Positions 1 to 64,000 of a stretch of DNA of 64,000 nt are shown in pieces. The translations under genes were made by a program, and so were the position numbers. The notes beneath the pieces were generated by a model, which did not search any database, was not told where the DNA came from, and worked only from the letters and a program-made list of their open reading frames with translations. The DNA lies in NCBI GenBank assembly GCA_000310025.1, contig FN649736.1, positions 801,238 to 865,237 on the forward strand, read 5' to 3'. The DNA is from Ectocarpus siliculosus (lineage: Eukaryota; Sar; Phaeophyceae; Ectocarpales; Ectocarpaceae). The number at the start of each line of letters is the position of its first letter. Positions within the stretch are counted from its first letter, which is position 1.

Positions 1-467
1 GTCCCGGCTTTGTAGGGATGCGAGGTCAATGGTCAAACGACTACGGCATGCACGACTATGAGTACACCCCCCCCCCCCCCTACCTCTAAGGTGTTCAAAT
101 GTTGGTAGCGTCGTCTCTTCTCAGAGGCATACAACGGTTCCAGGTGGTGGCGGAAGATATTTCACATTACGTTGATGAATGTATGGGCTGGAAACGCAGG
201 ACTAGAATAGGACGATCCACAAAAGAACTTGTTCGAACAGTTTGTAAGTCTACTCTCGTTGTGTTAAGAACAAAAGGGTCGTTGCCAATCATGAGACCCG
301 CACGGTATCCGTGACTTCTTGCGAGCAGTTTCACATGCGCATATCTTGCGGAAGCCGGCGGTACGTGGCTGAGTATCGGTTCTCATCACAGATTGGAGCT
401 ATTATAAATCGGTAAGCCGTAGTATGCATATATCAGTCCAACGACCCATCCCCATTCTCATCGGCAG

Positions 468-3400
468 GTCCTTTCCAAGGTTTCCCAGAGCCGCGAGGCG
501 CTCGTGAAGAGGGGAGATGAGCTGGAAGACTTGATGTCCCACGCTGATCTGGCCGAGAAGGCCATCGCGGAAGAGATCAGACAAGAGGAGCAACGCGCCA
601 GCGTGCGGTGCGTGTGTACACCGACGTGGAATTTTTTGTGCGGATTTGTATGTGTGCGCCTTTGCTGTTGACAGCCGTAACCGGCTGACCACGAACAGAC
701 GTCAGTCGCCGTGCGTGTCCGTCTCGGCTTTTTTTTAAGGCATCACACACGCTAACCGGCTGGCCAATGAACAGATGCCAGTCGCCGTGCGTGTGTGTTG
801 TTGTTGTTTTAGCGTCAACCCCGCAAACACTAACCGGCTGGCCAATGAACAGACAATAGTCTCAGTGAGTGTGCGTCTTGTTTATTTTAGTTGGCATCAC
901 CCACGCAAACCGGCTGGCCAATGAGAGTAGCGTCAGTCTCAGTGCGGCCCAACGAAATGGAAGTCTCTTCTAAATGACTGGAACGCTGCTCTTGGGCTTC
1001 GGTTGCAGATCTGTCTTGTGTTTCTTCGTCGCGAGCTCAGCAGACCTTGCCTGCCGCACATACCCCGGTCCTACCAGATGCTGCTGCTGCTCCTGCAGCC
1101 TCGTTGATCAAGATCGCATGGCGTCACCCAGTAGCCATTGCTTTAACTACGGTTCTCTCATGTAAAGCACACGATTCAGACTTGCGACAATCTACACGCA
1201 TCTACGGCGGTGCCGGTGCTTTCGATTGTCTACCAACGTCGACATCATAGCCGAGCGCATGCATAGGCCAATTCACTGGTTACATGATTCCGCGTGTCCC
1301 CCTTTTCCCGTCCCAGGAGCCAAATCGCCAAGACCGCTGAGAGGACCAAGGAAGTGCAGGCCGACGTGTGCGGGCTCGAAGAGGAGTTGGCCGCCCTTGA
1401 GCTGCGGCAGCAGGTACGATGACGGGGAAATTCAGGGGGAACAAATCTCGATGTACTTGCTTCCTGTTTTTCTCGACGGGTTTTGTTAACAGTTTTCAAG
1501 ATAGATTTTCTGGGAAGAAACTCGAACCCGATCAGTTTTCGTTTCCGATGGTGAATCTCAGAGTTTCTCCATTACCTCGTTTGTCACAAGGTGTGCAAGC
1601 AATGCCTAGGGCGCGGGGGCGACTAAAGTTTTTGTTGGGGCAGAAATCCCCCTTCGCCCCCATCTGTTGTTCAGCTCCGGGGTTTATTTCTTCGCGACAT
1701 CAACTGTTTGCCCCCCCCCCCCCCCTGGGCTACAGCAAAAAAATCTACGTCATTATTGCCGACAATTGCCCGTTATCGCCGGGCGGCAGTTACATCCCGA
1801 GATAGATATTCTTGATTTGGTGTGCGGGATGTTTTCGAACGACCTTGCCAACTCAGGCGTAAGCCCTCCTCTTCCTTCGTTGTTTCGATCGCCCCCAAAG
1901 CCCTGGGTTCGATCGTTTGCTACTTTGGTAGTTAAATAGCGACCTGTCCTCCTCCATGTGCGTGTGGAAGGGTGTACTCGTGTCTTGCATGCCTTGCAGT
2001 AGCGGGTAGACCACTAACCGCGTGCTCAAGAAGGTAGATGCGTGTATGTGTGTTTGTGTTTGTGTGTGTATGGCATCAACGCGGTCGTTGCTTCTCTTTC
2101 ATGCGATCGCTTTGTCGGCGTGACGACGGTCGTTGCGCTGCTGTCCGCCCGCAGGCGGTTGCGGCGAAGAAGGCCGCTCTGCTAGAGGGCAAGGCGAGGA
2201 GGGAGGAGAGGGCCAAGGCCGCCGCTAAGCGCTCGGCTTCCGTGGTGCGCCTCATGGAGCTTGAGGCGAAGAGCATCGGGTTCGAGAAGGAGGCCTTGGT
2301 GAGTGCCGCTGTACGGATAAATTAGTCCGTCTCGCGCACTCGGTGCTCTTAAGGATTTGTTGCTGCGGGAAGCTACATAGGGCCGCGTCTGCTTCGTTGA
2401 GGTGCTGTTGTCGTTGATGGTGGTGTGGTGTGGCTTAAGACGGTCGTGTCCAACACCTTCTCTCTCTCTTTTTCTTTTATCTCTTGTAAGCTCTTCGAAA
2501 ATGTGGTGAGACCTTTGGCGGCTGCAGTGTTGTTTTTCTAGCGGCCTGCGCGCTTGCGGTAAAATTTTCTTTGTCTCGCTTCCGTAGCATCGACAGCTTG
2601 CGAGTGGTGCAGGAGAAGGTCGAGGGCCGTTAAGGTATTATGCCATTCGTTTGTTTTTTCGCCCCTGCTGCCGAGTGTTCGCAGCTTTTGTCGCGAACAA
2701 GGCCTGCCCTTCTTATGGACCCTATCCCTCCCTGCGCATTTTGGACAGCCGAAGCGCTAATTGGTCCACGGCTCCCCATTGTTCATGCCCACAGTAACCT
2801 GGTTTATTTTTTTGTTTGTGGGGCCGTTGTTGCCGTTGTTTTCGGTCTGCTTATGCCTCGATCGCGTCTTCGCCGTGCGTGCGGTTATTCGCATCCGTTG
2901 CTGCTGCGTGCTTCATTTTGGTTTCCTCTGGCTGCACATGTAGGAGATGAAGGAGAAACTGGACGTTCAGCTGGGGCTGCGGCTGTGGTGTCAACCAATC
3001 ACCTTGCTTCCAGACAAAGTCATGGTTGCGTTCGCTGCCCCACACGACTGGGCGCTCAAGCACCAGGTACGCAGAGGTGTTCGAGGGTGAGGGGAGGGTG
3101 GGTCTTTCTTCCCAGCGATGTGCGGATAGATCTCTTCATGTTTCCAGGGTGTTATTAGGGTGTTCCGTGAGGCTGATTGGTTGACCCCGCCTATCTAGAG
3201 CAACCACACGCTTGGCTTCGTTGGCCTCGGCAGTGAAAAGCGAGTCGATATGGTTGGTAGCGGGTGAAGGGCAACCGGCCTATTTTTGCGTTCTGCTATG
3301 GGTTACAACTACGCTCTGTGCCATGATTTGCTTGCTGATGTCATTCTGTCTTTACCCTACATACCTACGCGAGAGCGTGTCTAGCTTTCGCCGACATGGG

Positions 3401-6400
3401 GGGAATGAAATTGCTCACACGTGGTCGGTGCTCTTGCTTCGCCTGCAGCAACGGGGGCTAGTTTTTCCATGGGGGTAGTTTGGCGTTTTCGGTGTCCCGC
3501 GACGTATGGCACATCATATCCACTCGGGTGTAGGTGGGGGTGAATATGCCGTTTCCTCTTTTCTCAGGTAGTTCTGTGCTTGGGGAATGTTTAGTTGGGG
3601 CACGCACGGGGGCTCACCTCGCAGTTTCATTTGAACTATGAGGTTTTTTCAATCGAATGTTTCCTATTGTCTGATGGTACTTATTTCCTGCGGCTGTGAT
3701 TTCTGTTTTTCGTTTCATGCGCAGCTCAAGTTTGTCGTGGATGAGACTTCTGCGGCATCCGGTACGTGTACCATGGTCCGGGGCCCCAAGCCCGAGAAGA
3801 GGGGGGTGCTCTCAAAGAAGGGGGGAATGGCCACTGTGGGCGACATGGTGAGTACGCGCCGCCCCGTTGCAACGAGTTACAGCAGTGTTTGGCTTCGTTG
3901 ACTCGTTGACGCTGGAGCTGCTGCTACGACCCTTGATTCGGTTGGTTGATTGATCACATTCACGTGTAGCATGGAGTGACTGGTGGCAGGCTGAGCGCGA
4001 CTGAGTGCTCGTTGATGGGTCGGTCGCTACCATATCTGCGACTACGTTTCTCGACCACACACACACCGCTGAACGGCTGCCGTCCCGGCACCCCGATACT
4101 GTACGTCGATACTAGCGCTGGCTCGCCTGTTGATTGATGGTGACGCTACCTTGGGTGATGGTAAGGCTCACTGCGAGGGCTTCGACAAGACCACGACTGT
4201 GTACAACCCTCTGCTTGCGCACTCTAAAACGTGGGATTTCTCTACACGACGTACTGCGATCACACTCACTGCTGGTTATTCACAATAATTACTCGACTCG
4301 CCACCACCTGTGACCCCCAAGACTTTCAGGTCATGGTCTTGTCGGAACCCATTCGACATCATCCACTACCTATCCCTCCCTCAACGAACATTCATTCCAT
4401 GAAATGAAGCACTCGTTTCTGTGTGCAGCCTAATGCACCCTGCCTGCCGGACGTAAGACATTGTTTGTTTGGCGGATGCCCAATCAACCCACACGAATTG
4501 GAATAGCAAACACAAGAGTGATGATCAGCTGCTGGTACATCCTTGTCCTAGCCTGGACCGGCGAAAACCCGGCATGCTGCGATCCGTCCCCCGGCATTGC
4601 AGGGACGCGAGGTGTGTGGTGTAACGATATTGGCATGGGATTAATGATTAGCCCCCCAACATTCCCCCGTCCCCGGGTGCAGAACTCCGCCTCCGGTAGA
4701 CTGAGCCGCCTGATTTTCGAGGGCGAGGGCGGGATTTTCGGCGGCGCCGAGGGTATGGCCGTTGCCGGCTTGGCGTGGGTCAAGACCGTCGCCGACATGA
4801 GGACGGAGGTGCAAAACGCGGAGTGGTTCGTCAGCCGCGCCTACTCTCTCCTCCAAGAGGTAAATAGCCAGATGTTCTTGCGTGGCAGAAAATGGCATGG
4901 GCGGCGTTGTGCTGCTGGCTTCACATATTTAAGCCGTTCCGAAGCCTTTGACATGAGGTCTGACGTACTGATCCAACTGACGCGAACGCCTGCAAGGTGG
5001 AATGGCTGACGTCCCCGAGAGGATGCAAACTTGAACAAACCACAACGGTGGAACCAGAAAGGCCCAGAAGTATCAGATCAAACCAGACAATACATGGGTA
5101 GACCCGTCCTCCGGAGAGTCCGACGTCGTTGGCGTGGTTACGTTTAGTACCCGTTGGAAAGATGCTGGGCCCCTCTTCTGCATTCATCCTATATTGGTAG
5201 TTTATTAGACCACGAACTGTAGGTCGCGATGTCTCGGCTACTTTCTAAAGGCGTCCATGGAACCCATGGCAGTTGGTTAGAGCATGTCGGCGTTCGGCTC
5301 GTTCGGCGTCAGTCCGGGTGACTTGTATTTCCTGGGACATGATCCACTCGTCGAGTAGCGTGTCCAAGTTGTGACTGCTGTGCCGGTGGCACAGACTTTA
5401 GTGGATTGTGCGTACTCCAGACGACTTCTGGTTTTGGACTGTTTTGCTTGGCATGCGCGTCCTACGCTGCTGCAATTCTATTGGTCTTGCGGCAGTGCTG
5501 TTGTTGCGGTGCATTTTTTGTGCTGCTGATCGTCTCCCAAACATGATGTTTGAACTAATGGCTACGGTTGTTGTCATTCGTTGCCTTTAGGTTCACGATC
5601 TGGAGAAGAAGTACGCCTGCACGGTGACAGTGGTCGAGAACGATGGCGCCAGCGCCGCTGTGGCGGTGCTGTGTGTGGAGGTGGCCAACTGGCGCTCCAA
5701 GCAGAAGCTCGTGCGCCTGCGCTTCGGCTTGTCGACTTCGTTCGCGTGCTTAGTGGGGGCTCCGCTGGTGGAGGTAAGAATTGTGGTTAACCTTCTCATT
5801 CTCATCTCGGTACGGAGCACATCGTTGGATTCGCAAACCTGCCTCGTTTCACGATATTTTTGAAGTTTTCGAAGAGTCGCATGATCGATGAGCTACGCAA
5901 GGAGGATGCCCTGGTGGTCTACGGCATGTGCTGTGTTGGTCCCTTTCTTTTGAACACCCCGAAGTGTTATTAATGCTGCCTTTCGAGAAACAAGGCGTGT
6001 AGCTGGGATCCATGCCCGATGTAGCAGCTTGAAATGTGAATTCACATTTGAATAGTACGAGGATGAAAAATTCCATGAACAATCGTTTATGGTGCTGATG
6101 AATATCGCTTCTTTCGGTCCATCTCGTCTTGACGCCAGCCTGCACCTTATGGCACATGCTTTGCGCACCAGTCCGGTCACATTTGAATAGTACGAGGATG
6201 AAAAAATCCATGAACAATCGTTTATGGTGCTGATGAATATCGCTTCTTTCGGTCCATCTCGTCTTGACGCCAGCCTGCACCTTATGGCACATGCTTTGCG
6301 CACCAGTCCGGTCACACAGGAGGGTAGTAGCACGGTAGTCTATTTTGTTCTGCCTTCCACCATTCCCCCTGCGTGTCTTGCAGTCAACTTCAACGCGAGA

Positions 6401-6872
6401 TGGGTTCAGTGAGGTTGCTTCCCCCCCCCCTCCCCCTTTTGTGTCTTGCTCCCTACTAGACTATGGCAGTGTCACTTTAATATATATATTTTTTCGAGTT
6501 ATTCACTCCGGAGAGAATCATAACCGTAGTCCTGGAACCACAGGACTGAATGACGAGCTGGGATGATAGAAATGTGGCCACGTCAACTTTGCATATGGCC
6601 TGTCGGTACGATGGACTGCGTATGCATACGACCTATGCCTATGGTGGGTGACAAATAATCTACACCGCACCTCCTGGCCAGTGCTCCTGGCCATCGAGAA
6701 CTGATCAACCACCCCCCGTCATGCCCGATTCCCTCCTCGGAACGATCAATAGGTGGACATCGGCAGCCTGGAAGTGAGCGTCGTTGACGAAGCCATCCGC
6801 AAAGCAGGGGGAGACCGAGCGGGTCTCATGTCCATCACAAAGGGAGTCGAGGCCGCGGCCGCTTGCATGTAG
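468..6872 (+). CDS. KNL1/Spc105-like kinetochore scaffold protein, C-terminal part (5' end outside window)
   Basis: Eight exons close in phase: 468-607, 1317-1413, 2155-2298, 2944-3066, 3725-3847, 4683-4859, 5591-5773 and 6753-6872, giving about 368 residues up to a TAG stop. The first three exons encode a charged heptad-rich coiled coil (for example EKAIAEEIRQEEQRASVR). The rest is a mixed alpha/beta region with the order seen in KNL1: a short strand unit (LGLRLWCQPITLLPDKVMVA), a helix (VSRAYSLLQEVHDLEKKY), then strands and a last helix (DEAIRKAGG). In animals and fungi such a coiled coil followed by tandem RWD domains binds the Mis12 complex at kinetochores. The exons are visible; the family is inferred from layout and weak similarity only, so another RWD or coiled-coil protein is possible. 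The N-terminus lies left of the window. A possible small exon near 2588-2635 does not fit the phase and was left out. Confidence 0.55.
678..947 (+). repeat. 76-base minisatellite, four copies, in the first intron of the KNL1-like gene
   Basis: Four copies start at 678, 753, 831 and 907 (spacing 75, 78, 76). Each carries a taaccggctggccaatgaac core followed by a cagtcgccgtgcg or cagtctcagtgcg segment. A T-rich stretch ending in ttag or taag precedes several copies and resembles splice acceptors. A fifth, isolated copy lies at about 8897-8945. Confidence 0.85.
6043..6312. repeat. Perfect-length tandem duplication, 2 x 135 bases
   Basis: The segment 6043-6177 is repeated head to tail at 6178-6312 with almost no differences, which suggests a recent duplication. 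It lies in the last intron of the KNL1-like gene, so it does not alter the protein. Confidence 0.9.
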
Positions 6873-8896
6873 GCCGGACTACAGTAGCTGCCAGTAGTGT
6901 GTGTTGCCGTGGGGGCATTAGCCGTCACGACAACAGCGATCTCGTTTGTCCTGTGAGAATGAAGTTGGCCGCTGCCGGGGGGCGTGGTTCCTGTCATCTG
7001 TAGCTATACTACGATGCGTTGGCCATGCTGTTTTTTTTTAAGGGGGGGCGAGAGACAGAAGATGCCCGTCCTGATGTGGTATCGCACACGGCGCGGTATG
7101 ATATTTTCAGCATCGTTAGCGTCATTGTTCGGGTGAGGGGGGGTACTGATCAAAGGGTATTCTTGCTTTCTGTCTTGGTTCAGCGTTTTTTTCTGGCACT
7201 TGGATTTTTGAGGAAAAAGGGGGGGGGGGGGGGGGTACCACGCGAGTGTGCACGTGTAATATATTACAAGTAGGGGGGGTTGGAGGTTGCTCTACCCGGC
7301 ATTTGATGGCATGGAATGAGGTCCGACAGGTGCGGTTATTATCGCACTGGCCGTTTTTTCTCTACCACCATGTGTCTATCTGTGTAACTCTTTGTCGCGG
7401 TATTTTAGGAATTGTCGCCTTCGAAATCCGTCTAGGGTGAATGAAGTGACCACGATGCGCGCTGCCAGAAAAAGAACGAAGGCATTGAATCCGGTGGGAC
7501 GCTGACAGTGGGATGGCAGCATCGATGTACCCACGGTGCAGTTGGACTGTGCCGATGACGTACAATGTAGGAACGCGTTCTGGTTTCGTCCCCTGTAGTT
7601 TAAGTTTAGTCTGGGCGCCAGTCTGCACCGTTCGGCATTGTTTGACGCAACAGCCAGGGGTACGCGGGGTTTTTGATTTTGGTGCGTCTGCGTTTATTGT
7701 TTTTTCTCCTCCAGGTCGCATAGGGCGGAAGGCAAAGCTCGAATCTCGTGAATCAGGAATGGGTCTGTTTGTTACGGGGGGAGGGGGGGCGGCTAGCCCG
7801 GGTTGTAAGTTTGTTCTTAGCGTCTAGGTATGCGATTTTTTCGTTGTTGAATTTTTCGTACGCCGGATATGAACCCTTGCGTCGAAATGTCTTCGTGTCT
7901 GCATTGGTTTGTCGATGGATAGATTTAGCACACTGGGATGTATCAAGTTCAGATTAATAGTTGTCAGCAAAGGAAGGGAGTGGGTATGGTTGACTTGGTG
8001 TTGCTCGGAAGGTGTTCCGAAAGTATCGATGAACACAGGCGAGAGGTGGGGCCTGCTGGGTCGGAAATGTTGCACCCCGTGTACTCAAAATGATCGACGC
8101 TGCTTAGTGCGTAGAGGGAGAGAAGGGAGTGTGGCCCATGCGACTCGCAAGAGATAGTGGAGGGGCGGGAATTACTTTGAGCAAGAGACCGTGCACGCCG
8201 GGTTGCAGAATCACCTACTGCAGAAGCTGACACAGGTAGAAACAGCGCTCCTATTCAAGTGCAAGTTGTGTAGTGTGTGGTGACGCTGATTCAATGCATG
8301 TCTCTATACGGACGCGAGGATATGGATGGACACATGGACACGTATTGCGCCCCCGAACGGCGGACTCTTGTGTAGATTAGTTTACGTCGAAGATCGCACG
8401 CGGTTTCATGGGGTTGTCGTACCCGTCAATGAATATTTCGTTAATCCCGTCAACAATGTACTGCATGGACAAAGCGCGATCGCCTGTCGCGTTGCTGCTG
8501 CTGTGACATATTGCTGCAGACTTTTCTTTCGGTATGTATGTTGGTCCCAAGAACAACATTTGGCGTCCTGCATGGCCTGCTTGTTTTTCTTGGTCTCCCG
8601 AAGGAAAAGTGTAGAATGCAGGTGTACTATGTACGCGTTGGTTTTGAAGGTGTCCCGTGGAAAGATCCTACAGTACAGCAATCAAATGCGCCAAGGTAGG
8701 GTATCTCTGGCCTTTACGAACCGGACATGGCACGACCGTTAGGCCGAGGTACTAATGCGCGATTCTAGCAAGAGTGGGACATGGAGAGACCGGCAGATCA
8801 GCTGTACGTCTCACTCTTGCCCTCTGGCGTGTCTCCCTCCCCCCTCCTCCTAACAACTGCTGCTGTGTGTGTTTTTACTATTACTGTAGCATCGAC

Positions 8897-8945
8897 CCCG
8901 CTAACCGGTTGACCAATGAAAAGACGTCAGTCTCAGTGCGGTTGA
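8897..8945 (+). repeat. Isolated copy of the 76-base minisatellite unit
   Basis: The sequence gctaaccggttgaccaatga and the following gacgtcagtctcagtgcgg match the units at 678-947, including the T-rich tag lead-in. It lies 8 kb from the array, so the unit is dispersed and not only tandem. Confidence 0.75.
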
Positions 8946-9519
8946 AAACACAAAACACTCTTTGTGCGTTTGTCTCGCCAACAAAAATCACGCCTGCCGT
9001 TTTTTTTGGGCGGGGACGCTTGGTTTCCTGATGTAATTCCAAGTTCGGCGCAGATACCTTCCTAACTCGATCCACTGAGCACGGATTGAGCTGGAAGCAG
9101 TTTGGACAGCTCGTTGCAGCTCGGGCAAATTTTCTTGTTGTGCACAAGTCTTACATATTTGGTGCCTTGCCGGTGAAATCATGGTGAAATGGGCTCCAAT
9201 CTCCTGTGCATTTATCGCCGCACGGACGGACACCAGACACACTCGCTGAAAATTTGTTCTTCATTCACGTGTGTACGCATGTACAACTAGCATTCACTTT
9301 TCTTGCTATTATTATATAGAGCCCCCATATTGGCGCACCTAAAAAAATCTATTATTGCAACACGTTCTCGTCGGGGAGGTAGAACCGATTCATAAAGTGT
9401 ACCGCGGTATCTCTCTATATGGGTGGATGGATATGTTTTCTGGCCGTTGTTTGTTGGAATATGTTATTCTGCAGCACACAGCATACGCACATGAAAAAAT
9501 GGCTAACGTGAAAATTAAA

Positions 9520-9593
9520 TGGCACTTTCGCTGGGATTGAACCCAGGACTCTGATTTTAGGAGGTTTGTAAGCTACGGTTGATGTGTCGAAAT
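9520..9593 (-). ncRNA. tRNA-like segment, probably degenerate or SINE-derived
   Basis: On the minus strand this 74-base segment ends in a T-arm-like hairpin (CTGGGTTCAATCCCAG, five pairs, B-box like GGTTCAATCC), then CGAAAGTGCCA. A partial acceptor partner (ATTTCG) lies at the other end. The loop has six instead of seven bases and I cannot fold good D and anticodon arms. It is more likely a tRNA relic or the head of a tRNA-derived SINE than a working tRNA. Confidence 0.25.
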
Positions 9594-11362
9594 GATGTAC
9601 ACCAGCATTTGACACACATTGGCAGCAACCACACCTACCTGTGGAGCAGCATTTGCTTGAGGACTTGGTAGACAAGGATAAATGCTGAACTGTGCGAGTG
9701 TTTCTTTGCCGCCTACGGCTGTTAAGACGACGGGGAAGCAAACCGCGTGTAGCTACCCTTTAGAAGCTCTAAATTTTCGTGACAAGCAATCCCTGCTTCG
9801 TGGGACGTCTTCGGTTTGAACTGTCCGGCAATCGGGTTTCGCAGTTGCTCAAGCTCCATGAGCAGTTGTAAAGATTTGTCGGCCGAATGTGTGTGTTCCA
9901 CGGGCGGGTGATCCGACCGGAAATGCTTGCATCCTTTTTGCCTCCTTCATACCGCTCAGGACTCGCCAACCGCAGGGTTATCACGACATTCTATGCTGAC
10001 AGAGCACGCGGGACGGCACAAACCAGGGCGGAAATCTGTATCCTCTCCCTCCTGAGGCCTCCCGTTCGACGATCCACAACGTGCTTGACGCCACCTAGGC
10101 CTTCCAACAGGACTATCGGGTTCGACCGGTTGGTCTCATGCCACAAGAGGTACACTACATCATCACTACAACATCCTCTATGTTTCTCGAACTCCGTGAC
10201 CAACTCCACGCAAGAACTGCCGGAAATGCAGCCAACCATGTCTAACCATCCTGCACCCAAAATGACTCAATTTCAGGATTGGCGGGTCAATCAACCGTTC
10301 TAAATTGTCCAGTTACAACGTTGTCGGCCACCAAGCGACAGATGAGGGGCTGTGGGCACCGGGTAACATGGCCGAACGTTCGGTGCACCTCCAATATCTG
10401 CCTCAACAGCATCCCAAGGCGTTTGACCAAGAAATCTGAGCTCCGGGTGTCGTTGTTCACACTCTCTTCACGGTCATGGTGGCGATCGCTCGCACAGTTG
10501 CCAGCACACTGGCACACACGAGAAACGATGTTCAGGGTTTTTTGCACTCTCCGGTTTGAGGGCTTCGGCATGCTTTGTGAGGACGAATCATCTTCAATAA
10601 TCGGGACGGTTCAGGTTGGATAAACTAAGAGAAGCATATCGGATATCGGCGCGCTGGTGGACAACAGAGGTGAAACAACCGGCAGTGCACCGGAGGATCA
10701 ACGCCTTGGTTTCGGAGGCTGAGAGACTCCGCATGGCTACAAGGCACCACCTCGTCAGTTGAGACCTGCAGTGAGTTCAGCTCTGTCTTCGCAAAGACAA
10801 ACTGGCCACAAACTATGTACAATATCGCCAGAGTCAAGCAAACGGAATCCCGAAATGTTGCGGCTGCAAGAATACTGGAATGCCCCCTGCCGTGTTTCAG
10901 ACTTCGTGAAGCTACGGGTAGCAGAGTACAACGGAGACAGACCCGGATGCTGTGGAAGGGTTGTATGCTTTCCTTTTCCTTGGGTCGAACACAGCAGGGC
11001 AGGTGAATATGCTACCGTCGGAGCTGTAGCTACAACGGGCACGGAGGCGCACGCGTTACCCTTGAAAATCAAGGAGATTACAACGCTGCTCCAACGCTAA
11101 ACTACCCTACATGTTTTTGTTGCCCTGCACTCCGTACGGCCTTTCGTTCGAGAGTGGTACTGATGTAAGAACCACCTTCCGTTTCGCAATGACATTGGAG
11201 ATATCGCTCTCGTCAGTAACACATACAGTGCAGCATGTAGTGCATTTTTGGCGCAGCGAGGTCTGTGTTTCGTGAGCACCCTTCGTAACGTGCACTGGTA
11301 CTCCTGTGGGTGTCACCGCGCTAACGACCGGGCGCGGCGTAATTTAATCGCCCCGAACCGAA

Positions 11363-11508
11363 ATGTTGGCGGGTTCGATGGTGCACCCCCCTGTTCTCCT
11401 TCCCCGGGCCCCCTTATTTGTGTGTGTGTGTGTGTTATGCGTCATGCGTCACATGGCGGCGGTCGGAAAAGAGCCTCACCAGCAGCAGGCAGCAGCACAG
11501 CAGCTGAG
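11363..11508 (+). CDS. Candidate first exon of the SARAF-like gene (signal peptide)
   Basis: An ATG at 11363 opens a frame with a hydrophobic stretch (PLFVCVCVLCVM) and then an Ala/Gln-rich stretch, ending at a possible donor after 11508 in phase 2. Joined to an acceptor at 11709 (exon from 11710) the phase fits the SARAF frame. SARAF proteins need a signal peptide and none is seen later, which supports this exon. Part of the hydrophobic run is encoded by a GT dinucleotide repeat, so it could be chance. Confidence 0.35.
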
Positions 11509-11709
11509 GTGTGTGCGGTCGACAACTAAAGAAACATAAGACAAGGCCGGATCCCCCGGCCAAGCGCGCTTGGTCAGTTTCTACCCCCAAGGTCTTCTCT
11601 CTGAACGTGCTGTAGCTCATCAATCCGTTGGGTGTGTTTTTTGAGAATTCGCGACTTGGAGGAGGACGGCCGAAGCTCGCGACTCGGGAGAAGCAGCATC
11701 AGCAGTGAG

Positions 11710-14700
11710 TCAGTCGGCCATGCTTATCCCGGAACAGGGAGCCCCGGAGAAGGTTCTTCTGGCCGGCGTCGAGGCCCTCACGTTCACTCGTGGGCGCCTG
11801 ACAACGAGGTGGGCAATTGGGTGTGTGATTGGGGTTGCGGATGTAGCCTGGTGACTGCTGTTTTGATGCCGCACCCAAGGTACAGAACCAGAGGAGGCTT
11901 GAGCGTCTCGGTGCGCTCTGTGACGCTGCGGTCCGCGAGGTAAATGCAGGTTTTACCAAATGCATAGGTGCGTCTTCCTGCATTGCTGCTGCCATAATTG
12001 CCAAACAGCAGTCGCATGGGTTGAGGATTGGGGATCTGACTTTTTTCTGCCGGTTTTCGGCGAAATGATTGCCCGATCTGCCACGATTGAAGTACATTTA
12101 CGTACACATCCCCGACAGGTTGGGGGGCAATCTAGTAGCCTACGACACGACTTCAAGGCTTTACTCCCTGCTCCTTTTGTCGATGTGTTTTTTTCGAGGC
12201 TACGACCAATTGCTACGTACGACTGCTTTTCTGTCTTTCTGCGGAACAATACTGTTGCGGCGTGCATGGAGCCGTCGCCCAACTTTTTTTCCTCTCATGC
12301 CTATTGTACACACAGCAGAGAGAGTAAGCGTTGTCCTCTCTACAATAGTCTAGACTACTAGACGCCCTTGGAGATGTTCTCGATGATTTGTCATGGCTTA
12401 CGTTCTGGCATTAGTTTCTACTCGCCTGCCAACAAAATGTCTACTTTTCTACCGAAAACTAAAACGCGATTCGAGATTGCGTGGAGGACACAAAACCATA
12501 CCCTCACCGTCCAGGGTACGCCTTTCGAATTCTCCCCACTATTTTCCCAAAGACAATGATGAACTCAGCCAACCCGAAACTAAGATAGCCTCCAGTACCT
12601 GACCCCCGCGCCATTTAGCAGGCTGAGAAACTCATCTCCTAATTTTTCTCGTCTCTTACATCTCTGCGAGGGCCTTTGTATGAGACCGCTTGCGCACGCT
12701 CTCCCGCTTCCCTCACATCAACCATGAATGCTCTGGACTTCCCACCGACCAGCACGCTGGATCTGCAACTCTGATGCTCCCTGCACTGCTAACTGCGTTG
12801 CTCCTCCGATTCGTCCCGAATGTAGCACGAATTTGCTCAGAGTTCTTACCCGTGCCAGCTACCATCATTCGCAAGGCGACTGCCGCTTCTCCTCGAGTAA
12901 TCACTCTCCACCCGGACACCATAAGTCTCGTCATCAGCGCCGAGTTTTCGGGAAGTCGCGGATTGGCGTCGAGGATGCCTCGAACGCCCCGATGGGCACC
13001 CCCCCCGTCTCCACTCTCCTTTTTCCCGCGCACCCGCGGGATCGTGCAACCTCTGCGCGTCTGGTCCGCTTTGGACGCCCGAAAAAGAATCTGGAAAGGG
13101 TCCGCCCTCGCTCTGCCTTGACGCTGACCTGGACATGTCCGCTGAAGACGGTTAGGCAGTCACGCGTCAAACAAAACTCTGGGTGTACCAGTCCGTTCGC
13201 GTACGAGAATAGCTCTGGCGCTCGACATAGCAAGAAGTATGATAGCGCCAGACCTAGCCACATCACAAGTCCTCCCCCGCTGAAACTCGTGTGCGGTAAC
13301 CGTGAGCCAAGATCGACCACGCAAGTGGTAACCTGACTTGGCGCCCTTGTTTCTGATGTACCTCGAATCCTGTCTATCCTTTTTCCTGCTGCCGCGAGCA
13401 TACAGTGGGACGTTGGCGGCTCCCAACCTAGGTGAAGCTTGTGGTAGAACATAATAGCGGCCAAATAGGTAGCCTCTAACGGTGGACTGGTGTTGATTGT
13501 TGAAAGAAAACAGTCGGCAGGCGATGAATTCGAGCAAAAGACCGAGCACGTCTGACTCGTCCAGAGCCCGAACTGTCAGAATCTTCTTCCGTTCCCGCCG
13601 CGCCCCGCGTTCGCGCCGCCTCCTCCTTCCCTGCCGCCCCCTGCCGCCCCCTGCTGCTGCTGGGGGCGGGGGTTGCTGTGGGGGCTGCTGCTGCTGCTGC
13701 TGGGGTTGCTGCTGCTGCTGCTGGGTCTGGTGGGGGGCGGTGGCGGCCGTGGCGGCACCATACGGGTAGGTACTGCCGTTGACATGCGCGTAGGAACAAT
13801 CCGTGCGCCGGCATGGGTCACCATACCAGGTCGCTCTGCACGCCCATACGGGAGCCGCTCCCACCGCCATGATCTTGCTCTTCGTCTTCGACGCCGGCGT
13901 CTTTGCTGGGGCCCCCGCGGCTTTCCGCTTGAGGTTGCCGCCTGCGGCCGTGGAGGTTTTCCAGCTGCCGGCCCGCTCGGCGAGGCTGGACATGTCGTCG
14001 CGCTCGATAAGCTTCTTCAGGCGCCGGAACTTGGGGATCTGCATGACGCCCCCCGTCGTGCCCGGCGGCGGCGCACCGTCCGGGTATGCGCCTTGGACCT
14101 CGCCCGCTTGCCGCACTAGTGTGTGAAACCCTTCGTTCATGCCGTCCTTGATGGCGCCACGAGCAGATTGCCTTGCAGCGGCGCCAGGTGTAAAAAGATC
14201 TTGGACTATGCATATTGGGCCGCTGCCGCGCATGTAGAAGATGACTGAAAGTCCTACACATTTCCAGTGCACAACTGTGTGGTTCGAGAACGGGTACATG
14301 AACACGTTTTTTTTTTTAACACGGCATCGATTGGCAACCAGGATCAACACGGATGGCCACCAGCGAGAACGTGGTTGATTTGCACGTTTCGCGCAAAACA
14401 AAATGACGTTCGACGGTTAGGCACAGAGTTGGTACTACCGTGCCGACGTTGCGGGAGAGCAGCAAATGCATCAGCAGCCTCGACCACCATGTATGTAGAA
14501 GGGATCCGTTCTGCCTGTGCCTGTTGGCCGGGAACTTCCAGGCAGCCAGCGACATATCTGGAATCAGCGCGAGTGTCCCCCCCCAGAAAGAGGAATTAAT
14601 ACCACCAGCTCGCAATATCGGCCGCCGTCCTCGACCTTTGCCGCTCTGGAACATCGGAGAACTCGGAGTTCCTCACAGGCTATTGTTACTTGTAAGGAAG

Positions 14701-17700
14701 GACGCCCCGAGCGTTCCCCGCCAAGGGTATGTGGCAATTTACTTTCATTCGCCGTCGGCACAGCAGTTACCACTGTCGAAAATATATCGAGAAAAATGTT
14801 TGCTCAAATTGCGATATATCTTTTGTCGATGTTCAAATCGACCTTCAACTTTGGCGTTTTTTTGTTGTTCGTTTTTTGTGTTTTTGTTCAGCCGGCGGAC
14901 CAGACCAATCGCTCAGCTGATCTGCGACGGAGGCGGCGGGAGCGCGGGGTGCCCGAAAGACCCCCGCTGGCAGTTCCAGACCGCCTTGTGCAAGAATCAA
15001 GGGGTAAGCAAGAATAACATGTATGAGTTACCCGAGGCATCAGTATGCATGTGTTGCAGCGAGACTTTGCCGCAGGCTGGCCTCCTGGTAGCTTGGGGGG
15101 GGCAGGGCGCTGTGGAGCCCGCTGCAGTAGCCTTTGTGCGACGCGTTTCGCTAGTCACCAGAGAAACGAGATTTGCTTTCCCCAGTTGTTGGCTGCTGTG
15201 TACACCGAGAAGAAACGCAAGGCTGGTGCCACAAGATGTTAGAACTGCGCGTTTGACGATTGACGCAATTTCACGTGTGCAAGCATCTTGGGGGATATCT
15301 CTCAGCGCGCTGGCTGCTTTCCGTCGCAAAAATCTCACGTGTAGTTGCACGCCTTTTCAGAATATCTGTTATTTGTTGTCAAGACTTGAATCTATGACCA
15401 ACACTTCCCGTTTCGGAATGATGGGCCGGCAGCTTTTCGGCACGACGTCCGTGGCAGCGCCTCGTTCAAACCACTTTTGGCAGGAGGTCTCCAATTCTGC
15501 AGCAATGCTCCACGCGCACCCCCCCGTTCAAACCTCCTGCCGAGCGCCCGCGTTCAGCATCGATTAACTTTCGTTATTGGCTACAGCGGCCGCGCTTAGG
15601 AACCTGTAGTTTTAACCCAGGCTGGGCTTCTCAGTTCTTCTTGTAGGCTCTACACATGGCCGCTATATAGTTTTTTTTTGTAGGGGGCTTAACCGGAGTA
15701 GTACTCAAGTGTTGATGCGTTGTTGAGCATGGCACTTTGCCAAGTTTCTCAATCGCGGGCGCTTGTTCTGTATATCGTTGGGCAAAACCGTCGGTGCTAC
15801 ACTGCTGTGTGTGTCGGAAGACGGGAGACGACGGCCAGCCGCAGTGGGAGTGCAGCGCCGACCTTCCGGCCGATGGAGCCCTCGGCGCCGTGACGGTATC
15901 ATGCGAAGGCTTCGACAGCCCCAGCGACCCCTACGTGCTAGTGGGGTCCTGCTCCCTCACCTACTCGCTCGACGCCGTTGGTCCGTGGTGAGTGGCAGCG
16001 GGGATTCGCGAGTCGGTTGCGCGTTCCTTCGACGCCGGTAGTTTTTTATTTGTGGGGCGGTGGGCATGCGGCAGAGTGTAGACTACGGGCGGCGACGATG
16101 GCTGCAGCTATTACAAACGCAGCAGCGGAACCGGCAAGAACACGGCGTTTGCCAGGAAAAGGGATTTTGAGCAAATACACTCGAAATTTTTTCGCTGAGG
16201 ATGGAAGCCTGATTCCGCTAAGGCTGTGAATGTCTCGCTGCGTTCAGGTGTAGGGTTATCTGGGTGAAGGTGCCGTGCGGTGGCCGCGACTGTCCTTTAG
16301 CGCCATGTTCCACACAACTGCCAGGTGTACCCAGGCATAGCACTGGGCGGCGATGTGATGGCTGTGTTTGTAGAATAGCCTCTCCGTGCCCTTCGGGATT
16401 CCATTGGCCAATAATGTGGGCCCTTTTGATGTCGACGTGAGCAGGGTAGCGTGAACATGCTTGAATACCACAAGCCCCTTGTGTTTGTCAGTGTTAGGAA
16501 GAGCATCACCCCTTGACCTCCGGTTGCACCGCTCCTGCGTCTCTGCACCCCCCCGCCCCCCCCCCCCCCTCCGCCTACCCCTCTCTGTCTGGCTGTCTGT
16601 CTCTCTCTCTGGCTGTCTCTCTGTCTGTCTTTCTGTCTGTCTCTCTTGTCTCTCTTTCCCTCTCTCCCTCTGTCTGGCTGTCTGGCTGTCTCTCTCTCGG
16701 TCTGGCTGTCTCTCTATCTCTCTGTCTCTGTCTTATCTCTCTCTCTCTCTCTCTCCTCCTCTCGCTCCGGCTCGGGAAGGTTCGGCGGGGGCAAATCGTC
16801 GGGCCTGAACCTCGGCAACGTGGTCTTCTTCGTAATATTTGGGTCTTTTGCGATAAGGATCCTGCGGGCGTGGGGCAAGGTACGAGAAAACACGGGTCGG
16901 TGTGGACTGTTTGCGTACCCTGGGCATGGTCACTGCCCGCCCCCCCACTCCCCTCACCTCGCCTTGACCAACCCGCCCTGCTTTTCCGAGAAGCGTAAGA
17001 AGACACAGAGGAAAAATTACGCTTACATGTCAACAATAAAAAACACATCCGTGGACTTCGGAAGGGAAAACAAGCCGGCCTGGTTGTGCCAAGATTATGA
17101 ATCCCGATCTCTGTACGGTTTTGGCGCTGCCTCGCCTTTTTTTGGCTGCGATGCGGTGGTGGTACCCTGCGTCATCTCCCGTCACCCGTAGCCCGCTCCC
17201 CAGTCGCCGTCTCCCATGTCTACCCCCGATAACAAACAACCCCTGGCGTTTCGTACTCCATCAACAGTACATTCATCTATCTGCAAAACTCAACTGAAGA
17301 CGCTTTTCAACGTTCCTCTCTCCCTCGTATGTCACAGCCGTCTCGACCACCCCCGCCGGCCTACGCGGACCCCGCATCGCCGGACGGCGGCGACAGCAGC
17401 CAACCCCTGAACACTACATCCGATCCGGCCTTTCTCGTGACGGGAGAACCGGTTCTCGCGACAGCCGTACCGGTGGACGAGCTCAACCACGACGTCGAGA
17501 ACAACAACGCCTCGTGTTCCCCCTCCGCGCCCCCGAAAGATCAACGGAAGAAAAAGACCGGCAGCGAGGCAGGTTGCGCCGCCCCCGCCGCCGCCGCCGC
17601 CGCCGCCGGCGGTGCGGNNNNNNNNNNNNNNNNNNNNNNNNNNNNNNNNNNNNNNNNNNNNNNNNNNNNNNNNNNNNNNNNNNNNNNNNNNNNNNNNNNN

Positions 17701-20634
17701 NNNNNNNNNNNNNNNNNGGCAGGCGGCGGGGGCGCCGTGGGCATCCCGATGGCCGAGGCGGTGCAGATGGAAGCGGGGGTGGCGGGGGCGGAGAGCGGGG
17801 GCGGGGCGACGGCGCGATTCCCGCCGCGGCGGATCGATGACATGGCGTTGCCTCAGGTGGGGGGGGGGGTCGGTGCGCCGCTGCTTTGTTTGACGGTTTT
17901 TTTGGTGCGGGAGTAACCTAGTTCTCGGCTTGGATAAAGATTGGTTTGTGTGTTTGTGTTTTTGAAATATGCACATAAATCACAGAAAGACGTCTACCCG
18001 TTCGAGATACTATACCACACTTGGAAGGGGATGTGTGGGGAAGCCTTTAAATTTTGTTCTCAGCGTTGTTCGAGTAGAAGTGCCGTGGTGGGTGGTGCTT
18101 TGTCCTTCGTGCGTTCGGGGTTCGTGCGGCTACCTGGTCCAAGCTGGCGGCCAGAGACTTCGGCAAGAAGCGTGATAGGACTCCGTGTCGGGTATAGCCA
18201 TGACTGCCTTTGGTATCTAGGATGAGGACATAGTCTACGTGTCGAGTTCTGTCTCTCCATCGACCCCTCCGATCTATCATAGTAGGTGACGTTGCCTCTT
18301 ATCAATGCGTTGCTGCTGTTCACTTTTCGCCTTTTTTGTTTTTTTGAATGCTTTGTTGGCTCGCGCCTCTGACGCCTTTCCTCTCTTCTATCCGTTTCTG
18401 CCACACATATCGCGCGAGGCGGTGCCGTGCGTCGTTGTTGCGTGTCATGAAGGAAGCACTTCTATCGCCTGCGCACGTCCTTCTCACCGCTCTAAGGCCT
18501 CTCTCCTCTCCTCTCCTCTGTCTTGTCTGTCCACTGCTGTGTCTTCACAGGGTTGGGAGGTAAGAGTCGACCAAGCGAGCGGAGAGCGCTACTTCGTCAA
18601 CCACAACAACAGAACGACCACATGGAACGGTGAGTGGCTTGTTGCTGTGACGTTGCAATGACGAATTGTAACCAATGATTGCTTCCCTTTTTTTGTTGTT
18701 GTGAACGTAGGGCTGCTGGTTGCTGTGATTTATCGTATTATGCAATAGACTAAATCCTCTTCCTTTGTTATTTTGTTTTAGGGTCATTTTGGGGACAGAG
18801 GCGTATTGTTTTTTCTTTGCCCAAACCTCTCTATTGATGCGTTCTGCCGTCAGGCCGTGGAACTGCCCGCGAAACCGCCCCAAAGAAACCGCGGGCTGAA
18901 GAATGCTTCCGTCATCAGTCACACTATAATAGTTGACATCGTTTTCAGCTCGAATGCTCCAAGGTTTTCGATTCTGGGAGACCCTGGTGCAGTAGGCTGC
19001 AGCATTCCTGCCGTCGGCCGTTACAGCAGTAGGTGACATCGTTTTTTTGTTTCGAGAATTGCAACCCGTTTGCCTTGTCCTACTAGCTCACGTGTGGTTG
19101 CCGCTTGCTGTGCGTTGGGGCGCTGTCCTTTCCCCTACTCCCTTTTCGCTCCACAGACCCGCGGGAGGCCGAGTGGAGACTGTACCAGCAGGACGTTTTC
19201 GGCAATAATGAGCAGGTACGACATATATATATATGGTATATATTTGTGTTGTCTTCATTTCAAGTCAGCGCTCACAGCACTAGTGCCGTTTACTCCAATC
19301 CCGTGGTATGGCCGTGTGTAGTGATTGATGTTCTTCCCGGATGGTATCGTGTGTGTAGGTAGACACCTCTCCTTCGGTGAGGAAAAGGGGGGCCTAGTGC
19401 TGAGGTCTCCCCGCTTGAGGAGATACCGCGTACCACGGAGCGTAGGAGGCACCTGGCCTGGACGGATTCACAGATGATGCCAAGAAGGCGAACAGCAGTG
19501 CATGCATTTTTCAAGAGCGTGGAAGTGGTTTTATTTCCGTCAATCAAGACAAAACCGTTAACACTCTCGTCAGTGGTGGTCTTACCGCCTTTTCCACAGC
19601 CAGACCCCGCCGGGGACCTCTTGCGGGTAACCCGCGAAACGCCGACCTCACCGCTTCGCGATGTATCCAGACTTGTCACCGCTCGCCTGGTCCTTTGTTT
19701 GCCGACCTGATATCGTCTCAGCAACACATGGGTGGCCGTTTCCCAAGGAGAGGGGGTCCGAGGCCACGGCTGATTCACCCAGGCGCTGGCTTCGCGAGGC
19801 CCTTTGGCTTCGGCGGGCTAACTGGCTTTGCTCTGGGTAGGGGGCTTCGAGGGTTTGGTGGTGAGTGGTTGGCATGGCAGTGCGCTTGTCTGGCTCGGGG
19901 GGGGGGGGGGGGGGGTTGGTGAGATGACAACGAGAAATTCGCGGCTTTTGTGTGCAAGGGCGCAAATGTCTTGCGGCAGCTGGAATTTGGTGCGAGAAGT
20001 GAACGGAAAAAGGTCTCTCAGATGCAACAGCAGCAGAACGAATAGGTGCAGAAGCTACTTGCTTTTTTCGGCCGAGGCTCGTGTCTTGTTAGCACTGTGC
20101 AGTAGCCCCAACGTCCGGCATCTAGTTTTGTGCAGCATTCGTAGCTGGTGCACCTGTTCTTTGGTCATTTTTCCAAAGTTTCTTGTTTTTTTAGCCTGAA
20201 GTTCTTAAATCCCAGGTTCTCCCGTGATGGATGGCGCGTTTTGCGCACCACGTTCTATTCTAACGGCCGTCGGGCACCAACAGCCAGCATCAACGACCTT
20301 GCACCTGTACATGTTGCCTGTCGCCTACGGCACCACACGGCACCATTCCGCACTGTACCGTTTTATACCGCACCGTGCCGTTCTGTACCGTGATGTACTG
20401 TACCGTACCGTATAATCCCGATCCGTATCGTGCCATCCCGGTGCCACCCCGATCCGTGCCGCAGGCGGCCGTCTTTTCCGACCGATGGGACCGGGCATGG
20501 GAGGCGGTTTCGGACGGATGGGCGGGGGAGGCTTTCGTGGCGGAGGAGGAGGCTTCCGTGGGGGCGGGGGCGGGGGAGGGGGCGGCGGGGGCGGGGGGAT
20601 GCGGTCCTCCTTCGGAGGCACAGCGAACCGTTAG
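11710..20634 (+). CDS. SARAF-like store-operated calcium entry regulator with WW domain and RGG-type tail
   Basis: Exons closing in phase: 11710-11808, 14892-15003, 15821-15987, 16780-16879, 17338-17856, 18551-18629, 19157-19215, 19722-19860 and 20465-20634 (TAG). The luminal part matches animal SARAF in order: KVLLAGVEALTF, LTTSRR..PIAQL, a GGxAGC-like CDGGGGSAGC, then PQWEC, VTVSCEGFDSPSDPYVLVGS and LTYSLD. A single membrane span follows (LNLGNVVFFVIFGSFAIRIL). In animals SARAF sits in the ER membrane and promotes slow inactivation of store-operated calcium entry through STIM. The cytosolic side has a Pro-rich stretch with a PPAY motif, then a WW domain (GWEVRVDQASGERYF ... TTTWNDPRE, split over two exons) and a Gly/Arg/Phe-rich C-terminus. 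Animal SARAF has a PPPY motif and Pro/Gly-rich tail, but no WW domain that I know of. A 100-N gap interrupts the fifth exon, and the exact start is uncertain. Total about 529 residues if the candidate first exon is right. Confidence 0.85.
13160..14233 (-). CDS. Antisense ORF with a CCCH-type zinc finger, nested in a SARAF intron
   Basis: The frame is open from an ATG at 14233 to a stop at 13160 without introns. It encodes a basic, helical first third, a Lys/Ala-rich linker and one zinc-finger-like motif C-x8-C-x4-C-x3-H (CRATWYGDPCRRTDCSYAH). A Gln/Pro run encoded by CAG repeats and an Arg-rich stretch follow. CCCH fingers usually bind RNA. The part after the Arg-rich stretch has no recognisable feature and may not be translated. 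It lies wholly inside the 3.1 kb intron 11809-14891 of the SARAF-like gene, on the opposite strand. Lack of introns in an intron-rich genome suggests a retrocopy or a repeat-derived ORF. I do not recognise a specific family. Confidence 0.4.
   Translation of the reverse strand: MRGSGPICIVQDLFTPGAAARQSARGAIKDGMNEGFHTLVRQAGEVQGAYPDGAPPPGTTGGVMQIPKFRRLKKLIERDDMSSLAERAGSWKTSTAAGGNLKRKAAGAPAKTPASKTKSKIMAVGAAPVWACRATWYGDPCRRTDCSYAHVNGSTYPYGAATAATAPHQTQQQQQQPQQQQQQPPQQPPPPAAAGGGRGRQGRRRRRERGARRERKKILTVRALDESDVLGLLLEFIACRLFSFNNQHQSTVRGYLFGRYYVLPQASPRLGAANVPLYARGSRKKDRQDSRYIRNKGAKSGYHLRGRSWLTVTAHEFQRGRTCDVARSGAIILLAMSSARAILVRERTGTPRVLFDA
16575..16765 (+). repeat. CT/TCTG microsatellite ending in a splice acceptor
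   Basis: About 190 bases are built of tctg, tctc and ggctgtc units. The last pure CT run lies directly before the acceptor at 16779, so it serves as the polypyrimidine tract for the transmembrane exon of the SARAF-like gene. Confidence 0.85.
17618..17717. other. Assembly gap, 100 N
   Basis: A conventional 100-N gap inside the Ala/Gly-rich part of the fifth SARAF-like exon, flanked by GCC/GGC repeats. The frame happens to run through, but the true length is unknown, so residue counts across it are not reliable. Confidence 0.98.
20328..20460 (+). repeat. Degenerate ACCGT-rich repeat before the last SARAF-like exon
   Basis: Imperfect iterations of taccgt, gcaccg and gccgttctgtaccg fill the last 130 bases of the final intron, up to the acceptor at 20464. 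Confidence 0.6.
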
Positions 20635-23127
20635 TTTGTCTCGTCAGCTGGGTGGTGGCGCCTCATACCTTTTGGCGTCAGGAGAGGGAAAGATGGGTGC
20701 TGCGGCCGATGCATCTTGCGGCCCAACCTTGGCCTCTCGGGGTGTCGTCAGGGTTCTACATATTGGGCTTCGCTCCCCGCCGCTCTTTCGATCGACGTAC
20801 GCGCATATGCGTGCGACAGTCGGAATTGAGGCAAACTCTGCGTTTATCGTTGTGAATATGAGCTGTAGGGTTGTTGCATTCGAAGGCCGGGATTTTTGTT
20901 TTTTCCTCGCGAATTTTCTCTCGCGTGTGCTCGGACATCCTTGCGTCGTCCTGTTCAACCACGCTCCGGTCTTGCTGTTTTTGAGACTTCGCCTGCTGTC
21001 TGCGAAAGGCGCAAGTGCAAACGGAGCACTCGCCGGCTCACGGCGGTATCCATCTTCTCGTGCGCCCAGCCCCCTTGATTCGATCGTGATAACCGCGTAC
21101 ATTAGTGTATTAAAAGCGGCTTGGAATTGAGTTATGTTCTCGGGTGCGCTTTTTTCGTTGGCCCTGTGCTTCGCCTGTGTACATAATGTTACTTCGTCTA
21201 CGTCCACTTTTTTTAGACCGGGTGCAGCGGTCCACGGAGGTAGTTTTGATAGGGGGACACGCAGATGGGATTCCTATGCAGGGTATTTTGTTGAAGTCGA
21301 GATCGGATTGCTGTGTAGGGAATATTGTTGAAGTCGGTCTTGAGCGAAATGGTTTCAAGGAGTGGCAGCTAGCTGTATGCCGGGTAGGAGAATCACGTGT
21401 GGTGGGGTTTTGCTCCGTGCGGGCTCGATGGCGGCCTTGTCGGTGTAGCAGCAGCACCTGACCGGGAGTCGGAAGTGGCTGATGGTATCGCGTTGACTAC
21501 AGCAGTATTTGCCGATGTACATATGGGTGTATACCGGAACGACCACAATCAATGCATAGGGTCCGAAAGGACAATACCAACGGGAGAGAGATTGGCATCA
21601 CCGCCGTGCAACTCTTATGGCATATTCTCAGTGAGTGACGTTTCAAATACGCGGCTGAGGTGTCGGTGTCGAGTGAATTGGCCATCTGCACCTATTTGGT
21701 GGAGAAGGGTGCCAACGCTCACCCCTGGCGTAAACATTTTTTTTGTACGACAGCGGTTCGCTTGGCACCGACGGGTGTGGGCAAGAAGCGAACAGATAGA
21801 TGCGGCGGGAAAAACACTCGAGCTTATTGCGCTGCAGCAGTCTCATGAAGCGTCGTTCAGTTCACATTGTTCCACCTGACATCACATGTCGACCAGGGAT
21901 TTTTGGCCAATCGGAAATTTCCTTTAAAAAAATCGACCAATCAGAAAACTGCGGGCACCTTGTCTCTCTCTCTCTAGAGATTGGCATCACCGCCGTGCAA
22001 CTATTATGGCGTCATCTCAGTGAGTGACGTTTCAAATACGCGGCTGCTCTCTCTCTGTGTTTGCATTTTTTCATCGAGTTGAATGTAGGAAAGAACGGTC
22101 ATAATTTCTTCGACGGGATTGTGGTCCCTCTCGGCTCGCCTGGTCTTTCCAGATGAGCTTCACGTCGCGAAGAGAGCACGGCCTACATCATTGGACGCGT
22201 CGGTTCGAAGAAACACTCCGCCGCCCAAAGTTCGATTCACAGGAGATATGCGAATGGTCTGACACAGTTTCAGTGGGGAAGCTGCCCCGCTGATCTAAAT
22301 ACGTGGCATTTAGGTTCCTGCCGGCACCCCGCAAATTCGAGGAACGAACAGAATTGTGGGCCAGACATTGCAACAATAATTAGTCGAAGCCCCAGTCGCC
22401 AAGGGCAAGGGGGACATCAGACAACGATGCGCAGTACCGCGGGCGGTGGACAATGTCGCGGTCACGTCGCGCCATGCAGTGAACAACCTCTCTTTTCATT
22501 CGACATGTCGTTACGACCAAATAATTCATACATACGAACTTCCTGACTCGTAGCCGAAACGTCTACGGTGCTATCATCTGATACGAATACATCTGGAAAA
22601 AACAAACCTTGCGATTGACGAACTGGGGCGTCAAATTGACTCATAAGCGTTGGGACCAGAGTTCACTACGGCGGTATCGCACTTGGTCGTAGAGCAAGAG
22701 GACAATGACACGTGCTATTGTTGGATCGCAAAAAACGATTGTCCAAAGGCTCGGAAAGCGAATGTGACGATGTCCGGTTCACGACGAAGCATGTGATCAG
22801 GAAGATGATCTACGTTCGGGGACCATCGGATGGAACCTCCACCCAGGGGTATTTTTCATATTGTACTCATTTCGTTTCTGGGTCTCGTTTATGAAACTAT
22901 GCGGAAATGTTCAATATATTTCCATACGTGTCCGGGTCTCGTTTGCGGCACCAAGCGGTACAACCTTCGTCTGATATACATTGTCAGATATTTCCCGGGT
23001 GTCGGACACAACGGTAATGTACTCACAATATACTCATTTTATTTCCAGGTCTCGTTTATGACACACACTGGCGGTCCCCACATATTCCGCACAGCTTGCC
23101 ATAGATCTACTACTAGTACTTGATCGG
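20635..23127. other. Spacer between the converging SARAF-like and GT-A-like genes
   Basis: It contains the 3' ends of two convergent genes and a 71-base direct repeat (21587-21657 and 21976-22046). No splice-closed coding segment was found in it. Confidence 0.6.
21587..22046. repeat. 71-base direct repeats 389 bases apart
   Basis: Copies at 21587-21657 and 21976-22046 share agagattggcatcaccgccg and the tail gtgagtgacgtttcaaatac, with a few differences in the middle. The arrangement could flank a small inserted element or be a segmental duplication. Confidence 0.8.
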
Positions 23128-25968
23128 TCAGTCCCATGGCCTTCGCATGTTGTTCGCTTCGTACGCCGATTGCATACCCCCAACATGTCGGAATGTCAAG
23201 TCTGGAAGATGCGCCACGGCCACGCCGGCGTCCAGCAATTCCATGGATATGCTTTGTTCGAACCTTGTGGACAGGTGGACAAGCGTTGGTCAGCCGACGG
23301 TGGGGAGGGAGGTTGCGGTTAGGTTGTGATCGATCGGAGAAATATTTGAGTGCCAAAAATCAATCTCCGGTATTGAAGTACATGTAGTCCCATGGAAAAG
23401 AATTCCATGAAATATTGCAGATGTGAAAGACATCCTCACGGTATCAAAATTTGAGTGTCATCTAGTCTGTCCTTCTATCGTTGGAGCGAATACGAATGAT
23501 TTTTTGTTGTTGTTGCACACGAACACACACGTTCAAAGGTGCACGTGCAGACGATGGCATATCCGACCTGATGTCGGACTCGTTGAACTCCATTTCCCGA
23601 CCGTACTTCCGTCGGTAGCTGCCATCTAGCCTCGCTAGATCCCATAGCGCTGGGTTCAAGGAAAAGCCAGGCCAGTACGCAAAGGTTCTCAGGGGAGACA
23701 GCAAACCAAACTCATGCAGCCGATATTCCACCCCCACGCTTTCATCCGCTGAGATTTTCCCCGCAGACGTCCTATCTCGGTAGACGCCATGATCTGGTGG
23801 CTGTGACGCCCCCATTTCATTGTCGCCGCAGAACGCTTCTGAACCACCCCCAGCACGGCACCGGTTGTTGGTGCTGTCACCGTCGCCCACTGCCGCTGTC
23901 GTGTTTGACGAATCTGCTCGTGGTCGACCGGGTTGTGGAGGCAAAACTGACGGGGCGTGAGTGAGGCGCGGCCAGCCCGATAAGGTGCCCTGTACTTCGG
24001 GGGTGCACGTGACTGTGTCTCCCCAAGCGCAATGCCTGGTCGACTGGTCGTTCAGTAGTACCTGGGAAATAGACCATTAGGGGTGAGAATCACGAGGAAA
24101 GGGACAGCAAAGGAAGTATTTTGAGGAAGAGGTCAACGGGTGTACGGGATACTACAGTTTTGAGTTGATTCACGACGATGTTCTATTCAATCTGTTGTAA
24201 ACAATGGCTATGGTACATTCAAGGAATGGTACCAGTCGAATGAATTTTGTCTTGGATAATGTCTGCCCTCCGAAATGGATAACGGCAAGAAAGAGGAATG
24301 AAATATGATGCCCTTATATTCAATGATATTCCTCGACATCATTGTATCGCTGCACTCGTTTTCAAAGTGAAATACGAACCGGCTGAATTCACTTGCCTGT
24401 GACACTCGTTCGGACGACCGTTTCAGCACCTCCATTGCACGCCATAAGATATTGCCGGGACCTGAGCGGGATGGAGGCTTGTCGTTGTCGTGAATAACCC
24501 ACCAATCGTCCTCCACGTACATTAGGTACCGGGTCTTGGTCAGGGATAAAACAATATTCATTGAGCCGGCGTGTCCTGTTCAAACGACAAGGCGACGCAA
24601 ATATGTATATCTCCATGATGCTTTTCACTCACAATTGCGATATTTCGGCAAATACATTGCCCAGAGAGCGGACCGTCGGACAACATGAAAATACTATACA
24701 GACTTGCTTCGGGTATCTGTGTAGACCACACGCAGGGCTATTCATGTTGGACTGGCGACAGCTATTGCCCTCTAAGTCAAATCTGGCTTTCACACGAACC
24801 GGCTGGTCCCTCGTGCATGAGACAACCATCGGATGCACCACGTATAGTTGATCGTGACAAAGAGGTGAATATCATCTTTGGGTGACAATGATTCAGGGTT
24901 CATGCACACATCTGGGGTGTCGTTTTTACTCGTCCGAGAAAGGCCGAAAATCACCTTTGGCGTCACCAGCACCCTTGAAGACGTAGGTGAATTTAGGGAA
25001 GACCGACATCATCACCCCGCGGTCCTTGGGAGAACTACCGTCATCGACGACCAGAACTTGGCATACCCTCGGGCCCGCGATGTCTCCTCTCACTTCGCCT
25101 CGCGGTAGAGGCCCGAGCAAGGCCTGAGAGACGGTGCACACAATATTCAGGAGGGAGGAGAGGCGCACGAGGTGGCGTTTCGGAGAGTTGATTTTTCGCG
25201 GTACCAAGACGCTGACGTGGTCCTCAGCGGACCATCTGCTCATCATCACATCCATAGAGCATTGGAATGGAGCACGCTTTGCTATCATCAATCGTGGAAC
25301 GCCGGCATCGGTCGGGTTGGCAACCTTGCGACAGATCTTGCGCACGCACGCGTGTTGTTACGGCGTGTGTATCTACATAGTTCAACGTACCGAAGGGAAA
25401 CAACAATTTTCGTTGGCACCAGGCGGAGAACATTTGGGCAATGGTCGACCTATTAACACTTGGAGTTGACAGATTGATTGTGACGCGTTGGGCAGTTGCA
25501 TGACCCAGCCATCGGCGCTCAGAGCGAGTACAAGCGACAAACGTTTAACCGAACGACCCGCTTGGGGAATTGAGAGAATACAAATCTATCCTAGGTTTGT
25601 GAAGTGCTGGTGCAATCTCCCTCCAATGAACATGCCTGAAGACCCTCCGCCGTCCCCAGGAATGCCCGAAGGCGCTTGCATGTGGTGATGGCGAGCGTGA
25701 CACACCCTCTGTCGTCGTCTTCGTCGTCATCCTGGCCCGTACCCCAAACATCACCCTGAGCGGGAAATAACCCTCCTCGGCCAACCTCGAAACCACGCCC
25801 ACGAAACTCTATCGATGCTCCTCTAGGGGCTGACACGGGTGGCGTGTTCAGCGTTGCCCGGTGGTCGCCATTTGAAGCGCGGGAGACTGGGAGCGGGTAA
25901 TTTCCCATTGTGCCGTCATCGGAGGAAATTGACGAAGAGTATCGCGTTCGTGACATGGGCTCTGGCAT
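23128..25968 (-). CDS. GT-A-fold glycosyltransferase (unassigned family, stramenopile-type)
   Basis: Exons, in transcript order: 25968-25636, 25123-24955, 24575-24376, 24061-23568 and 23263-23128 (TGA), with all phases closing and about 443 residues. Visible motifs are an N-terminal strand unit (CVTLAITTCKRLRAFLGTAE), the nucleotide-sugar loop VLVVDDGSS, the SMNIVLSL helix, an acidic metal-type motif YLMYVEDDWW, an acceptor-side motif FAYWPGFSLNPALWDL, and a last exon with FRHVGGMQSAYEANNMRRPW. This order fits GT-A transferases using a nucleotide-diphospho sugar; donor and acceptor cannot be read from the sequence. The first 70 residues are acidic or low complexity. A membrane anchor is not seen, so an upstream first exon is possible; the open frame continues to about 26088. 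The first intron starts with GC instead of GT (CAG/GCATGT). The gene lies tail to tail with the SARAF-like gene and downstream of the GT41 gene. Confidence 0.8.
25124..25635 (-). other. GC-AG intron in the GT-A-like gene
   Basis: No GT donor after the first exon keeps the frame, while CAG/GCATGT at 25636/25635 joined to the CTCTCAG acceptor at 25124 closes it in phase 0. Apart from the C, the donor resembles a standard GTATGT site. Confidence 0.65.
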
Positions 25969-26088
25969 TGAGCACGCTCGGTCTTCCGCCCTCGAGGATA
26001 TCCACTCGGGGTCGGCGTGCTGAGGGAGTTCCTGGGGTCGGGAAGACGGCAAGACGCGCAAGAGAGCGAACGTCCATGCACAGTGCAC

Positions 26089-27410
26089 TGTTATTTAGAA
26101 TATGTAGGTATCAATCGTTGTATGTATGTGTTGCTCCGGTTGGTATCACCGCCACCGTTGCCGTCACAGAGATTATTGTTGTACGTAGGCGCGTTGGTGA
26201 TCGGTTTCACCCAAATCGATCCCGTCCGTCCCTACACGTACGAAATCCGGGTCGGTCGTGCTCATCTTCAAATACTTCTATGTTCTGCCCTTGTTCTACC
26301 ATCCACGAGTACAGAGTTCACGCCAATACAGTGAGGAAACAGTGCGTCGGCGCAGTGCGTGGTAGATACTGTTGTCCTAAGCAAGGGGGCGGAGAATGAT
26401 ATGACCTTCTCGAAGAATATCGGTGGACGTGCGTGTTTCCTCCGTTTTTTCACGAAGCTCGAAACCCTTTCGCTACACAAACCCCGCATCTCCCGACCCT
26501 TTTCACCTTTTCTAGTCTTGTATTGAGAACCGGTATCCGTTCTGGGCCCAAGGAATACCGCCGGCAATGCCATCGGGCTACTTGGTACAGCTCGTCTCCT
26601 TGCCGGACCTCCAGCAGGACCCTGTAGTTTCCAGAGCCAAAGGCAACCGATCGGATTGCACCCAAGGGCCGTCGAATGCAGCAATAGATGCACTCAAAAT
26701 CAACGGAGGAAATAAAGGGTGCTTTCACTGAAATCAAGCCCAGGTTAGTCAAAGCGCATCGAGTTACGAAAACATCGACAGCCATCGCAATTTATCGAAA
26801 CTGTGCAAGACCTTTCAAAGGCATCGGACCCTAGACGGGCGGTAGGGCAGGGGACTGGTGCAACAACTGTCGGGAGGAAAGTGGCATCGTAGAGGTTTCA
26901 ACTGCTTCTGACTTTGGGTTTCCGACTCCAGGAATTGTAGTACGTTGTTCTCCGAATGTTTTGACTATTGCACCGAAGCGCGCTTGCAGTCCTGCTGGTC
27001 GCAACTACAAATCATTCCGATCTCGGCTCAGAGGGTAAACCAAACCGTTTCTTCGTCTGGCTTTAAGGTTCGTCTGATTTGGTGTGTTGCGCTTGCGGAG
27101 CTGCTGACGTGGCGGGGTGTTGTCTGCCACCGGAACCACGAGCACCACTGTTGTACGTTTCGAAAATGATAAAAGAATACATCAGTGTAGAAAAGGAGAT
27201 GTACAGTCGCTACTTATTTTCGGCGGACGGCGTGTTGTCGTAGAGTACAAGCTTGTGAAGGCATCGTAAAATACCCCATGCTATTTAACTGTTTTCGTTA
27301 TTGTCAGCGTGACCTCAAAATGCCGTGCCTTATTACAACTGGAAGGTGGTGTTGTGTCGTGCTTGCAGTGCCTTTCTCCAATAGAGGGGTGTTGCCACAG
27401 TTCGTCTTTT
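26089..27410. other. Spacer between two minus-strand glycosyltransferase genes
   Basis: It must contain the 3' untranslated region of the GT41 gene and the promoter or first exon of the GT-A-like gene. I found no further supported coding sequence or repeat. Confidence 0.55.
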
Positions 27411-28959
27411 TCACTTCATGTACCAATATCGCGCAACTCGCCTCGGACCGCCGTCGATCCTCACGTACGTCGACCACACCACCGGTCGATTGAGCCGCCT
27501 GGTGCCCCGGCAGAGCACGGCACCGATCCACCTGTACTGGAGGTAGTCCAGCGCTCCTTCCTCCCTGAGCCTGTCTGCGACTTCCATGGGGTTGCTGCCG
27601 TGGTACAGCTTGGACGCCGTCGACGAGCGGTACAATCGGGAGACGAAGACGGCAAATGTGGCACAAGGCACGTGACGTCGATGTGACGAGTTCGGCGCGT
27701 ATCGGTGTCTTGGGTGTAGCGGGCCAATGCTCACGCCACGATGACCGGACTACTGCACACTTCTGTCTATCTTTCTTGGGCGACTCCGACCTCATAAATA
27801 CCAATTGAGAGTGAGTGCGACCGGGACTAAATACATTGTTGCGACGGCAAATATGATGACAGGGTGGTCGTGAGGAGAGAGGACTCTGGCATGTACCGTA
27901 GGACAAAAGAGAAGAGAGGCAACTCCACGAACCGAGGTACAACCGCCGGACAGTCGTGCGAAAGACAAAGGCGTGAAGAACAGGAAACAGAAATTGGTCC
28001 TAAGAATGAACCCCAACCATGAACGAACCTCTGGCTAGTATGCAGAAAACGAACTTAGACCCGCAGAGTCGGGAAAATGGCCCGAGCGAAAAGCTCCAAA
28101 AATACACCAGATAAATCATGCAAGATATTGCAACTGGGAGGTTCTATGTCAATGCAGAGGGTTGATGTGGGATGAGGTTAGCGGCCTATTTCTCCGAGCG
28201 GAGCTACTTGTACAGCACCAGGCGAAACTCACGTGCCGTTTTGGGCAGTCGGGGGGGAAGTGGCAATGTTTACCACTAACCATTGAGCGCAGGGGAGCAA
28301 CAAACCAAGACAACAGAGATCTTCAGACTCTCGCATGTGGCAACACGACCCCCTCGCTTCCTCTGCGTGGTCAACAGCCCATTGTATGCAGCGAACACAG
28401 ATACCTCGGCCAAAAGTTGAGACGCCTGCTCTCCCTCGCGCGGTGGCGCCACGGAGAACTCGATCGCGTAGAGAGGCTCCGACCCGACGTCGCCCCCGAC
28501 TAGACTGCCATCGGAATCGACATTGGCGCTGGCATCAGGGTTGCCGTTGCCGTCGACGTTGACCCCGCTTGGCTGAGGGCCGTGCACCTCCGATGAGGGC
28601 TTGACCGCCGCTGGATCGTCCCCCACGAGTCCGCCGTCGGAAACACGATTATTGTTGCTGACATCAGGGTTGTTACCGCTGACGTCATCAACGCTTGGTT
28701 GAGAGCCGTCAGAGTTCGACGAGAGCGAGGGCGCCGTGGCTGCTGATACGGTCGACGCCGACGTCTCCGTTGGTGTCTGGCCAATGCTCTTGCTCTGGGT
28801 ACGTGCTTCAGTTGCAGCCACACCCTCAGGCGTAGTAATACCACCAGCGCTGTTCCCAAGTCCATCCAAGCCTTCCCCCGCCGATGGCATCGCTTGGTGG
28901 GGTAGCCTGTGCCTATCCTCGCCGTTTACACTTTCATTATCCCTAGGTATGCCATGGTA

Positions 28960-28993
<34 letters not shown>

Positions 28994-31900
28994 GTGCAAG
29001 TCGTTGGCATCGGTGGGGCGCCCAGAGTGCGAAATACTGTCAAACTGTGGTCCTTACATGAGGACCATCATAAGACAGCTTCTGTAGCGATAGTAGGACG
29101 AGGCTAGGGATAGAACGACATCGAGCGTGAACCCCACCCAGCGGAAAATACGTCTTCACCCGACTCACCTTGCAAAGAACATGCTTTAGCTCAACCCACA
29201 TTTTTCACGTGAAGGGACACTTTGACACGAAGTACCACTGAACGAAAGAAGCAACCGAAGTATGGATTTGATAGCAGATACCCTCACCTTGTCCTAGAGA
29301 TATGTTGGCCATAAGCCCGCAAGCACTGACATCATCATCAGTGGCGTAGGCGGCAATTCTTTGACCAAGTTCACTACAGCCAGGGGACACACCTACACCA
29401 CGGGAGCTTGTCGGGAAAGTCGGAGACGTCGACAGCGAGGCCCTTGTGTCGCCCATGCCCCAACTCGGTGGCGGCAGGGCGGGGAACGCTCACGATTCCC
29501 TCAAGGAAGTCCTCCCACTCCGTGATGACCGTGTCTTGTTCGTAGAGACTGGGCGTTAGTTGGCAGCACAGGCACACGTGTATGTCGCACACTCGGAGTC
29601 TCACATAATCGAAAACACGTTATTTGTTGAACTTAATTGTTGGAGTTCAGCACTATCTGTGATAGGGGTTGGCTTACAGGACACTGTTCGATGAGCGGTT
29701 AAACGGCGGTGCTGTCGAGTGGTAGCTGGCATGAGCGTCGGTATTTTCTGCTTCCCTTCTTATCGAAACGGTAATTCAACTCTCATGGGGCAGACAGGCA
29801 TATCGTACACGAATCCCTGCCTTCAGTGTCGTACTTTCCCTCTCTGTCTCTCTAACAGCTCCACGTGCGGCCGGACGACGTGCAATCGGGTTGGCTCACC
29901 GATGGTTGTTCGCGAGGATCAGTTCCCTGGAGCGCCCGTTAAGTTCTGTATCCGTGGCGACGGCAACGGCGCTACGGATGAACTGATCCTCCGAGTACGT
30001 CACCAGTGACTGCAACGAAAAGGTACACACAATCATTCCGAATGCAGAAAGCAATGTACGCACCAAGCGCTCATCTTCACATCCTGAAACATGATGAACA
30101 TGGACCCGAATTGGTCAGGACGTGCTTTCACGTCCAGTAAACAACAATACTGTAGCGGCATCGGGCCACCTACTGTAGCGGCATCCGCACGATCGGTCCC
30201 CTGTACCCTGCTGGGTCATCGTGCCGCTCGCGCGAGGAAGGGCGTTTCAAACGGCCTGAAGGGAGAGGATAGGGCCCAGCATCGCGAAAGCCTGTCGAAC
30301 AATTGTTGTGGTGGTCTTATTTCGTCCGTTCGAGGGGCCATGTATCTCACCACGGGGCCACCAGCAACTCCGCTCGAGCCTGTCGTTTGACCCACAGCCC
30401 CCTGCAGGCCCATGGTCGCGTACATGCCGTAGGTTAACTGCACGATGGTTTAGGGCAACGAATCAGGGAACACGTTCCGGCAGTGAGAGCCATTCGAAGT
30501 GACAGCTGGACGAGTGCCCAGGGTGCGAAACGACGGTAAGCCAGGTTTATCGGCCTCATATCTTGATGGACTACTGCCATATTTCAACCCCAGGCCCTAT
30601 GAAATATCATGCTGAATTCATGGCAAAAAAATCGGTACCGTGAGTGCACCTTTGCGGCCACGTCATGGGTGGCGGGAAAACTACAGCGACGGAAGACGCC
30701 AGGCACGACTGTGTCGAAGAGCACAAAGCACGCGGGTCCTTCGTCACATGGCGTCCCACCTGGAGGATAGACGTCCTGCTGTACAGCATGACTATGGGAA
30801 CGCCGACGGCGAAGATCTCTAGGGACGACCGGCCACCCCCAACGGGAAAGGGGTCCAGCACCACGTCGGCCAGTTCCACCAGGCCTGAGAACTCCTTCAG
30901 CCCCACCCTGGTGGTCGAAGTCGTCCCGTGAAACCCATCCCGTGGAACCCATCCCGTGGACCACATCCCGTGAAACCCATAGCGTGAAACCCGCCCCGTG
31001 AAACCCATCCCGTGAAACCCATCCCGTGAAACCCATCCCGTGAAACCCACGCCGTGGAGAACATAATTGCAAGCGTAAACGCGAGGTCCGTGTTGTTATG
31101 TTGTGGTGTCGGTCAAAGGTACTCCTTGGTCGTCTACGTTAGAAAAAGAAAAATAGCCTCGTAACCCAAGACCCCCAAGGATCCTAGCGACTGAGGCGCA
31201 AGTTCCACTGTCGCAGGAGCATGCCAAGCAGGTGGCCAGGAGGTCCGCAATGATGATCGAGGAGACCAAAACCGATACGAGCCTAGAACAGATGCTGAAA
31301 ATGAAATTGATGGCCACCGCCGTAGCAGAATTCCGCTTTTGGTTGGGGCTGCGGTACCTGCATTTTCTGAAGTGCGTCATCTCGATACAAATAATGCGCT
31401 ACACAAGAGCACGCGAAATTGCTAGAGGACCTCCTTGCCACCAAGAAGTGGTTCCAAAGGCAAACGTCAATCTATCTGATTCGGACGTTTGATTGTTTTC
31501 GCCTACAGCAGCCTGTCCAGCAGGACAACGGAAATATCCACACCCACCCACCGGGGAACGAACACCACTCGTTCTCGCTCTACGCCGGCGGTCAGAAGCG
31601 TTCTTGCCATCCTCCGCGCCACTCCCTCTGTCATGTAGGCCTCCAAAGCTCGTATGAACACCGCGCACCCGGACGGGTCGGCGCTCAGCACCCCTGCCAC
31701 AAGCCGATCGAAGTCCGGGTGCAGCTTGTACAGAGTCTGGGGCACCAGGTACAGCGCTCCGCATGTCGGTGGCACCGCAAGCGGTCGTCCGTCTGCTGCA
31801 GTTCTTGCGGGCTCTTCGTCGGCTGCGAAAGAGGCATCTTTGTCGGCTTCGAAAGAAGCACAAGCGGTAGGAGTAGCAAAGGCGTTACCGCAGGACGAAA

Positions 31901-34900
31901 CTTGGGAGGGGTTGCCACTCCGAGCAGGCGGGAGGATGCGGGGAGGAATGCCCAAGGTTTCTCGAGTAACGAGGCCTGGGACAGTAGGTGTTGGGCGGCC
32001 GAACCGCGTCGTGAGACCTTTCATCAAGTACAGCCTGGTACGCACACCCAAGGGGGAGATAGCAGGGTGTTAGGCAGGGCAAGAGAGGGTGGGCAGGATG
32101 GGAGGAGTCCGCGATTGTTGTTACGACAAGTAGTAATAGTTAACATGAGGACGAATAGAGTAGTCGATAGAGGAAGCAAATAATCGAGACAGTGAAAGCA
32201 GGAGCAAGGGTTCTTGATGAAATGTTTTCTGCCTTGATACATCTCCTCGAATACAGTGTTTTTCCCATTCGAGCCCGTGAACCTTCTCGAACCCACCCCA
32301 GGAGCCTCACGTCCTGGTTCGGCGGAAGCCTGTCGTCTGGACGGAGGAAACATTGCAGCACGTGTGAGATTCATGCTGGCTCACCTCTCACTGTACTTGC
32401 GCTGGGCCCGCCGGCCGAGGCCCACATCTTCGAACAGCCACGAAGACACGAAGTAGTCGATCCCTCCTACAGCATCATCAGCAACGCCGACGCTCGCCGC
32501 CTGCGCCCCTGCGGCTGGGCCGGGGTCGTCGACGTCGCCCTTGGGCGCGGAAAGAGCGTCGAAAGCGCTGATGCCGCTCGTGACAGCGTGCCCCCAAAAC
32601 GCGGCGGATCTTCGCGCCAGGCGGGCGAAGGACAAGAAATACGACTCGAAGTTCATGCCTTAGTGTAGGAGGCAGGTCAGGGAGCACGGAAAGGCGCGGG
32701 AGTGAGGCGGGGGGGGGGGTAAGGAGGTGATAAGGATGACGAGAGAAGGATGGTTATTCCATGGAAGTGCGAGATTATCCGTTGTGTGCAGCGGGTATTT
32801 CTTGATTCGTCGTCGGGTTGCGCTCTTAGCAGCAAGGGGGAGGCATGTTTGGTGAAACCGCCCCGCGGCTATGAGGCTTCTAGCTCGTCACGGACGCCCA
32901 AACAAAGCGCGATAGCCGAAACCAACAATGCAAACTTGCTGAGCGTAGCAGAATGGTTGGGATCGTCTCCCCCCCCCCCCTGCCGCGCCCGTTCATGGGG
33001 AGTACAGCAAGTTCTACTCTTTTCCCTACCAAGCGACAACCATCTGACCTCATACTGCCACACCGCCTTACCAATCTCAGTGAAGACAAGCACGTCTAGC
33101 TGGAGCGACGCGATGGCGTGGCGACACGCGGCGAGACTGTCGACAGAAAACGTAACGAGCGGAACACGATATCAAAGTTTTTACTGTGGCAACGGCACTT
33201 CATGGATGCACCGATAAGCGAACTATATTTATATACTAGCTTGTAGCGCCCGTTCAACAATGTCCAAGAGGGTACCGAGAGCATGAAACGCGGTAACGCT
33301 GTGTTCGCGAGGTATCCTCCGGCAACCAACCGTGTTGCTTGATCGGTGTCTCGTCACGACACGTGAAATGGAACGAGTAGAGAGAGATGAATGGAATGAC
33401 GACCAACCAGCCACAAGACTGACACGAAATTCAAGGCATGCAACAACCCTCCGCAGCAGGCCTGCTTAAAGCCAAAACGGAAGGAAAGGCAACAAATGTT
33501 CGCGCCTGATCGTGTACCTGCTAAGTGGCACGTCCAGCACATGCTCCACTCCCGTCCGCACCGCATCGTACACGTGGTCCCTCTCCGCGCTATTCTTCCT
33601 TCCATCTCCCCCACTTCCGGCAACCCCTCCTTCCCTTGAGCCCCTCCACGAAGAGGACGCTGATGATGCAGAGGAAGGGTGGGGCTGAAGAAAAATCGCG
33701 GTGGTTTCAAACCGCCGTCGGTCCAACCGCGTCACTACCCCTTCCACCAGCAGGCCTACGGAGTGCGTGTAGAAGAACGCCGACAGAAAGCCCACCCTGA
33801 TGCGACGGCGACGACACGGCGGTGGTGATGAAGAGAACCCCTGCGTGTTTCGGCCGCCCGTGTCGTCCAGATCTTCCCGAGCCTTGCTGGCCGTTCCCAC
33901 TCCTGCAGGCATACCCTCGATCCCGGTAGCCAGCGACGTGGTGGGCGCTGCTCGTAAACCCGACGGCGGCACGTCCGCCCTGTCTGCCGGCCTGTTTAGC
34001 GAATCCTGCGGCTCCTCCGGCAGCTCTCCTACCGTCGGCGGACCTAGCTCGCCAGGTACTCGCGCGTCGCTTGCTCCTGGTGCGTAGTGTCCGATAGACT
34101 TGTCGCCATCGGTTGCCAGGAATGGCGCGCAATACCTGAAGCAACGGCACAACCAATACGGGCACGTTGGGGAGAAAACCGAGGACTGGCTTGATGCGCG
34201 CACGACAAACGTACTCGAAGTAACACTACGTGTTGTGTGCTTCAGGACATGATTTTGGTCATGAGTTGCTCGTGGCACAGCAACAGAGGCTGGGGGCGGG
34301 GGCCCTGGTTGTGGAGCCTGACGATGTTTGCATGCATACATGCTCACCTGAGCGATGGGGCAAACTTCCAGTAAGCACGCGCGAGCTTCCGGCGTACCTC
34401 CACGTCTTCGAAGCCCTGCTTCGGTATGCGGAGGGCGAACACACGATGAGACTTTGGTGTGACGTGCTAGTGTCGGAAACCCTATCTCTTCCTCGAGACA
34501 GAAAGTCGCAGGGACGCTGGTCGGCACGCGGGGCTGTGGTCGGGCCGTGAATCTCCACGTGACATCTCAACACATCCGAAAAACTCCCTCCCCAGACAGG
34601 AAATACGGCTGTGTAGATAGCACTGGATTTGGTATTAGGTGGCAATAGGTGTTACTTGTCACGGCTACAGCACTCGAGGAACAGACTCTGGAACACCGAA
34701 GGGCCTGGCTCGTGCCTGATATATGATATAGTAGCCGAGAGCTCCGGATCCAACGGTAGTCGAAGGACGTTCCACTCCTGTCGAAGCGGCGTCCATGGGT
34801 TCGCCTAGCAGATGGTCTAGGCCACTTTCAAAGTCGCGGCGCACCTATGATGAACACATGAGACCGCGCCAAACAAGCATCGAGGATAACACGGATGGCT

Positions 34901-37900
34901 GAGCACGCGTTGGTAGCGGAAACAACGTAGCTGGAGTGCTACTCAGAAGGTGCCATGAAAAATGAAGAATGGTGGGGGAAGAATTCCGGTGAATGGGGCC
35001 CGTCCTCCCAGTCCAAGCTCGGAGATGACAGGGACAAACAGCGCGTGACCGGAAGTATGTGTTGGTGTTTCCGAGGGGAATTGATCTTCGACAAAACGGT
35101 GGGAAACAACCGCCTGAAAAAAACAAATTATATATTCAGAATAAACGCGCAGTCTCTCCCAGGGCCTTTACAAATAGTCTAATGTTCCTAAAATCGTATC
35201 CACAACGGCAATTTCAATCGGCGATGCTTGCTTGTCCACCGGGGAGAAACCCTCCGTATACTGTAGCTGTGGTAGTGTAAACAGTTTCTCCGTAACTGGA
35301 ACACATTGCAGAGGGTTTGACACGTCAAGTTGCGGTTGTAGCGAGAAAACTGATCGTTGAACTGCTGCTGCTGTTGGTGAGTGGACGGATTGAAGTACCA
35401 GATCATAGACAGGACGAGCCACATAGTCTACATATGCGATTAATATATGGCAGGGGGAAGGTGCGGGCGACAGGGAGAGGAAGAAAAAAGAAAAACAAAA
35501 AAAAGGGGGTGGCCTGCTATCCGCAAACTCTGGCCGGTGGAGATTCATCAGCATGGTGGCCGCAGGTACATCGTGTGTGGAGTCGACGGTATGTAGCGGA
35601 CTAGCTGGCATGGATCTGCTCGACCAGTTTGGTAAGAGGAGTGGTTGACAATCCTTATTTTTGTCCCCTCCTAAACGTGATTGTCTTTGTTTTTCGGCAT
35701 GATGTCGATAGGCAACATTGGGACGGGGGGAGAGTGGGGGAGGGCGGATACAATCCATGTTATCTGGGAGACGGTGCGGGGTCGTGGTTGGGCAGACATT
35801 TGACCTGCTATTCGTCAAGAGCCCGAACGTTGAACATCGACACCCAAAACATAACCCCCAAACCCCATAACTTATAAGTCATAGTTTCGATTCACACCTG
35901 TGACTACTTTTTTCGAGGGACCCGACAATATTTTTCCCACCGGACGTTTTCCATAATTCGTCTTGATAACTACAGGGGTATTGCTTTCGACCCTGGATGA
36001 ATAGACTACCCAATGATGTGAGAAGTATTGGGTTGTCTTCCACAACGCGAACGAGTGTAAAGAATATTCTCCATGCAGGCTGATGAGCTGTCCAAACGCC
36101 ATCTACGGTACACAGCAAAATGGCCCACGAGAACCGCCTGCGCAGCTTTCGTATGTGTCTCCTGCTAGCTGCTACCCATGCCGAGCGATACCCAACGAAG
36201 GTGTTCAGCAAGGTGCTCTCTACTGCTGTACGTATTGGAAGTACTGTTGGACTTTACTGCTGTAGCGTGCAGTGATGTTCCCCAAGAGGATATGCTCGGC
36301 GCTGCTGCGTCATACACGAACGACTCTGTTGCGCCAACACATGCGATGTTTGTTTATGTTTACGGTGGGAGTCGTGGAGTCCATACCTTGTCGTCTCGAC
36401 CGCAGCAACAGCAGCCGCGTTGCATCATCTAATGTTGCACAACTCTCAAATACTGCTGAACACTGCCACACCTCGTCATCTCCCAACTATCACCCCAACA
36501 TCGCAACTCTGCAAGTAAGCTCAAGAAGAAAGAATCCCAGAAGCGGCACTTAGCAACCACATCGACTTCGGTCGCTGCCTCAACAGACTTCGGTCAGAAT
36601 TTCACACAGATAGTCTGTCTGGAAGTAAATTGCACAAAGGCTCAACCTCCTGCAGACGACCCTTGGGTAAAGAACGGCCACCTCGACTACACATACATGT
36701 CTACACGACATACATATCAGGTCACTTTTTCTTCTCATCTGCCGTACTGTAGCTTCTGCTCAGGTCAGCCGGCCAAAGGACCGATCTTGGGAAGATTTCT
36801 GGACCCCGATATGCCATGCGACCAATGTAGATGCCGCTTATCGATTGCCTCCAACCGAGCACGTGTTCTAAATATTCCAACTTCTTATTTGGAGCAGGTA
36901 TCCACCAATGATAGACGGGGTTCTTGTTCTTATTTCTACACCGATTGCCCTATGCAGAGAACACAGGTCTTTCTGGGTCGATATCATTACCAACACTACT
37001 GCCGTAAGAGTACAACAATTAGCCGTAAAATCGCCCCCTAAATGGCAGTGCCGCATGTACGGTATAGGAGAGGAGAGGCTGCCGAGAATAGCTCTGGAGG
37101 CGAAGTGGGCAATCAGAAAGAATTGGTGTACCGACCTACGGAGTGTGACATTGTTGTAGTATTGACACGTAAACCCCAGGTTGCAGTCGCAGCGGCCCTG
37201 CTTGTGGAGGCACGTGCTGAACAGCCTTTGCCGTCTACACACCTTCGTAATATGGCCGTTGGACTCGTAGAGGGAGGGGATAACCGCGGTGGCGACAAGG
37301 AACATCGAAATTAGATGTCCGTCCTGACCGGTGATGTGGCTGTGACCACTGTTTTTGCCCACTTCGGGAGACCGCAAAGCCGCCAGGGATGCTTCATAGA
37401 ACTCTCGTGCCTGTTTCGGCCCCCAAGATCGGTGCAGACATGCGTCGAGGACAAAGCGGAGTGACGAGTTCATGGGGCATGACGCGTCGAGTGGATGGTT
37501 AACGAAAACAATTACTTGTTGAGGAATCGAGAATATTTCACGTCCCTTGTGCGCGATCACCACCATCATCTTTGGTGCTGTCTTTGCGACTCGAAGGAAG
37601 GTCGCTGTAGTCTAGATGCAGTGGTGTAAATCACGTGCAAACAAAGTTGTGGCATGACCTACATGGCCAAGCACAATGCAATATGCGCGCCACGCCTCTG
37701 TGGCATGACCTACATGGCCAAGCACAATGCAATATGCGCGCCACGCCTCTGTGGTACACCGCACGAAGCGACTAAAGCTTGAAATATTTTGTCCTGCAAC
37801 CTAATGGAGACGACAGATGCGGCAAGGTTCTGCACCGGTCCGTGAACCCTCAATATCTACAGGTGGTCCGAATCTAGGTGGTCCGAATCTAGAATCGTGG

Positions 37901-39996
37901 TAAGCTCACCCCATACCTGCCCGATGTTTCCCCGTGCTCCTTCGAGGTGACCTAGTCCGGTGAGGGCGGGTGCGCAGCCTGGGTCGAGCGCCACCGCGGT
38001 GAGCCAGGCGTCCCGTGCCTCCTCCAGCAACCCCGCCTTCTGCACTCCAAGAAATATCGTGAAGGTCATCGCAGGAAACCGGCCATGGTGCATCCGAGTA
38101 TGGTGGGGTGGCATACGGTCGTCGACAACTCTCCACGACCAGATGGGGCAAAGGAGGGTTCGCTCGACACGACTTGCCACACCCCTACTATTGAGTCATC
38201 GTGCTGCTGTAGGTGCTTGCCCACAACCACCACGACGATAATTCACCTCGTGTTTCATCTTCGAACAATCACCTCGTCATCTATCCATGTCCTTAGACAA
38301 TCGCTCGGCCGAGTTCAACAAGAAGCCGTTTAGAGCAAAACAAAGTTTCTAGTAGAGCTGGGGATGAAAACTCCCTAATCTGGCTGATGCTATGCGCGCT
38401 ACGAAAACGAAACCACACGATGGTTGAGACGACTCCACCGTTAGCGGAGCCGGCTCGAACACGGCACAGTGTTGGGTGTCGATCACGAACTGCGTGGCAC
38501 ATTTTTGTACATCAACGAACCTAAAAACATTGATGTCGAACATTTGGGGGCAGAACATCACGAACAAGAGGGAAACTCGGGCCACCAGGTTTTAGCGGCA
38601 ATATCACCTGGAATAGCACCGCCATATTGTGGTAGAGACCGGGCTCGTCACCCACGAGGTTGAGTGCCGTTCTCCCTGAAACGTCAAAACGTACAGGGGT
38701 AGGCGTTGTGTTGTGTAACCAAGTAGCACATGGAAATTGCCACCACATGTGCACAAGCCCGAATCAAGCACCTCCTTGCCGGAGACAACCTTGGGATTCA
38801 AATCCCACAGAAAGAGTACAAATATGCATACCCATGTTGTTGATGATTCTATGCTGGACGCTCTTCGTGCCATTTACATGTGCATTCCGTTTCTTGATAC
38901 GGTGTAATCGACAGATATATGTACATCCATCCGTGTGACACCCGATAGGGATAGACTGCGTTGTCTGCATTCAATTTGTCGCGCAATGAAACTGCTTCCC
39001 ATCGATTGATCAAGCAGTGATGCTTAACGTACCTGCGGCAACTGCACCGGAGATATCTCCAGCAGCTGATCTAGCGCTTGAGAGGCTATCCCACAGGAAG
39101 GCCGCAGTTTTGTTCCTTGCTGCGGTCTCCGCCGTTGTCAGAGCCGCCACCTTGACACCCCCGCTCTTATCGGCATCACCATCGCTATATCTCTTGCTGC
39201 TGATGTCGCTGGTGGTGGCGTTTTCCACGTCTTCCGACATCTCTGCTGTGGCGTACTCGAGCTCCGCGATGGCTTCCTCGACCCGGCCGGCCAACATGAG
39301 AGCCGCCGCCATGTCTCTGAAAATTGCAGATCGGTCAATTGGGCCTCCTATACCATCGCCGCCCGGACCGAGTGCCTCTCGATAGAGCTCGATAGCGCGT
39401 TCAATGATAGAAAAATCCGGTATCGTTATTTCGGATGGAAGTATATGGAAGTGCAGCAAGCGGGCGAGGTTGTACAGAGCATGCCTGTTGATGTGCCCAT
39501 GTCCACGACCGTCAAGCGCCTGTTCGTAACTCTCACGCGCGCCAGTAAAGTCATTGGCAGCCATCAGATAGATACCACGTCGGTTTAGCACAAAGGACCT
39601 TGACTCAGGAGTGAGTTGACCAAGGCCTAACAGCCGGTCCAGGAGCTCCGCTGCTCGCACAGGGTGCCCCAGATGGGAGAGAGCCTGGGCCAAGTGCAGC
39701 AGTGCCTTCGGCTCTTCGGGTTCGGATTCAAGAACTCCTTCGAGCACATCGGCGGCCTCATGGAGGAGTCCACCGAGCAGAAGCTCCTGCCCACGCGCTA
39801 ACGCCGACTCTACCGCCGACGCTACCGCCTCCTCAGAAGGTGCTCCTGCTGCTGTTCCTGGCGTTGCTGATGCCGAGCGGCCAGTCACAAGAAGGTGCGC
39901 TGCTGTGCCCCAACGGCCAGGAATCCAAGGCGTGAGGAGGGCGTCCCGTAGGAGCAGCCAGGCTCCCAAGCAACGAACCACCCGCGACGAAGGCAT
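27411..39996 (-). CDS. TPR-GT41 (OGT-like) glycosyltransferase with signal-like N-terminus
   Basis: Exons in transcript order: 39996-39033, 38675-38608, 38039-37917, 37410 to about 37175, then 34135-33518, 33136-33072, 32658-32385, 32034-31552, 30907-30760, 30437-30351, 30009-29900, 29548-29399 and 29325-29288. Two more follow tentatively: 29036 to about 28306, and about 27746-27411 (TGA). Phases close at all firm junctions; a missing exon between 37.1 and 34.1 kb is likely. The protein starts with a hydrophobic segment (CLGAWLLLRDALLTPW) and has TPR helices (for example GLLEEARDAWLTAVALDPGC). The GT41 catalytic region includes RRIRVGFLSAFFYTHSVGLL, QLDVLVFTEIGMNF, AFWGHAVTSG, IDYFVSSWLFE, LYLVPQTLYKLHPDFDRLV and ELADVVLDPFPVGGGRSSLE. 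GT41 enzymes add GlcNAc or fucose to Ser/Thr. Most are nucleocytoplasmic, so the N-terminal hydrophobic stretch is odd. The Ser/Asn-rich C-terminal extension is unusual and least certain. Confidence 0.8.
30925..31057 (-). repeat. 14-base minisatellite before a GT41-gene acceptor
   Basis: Nine consecutive units of cccgtgaaacccat or close variants plus a partial unit lie in the intron 30908-31551, ending 18 bases from the acceptor of exon 30907-30760. On the minus strand they create an artificial Gly/Phe/Arg/Asp repeat reading frame. Confidence 0.9.
36985..37130 (+). mobile_element. LINE-type reverse transcriptase tail remnant
   Basis: The plus strand reads KWQCRMYGIGEERLPRIALE and AKWAIRKNW, matching the basic KWxxxMxGxGxxxLPRIAxEAxW motif of the fragment at 42930-43180. 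This is the usual end region of non-LTR retrotransposon ORFs. Only about 45 residues remain. It sits in an intron of the GT41 gene, opposite to its transcription. Confidence 0.5.
37649..37750. repeat. Tandem duplication, 2 x 51 bases
   Basis: The unit starting gtggcatgacctacatggcc at 37649 is repeated exactly at 37700. It lies in the intron between GT41-gene exons 38039-37917 and 37410. Confidence 0.92.
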
Positions 39997-42929
39997 GGCT
40001 CACGCCCCCTCTCGCCGGCCGGAAGACCGTAGAAATGTTAGCTTCAGGAGAGGTAGGCGGGGTAGTCAGGGGGCGGACAGGGAGAGACCTGCACATGGCA
40101 GCCTATGTGCCATCGCAGATCAAAGCAGATCTAAAAAGACGGCAAAAGACAAGATCGCGTTGTCTCCGGTCCGCGGATTTGTACCTTAGTACTCCATGGG
40201 CACGAAACACGGTGCATTCACGGAGCCCCCTGCTGTCTTGGCTTGCCTTGGCTGGAACATCGTGCCCTCGTGGCGTGGCACAGCAGGCCAACCGACGAGG
40301 GCGTGGCGCTCCGTTCTTGGACTGGGATCCACCTGTATCACTGGGTAGCGTCTGCAACACGACACCTTTGGGAATGAATCGCGTCACGGGGGCAGCTCAG
40401 AGCCGGCGACGGAATAGGCAGGTGCGATAGTGCTGGAAGCCCCAAATCGCTTTAGGGACCGTGGACAGTAGCAGAGGATTACTGCTGTAGTCTCTCCGCT
40501 CACCCAGTACGCCGGGCCCGCCGAACAGAATACGGCCAGATTGCATGCGTCATGCCTTGTCCGTCTTGGAGCATTCAGTGATGGCAATAACGCTTGTGCT
40601 CTGGCTCGCGCTCCCTGTGCCAAGCTGGTCATGGCAGAGGGACGAGGCGGGTCTCGCTGGTTCCGGTGGATCTACTGCTGTAGTTTGCTATGCATACATG
40701 CCTGCATCCAGTTATAGAACAGTTATAGAAATGAGTACATGCATACTGCTTTGGCGACAAGAGACAGGTGTGTGGCAGGTTTTCAAGTCTGTGTACTGCT
40801 ACAGTATGTGTTAGAGGTCGGTGCGCCTCTTAGTGCACAGAAAGCATGGCGGCTTCTCCATCCTCACCGTCCCCTTTGTCGTTGAGCTGCAGCAGATTCG
40901 TGGAATATTGTTTCGTGCCCTTTTTCCCAGCGCTTTCCCACTCTCAAATATGTGTACCGAGCCACGATACGTCGAGTCGTTGGGAACGGAGGTTTGAACC
41001 GTTGAAACTCCAAGAACTACTGTACAAGGATGACACTGGCCTACGTTTGGGCCATCATACAGCAGCAGACTGCCTTTACACGACGCATGCATGGATTTCG
41101 AATCAAGCATCGACATAGTTTTGAATCGGTTCACGACCGGGTCCGTGCGTGATGTCTGAACAACACATGTGCTTCCAAGAGTTCGGACGGAGATACACAT
41201 GCGACCGAAATTACCCCACCCGGTGGGTGTTTACAAAGTCGTGCCGTTTAGTTTTTTGCGGAGGCACGCAGGAACGTAGTGCTCTCTGGCACACAACGAA
41301 CGGCGTAGAATACATTCCACAAGTTTGTAGTCCGACCGGTGTGCGTACATATGAGTACACCTCAATAACCGATACGTGAGGCTGCGTAAGTTACTGAGCC
41401 GTGCTGTGCGCAAGATGCTGGGTGCTTGCTGTCTGATTTCTTGTTCGAAGTGGAAGCCGTCAAAACAAACATGAGACAACCAGAACGATTTGTGTGCATG
41501 TGTATATACCATTACAGCAGCTGGCATCAAGCTAAAAACTCAGTCTAAGGCTTCAACAGACTGAAGATAGGCCCGGAATCCAGCCGGTTGTCCTCCCTCT
41601 CACCGTAAAGACTTGAAGCCACTCCTTGACTGCTGTGGTTATATCGGGAACGTTCTTTGGTTTACAAGATGTCAAGCATTTTCTGAAAACGAAATAATGC
41701 ATGCACACCTCGGTTCGGTGTACACGCACACGAGCCCAGCTTTGAAAATAGAGAACGGGGGTGTACCGCACTTCTCTCACTTCTTGCACTGCTGCATGCG
41801 ACGCAGAAACGTCCTGTGCTTTTTGGCATGCGCGGGGCTTCTTCGCACTTCCTGCATATTGTGTACCAATCCATCCCTTCTGCCGTTTTTTGTGTCGCCA
41901 GGTCGTCGTGTGACACGCTGCCGTAGCACTTGTTCGCGACCAGAAAAATCCCCCTGACTTTTGGGTCTTCGCAGGTCTTCCAAAATGTTACGCAGCGTCA
42001 CCCGCTCCCGCTCAACGAATCTACAAGTAGACCGCCGTTCATCTACGGTAGTGACGGAAGGTGCCTTCACATTTTCCCGCTTGTCCCTTCATGGTCGTTT
42101 TTTCAGGGTCCGCTGGAAGGAGGGCGCTCGCGAGCCCGCTCGGCCGTCCCCGTCGTAGTTCTAGGGACATGCATGGTCGCGGTGCTGTACGGGAATGTTT
42201 CGCACTACTCGGACAGTTTGTGAGTTCTTCTCGGGATATGTAGCACCTACGGTATGAAGCTTCTCTTCTGCAGCTGTGAAACTTGTAGGTCGATAATTCG
42301 GGGGGAGGGGGGGGGGGGGTGCGCTCGTACGTTTTGTGTGCCTTAGCGGTTAGACCATTGACCACGCGTCCTCGTGAGGACGGAGCATTGTTCCCACAGG
42401 ACCGATCACCGATGGCCAATTGTTCCTTACTACTTTGCCAAAGGTGGCCAAAAAATGTCTTTCCCACTATTATTGTCTATCTATCGAATCGATATCACTT
42501 CCCGCCTTTTCAACCGACTTCCTGGTGCCCCAGTACAGCTACCGTCTTCTCCTGGATATTCTATGCCTCAAACATCTCCCTGTATCTTCCCTCTAGTTCT
42601 CCCATCTTAAGTCATGTACACCCCCCTCACCTTCTTGTACAACCAACTTCCGCAACTACATGAACTCGTTATCGCACTCGAAGCCGCATCCACATTTAAA
42701 CTTGTCGTCTTCATCATCCTACCTTCCTAATCTTCGTTTACGTTCTCGAAGGCCAAATGTCCCATGTCCTTATTTTGACCGTCAGCTTTGTCCCTGCATC
42801 CATTGGTCCATGAGGGTACTCTTTGAACCCTACCCCTTCTTCAGCATTCCGTACACATCTAGGCCCTCCTCATCCATGTTTTCTGTGGTTTGATTCTGTT
42901 CTAGACCTTCCGTTTCCAGCGTATCACCG

Positions 42930-43180
42930 TCGTGCTCCTTCCATGCGTCTTCTATGGCCTTGACCCACTCCGTGGGCTACCTTCTCGGCTTTTTTGTTTG
43001 CCCACGTTGCCTCCCAAGCTATTCTCGGCAACCCATCCTTTCCCATACCTTTCATGAGGTACTGCCATTTTAGCTTCCTTGCGTGTCTTCCCGATCGTCG
43101 GGATTGGATCCCCAGTTCTGCCCTGACGGCTGCATTTACTTGTGCGCTTCGAGTATCCCAGGATGAGTTTTGGGGGGGGG
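42930..43180 (-). mobile_element. LINE-type reverse transcriptase tail fragment
   Basis: The minus strand reads AELGIQSRRSGRHARK, LKWQYLMKGMGKDGLPRIAW and EATWANKKAEKVAHGVGQGH, the basic end region found in non-LTR retrotransposons. It is cut by a poly-G run at 43169 and is followed by poor sequence and a gap, so the extent of the element is unknown. Confidence 0.55.
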
Positions 43181-43588
43181 GGGGGGGGGGCCCCCCCCCC
43201 CTTATAAAAAAAAAAAAATTTTTTTTTCCCCAAACAAAAACCGGAAAACGGGTTTTTTTTTTTTTTTTTCCCAAAATTTATTTTTGGGGGGGAAAAACTT
43301 TTTTTCCTTTCCCCCAACCCCCTTTTGTTGGGTGAATTTTTTCCCGGGAGGGAAAAAAAACCCCCCTTCCCCCAAAGGGGGGGCCCCCCCAACCAAAAAG
43401 GGCCGGTTTTTAAACCCGCCAAAAAAAAAAAAAAGGGGGGTTTTCCCGAGTCTTCCCCCCTTTTCTCCCCCCCCCCCCAAATTTTTTTCCCCAAACCCCG
43501 CCCCTTCCCCCCAATTGCTACAACCCGGGGAAAAAAAAAAAACATCCCCCTCCCCCCGGCCCCCCCCAAAGGGGGGGCCCCGGGGGGC
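43169..43588. other. Unreliable homopolymer block
   Basis: Nearly the whole stretch consists of runs of 3 to 20 identical bases following an 18-base G run. No natural sequence class looks like this; it resembles the failed end of a sequencing read after a homopolymer. All long open frames here are artefacts. Confidence 0.85.
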
Positions 43589-43688
43589 NNNNNNNNNNNN
43601 NNNNNNNNNNNNNNNNNNNNNNNNNNNNNNNNNNNNNNNNNNNNNNNNNNNNNNNNNNNNNNNNNNNNNNNNNNNNNNNNNNNNNNNN
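43589..43688. other. Assembly gap, 100 N
   Basis: A conventional fixed-length gap. Both sides carry the same roughly 80-base segment (near 43095-43170 and at 43689-43770), each ending in a long G run, so the gap lies within or between copies of one repeat. Confidence 0.98.
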
Positions 43689-43785
43689 CGTCGGGATTGG
43701 ATCCCCAGTTCTGCCCTGACGGGTGCATTTATTTGCGGAGCTTTGATTTTCCCAGGATGAGTTTTGGGGGGGGGGGGGGGGGGGC
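43689..43785 (-). repeat. Second copy of the LINE-derived segment plus G run
   Basis: The sequence from cgtcgggattggatccccag to gatgagttttgggg repeats the one at about 43092-43170 with several base differences. It may be a true second copy or the same locus assembled twice. Confidence 0.7.
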
Positions 43786-44443
43786 TGACTGGCGGCGTCC
43801 CTTTGCTGATGTTTTGTTTCGTCAACGAGTATCGGGAAGCAGGCTATATTTTTCATTTCATCCGAGACTTACGTTTCGGCTGCAGCAGTCTGCTTGCTCT
43901 ATCCTCAACCCACCTTGTACTGGTTGATGTTCTTCCGTGAGTGGAAAAGAACCACGCTATCACCTAATGTAGTGCCCGCATCATCGAACAGGCGCTGTGT
44001 TTGAACGCTGCTACTAAAAACTAACTGGTGTGTTTCGCGCATGCTTCCCCCGTTGTCTCTGCCCACGCCCAAATTGCTTGCCCGATGCCGCGCTCTTGCG
44101 CTCAATTCGCTACACCCTGTGGATCAGACATAACCATCCCTCTTCTGCCGGCCCCACCGAAGGCAGTGCACCGGTAGCGCAAAACCTCCAGGTGCGTGCT
44201 GCGCTTGGGCTGTAACTCGAACCGTTGTTCTTGACCACGACAAAGCAAAGCATCGCTCAACAACTCAAGCCTCCATGATCCCATGTCGGTTTTGCTCTGG
44301 TCACGGCCGCACCAAGTTCCGGCAAGCCCACCCACCCAGCCGCTCGGCCAGGCAGGCAGTCGGTCAAGTGGACGCGGGAGGGTGTACCGTGTCCCACTGC
44401 TCGTCGCTTTTGGCCGAAAAGACTAGTAACCGCCTCTTCCCAC

Positions 44444-47400
44444 ATGCACCACGGAGTGACACCGATCGTTCGTTTTGCTCCCGGCTGCGCACACCAGGTA
44501 CAGAGCGAACCCTTGCGGGACACGCTGGCAGAAGAGGAGCGGGGGAATGGTCCCGGCGACGCCGCCGATGTGCCCCTCACATCAAAGGCGTCATCTTCTT
44601 CGAAGAAGGCACTTCTCCCGGAGGAGGGGCAGTTGCCAGAACCGCCGCCGGCGACTTCGGCCGCGGAAGCGACAGAGGGCGCGGTAGAAGACGGGGAAGG
44701 GAATTGGAGCGACGACGGTGAGGCTGGCGGGGGGGGAAACGGGGCCGGGAACGGGGTGCACAGCCTCACGGTAGGAGGGGAGAGCGTGGCGGCCGGTGCG
44801 GCCGAGACGGGGACCGACGCCGGGGTGGACGAAGGAGAACGTGCGGAGGAACGGGGAGAGCCCGGCCAGTCGCGTACGGAACCCGATGGAGGATCGGAAC
44901 ACCAAGAAGAAGGGGAACACGACGACCGCACGGAGGCAGCGGTTAGCAACCTGCTGGACGACATGTTCGCATCGGAAGAGGCCGCTGGCGCGGGGGCTGC
45001 CGCTGCTGCTGCCGCTGCTGCGAAGCTGGACGCGGGCACGAGCGACGAAGCGGTTAGCAACCTGCTCGACGACATGTTCGCATCGGAAGAGGCCGCTGGC
45101 GCGGGGGCTGCCACCGCTGCCGCTGCTGCGAAGCTGGACGCGGGTACGAGCGATGGGGGACGAAATCACGAAGAGAAGCAGCCGCAGACGACCGAGGGTG
45201 ACGTCGGAGACGCTGCCGACGACGCCCGCAGCGAGTCGACGGTGGGTGCCGGCGGCCAGTTAGAGGGGGGTACAGACGACTCTTCATGGGCAAGGGGCAA
45301 CGGTGAACGTGGGGGAGGGATCGATGGTGAACAGGACCAAGACGGCCTTGGCCCGGGGGCAGAGGATTGGGGCGGAGGAATGGCCGATGGTGCGGAAACC
45401 GGGTCAGCATCGTTCCGCGACGAGCTGTTCGGCGAGGGGCAACAACGGGCGGCCGCCGCTTCTGTGAGTAGCTCGTCCGCGCGGAGACCAGATGGAATTC
45501 CGAACGGGGGTGGGGAGGGCGGGGGAGGCGTCGGCTTGCATGAGCAGCAGCAGGCCGTGGTGGACAATACTGACCGCCAGGGTTTGTTGTCGCAGCCTGG
45601 TGGAGACGGAGACCAGCAAGAGCCGCAAGGAACAGTAGGTGTTTCCTCTTCAAGGTTGTTACAGGTGGAGGACAGACCAGACTCACAGCAGCAGCAGCAG
45701 CAGCAGCAGCAGCTGCTGCAGGCGGAGGCAAACGGTGTCCCAGAAGCGTTGGTGCAGCCCGGCGGAGAGGGAGATCAGCAGCAACAACCGGTGTGGGAGG
45801 AACAACAGCAGCAGCAAGAGCAGCAGGAACCGGAAGATGTGGAGCCCCCTGCATGGATGGTTGCGCTCGAGCCAGTAACGTTGGTGCAGCCTGGCGGGGA
45901 GGGAGATCAGCAGCAAGAACCGATGTCGGAAGAGCAACAGCCGCAGCAACAGCAGCAGCAGCAGCAGCAGCAGCGGGTTGATATTGCGCCCGAAGGGTTG
46001 TCGGAGCCCGGGTTACTGCCGGACCTACAGCAGCACCAGCAGGAGCAGGCGGAGGCAAACGGTGCCCCAGCAGCGTTGGTGCGACCCGGTGGGGAGGAAG
46101 ATGGACATCAACAACAGCCGGAGAAACCAGCAGATATTGCGCCTCAAGTGTTGTTACAGTCTGGGGAACTGCTAGACACGCAGCATCAGCAGGAGGCGGA
46201 GGAAAACCGTGTCCGAGAATCGTTGGTGCAGCCCGGCGGAAAGGGAGATCAGCATCAACAACCAGCGTGGGACGAGCAGCAGCAAGAGCAAGAGCAGCAG
46301 CAACCGGTTGGTGTTGTGCCTCAAGGGTTGTTGCAGCCTGGGGATTTGCCGGACCCAGAGCAGCGGCTTCTCCAGCCGCAGCAGGCAGAGGGGAACGGTG
46401 GCCCAGAACCGTTGGTACAGCCCGGCGGAGAGGGAGATCAGCAGCACCAACCTGTGCGGGAGGGGCAGCAGCAACAGAGGCCGGTAGATACTGCGCGTCA
46501 AAGCTTGTTGCAACCCGGGGACATATCAGACACACAGCGTCAGCATCAGGAGCAGGAGCAGCAGCAGCGGCAGCAGCAGCAGAAAGAGTCGGAGGAATCC
46601 CGAGAAGACCTGCCGCAAATGGAAGTGCGGGGTGACGAGGCGGGCGCCCCTGCAGTTGCTGCCGTGGTTGAGCCGCCTGTTGTCCGAGCTTCCAACGGGG
46701 CTGCTCCCGGTGGGATGGAGTGCGCAACGACCAAGCTAGGGGAAGGCGTCGACAGCATCACGAACATTGCGACGTGGAGGGACGTTCCCGGGTGAGCAGA
46801 GAGGGGTAGCGGGGTTTGAGTTCCTACGGTCGTTCGACGTTTCAATCGGGTGCCTCGGTTCGCTGCTGAGGTTGCTGATTGCATGGCACACACCATCGTG
46901 TAGTTTTTTTTTTTTGTGTGTCTCGCGGTTTTTACGAAATTGGGTTTTTGCTTAGGCTCTACTGATTGTGGTCTTTCTCACGCCTGGACTTTTCGGCCTA
47001 CTTGTAAACAACGCCGATTGTTGTGTGGACTTTTCTCGGAGGTGTTGACAGCGGGAAAACAATATGCATATTTTCGAGCGTCCTGTCCGTCCCCGGGTGA
47101 CGAGAATATACAGCCTGGCGACCCTCGAGGCCCGAGCATTATTTTCCAAGAACGGGAAAAGTCGGCTTTGATCCTGCCCTCTGCTCTCCGACACCAGAGG
47201 CCCTAATTATTTTGTCGTTGATGGCCTTCTGACTTGTGCTGTATACAAGCCGTCGCGTTACGCGGTACAAGCAGGTCGCCACGCGTGCGTAGCCCGTTCG
47301 CAAGTCGCTAAATAGTCTGTGCGGTGCTATCACCGTCTTCGTTTTTTCCCTTGTTTTTTTCCCGTGCACTATCAGTTGCTTTGTTCCGGTGCGCAATACG

Positions 47401-50400
47401 TTGCGTACACAGCGCATGACAAATCACGACGTCGTGCGTTTTTAGTAATCGATCGTATTTTCCCTTTTGGTCCAAAGTACGATACGTTGTTTGTTGCGGT
47501 GGGACTCCACTCGTAGCCCGTTACATGTCGCGACTTTGTGCGGTACATCTGTCAACCCGATCGCGTTTTTTTTTTTTCGCCGCGGACGATCCGTCGGATT
47601 GTGTTGGTGCCTTCAGAGACGCAGCGTACCGCCACCCCCTTGCGGAGGAGAACGCGAGCAAGTACGTTACCCTGCAGAAGGACCTCGGAGGTTTCAACAA
47701 CATCCGCCTCAGCTTGGAGTGCGCCGTTGCGATTGCCGCCGCCACCGGTCGAACGCTCGTGATCCCTCCACCCTTCCAAATCTGGAACATGAAGGGCACG
47801 GCCAAGAAGGTGCGCGGTAGAGTGCTGCATGCCGTTCGTAACACCCGTGGATTTTGTTCAGGAGGAGACGGCGGCGTCATGCCCTCGTGGCGTGTTCATA
47901 CCCGGCCATGCTGGCGGAAGGGGCCGGATAGATGTCGGAATGTTCGGCGTGCCTGCCTGTCCCTTTCAGAAACGCCGGCAAGTAGTGCTTGGTGCTTCAC
48001 CATCAAGACGCTTCGAAGGCACCAGCCAAACACATTTTTTCACCGGCACTCTTTTGCACGATGTTATTTTGCTTGATGTCTTCCGGCTTGGTAAACGCAC
48101 GTTGCGTTTTCGTCTGTGGCGTTCTGGGTTTTCGTATAGATATCTGTCTCTTGCTGTTCTTCTGCTGCAGGAGGTCGACCTACGTGAACTTTTTTCTTTC
48201 GACAAGCTCCGTGCGTCGGGCAGAGTTAACGTCATCACCACGGCCGAGTTCCTGGAGCGGGAAGCGGTTACGGGTAACCTCGGCGTACAGCCTGACAAGA
48301 GCGTGATGCTCCTAGACGTAAAGGTATGCTGGTTGGTTCTTGGTAGGCGAAGGCTTGCCCCTTTTGTTCAAAATGTTTCGCTCGTTGTCCTGGAAATTGA
48401 TTTTGTCATTTTCGTTCCCGCTTGATGCCAGCGGTACGTCCGTTCAGTATGAGCCAGAAGGAGCGCTGTTCAATCACAGCGCTTGTCGATGTTCTGGAGG
48501 TACGCCGTGTTTTCGCCTTCTCCGAATAGAATCTTGGTAGACGCACGAGACGGAGGAGTAGAAGAGGAATGGGAGCACAGCAGTGTTGCAACTGGCGGTG
48601 GTGTCCCCGCGATCGGCAAAGGGGGGGGGGTCTTGAGGACGAACCCTTGATGCTGCTCGCAGCAGCGCGTTGGGCTAATCATCGTTCGAGTCGAACTGTT
48701 GGGCATGAAGCATCCTCCGTGGGTGGTGTTCGCCGAGACGACGCATCGATCGACGCAACCTAAGAGTCTGTGAAAGAAGTCACTATCTACGGCTGTGCGC
48801 CTTAGTTGTGAAGTGCTTTTTTTTTTGCCAGACTCGTGTGTATCACCCGAATGACGGCGTCGCATCATAAACAATCAGCCAAGGTAAGGGCGGGGGCTCC
48901 CTGACGGCATCCTCCCGTTCTCCTCTTGCACGTGGAAGACGTCTGCCCGGCCGATGCAAAAGAAGCGGGCCCGCAACAAAGAAAACTTTGGGATTTCCGT
49001 CAAGGAATATAGATGGAAGCTTGGCATTCCCGATGAGAAGACGAGGCTCAAGTTTTCCATGTTGAACGGGGACATTTGTGCTTGAAAAGCACGGAATCCT
49101 ACCATGCACCGTAACCACCAAACTAGAAATTGATCTCCAACCCGACTTGATCACGGGCGGCCCGTGCTCTAGGTTGGTGTGGCGGCATCAATCAAGGTTT
49201 CACTCTGGTGTTTGCAACTCTAGTTCTTTCCTCTCTTTCACTTACTCTCCTTCCAATTTCTCTTTCTCTCTCTCCCACTCACTCACTCACTCACTCACTC
49301 ACTCACATCCCACTACTATTCCTCAAGCCCCCTGCCATTCACTCACATCAACACTCTTTTATTTTCTCCTTGCCCTTCATCTCGGTTCCGCAGGCCGTCG
49401 AAGCATACATGGAGCAGGTGGCGAGCCAGTACGACGGGGGCCTCCCGGAGCTGAGCGTAGAAAGGGCGGCCCTGGTCATGCCTCGGCGGATAGACGGGAA
49501 AGTTGACCTCGAGGTGTGTAAATAGTATATGTCTTGACTGGCAAGGATTCGTGTTTTGGTTTCAGGGGTGCGGTGGTCGCACGGAAGAAGCCCTCTCACC
49601 GTTGTGCTGAGTTGAATCTCGTCCATTTCCTGCAGGCACCCGCCAATGGCAACTTTGCAGTTTTTTCTTTTTTTTTTTGGTGCGGTTGGTGTGCGGAAGT
49701 CGGGTCTGTAGACGAAGCGATGTTGAGTGGTACGCTGAGCAAGAAGCTTGTCATTGCGTTGTTTCAGTTGAGCTTGGGGGACGAAAGCTGCCCGACGTTT
49801 TCGTCAAGAATCGCGCCCGAAGTGACCGCCGAGGTGCTCGGCTTTGCGGAAGTTGATGTTGGGTCAGAGCTGTGTAGACTCTCCGCGACCACTGTTCGAT
49901 TTCTTGAATACGGCCGCTATTGTTGTCCCAATTTCCAACGACTTCTTCCAAACCATGGGACTTGCAGCACTCTCCTCGCTGCATCGATCAGAGGCACGCG
50001 ACTTGGGACCACCGCGTTTCTCACCGCGATGTCCCCCCCGGATTGTGCTGTTTCCCGCGTGTGTTAGGACGAGAGGTACGGGTTCGCCAAGAAATGGATC
50101 TATGGGAGAGAACTGCTCGAGTATCAAGGACAGCCATGGGAAGAGGCGAAGGTAAGAAGTCAGAATTTGACTGCTGGGCGGCCGGGCCGAAGGTCGCCGC
50201 GCTCCTTGGAAAGGAAAACGATCGTGGCCGCGTTGTGCAGCCATGAGACGCGCCTGTAGGCTATAGCCCTTGCGTTCCTTTGTTGGCGCACCACCCCGCT
50301 GCACACACTGGCTGTAGTTGTCACTTTTCAACTTTTAACAAACCAAATACCCAGACTCTGCTCTCCACAGCTGCACCTGCATGCATAGAGGGACATGCCG

Positions 50401-53400
50401 ACTGTTCCCCGCAGCGCCTGGTCATGCACGTTATTGGGTGTGTTGTGCAGACGTACGTACGGCAGTCTCTATTGGAGTGGCCCAATGTGGGGGGCTGGTA
50501 AATGTGCGGTAGGAGAATACCCTTGTGGCCGCAACCTGAGGACACACTCATGAGAATGCCGCCTTTTGTGACGGGCTCAGTTTTGGTCCTTGTAAGGGCA
50601 GCCTCGCGGCCAACCCAATCATTTATCATTATGCCGCATCTGTTTTTTGGGGGCAACGGGGGGGCAGCCTACCCCCGACGGAAAGCGGTATCGGTGTTAA
50701 TGTTCTTGGGGCTTGGCTTGTGTGTGGCAACGAAAACAGCAACGAGTCTAGACAGGCCCAGCACGTAGACTGACGTTGAGGCATCCCGAGAGTACGGCCG
50801 AAACTCTTCTTCCGGGGGTTGGGGGTTAACACGACCGCAACACCACAGTCAGTGACGATTCGTTGGTCGCGATGTTGTTGCTGACAAACTTGGCCTGGCA
50901 GGTTATCCACTGGCGAGCGAAGGAATCGCGTCTGTTGGCACCGTTCTACGCGTTCGTGCTGCACGCGGACGAGGCGTCCGACCAGTACCACAAGCGCCTC
51001 CTTCGGGACCTGATGCACTACCCCGAGGAGGTGTACTGCAAGGCTAGTCAGGTGAAACCAGGGAAGCGGCTTTCTTCAGTGGCACCCGGCCTAGCTCCTC
51101 GAGAGGTGGTATGCAGCAAGGCCAGTCAACGAATGAAGCGGTTTCACCCAAAGCATTGTACTCTCACTGTAATGTGACAGAAGGAAGCAGCTTCTTCTCA
51201 GATGTATCTTGTCTAACCCCTGACGAGGCATGCACGAAGTATTCAGCAAGGCCAGCCATAGAATGAAGCAGTTGCATCAAAGCATCGGACTCTCAAGAGA
51301 TGACTGCAATGCTAATAGTGAGGTGAAACAGTTGTGCATTTTCTTGATCGCATCTAGTCTTACCCGTAAGAGGTAAACTTCTGCCACGCTAGTCAGGTTA
51401 GAAAGTTAACCAGCGCCAGTGTGGCGTCTAGCCAGAGGGGTACCGCAAAGCCTGTCAGCTGTACAGAATAAAGCCAGTTTCGGCAGGGCATCTAAAATCT
51501 AGAGGGCTGCAAGACCAGTTCGGCGAAGATTAGAGCAGGTTCAACGAAGTACAAATCAGCCTGGAGTACGTACCTGCTATATCCGAGTCCCTTGCCGAAT
51601 GGTGGTACGTCGTACGGCTACGAGCAGCCCGTCCGGGAGAAGATGAACTTCACTGCTATGGTGAAAAAATGGAAAAAAAAAAAAGAAAAGAAAAATATAT
51701 GGCACCACGAATATTTGCTGTGAAGAGGTGCCCCTCCATGGCGTTTATCATGGTATCATGCGGTGACCGTACAGGAAAACGGACACTGACGCGCTTCTCC
51801 TAGGAAAGACAAACTCAAGGGCAACACTGCAATGCACACGGCCACTTGCTAGTTAGTTTTTGGGGCGATGGCTGGTTTTGGTGACGGGCTTCCTGCTTGT
51901 CGTCGCTCATGCAGAATGTTGATGCCGTGTGCCGTTCCTCGCCGCCTCGCTGTGTACTCCTGCCCGTCTTGACGGGTGTGCAGATTATCTCGCTTCTCAG
52001 ACAGGAAGACCCGTCCGGCGAATTCAGCACGTTCCACGTCAGAAGGTGTGCGAGATCTGTGTCCGGGTTTGCCTGTTTCTAGTCCAGGTTGCCTGGGGGT
52101 GTGCTTCATGTAAGATACATGGTGCCATGCTGCAATGGGGCTCTGGCTGTTGTCTGTTTGGTGTTGTTTTTCATTCGGTTCAGCTCGGTTCGAAACCGGC
52201 TCGTTTCGTATTCGGTTCGGCTCGATGAAGCTTTTGTTCGGGTGGATGCTGTCACAGGGGCCAATAGTGAGAAAAGTGTAGCGAAGAAACAGCATCGTTG
52301 CTCTACGCCTGGATATTCACGCCACAATCGAGAGCTTGAAAGGCTTGTTTGTGCGTGGTGACCGCAGCACCACCATGCTCGGAATCGATTCAATCGAGCT
52401 CTCTCTTCTTCGCAGACGCGGGCCCGAATGGCCTGGCCCTTTGTATGGTTCGGTGCGGCGCATCTATTTTTAAGGTGGAAACCCTGTCTTTTTTTCAGTG
52501 AATGCAAGGAGTAGCGTATATGCGGATGGAGGCAGCATGACGTTCACAGTTCTGTTGCAGCGGAACCGGTACAATGAGCATTCCAGCTGTTTTCGTGGAA
52601 CGGATATTCCATGGTATCATTTTTTTCAGCTGTTCAGCGAAACCGGTGAAACCAACCTTCGAGCAGGTTATCGGAAACCGGCACAAGATGTCCAGCTGCT
52701 AATGCGAAACCGAGACATTTGAACGCCTTAGCTCAATCATCGCTCGAAAGAAATTGCCGCGCCCCGGCTCGATCGCGTCCCCATCCGTATTGCGCCGCCC
52801 GTTTCGACGGTATCGCGCGACGAGCGAAACCGGGACATCGAATGTGATGGCGCAACCATCGCTCGAAAACAATTGCTGCGCTCTGGCTCGGTCGCGTCCT
52901 CGTCCGTATTGCGCCGCCCGTTTCGACCGTATCGTGCGAAAAGGAACGACTTCATTGGAGTTTACAAGATGGTCAACCTCCCCTTAGCCGACGTTATCGC
53001 AAATAGCCTGGTGAGAAAAAGGCCCAACCTCGCCACTGCCGAGAGTGGCTCCAGCTTACCGTGTGGCCCATGAAGTGTGACACATGCTTCTTTTTTCGTT
53101 CCCCGTCTTTGCCTTTCTGTTCTCGTCCTCGTCGTTTTTCTTTTCCTTGCTGTCTCCGTTGCTGTTTTCGCGCGTTTTTTTTTTCCTTTTGTTTTCGTCT
53201 TGTTTTTTTGTCATGCGTTTTTCTCCGCTATCTGAAACCGAAGGAATGACTTTGGCAAAGCTTACAAGAGTGTCATGATCGATCCGGCTGATGTGATCGC
53301 GAATAGTTTGGTAAGTTGAGTACCGGGCGAATGGGCCTAATAGTTCCGTCTTCCCTCGACCGGCCAACGGCGTGATTAGTGTGGTATCTGGCGTCCACAT

Positions 53401-54974
53401 CGTGAAAAATCTCTCGGTAGTGTCAGCCATTTTCCCCCCGGACGGAAAGCTTTGTCATCCTGCCTATTTCGGGAAGGTGCTGCCTCCCGAAACGGCAGTA
53501 CCTTTTGGCACGTTGCGTCGTTGGATATGCGGTTTGTCCGTCGTATTTTTGTGCTAGTCTCGCTCAGCGCCACTCCGGTGCTGTCGTGAGCTTTTAAATT
53601 CCTCCAGTGTACTAGAGCTGTGACCTAGAAACGCGAATGTGCACAGTTTTTTTCCCACGGTGGATATATGGAAGAACGCGCGAAGCCATGCCGGCTCCCG
53701 CCTACACCTCCTGCCGTGTCCCTGTCTCCCTCGTGTACGTGTGTGTGTGTTTTTTTGGCAGGACCACCTCAACGATAACGAAGTGGTGTACGTTGCGACC
53801 GACGAGAAGGATCTGTCGGTGTTCGAGCCCTTCAGGAAGAACGTTCGTGTGAAGTTCTTGTCTGACTACTACGAGCGAGCGGGCGTGTCCGAGCTCAACC
53901 CCAACCTCATCGGCATGCTGGAGCAGGTGCGGTGTCGTTCCTGGGTGATTGTTGCCTGATGTGTAAACTCGACACTAGTCAACTTGTAATATGTAGTCCC
54001 GTCTTGTGCTTGGACTTGCCGGAAGACGTAGTTGTCCTGCTTGAATGACGCCGCCTTGCATGTTTTGCGAGGTGTCCATGTTCCCACGCGTTCCGTGCGG
54101 TTCATGGCGCCAAGACGTTCAACGAGTGTACCAGTTATACAGCCCAGCCCGCCCGCTTCGTTGTTCTGGCGTCCGCTGTTGTGCCCTGCTCGTGACTGGC
54201 GTCGCGGTTTCCGTGCCCCACTGCTGCGTCCCCGCCCCAGGTCGTCGCGAGCCACGGGCGGACTTTCACGGGGTGTTGGCTGTCCACCTTTACGGCGTAC
54301 ATTCTTCGGCTCAGGGGACACCTACAGATGCCCAGAAAGTGAGAACGCTCGCAAGTCGTGGCGAGGGAGAGATGCTTCGTGTCTTCTTCGTATTGTTCGC
54401 ACTTTTTTTTGTTTTTTTTCATGCCGGGAACGCCCCTCGTTTTTTTTTTCATGCTTTTCTTCGTGGGGTGTCGTTGCTGTTCCAGCCAGACCTTGAACTG
54501 TAATAATTACAGTAGCGTGGACTTCTTTCCGCGTCCAGGGCCTACAAAAGCTTGAGGATTGTTTTTGCTATGTGTCCCTTGATTCCCAACCAGCATGCAT
54601 TTGTATGCCGCCCTCGAAGTAGTTGCCCTTTGTACGAGGTAGAGGCCATGTGCTTCACAAAGGCATGCAATTGCAAAGGACTTGTTATTTCCCGCCGGTC
54701 TCGCAGCGTACCTTATCTTTTTCTTTTTTTTTTTGGCAGCGTCCTGTTGGAGTTTGTGACTCACGTCCTCCGATTTTTGTTGTTGGTTTCGTTTCGTGGT
54801 GCCTGTGCCCTTGTCCCTCGTCGTCTGGTCAGGTCCAACTGGTCCTACTACAATCCTAGGAAAGAGTACAACCAAGCTTACAAGCTGCCCGAGAACCCTC
54901 TGTGGATGACCGAGTGGCCCTTCGGGTGGGAACGCATCGACGAGACTGGCGTTCCTGACCCTATGGCCCCCTGA
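44444..54974 (+). CDS. GDP-fucose O-fucosyltransferase-like protein with Gln-rich repeat stem
   Basis: Exons: 44444-46791, 47617-47809, 48171-48323, 48458-48499 (tentative), 49394-49513, 50068-50151, 50902-51051, 51984-52045, then either 52944-53010 or 53244-53310, and 53762-53926, 54241-54338 and 54833-54974 (TGA). Phases close, giving about 1207 residues. The catalytic part has O-fucosyltransferase landmarks in order: DLGGFNNIRLSLECAVAIAA with TGRTLVIPP, VIHWRAKESRLLAPFYAFVL, HYPEEVYCKA, FHVRR-NDF (the HxRRxD-type GDP-fucose motif), DNEVVYVATDEK, LNPNLIGMLEQVVASHGRTF and WSYYNPRKEYNQAYK. Such enzymes act in the ER/Golgi lumen on proteins or glycans. The first 780 residues are acidic, then Gln-rich with repeated LVQPGGEGDQ units. 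A membrane anchor is not visible, so an upstream exon is likely; a possible acceptor lies inside the first exon near 44498. Acceptor sugar or protein cannot be inferred. Confidence 0.85.
44937..45150 (+). repeat. Coding tandem duplication (EAVSNLLDDMFASEEAAGAG unit)
   Basis: Two units of about 110 bases encode the same peptide ending in an Ala run and KLDAGTSD. They differ by a few Ala codons, as expected from slippage. They lie in the N-terminal stem region of the O-fucosyltransferase-like protein. Confidence 0.9.
45540..46620 (+). repeat. Coding Gln-rich repeat array
   Basis: CAG/CAA runs separate six or more imperfect copies of a 40 to 60 residue unit with LVQPGGEGDQ, a Gln/Glu block, and LLQPGDLPD-like segments. 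The frame is kept throughout, so the array is translated. It should be length-polymorphic. Confidence 0.88.
49280..49310 (+). repeat. CACT microsatellite
   Basis: About seven cact units in a pyrimidine-rich intron stretch before the exon 49394-49513. Confidence 0.9.
51022..51520 (+). repeat. Degenerate repeats derived from an exon end
   Basis: The 3' end of the exon 50902-51051, its donor and the next bases recur as decayed copies downstream. Segments like gaggtggtatgcagcaaggc, gaggcatgcacgaagtattc, gaggtaaacttctgccacgc and gaggggtaccgcaaagcctg are each preceded by a ctag or ctaa-rich linker. Spacing is roughly 65 to 145 bases. Confidence 0.55.
51984..52045 (+). other. Constitutive exon carrying the HVRR half of the sugar-nucleotide motif
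   Basis: This 62-base exon of the O-fucosyltransferase-like gene encodes IISLLRQEDPSGEFSTFHVR and ends in phase 2 inside the next Arg codon. Either copy of the downstream alternative exon completes that codon with its first G, and supplies NDF. Confidence 0.8.
52704..52941 (+). repeat. Tandem duplication, 2 x 119 bases, ending at exon copy A
   Basis: Units 52704-52822 and 52823-52941 both contain gcgaaaccg, atcgctcgaaa and attgcgccgcccgtttcgac, with about 15 to 20 percent divergence. The second unit runs into the acceptor of exon copy A at 52944. Confidence 0.8.
52944..53010 (+). other. Alternative exon copy A of the O-fucosyltransferase-like gene
   Basis: 67 bases, entered in phase 2 and left in phase 0. 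It encodes NDFIGVYKMVNLPLADVIAN plus SL. The acceptor (GCGAAAAG) has a weak polypyrimidine tract; the donor is CTG/GTGAGA. It corresponds to the segment just after the conserved RRxD of the family. Confidence 0.75.
53244..53310 (+). other. Alternative exon copy B of the O-fucosyltransferase-like gene
   Basis: 67 bases, exactly 300 bases after copy A, with the same phases. It encodes NDFGKAYKSVMIDPADVIAN plus SL, identical to copy A at 14 of 22 residues. Its acceptor follows a long T-rich tract, so it looks stronger than that of copy A; the donor is TTG/GTAAGT. Confidence 0.75.
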
Positions 54975-57885
54975 TGATAGAGACGCGGAGTGACTTGAAG
55001 TAGAAACCCTCCGAAGGCATGCTTGGGGCATGATGCTTTGCACGCGCGTGCACGCCCCCCCACGCGCGCGTGTGTGTGTTGGCTGACTTGTGTTGTCCTG
55101 TCTCTTGTGAGCGTTGTCACTTCCGAACCTGTTGGTGTCAGCGGGTGTAGTACTGTAGTAGTGACCCTAGGCGTTTTGCCCCTTCTGTAGATGTTGTCCC
55201 TGTTAATACTGTGAAATGTCGACTTTGTTATGTGGTAAATCGCAGCTCTTCTTTAGCGTTTGGCGATACGTTGTCGCCGTTCCGCACGGCGACCAAAAGC
55301 GCTCGGGGTTTATTTAGAGATGCATGTTGTCGCGATGCCTCGATTAAAGGAGAGCGCTCTACATATACAAGGAAATTCTCGTGTAACGTGTCGAGGGTGC
55401 CCGATTGTTGTCGGGGAGAAGGAGCGGTGCCCCGCCTCGAGGGCGATCGGGGGTCCGTACTATGATACAACATCAAACGGACCGAAGCAGGGAGTGTTGC
55501 ACCCGAGCGTCCGTGGTCGGTCGCAACCGCGTTGTGTGTGCGGCATGCGCAGCGCAGAGTTTCATGTGTGGTACATCTGCGAGGCCCCTCCTCTAGTTGG
55601 GGTGGGAATGACGTACGTGTTCGGCATTAGGCGGCACTCTGCTGCTGCACACGCGCGGAATGATCCTGGAGCGCGCAGCCTGGATTATCCCATGTTGGAT
55701 TGCTGACAATGACGGAACTAGGGCATCCTCGTCAGAGAAAAGCTGCCCACGGCGTGAAGTTGCAATGCGTGGCCTTGAGGACAACCACTTCTTTAAGCAC
55801 GAGCTCGATTTGCGAGCTACAATACCGGAACAAATCTTGTGCACCTTCTTGAGAGGCGTGGTTGTTTTTTTCCCCGCTATTCCGCTAGAGTAGTTGTGGA
55901 GTCATGGCACGGCTACCGAAGTCACGTAGTTCAGGATGGGTCGATCTCTCTCTCTTTGAACACCGTTGGACGGAACTCTAGTTTGTAGTGGTGCCAGCAC
56001 ATCTTGCTGTAGCTCTTTAGTCTGTTGAAGTACAATAGTGGCCACAGACCCGAGTTGGCTGAGACGTGTTCGCGATGCGCATGGTCGGGGCGTGAATAGC
56101 TTCCGACAGATGCTGCCTGCTTACCAGGGGCGATCTTTTAGTGCATTAGCGGAGCCATTGGTTCAACAAGGCAAGGAGATCATTTGCGTAATATCTTGTA
56201 GGGCTATAGTTGCCTCGAGTCACTGCGTTGTTCCATGAACTCCTATTTGTAAGTTTTTATTTCTTTTGTTTATTCTCGTTACGGCGTCGCCGCTTTTGGA
56301 ATTTTGGTATCGAGAGCACTGCATTAGTCCTCCACTCATTTTGATTGTGCTGCTTGTCTGCGTTGTGTTTTCGGAGGTTGTCGCGAATACGAGTTAATTC
56401 GATTGTTCAATAATTGCATGCTGGTTCCCGTTATTCTTGTGAGGGTTTGGTCGCATCGATGGCTGAACTTCCCGGCTTGTGGTCGTTTCAAACCCCACGG
56501 ATGCGAAGGTACGACGGAGGTTCGGCGGTCATGGGCTGAACGGCACGAATTACGTAGAGACGGTTGACGCGGCTGGAAGCTCGTGTATAACGCCTTTATG
56601 ATGTTTGACAATGCCCATGGGGTGCTCGTTGTCGTCCATGGACGCTCAAGGGTGTACAGACGTACGTTCCTACAGTAGTTCACAACAACAGAACAGAAGC
56701 ATGTAGATGCCAATACAGAAAACTCACAATGAAGTGCTACCGTCGCCAAGAAGCGCACGGCACGTTACAGACAAGGAAACTGTTTTTCCCTAACGCGTGG
56801 GGGACTACAGTTAGCGCCCGCACTTGCAGAACTTCATGCCCAGTCCACTATCAAGAACATATGTTTTCTGTGGCAACAACGAACGACAACGCGTTGGGTT
56901 TATGTCCCGCGAACGGCTTTGCCTCTCTGCGCCAGGCAGAGAAACGCCGAATACGTACTTTCATATTATGATGATTGTAGACTCTCGTATTTTTCGTTCC
57001 ATAGTCTTAACTTTGGTGATGAGGGTTCCAACCGCCTTCCTTGCTCTCTACTCATAAGCGGAACGTGTGCCTGGTGTGAAGAGGACACAATATGGACCCA
57101 CAGTCGTGTACTCTACAGTGCTGTGGAATTTCAGCCGAATGAATATTTCGACTTGCGGTTTACTTCGTGTACTTACTGCTTGGGAGTTGAAGGAAAAGTG
57201 AATCACAGTACAATATTGCAAGTGATACCACGCAAGGAGCAGCGGACCTACTCCTCCCTTCCCTTCAGTTAGTCTGTCCCTCCATGTCGTTCGGTGTCGC
57301 CTGGCGTTTGGACTCCCGTCCTTCACTCGGCGCACCATATACGTAGGTCGCGTTGCTCCTCTATTTCCCGCGGAGTTTTCGTTTGTAGCCGGTTCACGGC
57401 GGGGGTGATACGTTTTCATTTTTGGAGAATCCTCTGCATGGTTCTCATTTTGTGCCTGATGGTGCGCTTTCAAGTTGATATGAGCCGCTCATCTGCTTCT
57501 TTGTACTTTCTCTTACCATGACTTGTCGGCCTTAGTGAGCACCGTGGCGCTGTGGCCTCTCTGCCACAGTGATTCGACCGGCAGCGTCGCTCACATCGGA
57601 ATGCTGTCTCTGCGTAACGGCTCTCAAATAGGCGACCAGGCAGAGATTGAAATAGCAAGATCCTGCTCAAAAACACCGCACCTAGGCCAATGCGGAAACA
57701 TGAAGACATGTGATACCTGCGTGCACAAAGCATCAGACACGACATCAACATGGATCCGTTCACAGCCTCCCTGCTTCGTTACTTCCCCTGACATTACCTC
57801 CAACCCCGCCAAATGCTCTTGTCTTGTGAAGAAAAGCGCTCATTCCGCTGTAATTCCGCCAAATCACCGTACTGAACCTAATTCC

Positions 57886-58152
57886 TCAGTCTTCGTCAAT
57901 CAAACGATATACGTAGCTTGCAATCAAGCGTTTCGCATGCCGCCAGAAAACGCAGCCACAGTTGCATGATCGCCTGCAAGTTGAAACTACAGTAGGAAAA
58001 TTGGGACTGGAACCCCGATTTCCGCGGAATGGAAAACGAGAATGCCCTGAAGAAAACCAGTTGCCCCCCGGCCCCTGGAAAAGATCGGAGGCACTAACGA
58101 TTACAACCAACGAGAGGGCCAGGACTCTGCTTGTCACCCCAGCGAGGATCAT
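57886..58152 (-). CDS. Possible short secreted protein or first exon
   Basis: An ATG at 58152 opens a frame with a typical signal peptide (MILAGVTSRVLALSLVVIVS, then ASD) followed by a Gly/Ser/Phe-rich stretch (FQGPGGNWFSSGHSRFPFRG). The frame closes after 88 codons, or may leave by a donor earlier. No continuation exon was found and no family is recognised; a chance ORF cannot be excluded. Confidence 0.25.
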   Translation of the reverse strand: MILAGVTSRVLALSLVVIVSASDLFQGPGGNWFSSGHSRFPFRGNRGSSPNFPTVVSTCRRSCNCGCVFWRHAKRLIASYVYRLIDED

Positions 58153-59224
58153 GACACCACCCTCTACGATTTCGAGAGCCGTATCTTCAGCGAGTCAACA
58201 CAGTATCAGCTTTACGTTCGGTGTGATGATCTCCGGGTCCCCAACTCACACGTTGACAGGATTTACATACTGGTAGTTACCTTCCTGCCTCCCAAACCTT
58301 TCCCAATAACGAATTTTGGGGTGTCAATGCGTGTACGTTATTATGGCACTACTGTACATGCATCGCGATTAAGGCGACAAGTATCGTTGGCGTTGCCTGT
58401 CTGAAGCTGATACCAAATGTGTTTTGGCGAGTTCTGCTGGCTGAGTGCAGTGCGTTGTAGACAGATCACGACCCGACGGCGGATTAAAACGTAAAACGAA
58501 TCAACATCTGCTCGTGGAACAACCGTCCGTATAGATACACCGTGCAACACAGTAAATGGCAATCTACCGCGGACTCTTATCTGTGGAAGAGAAAGGATGT
58601 GGTGCCACAGATAATAGTCGGTCACCGTTCGCCGTTGTGGTGACATTGTAAACCGTCGTACCGGTCGCTGCTCAGTCAATCAGTCACAAACCTTCAAACC
58701 GTGGCCACAAGTACAAAAAAAACATCTTTTGTGCTAGACTGTCACAAAGAATGAATTTATCTGAGGGTTAGGGTTGAGCTGAGATTCGAATTTTTCAAAA
58801 CATTGACTATGTACTCCTATTTTCCTGTCTTGAACGCTCTGATTTGCTTCTCGAACAATGCGGGAAAATATCGAATCTCGCGGTCGCCGTGGCAGCAACC
58901 ACGGCATCATGTTCATGTAAGAGGTTGTTTACTGTTGTATTCTTATCCCTTACCCAGATCATTCGAAGTAAGTATTGGATTTGGTTGGGTGAGGCCTCCT
59001 GCGCCGGCCTGTGGTCCCGCCCACTACTTTCCTGTTGATTATCCGATCTGCCACATCTTAGTTATTGACCACTCACGCCTCCAAGCTAGGTCTCGTCCAC
59101 CCAAACTTTCTGTATTTTCCGCGGGGAGCACACGCAGAGAAATCGCATGTGAAGTCAGCCGACAACGGCAACGCGTTTGAGTCTGCGTATAGCTCGCTAC
59201 GGATCCTCTTGGAACCCGTTGCCC

Positions 59225-59520
59225 CTACACTAGTGTAGTGGCGCCAACATATCGCTTCGCTACACTCTCCGTACGCCACCCGGCAATTTTCATGATAGCG
59301 TCCATCGCCGTTCCGTCAAGTGACTGCGCTACAGAACCTCCGACGCGGAACGAGTGCATGGTGTAGCGGTGCAGCAGTCCCGCCGCTCGCAAATGCCCTT
59401 GTAGGGTAGCCGTCATCTGAACCGCCGTAAGCGGAGCGCAGCCCCGAGTTCCGTCCAGCAGAACGATATAATATGTGTTTATGCCGATTGAGTTACCGAC
59501 GCGACCGAGGATAGAGCCAA
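59225..59520 (-). mobile_element. Tyrosine-recombinase C-terminal fragment (Crypton- or DIRS-like)
   Basis: The minus strand encodes the end of a tyrosine recombinase: HSFRVGG (HxxR box), IMKIAGW and KRYVG with the terminal Tyr position. Only about 95 residues are present here and no partner domain was found, so it looks like a fossil fragment. Whether it came from a Crypton-type or a DIRS-type element cannot be decided. Confidence 0.55.
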
Positions 59521-59525
59521 CAAGT

Positions 59526-59793
59526 CATGATACGACGAAAGCGCATACGGTGCACCGATGCGCCGCCATGTGCATTCGACAAAAGTGTGCCTGCCACCAT
59601 GTGCGACCATGCGCGCTGTTTCTCTCCTCTTAACTTGTTCGCCGTCTTCCTGTCTCTATCGCTCAGTTGTTGTCTTTTTGTTGAAAGGCGAACCGGTCAA
59701 GAGGACCAAACAGCGCGCATGGCCGTACACTTCTGGAGCAACATGCAACTTGCCTACTCGTCGACTCATCGTATGCGCTTTCGTCGTATCATG
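59526..59793. repeat. 24-base perfect inverted repeat
   Basis: catgatacgacgaaagcgca plus tacg at 59526-59549 occurs in exact reverse complement at 59770-59793, 220 bases apart. It lies next to the recombinase fragment, so the arms may be part of its recognition or terminal structure. Confidence 0.85.
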
Positions 59794-60960
59794 GTTGCAG
59801 GCACAATCTCGCGTTGGAACTCACTGGACCCACACGCACGTTCATATAATAGACCACCGCCTGAATATGCATTGTGCCGCTGAGGTGCTGCAAGGCAGTG
59901 CAAGGCAGGCGTTCAGATTCGGTTGTTGCCGACATTGTTGTTCGAGAAGTCAAAAGGAACGATCAAGACAGGAAGACTAAGGGCGAACCGGTCGAGAGGG
60001 CCGAGACAGCGCGCATCGTCGCACACTTCTGGCGCAACATGTCGCGAGACGTACACCATAGGTCAACATCGGCCTCTTGATATACGGTCGGGCAAAGATG
60101 GGGATCCGGAAGAACACGTCGATAGAAATGAATTTAAGTTGGAGCAACTGAAGCTTTCAGCTTAAAAACAAGGAGTAAAGTGAGATCCACTTCTTTGGAG
60201 AAGTATGATTGTTTCTCCCAAATTCGTCCAGGGGGTTGAAAACCCCACCGGCCAACAGCAGTACAACAACTGAGATTCATTTGTCGGAAATCACGCTAAA
60301 ATAGACCGTAGGAACCGTGAGAATCATTCCTCCGAAATTCATTGAGGGAGGGGGGCAGAAAGCCCCCACCGACAAACTCGATATTCACATATACCGACAA
60401 TATTAGGACTCAGGAGAAGGCGAGAGAATCATTTTTTTCCGAGATGGTCCCAGACATCAGAAGAAGAGTGACACCAACGACGGCGAAGTGGTAGCGACGA
60501 GGAAATGCATGGTCGCATACGTTTTGTGTCTCCCGGTGCGCGCGGACGGGGGTGGACTTCGGCGAGGGGGCATGGCTCTCGATGTGCCTATTCAAGGCAT
60601 CGTCAAGAAATCGCGAAACGTGCGCCTTAGGTCGACATCGGAGTGCGGACTTGAATCTTCCGAACGGAGCGATGAGGACACCAAGACGGCAAACAAGTGA
60701 AGAAGAGAGCGAAACAGCGCGCATGGTCGCACATGGCCCCACACTTGTGACGTGCGCTACTGCACGCGGAAGTCAATCACACTTGGTAACTGGTCATGAT
60801 TTGGGATGCCCTATCGACGCATACTCGCGATTACGCCAGCCGTGCTCCATGGGTCTACATCGGCTTTTGAGACACTGTCGGGTAAGCGTGGGGAAATCGG
60901 TGTAAGAGCGTCTCAAAAATGAAGTTAGGTCGGAGAGACTGACGCTTACAGCTTCAGAAT
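59580..60960. repeat. Composite repeat block with direct and inverted copies
   Basis: The segment around 59600-59670 recurs in reverse complement at about 60655-60735 (agcgcgcatggtcgcacatg side). Segments near 59690-59760, 59983-60170 and 60715-60957 share direct similarity (aacagcgcgcat, tacatcgg or caacatcgg, gtcgggtaagcgtgggga or close). It resembles a degraded foldback or MITE-type DNA element family. Confidence 0.55.
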
Positions 60961-62136
60961 CATGCTCACGGGTTCATGTCTAGACGTGCGTGCATAGAAG
61001 GGGGGATGACCCAAGTTCCATCAGATATCAGTTCATAGAGTTATGTAGAGGCAACGAGGAAACACCTACATACAATATACACCGTCATGTCCGTCATATA
61101 GCCAAAGTGCCCATGCAGCCCCCCGGAGGCCCCGAGCATCAAGATGGTGTCGAGCATCCTCAACAACCTTTCAGATACCCCGGGAAAACGCGCCTACATC
61201 AACATGGACGCGTGTGAGCAGCAACAATAAGGATGGGCTGAAAGTTTTCCACAAACACTAGACAAACCGTGAACACTACATAAACTACTAGTCTACTGTA
61301 CAACAACAGACCGCCTTTACGTATGAGCACCTCTGCTTGTGCTGTGGCGATGATCAAGGCGGCTACACCGCTGTATGGATTTATCACAGTACTGTACCGA
61401 CCTTAATGTAAGCCCGTGTACCATAGTACGACATAAAACGACCACGACCATCGTTTTTTCGGTGTGTGTCTGCTTGGCCTGCGTGTACCACATATTATTC
61501 GATTTTGCAAGTCCTACCATACTCATTGCAGCATTCACAAGACCAAGAAAAGCAGAAATAGGGCAATGTACAGCGCGACGCCTTGTCGGTGAAACCCTTA
61601 CGATGTATTTAGTGGTTTATGACAATGCTGAGTCTTAGCTTCGATCTTTGAGCTCCTCACCCTCTCCGTACGGTTTTGTTTGTAGCATTTCGCAACTACA
61701 GTAGTATTAACAAATGGGAAAGAAGTCCCCAATTGCTCGAACACTGAATAAAAAAAACGTGGATAAATAGTTTCAGTCCATCGCCAATTGTAGGCGGTTG
61801 CAGCAAATAGTGTACGAAACACGCCGTCCCCCCGAATGCCCAACGCTTTCGTCCTTGTGCTTGTCTAGAGAGCCATACAATGTACGGTAGAATCAAAACC
61901 CCAACAAACTATTGTACAGTAGGGTATCACACAAGCTTCTCGTTGGTGGTTCTGCTGGCACACACCCTCGTCGGTGCAGTCAACGCAAAAATCCGATGCG
62001 ACAAGAGCCGAAGGACAAACAGGCACACGGCCATGTTGTAACGTAGAAAGAAATAGGGACGCCACTCATGTCTTGCTTCACCAATTCCGTCGGCATCACG
62101 TCGATTGCGCACACAGAATCTTCTGGGCTTCTTGTA

Positions 62137-63821
62137 TTAATCTGCCTTCTCTTCCTCTTCATCGGCATTCGTCGTCTGCTCCTTCTCCTTTTTCAATTCT
62201 GCCCTCAATTGAAAGAAGAGGACAACCGTCTCGACCACGATCGCCATGACCATGAGCGCGTGAACGGCCACGAGAACGATCTCGAACACCCTTTGGCTCG
62301 CGACGTGTTCGTCGGAAACGTTTACCTTCAGCAGGAGCCCGAGAAACATGCTCGAGAAGACAACAACGTGCCCCATGCGATTGATCCAACGATCCCACCC
62401 GGATTTGTACGGGTTCAGGGCCTCAGAAACGACGACAAAAGCGAAGGCGATCATTAATGTCACCGCGATCTGCGCCGCCGTGTTGGGATAGATGAACACG
62501 ACGACGCCTGCTAGGAGGACCCGCCGGCCGCACTCGATCACCTCGTAGTAGAACGCCCACCGGTTGTAAGGCTCCCACAGGTCGGCGATCGAGGTGACAC
62601 GCGGAGGGTCTCGCCGTTTGGACGTGTCCTGCTTCAACAAGTCGCGATCCCTGAAGAGAAGGCCGGCGTAGAGAGCCGGGATTCCCACCGTGTATACGAG
62701 GATCATGAAGACGGCGTACACCTGGAAGCCCTTGTGCTTGGAGGAGTCGCACTCGATGCGGTAGTCTGACCTGAGGTAGATCTTGCGGTCGGCTAGTTCC
62801 TCGCAAGCGAAGGATCTGAACAGGATCGAACTTACGCTCGAGTAGACGAAGAACGTAAGCAAGAGCACCATCGACGCATGCTTGTGCTGAACGGCTCCGA
62901 GTGTGTCTGGCTTGCGACGGTAGAGACTCCAGGCCCTAAAGTAGGTGCATGCCAAAAACAGCAAGGCCGCGATAGGGCTGATCGTGGAAACCAGCAGTCT
63001 GTCGTGGAAGTCCATGTCAATGGTGCAGCTGACAGATAGAGCCCAGCCGAGGTCGAAGTTGAACATGTCAAGGACTCCAAGGAAGTCTTCGTACACGTCG
63101 GGGTAGGTGACGTTCGCGATAGACGTGAACTGTTGCAGAAGGTCAGGCGGACAAAACGTGATTGGAAGACGGGTTAACATGAGTCCATGGCCCGTGGATG
63201 GGTCGTTGTTCCAAATACAACGCGGTGCTCGAGTCACGTCGCACGAGGCTGTCGTATGTCTTCGAACTGATGCGTGAGTTTGTACGTTCAGGGAAGAGTG
63301 TAGAACGATAGTTTCGCCGCCGAAGTACAACGAGATCATTCTTTCAGAAAGATAGTTGTCCCGCAAAAGTGACCGCTGTTATGTATCATAGGTGCGGTGC
63401 AACCCTTCCATAGTTAGTTGTACAAAGTAGGCGGAAAGATGCCAGGTGACCTCTTCCCACTTTGTGGTAGAGCCACGGATACCAAGTGCAGACTTGACGT
63501 GCGCAACACGCCCATGGGGAGCGGAAACCCGCCGGTACGTCGGAAATGCTCCGTGTCATACCTGCGTCAAGATTTGCCAGGCCGCGATGACAATCTTCAC
63601 AGACTGGAGAGGTATGTACCGCGTCACCCGCTCGATCCATCCACATCCCGTGCCCATGCCGTCCTCCCCCGACGTGACGTACGAGTATATGGCAGCGAGG
63701 ACGATCGTGGTCCCGACAGCGAGGACGACCAATATCACGATCCCCCCCGTGTTTTTCTCGGGGCACTTGCTGCACACAAAGCCCAGTTGCTCGGAATAAC
63801 CGTTGCTGCAAACACTGCAGT
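62137..63821 (-). CDS. Cys-rich, multi-pass TRP-like membrane protein, C-terminal part
   Basis: Exons 63821-63562 and 63129-62137 (TAA) join in phase 0; the acceptor at 63822 shows that the gene continues beyond the right edge. The first exon carries the end of a Cys-rich ectodomain (DCSVCSNGYSEQ, FVCSKCPEKNTGG) and a membrane span (IVILVVLAVGTTIVLAAIYS). The second has a conserved extracellular-type segment (ANVTYPDVYEDFLGVLDMFN) and about seven further spans, with YYEVIECGRRVLLAGVVVFI between two of them, and an acidic/basic tail. Such GCC2/GCC3-like Cys repeats fused to a TRP-like multi-span domain are common in stramenopile and algal genomes. Ion-channel or sensor roles are guesses from topology. 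I cannot assign a substrate or a gene name. Confidence 0.8.
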
Positions 63822-64000
63822 CTGCGTGCAAGAGGGAACGATCAAGAACACGGGGAAAGCATGAGCTCACCGAGCGAGGCAACCGGAGGAACAACATCGG
63901 ATTCTCGAGACGATTCCCTGGTTTTGTGATAGGGGGAATCGTGCTCGACGGATGCATTGGGGAGCTGGGGCCCTGTTGAAGAGGTTACCTCCACATCAGC

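Follow-up and report, generated by a model that had tools for sequence, protein, structure and literature searches.

In the 64-kb window (the whole stretch of DNA analysed here), a gene of the O-fucosyltransferase family PF10250 appears to carry two tandem exons that are mutually exclusive, with the exclusivity enforced by the reading frame and with the choice between them swapping a loop on the acceptor side of the active site; judging from the sequence, we give this reading a probability of about two in three. The alternative exons, here called exon A (52944..53010, + strand) and exon B (53244..53310, + strand), are each 67 nt long and encode (R)NDFIGVYKMVNLPLADVIANSL and (R)NDFGKAYKSVMIDPADVIANSL, respectively. 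Either exon, but only one of them, completes the catalytic domain. In the mechanism that we propose, the two exons would compete through their AAG acceptors for the shared donor of the preceding exon (E7), products containing both or neither would be removed by nonsense-mediated decay (NMD, assumed to operate in the host), and the swap of the loop would act on acceptor choice or turnover, not on the sugar donor. A more far-reaching version, in which a multicellular alga uses regulated splicing to obtain two swappable active-site loops, and hence two acceptor specificities that vary with life stage or tissue, the frame of the 67-nt exons serving as a fail-safe, is put forward only tentatively.

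The gene was rebuilt from GT-AG boundaries and reading frame, with all exons on the + strand. Its start is provisional. The first modelled exon (E1, 44498..46791) is long, of low complexity and rich in Q and E; it has a CAG acceptor and an open frame, ends in phase 2, joins E2 in frame, and gave no Pfam match at an E-value of 0.01. E1 also carries an internal near-repeat (VSNLLDDMFASEEAAGAG...AAKLDAGTSD, present twice), upstream of the catalytic domain. The O-FucT domain starts in E2 (47617..47809), where PF10250 is matched from model position 1 and where the GDP-fucose motif GGFNN is found. E2 is followed by E3 (48171..48323), E4 (49394..49513), E5 (50068..50151), E6 (50902..51051) and E7 (51984..52045), a 62-nt exon that ends with HVR and the AG of a second Arg, at a phase 2 donor. 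Downstream of the exon pair lie E9 (53762..53926), with a phase 0 acceptor, E10 (54241..54338), with an LSTF motif, and E11 (54833..54974), with the stop codon. We scored the product of E2-E11 together with the last codons of E1 (416 residues), and found that it matches positions 1-324 of the 326 positions of the PF10250 (O-FucT) model with either exon in place, at 83.7 bits for A and 83.0 bits for B, where the curated cutoff is 31.5 bits. An earlier reading, made from the sequence only, had called the gene O-fucosyltransferase-like, and this end-to-end match with either exon bears it out: by its sequence, the gene encodes a GDP-fucose O-fucosyltransferase-type enzyme (PF10250).

When aligned without gaps, exons A and B are identical at 42/67 nucleotides and at 14 of their 22 residues, and their starts are spaced 300 nt apart; the coordinates, equal lengths, spacing and residue identity given by the sequence-only reading were all recovered when recomputed. 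On the + strand of the window, the best match of A is B and vice versa, and the next-best 67-nt matches reach 32/67 for B and 34/67 for A. The minus strand, which was scanned with exon B only, gave a maximum of 32/67. A chance repeat as the origin of the likeness was rejected on this difference in identities. For the other nine exons of E2-E11, no comparable second copy was found on the + strand within positions 47000-56000, the best z values being 3.7-4.6, versus 7.2 for A and B. We also rejected an assembly duplicate or an allele, because 25 of the 67 bases differ and because the intron flanks, compared over 60 bases on each side, ungapped and in the same register, are alike only at chance level (18/60 and 17/60). 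A candidate third copy, namely a 27-nt match at 54858 in the last exon with a common run of 11 bases found by eye, was judged to be due to chance. By these sequence comparisons, A and B are a tandem-duplicated pair of homologous exons.

The reading frame allows for only one of them at a time. E7 ends in phase 2 and E9 starts in phase 0, and both boundaries are common to A and B, so that inclusion of a single exon, whether A or B, completes HVRRNDF... and joins E9 in frame. Since the join of E7 to A ends on a codon boundary, adding B after A yields CTG GAA TGA, which is an immediate stop. When E7 is joined straight to E9, a TGA is encountered at 53850-53852 (nucleotides 89-91 of E9). These stops are located 324 nt (both exons) and 172 nt (neither exon) before the last modelled exon junction, positions that would expose them to decay of the exon-junction type, should the organism possess it. 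In other words, because of the asymmetric length of 67 nt, a product stays intact only with a single copy, and among the predicted spliced products the frame was indeed intact with one and only one copy. The phases on both sides, the GAA TGA on double inclusion and the stop on skipping, as described in the sequence-only reading, were thereby reproduced from the sequence.

Both exons are bordered by AG and GT dinucleotides, with A having an aaaag acceptor and a gtgaga donor, and B having a cgaag acceptor preceded by a pyrimidine run, and a gtaagt donor. The last three acceptor bases are AAG in both, compared to CAG or TAG in all ten other modelled acceptors. Pyrimidine content at positions -25 to -5 is 71% for B versus 57% for A, and the longest pyrimidine run upstream is 9 nt for B versus 4 for A. 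The acceptor of A is somewhat weaker than that of B, and both are unlike the other acceptors of the gene in their last three bases. The earlier claim that the acceptor of B is much stronger holds with regard to the run and the pyrimidine content, but "much" is an overstatement, given that both end in AAG and that the tracts of E2 and E6 are as poor as that of A (57% and 52% pyrimidine). On a crude consensus count the two donors score 7/9 each, with the intronic part of B's donor being closer to the consensus than that of A. Among the four acceptors tested for a YTNAY branch-site match, none was found within 60 nt of A, B or the constitutive E9, and one was found at E7. The intron before A contains two copies of a 90-nt direct repeat (52731-52820 and 52850-52939, + strand), with a likeness of 87% and a spacing of 119 nt. 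As 4 nt separate the end of the right copy from exon A, most of the acceptor region of A lies within this copy. As far as can be judged from the sequence, this intronic duplication looks younger than the duplication of the exon.

These features of the acceptor of A, namely its lower pyrimidine content, its shorter run, its AAG and the repeat pair that extends to 4 nt from it, all fit an alternative in which B is constitutive and A is a relic, left by an exon duplication long ago and now unused or spliced at the level of noise. We consider this unlikely, given that A has kept its frame, both splice dinucleotides and its fit to the family, and given the pattern of codon changes between the two copies. 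Of the 22 codons, 8 are replaced, 8 are silently different and 6 are identical. All 8 replacements fall within one stretch of 11 codons, and the other 11 codons contain 8 silent changes and no replacements; clustering of the replacements within 11 codons had a chance of 0.005 in 200,000 random placements, a post hoc calculation. The last 8 codons (ADVIANSL) contain 6 silent changes and no replacements.

In a pairwise codon likelihood analysis of the 22 codons with kappa set to 2, a single shared omega of 0.106 gave an lnL of -153.5, compared to -156.9 when copy A was neutral and -158.8 when both copies were neutral, and the order of the models was the same at a kappa of 1.5 and 3. The omega is rough, because only 22 codons were available and the fitted divergence ran up against its upper limit of 9. 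Neutrality of A was worse by 3.4 log units at a kappa of 2, by 3.8 at 1.5 and by 2.9 at 3, and by 6.6 log units when only the last 8 codons were considered (kappa 2), which argues against a relic; when mis-framed codon frequencies were used, it fitted nearly as well (lnL -164.6 vs -163.7). For the middle 11 codons, omega was 1.9, which is indistinguishable from 1, and no constraint was seen there. The comparison of synonymous and nonsynonymous change that the sequence-only reading had proposed thus prefers, for A versus B, a shared omega of about 0.11 over neutral copies.

The time that A could have spent without selection was gauged with simulations that started from the sequence of B, with 0.1 indels per substitution, and in which a copy was considered intact when it retained its frame and splice dinucleotides and contained no stop. 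An unselected copy was intact with a probability of 0.29, 0.09 and 0.03 at 0.1, 0.2 and 0.3 substitutions per site, respectively, and with a probability of 0.003 at 0.5 and 0.0001 at 0.8 substitutions per site. Long neutrality of A is therefore unlikely, but a recent loss of A, or a short neutral spell, may have occurred, being compatible with both the codon test and the simulation. Overall, the sequence data favour protein-level selection on A as well as B during the greater part of their history, and A and B are probably both functional at the protein level. The same data bear on another alternative, in which A is a regulatory poison exon whose addition to a B transcript leads to a stop and to decay, so that its protein sequence is irrelevant. 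The immediate TGA on double inclusion and the weak acceptor, which suits a regulated cassette, agree with such a role. For a poison exon, however, the retention of 14/22 residues alongside 8 silent changes, a family score equal to that of B and the phase of an exact substitute would all be unneeded, and we find it very improbable.

With regard to how mutually exclusive use of A and B would be achieved, crowding of a donor and a branch point blocks splicing only in introns much shorter than the 233-nt intron between A and B (53011..53243, + strand, with GT and AG ends), and splice-site crowding was therefore rejected. An incompatible U2/U12 pair is unsupported as well, as the donors gtgtgc, gtgaga and gtaagt do not resemble U12-type donors when compared by eye to the U12 consensus. 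Using the single sequence, we found that the region 53000-53260 folds no better than its shuffles (z 0.29) and that 52700-53000 folds worse (z 1.91), and duplexes as good as the best intron-intron ones were obtained in 20, 34 and 9 of 40 shuffles. An 11-nt pair with 91% complementarity joins 53013-53023, at the start of the A-B intron, with 53215-53225, in the pyrimidine tract of B; it is one of 7 pairs listed without a shuffle control. That competing RNA structures (docking and selector sites, like those of exon clusters in insects) set the exclusivity, with the frame as a backstop, draws on this pair, but the pair lies outside the predicted fold and the single-sequence folds and duplexes are within the range of shuffles, which makes this the least probable of the alternatives. 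As steric, U12-type and RNA-structure exclusion are all without support, competition between the AAG acceptors, together with the frame, remains as the candidate mechanism.

Relatives were sought in prokaryotic, viral and plasmid collections, and were found on phage-like and bacterial contigs. A first scan of genome contigs gave no relatives among 68 candidates; the other scans, whose contigs partly overlap, gave 4 loci among 19 candidates, 6 loci, 3 among 56 candidates (a profile scan) and 24 among 81 candidates, and one phage record came in addition. The alignment started from 28 loci (L011-L038), 19 of which were kept after dropping near-duplicates, and was completed with one POFUT2 chain fragment to a total of 20 sequences. 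L001-L010 were left out because their contigs were already present, with the exception of L004/L010, the protein of which is identical to that of L005. The H, both R, the D and the F of HxRRxDF are invariant in 20/20 aligned relatives, an invariance that is partly built in, because the patterns used to select candidates contained HxRRNDF or YxATDE. The dozen columns that follow the motif, among which the A/B replacements are found, have an entropy of 1.7-3.4 bits in the relatives. Variability is similar in the columns of the helix (36-45), at 1.5-3.1 bits, and it is therefore the comparison of A and B that singles out the loop, rather than the variability of the family. A profile of the 20 relatives, excluding A and B, scored the B product at 94.6 bits and the A product at 91.3 bits.

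An AlphaFold2 model was made of a Bryobacterales relative (L013, a bacterial protein with 33% identity) from 21 sequences, and reached a mean pLDDT of 81.7 and a pTM of 0.83, with a mean pLDDT of 61 for the loop block 211-220; an earlier model, made from 5 phage-like sequences, had a mean pLDDT of 36 and was not used. In the L013 model, the strand 199-203 carries the His of the motif, no strand or helix is assigned to residues 210-219, and 220-230 form a helix. The A/B replacements correspond to residues 210, 211, 212, 215, 217, 218, 219 and 220. On this model, all but the last of them occupy the loop that follows the GDP-fucose motif, and the last one opens the next helix. The GDP-fucose motif is the same in both isoforms, as is the part modelled as the subsequent helix, and the isoforms differ between the two. 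Among the best 50 of 659 Foldseek matches, the solved structures are POFUT1, POFUT2, plant FUT1, NodZ and FUT8, with a query-normalised TM of 0.42-0.58 and an rmsd of 6.4 to 11.6. By sequence, the best relatives of the window protein with a solved structure are the POFUT2 chains 8ay1 and 5foe, which are remote (E 0.0008). In two of the ORFs on viral contigs (L001 4398-6965 and L031 2365-4980), the O-FucT domain is fused to carbamoyltransferase domains (PF02543 and PF16861), and in cyanophage S-SCSM1 (L011) an O-FucT and a carbamoyltransferase are encoded by nearby genes. A further viral-contig ORF (L022 1630-5247, 1206 aa) fuses the O-FucT domain to a PF11397 GlcNAc-type glycosyltransferase (253 bits).

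For the comparison with known fucosyltransferases, we take PF10250, to which the window protein belongs, to be the Pfam family of the POFUTs (POFUT1 and POFUT2, GT65 and GT68), with GT68 presumably being the family number of POFUT2. FUT8 and other GT23 enzymes have an H-x-R-R-x-D motif, and alternative splicing of the loop of FUT8 is not known to us. According to the accessible part of the source, the beta6-alpha8 loop of FUT8 (365-378) begins at the Arg of the motif, shows partial disorder when no ligand is bound and changes when substrates are present; GDP and the acceptor are recognised by Arg365, Lys369 and Glu373, the last of which is the catalytic base (PMC8433944). As in the window protein, H-x-R-R-x-D is followed directly by a loop and a helix in FUT8 and GT23, as far as the available text describes it (PMC8433944; for brown algal GT23, PMC11468063). 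The window protein differs from FUT8 in belonging to PF10250, and in that, by ungapped counting, Lys369 and Glu373 are found after the motif in neither isoform, their places being taken by F and Y in both. In POFUT1, the segment just after the motif (Ser243-Leu284) keeps GDP-fucose covered and prevents TSR from binding, and Asp244 is in contact with the fucose (PMC6096484, available part); in CePOFUT1, Trp245 stacks on the motif Arg, and the changes D242A and D244A cost little activity (PMC3180450, available part). POFUT2 has Glu54/Glu52 in a GEGFN motif, and the catalytic role of this Glu is described in the same text (PMC6096484). It aligns with a Gly in the window protein, which has GGFNN at that place, in a register inferred from a weak alignment of the phage relative L001 (domain score -0.5).

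Given F and Y at the FUT8 sites and Gly at the POFUT2 Glu, we therefore claim the same place but not the same chemistry: the catalytic analogy of the swapped loop to the loop of FUT8 is positional only. The suggestion in the sequence-only reading that the exon pair may switch donor or acceptor specificity can be narrowed down accordingly. A switch of the donor is unlikely, because the residues of the GDP-fucose motif are identical in both isoforms. A switch on the acceptor side is likelier, because the position of the swapped loop matches that of the FUT8 loop in which GDP induces order and which binds the acceptor and provides the base, and that of the POFUT1 segment that excludes TSR, as far as the accessible parts of these papers describe them (PMC8433944; PMC6096484). 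In these related enzymes the loop becomes ordered with GDP and touches the acceptor, and its exchange would therefore be expected to change acceptor choice or turnover.

Mutually exclusive tandem exons with a frame rule are a well-known kind of system. Exons Ab and 3 of human U2AF1 are likewise tandem, homologous and 67 nt long, have acceptors of unequal strength, and lead to stop codons and NMD when both or neither are included; seven residues are changed in that pair and eight in A/B (PMC5224494, accessible part). For U2AF1, splicing, decay and tissue ratios were measured, whereas the use of A/B is predicted from DNA, and U2AF1 is a splicing factor in which the seven variants of the UHM domain are spread over three elements (PMC5224494, accessible part). 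The same portion of the text proposes that indels in units of branch point and pyrimidine tract have aided the specialisation of such exon pairs (PMC5224494). In brown algae, which would be the same lineage if the window comes from one of them, ROCO genes have tandem homologous short LRR exons whose alternative splicing diversifies a binding surface, but these exons are 72 bp long, have phase 2 and accumulate into arrays, whereas A/B are asymmetric 67-nt exons with an exclusive choice (PMC11378527, available part); the word "mutually" does not occur in the main text of that paper. Among the open-access matches listed (including PMC7784034, PMC12702839 and PMC6368402, in their available parts), no mutually exclusive exon pair is described in a brown alga or in a fucosyltransferase. 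Which genes of brown algae synthesise sulfated fucans is not yet known according to the accessible part of PMC11468063, the main text of which does not contain the terms GT65 and GT68. If two isoforms are made that differ only in the loop by the GDP-fucose site, they would constitute a natural experiment on the loop and acceptor choice, and the frame would offer a readout for regulated splicing. If the more far-reaching version with two acceptor specificities is true, glycan diversity would be encoded by splicing at a catalytic loop, without gene duplication.

Several other features were observed in the window, in which GC content ranges from 0.50 to 0.61 per 4 kb and N gaps are present, features compatible with the brown alga presumed in the sequence-only reading. 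In the intron after E6, a pair of degenerate repeats (51109-51151 and 51239-51281, 81%) resembles, by eye, the 3' end of E6 (GCAAGGCTAGTCAG), as if the end of the exon had been copied into the intron. On the minus strand, 60149-60283 resembles the protein of E2-E3 without the intron (tblastn E 6e-4; 0.035 with other settings), a match that beats the best of 30 shuffled queries (0.093), and this sequence is perhaps a paralogue or a processed fragment. A 34-base text is present at both 43096 and 43689, flanking homopolymer-rich sequence and a gap of 100 N (43589-43688), and this duplicated text (43096-43722) is likely an assembly fault. An open frame on the minus strand (62137-63378) gives a sub-threshold match to a TRP channel (PF06011, 26.8 bits, with a cutoff of 28.5), and a WW domain (PF00397, 37.7 bits) is found at 18290-18661.
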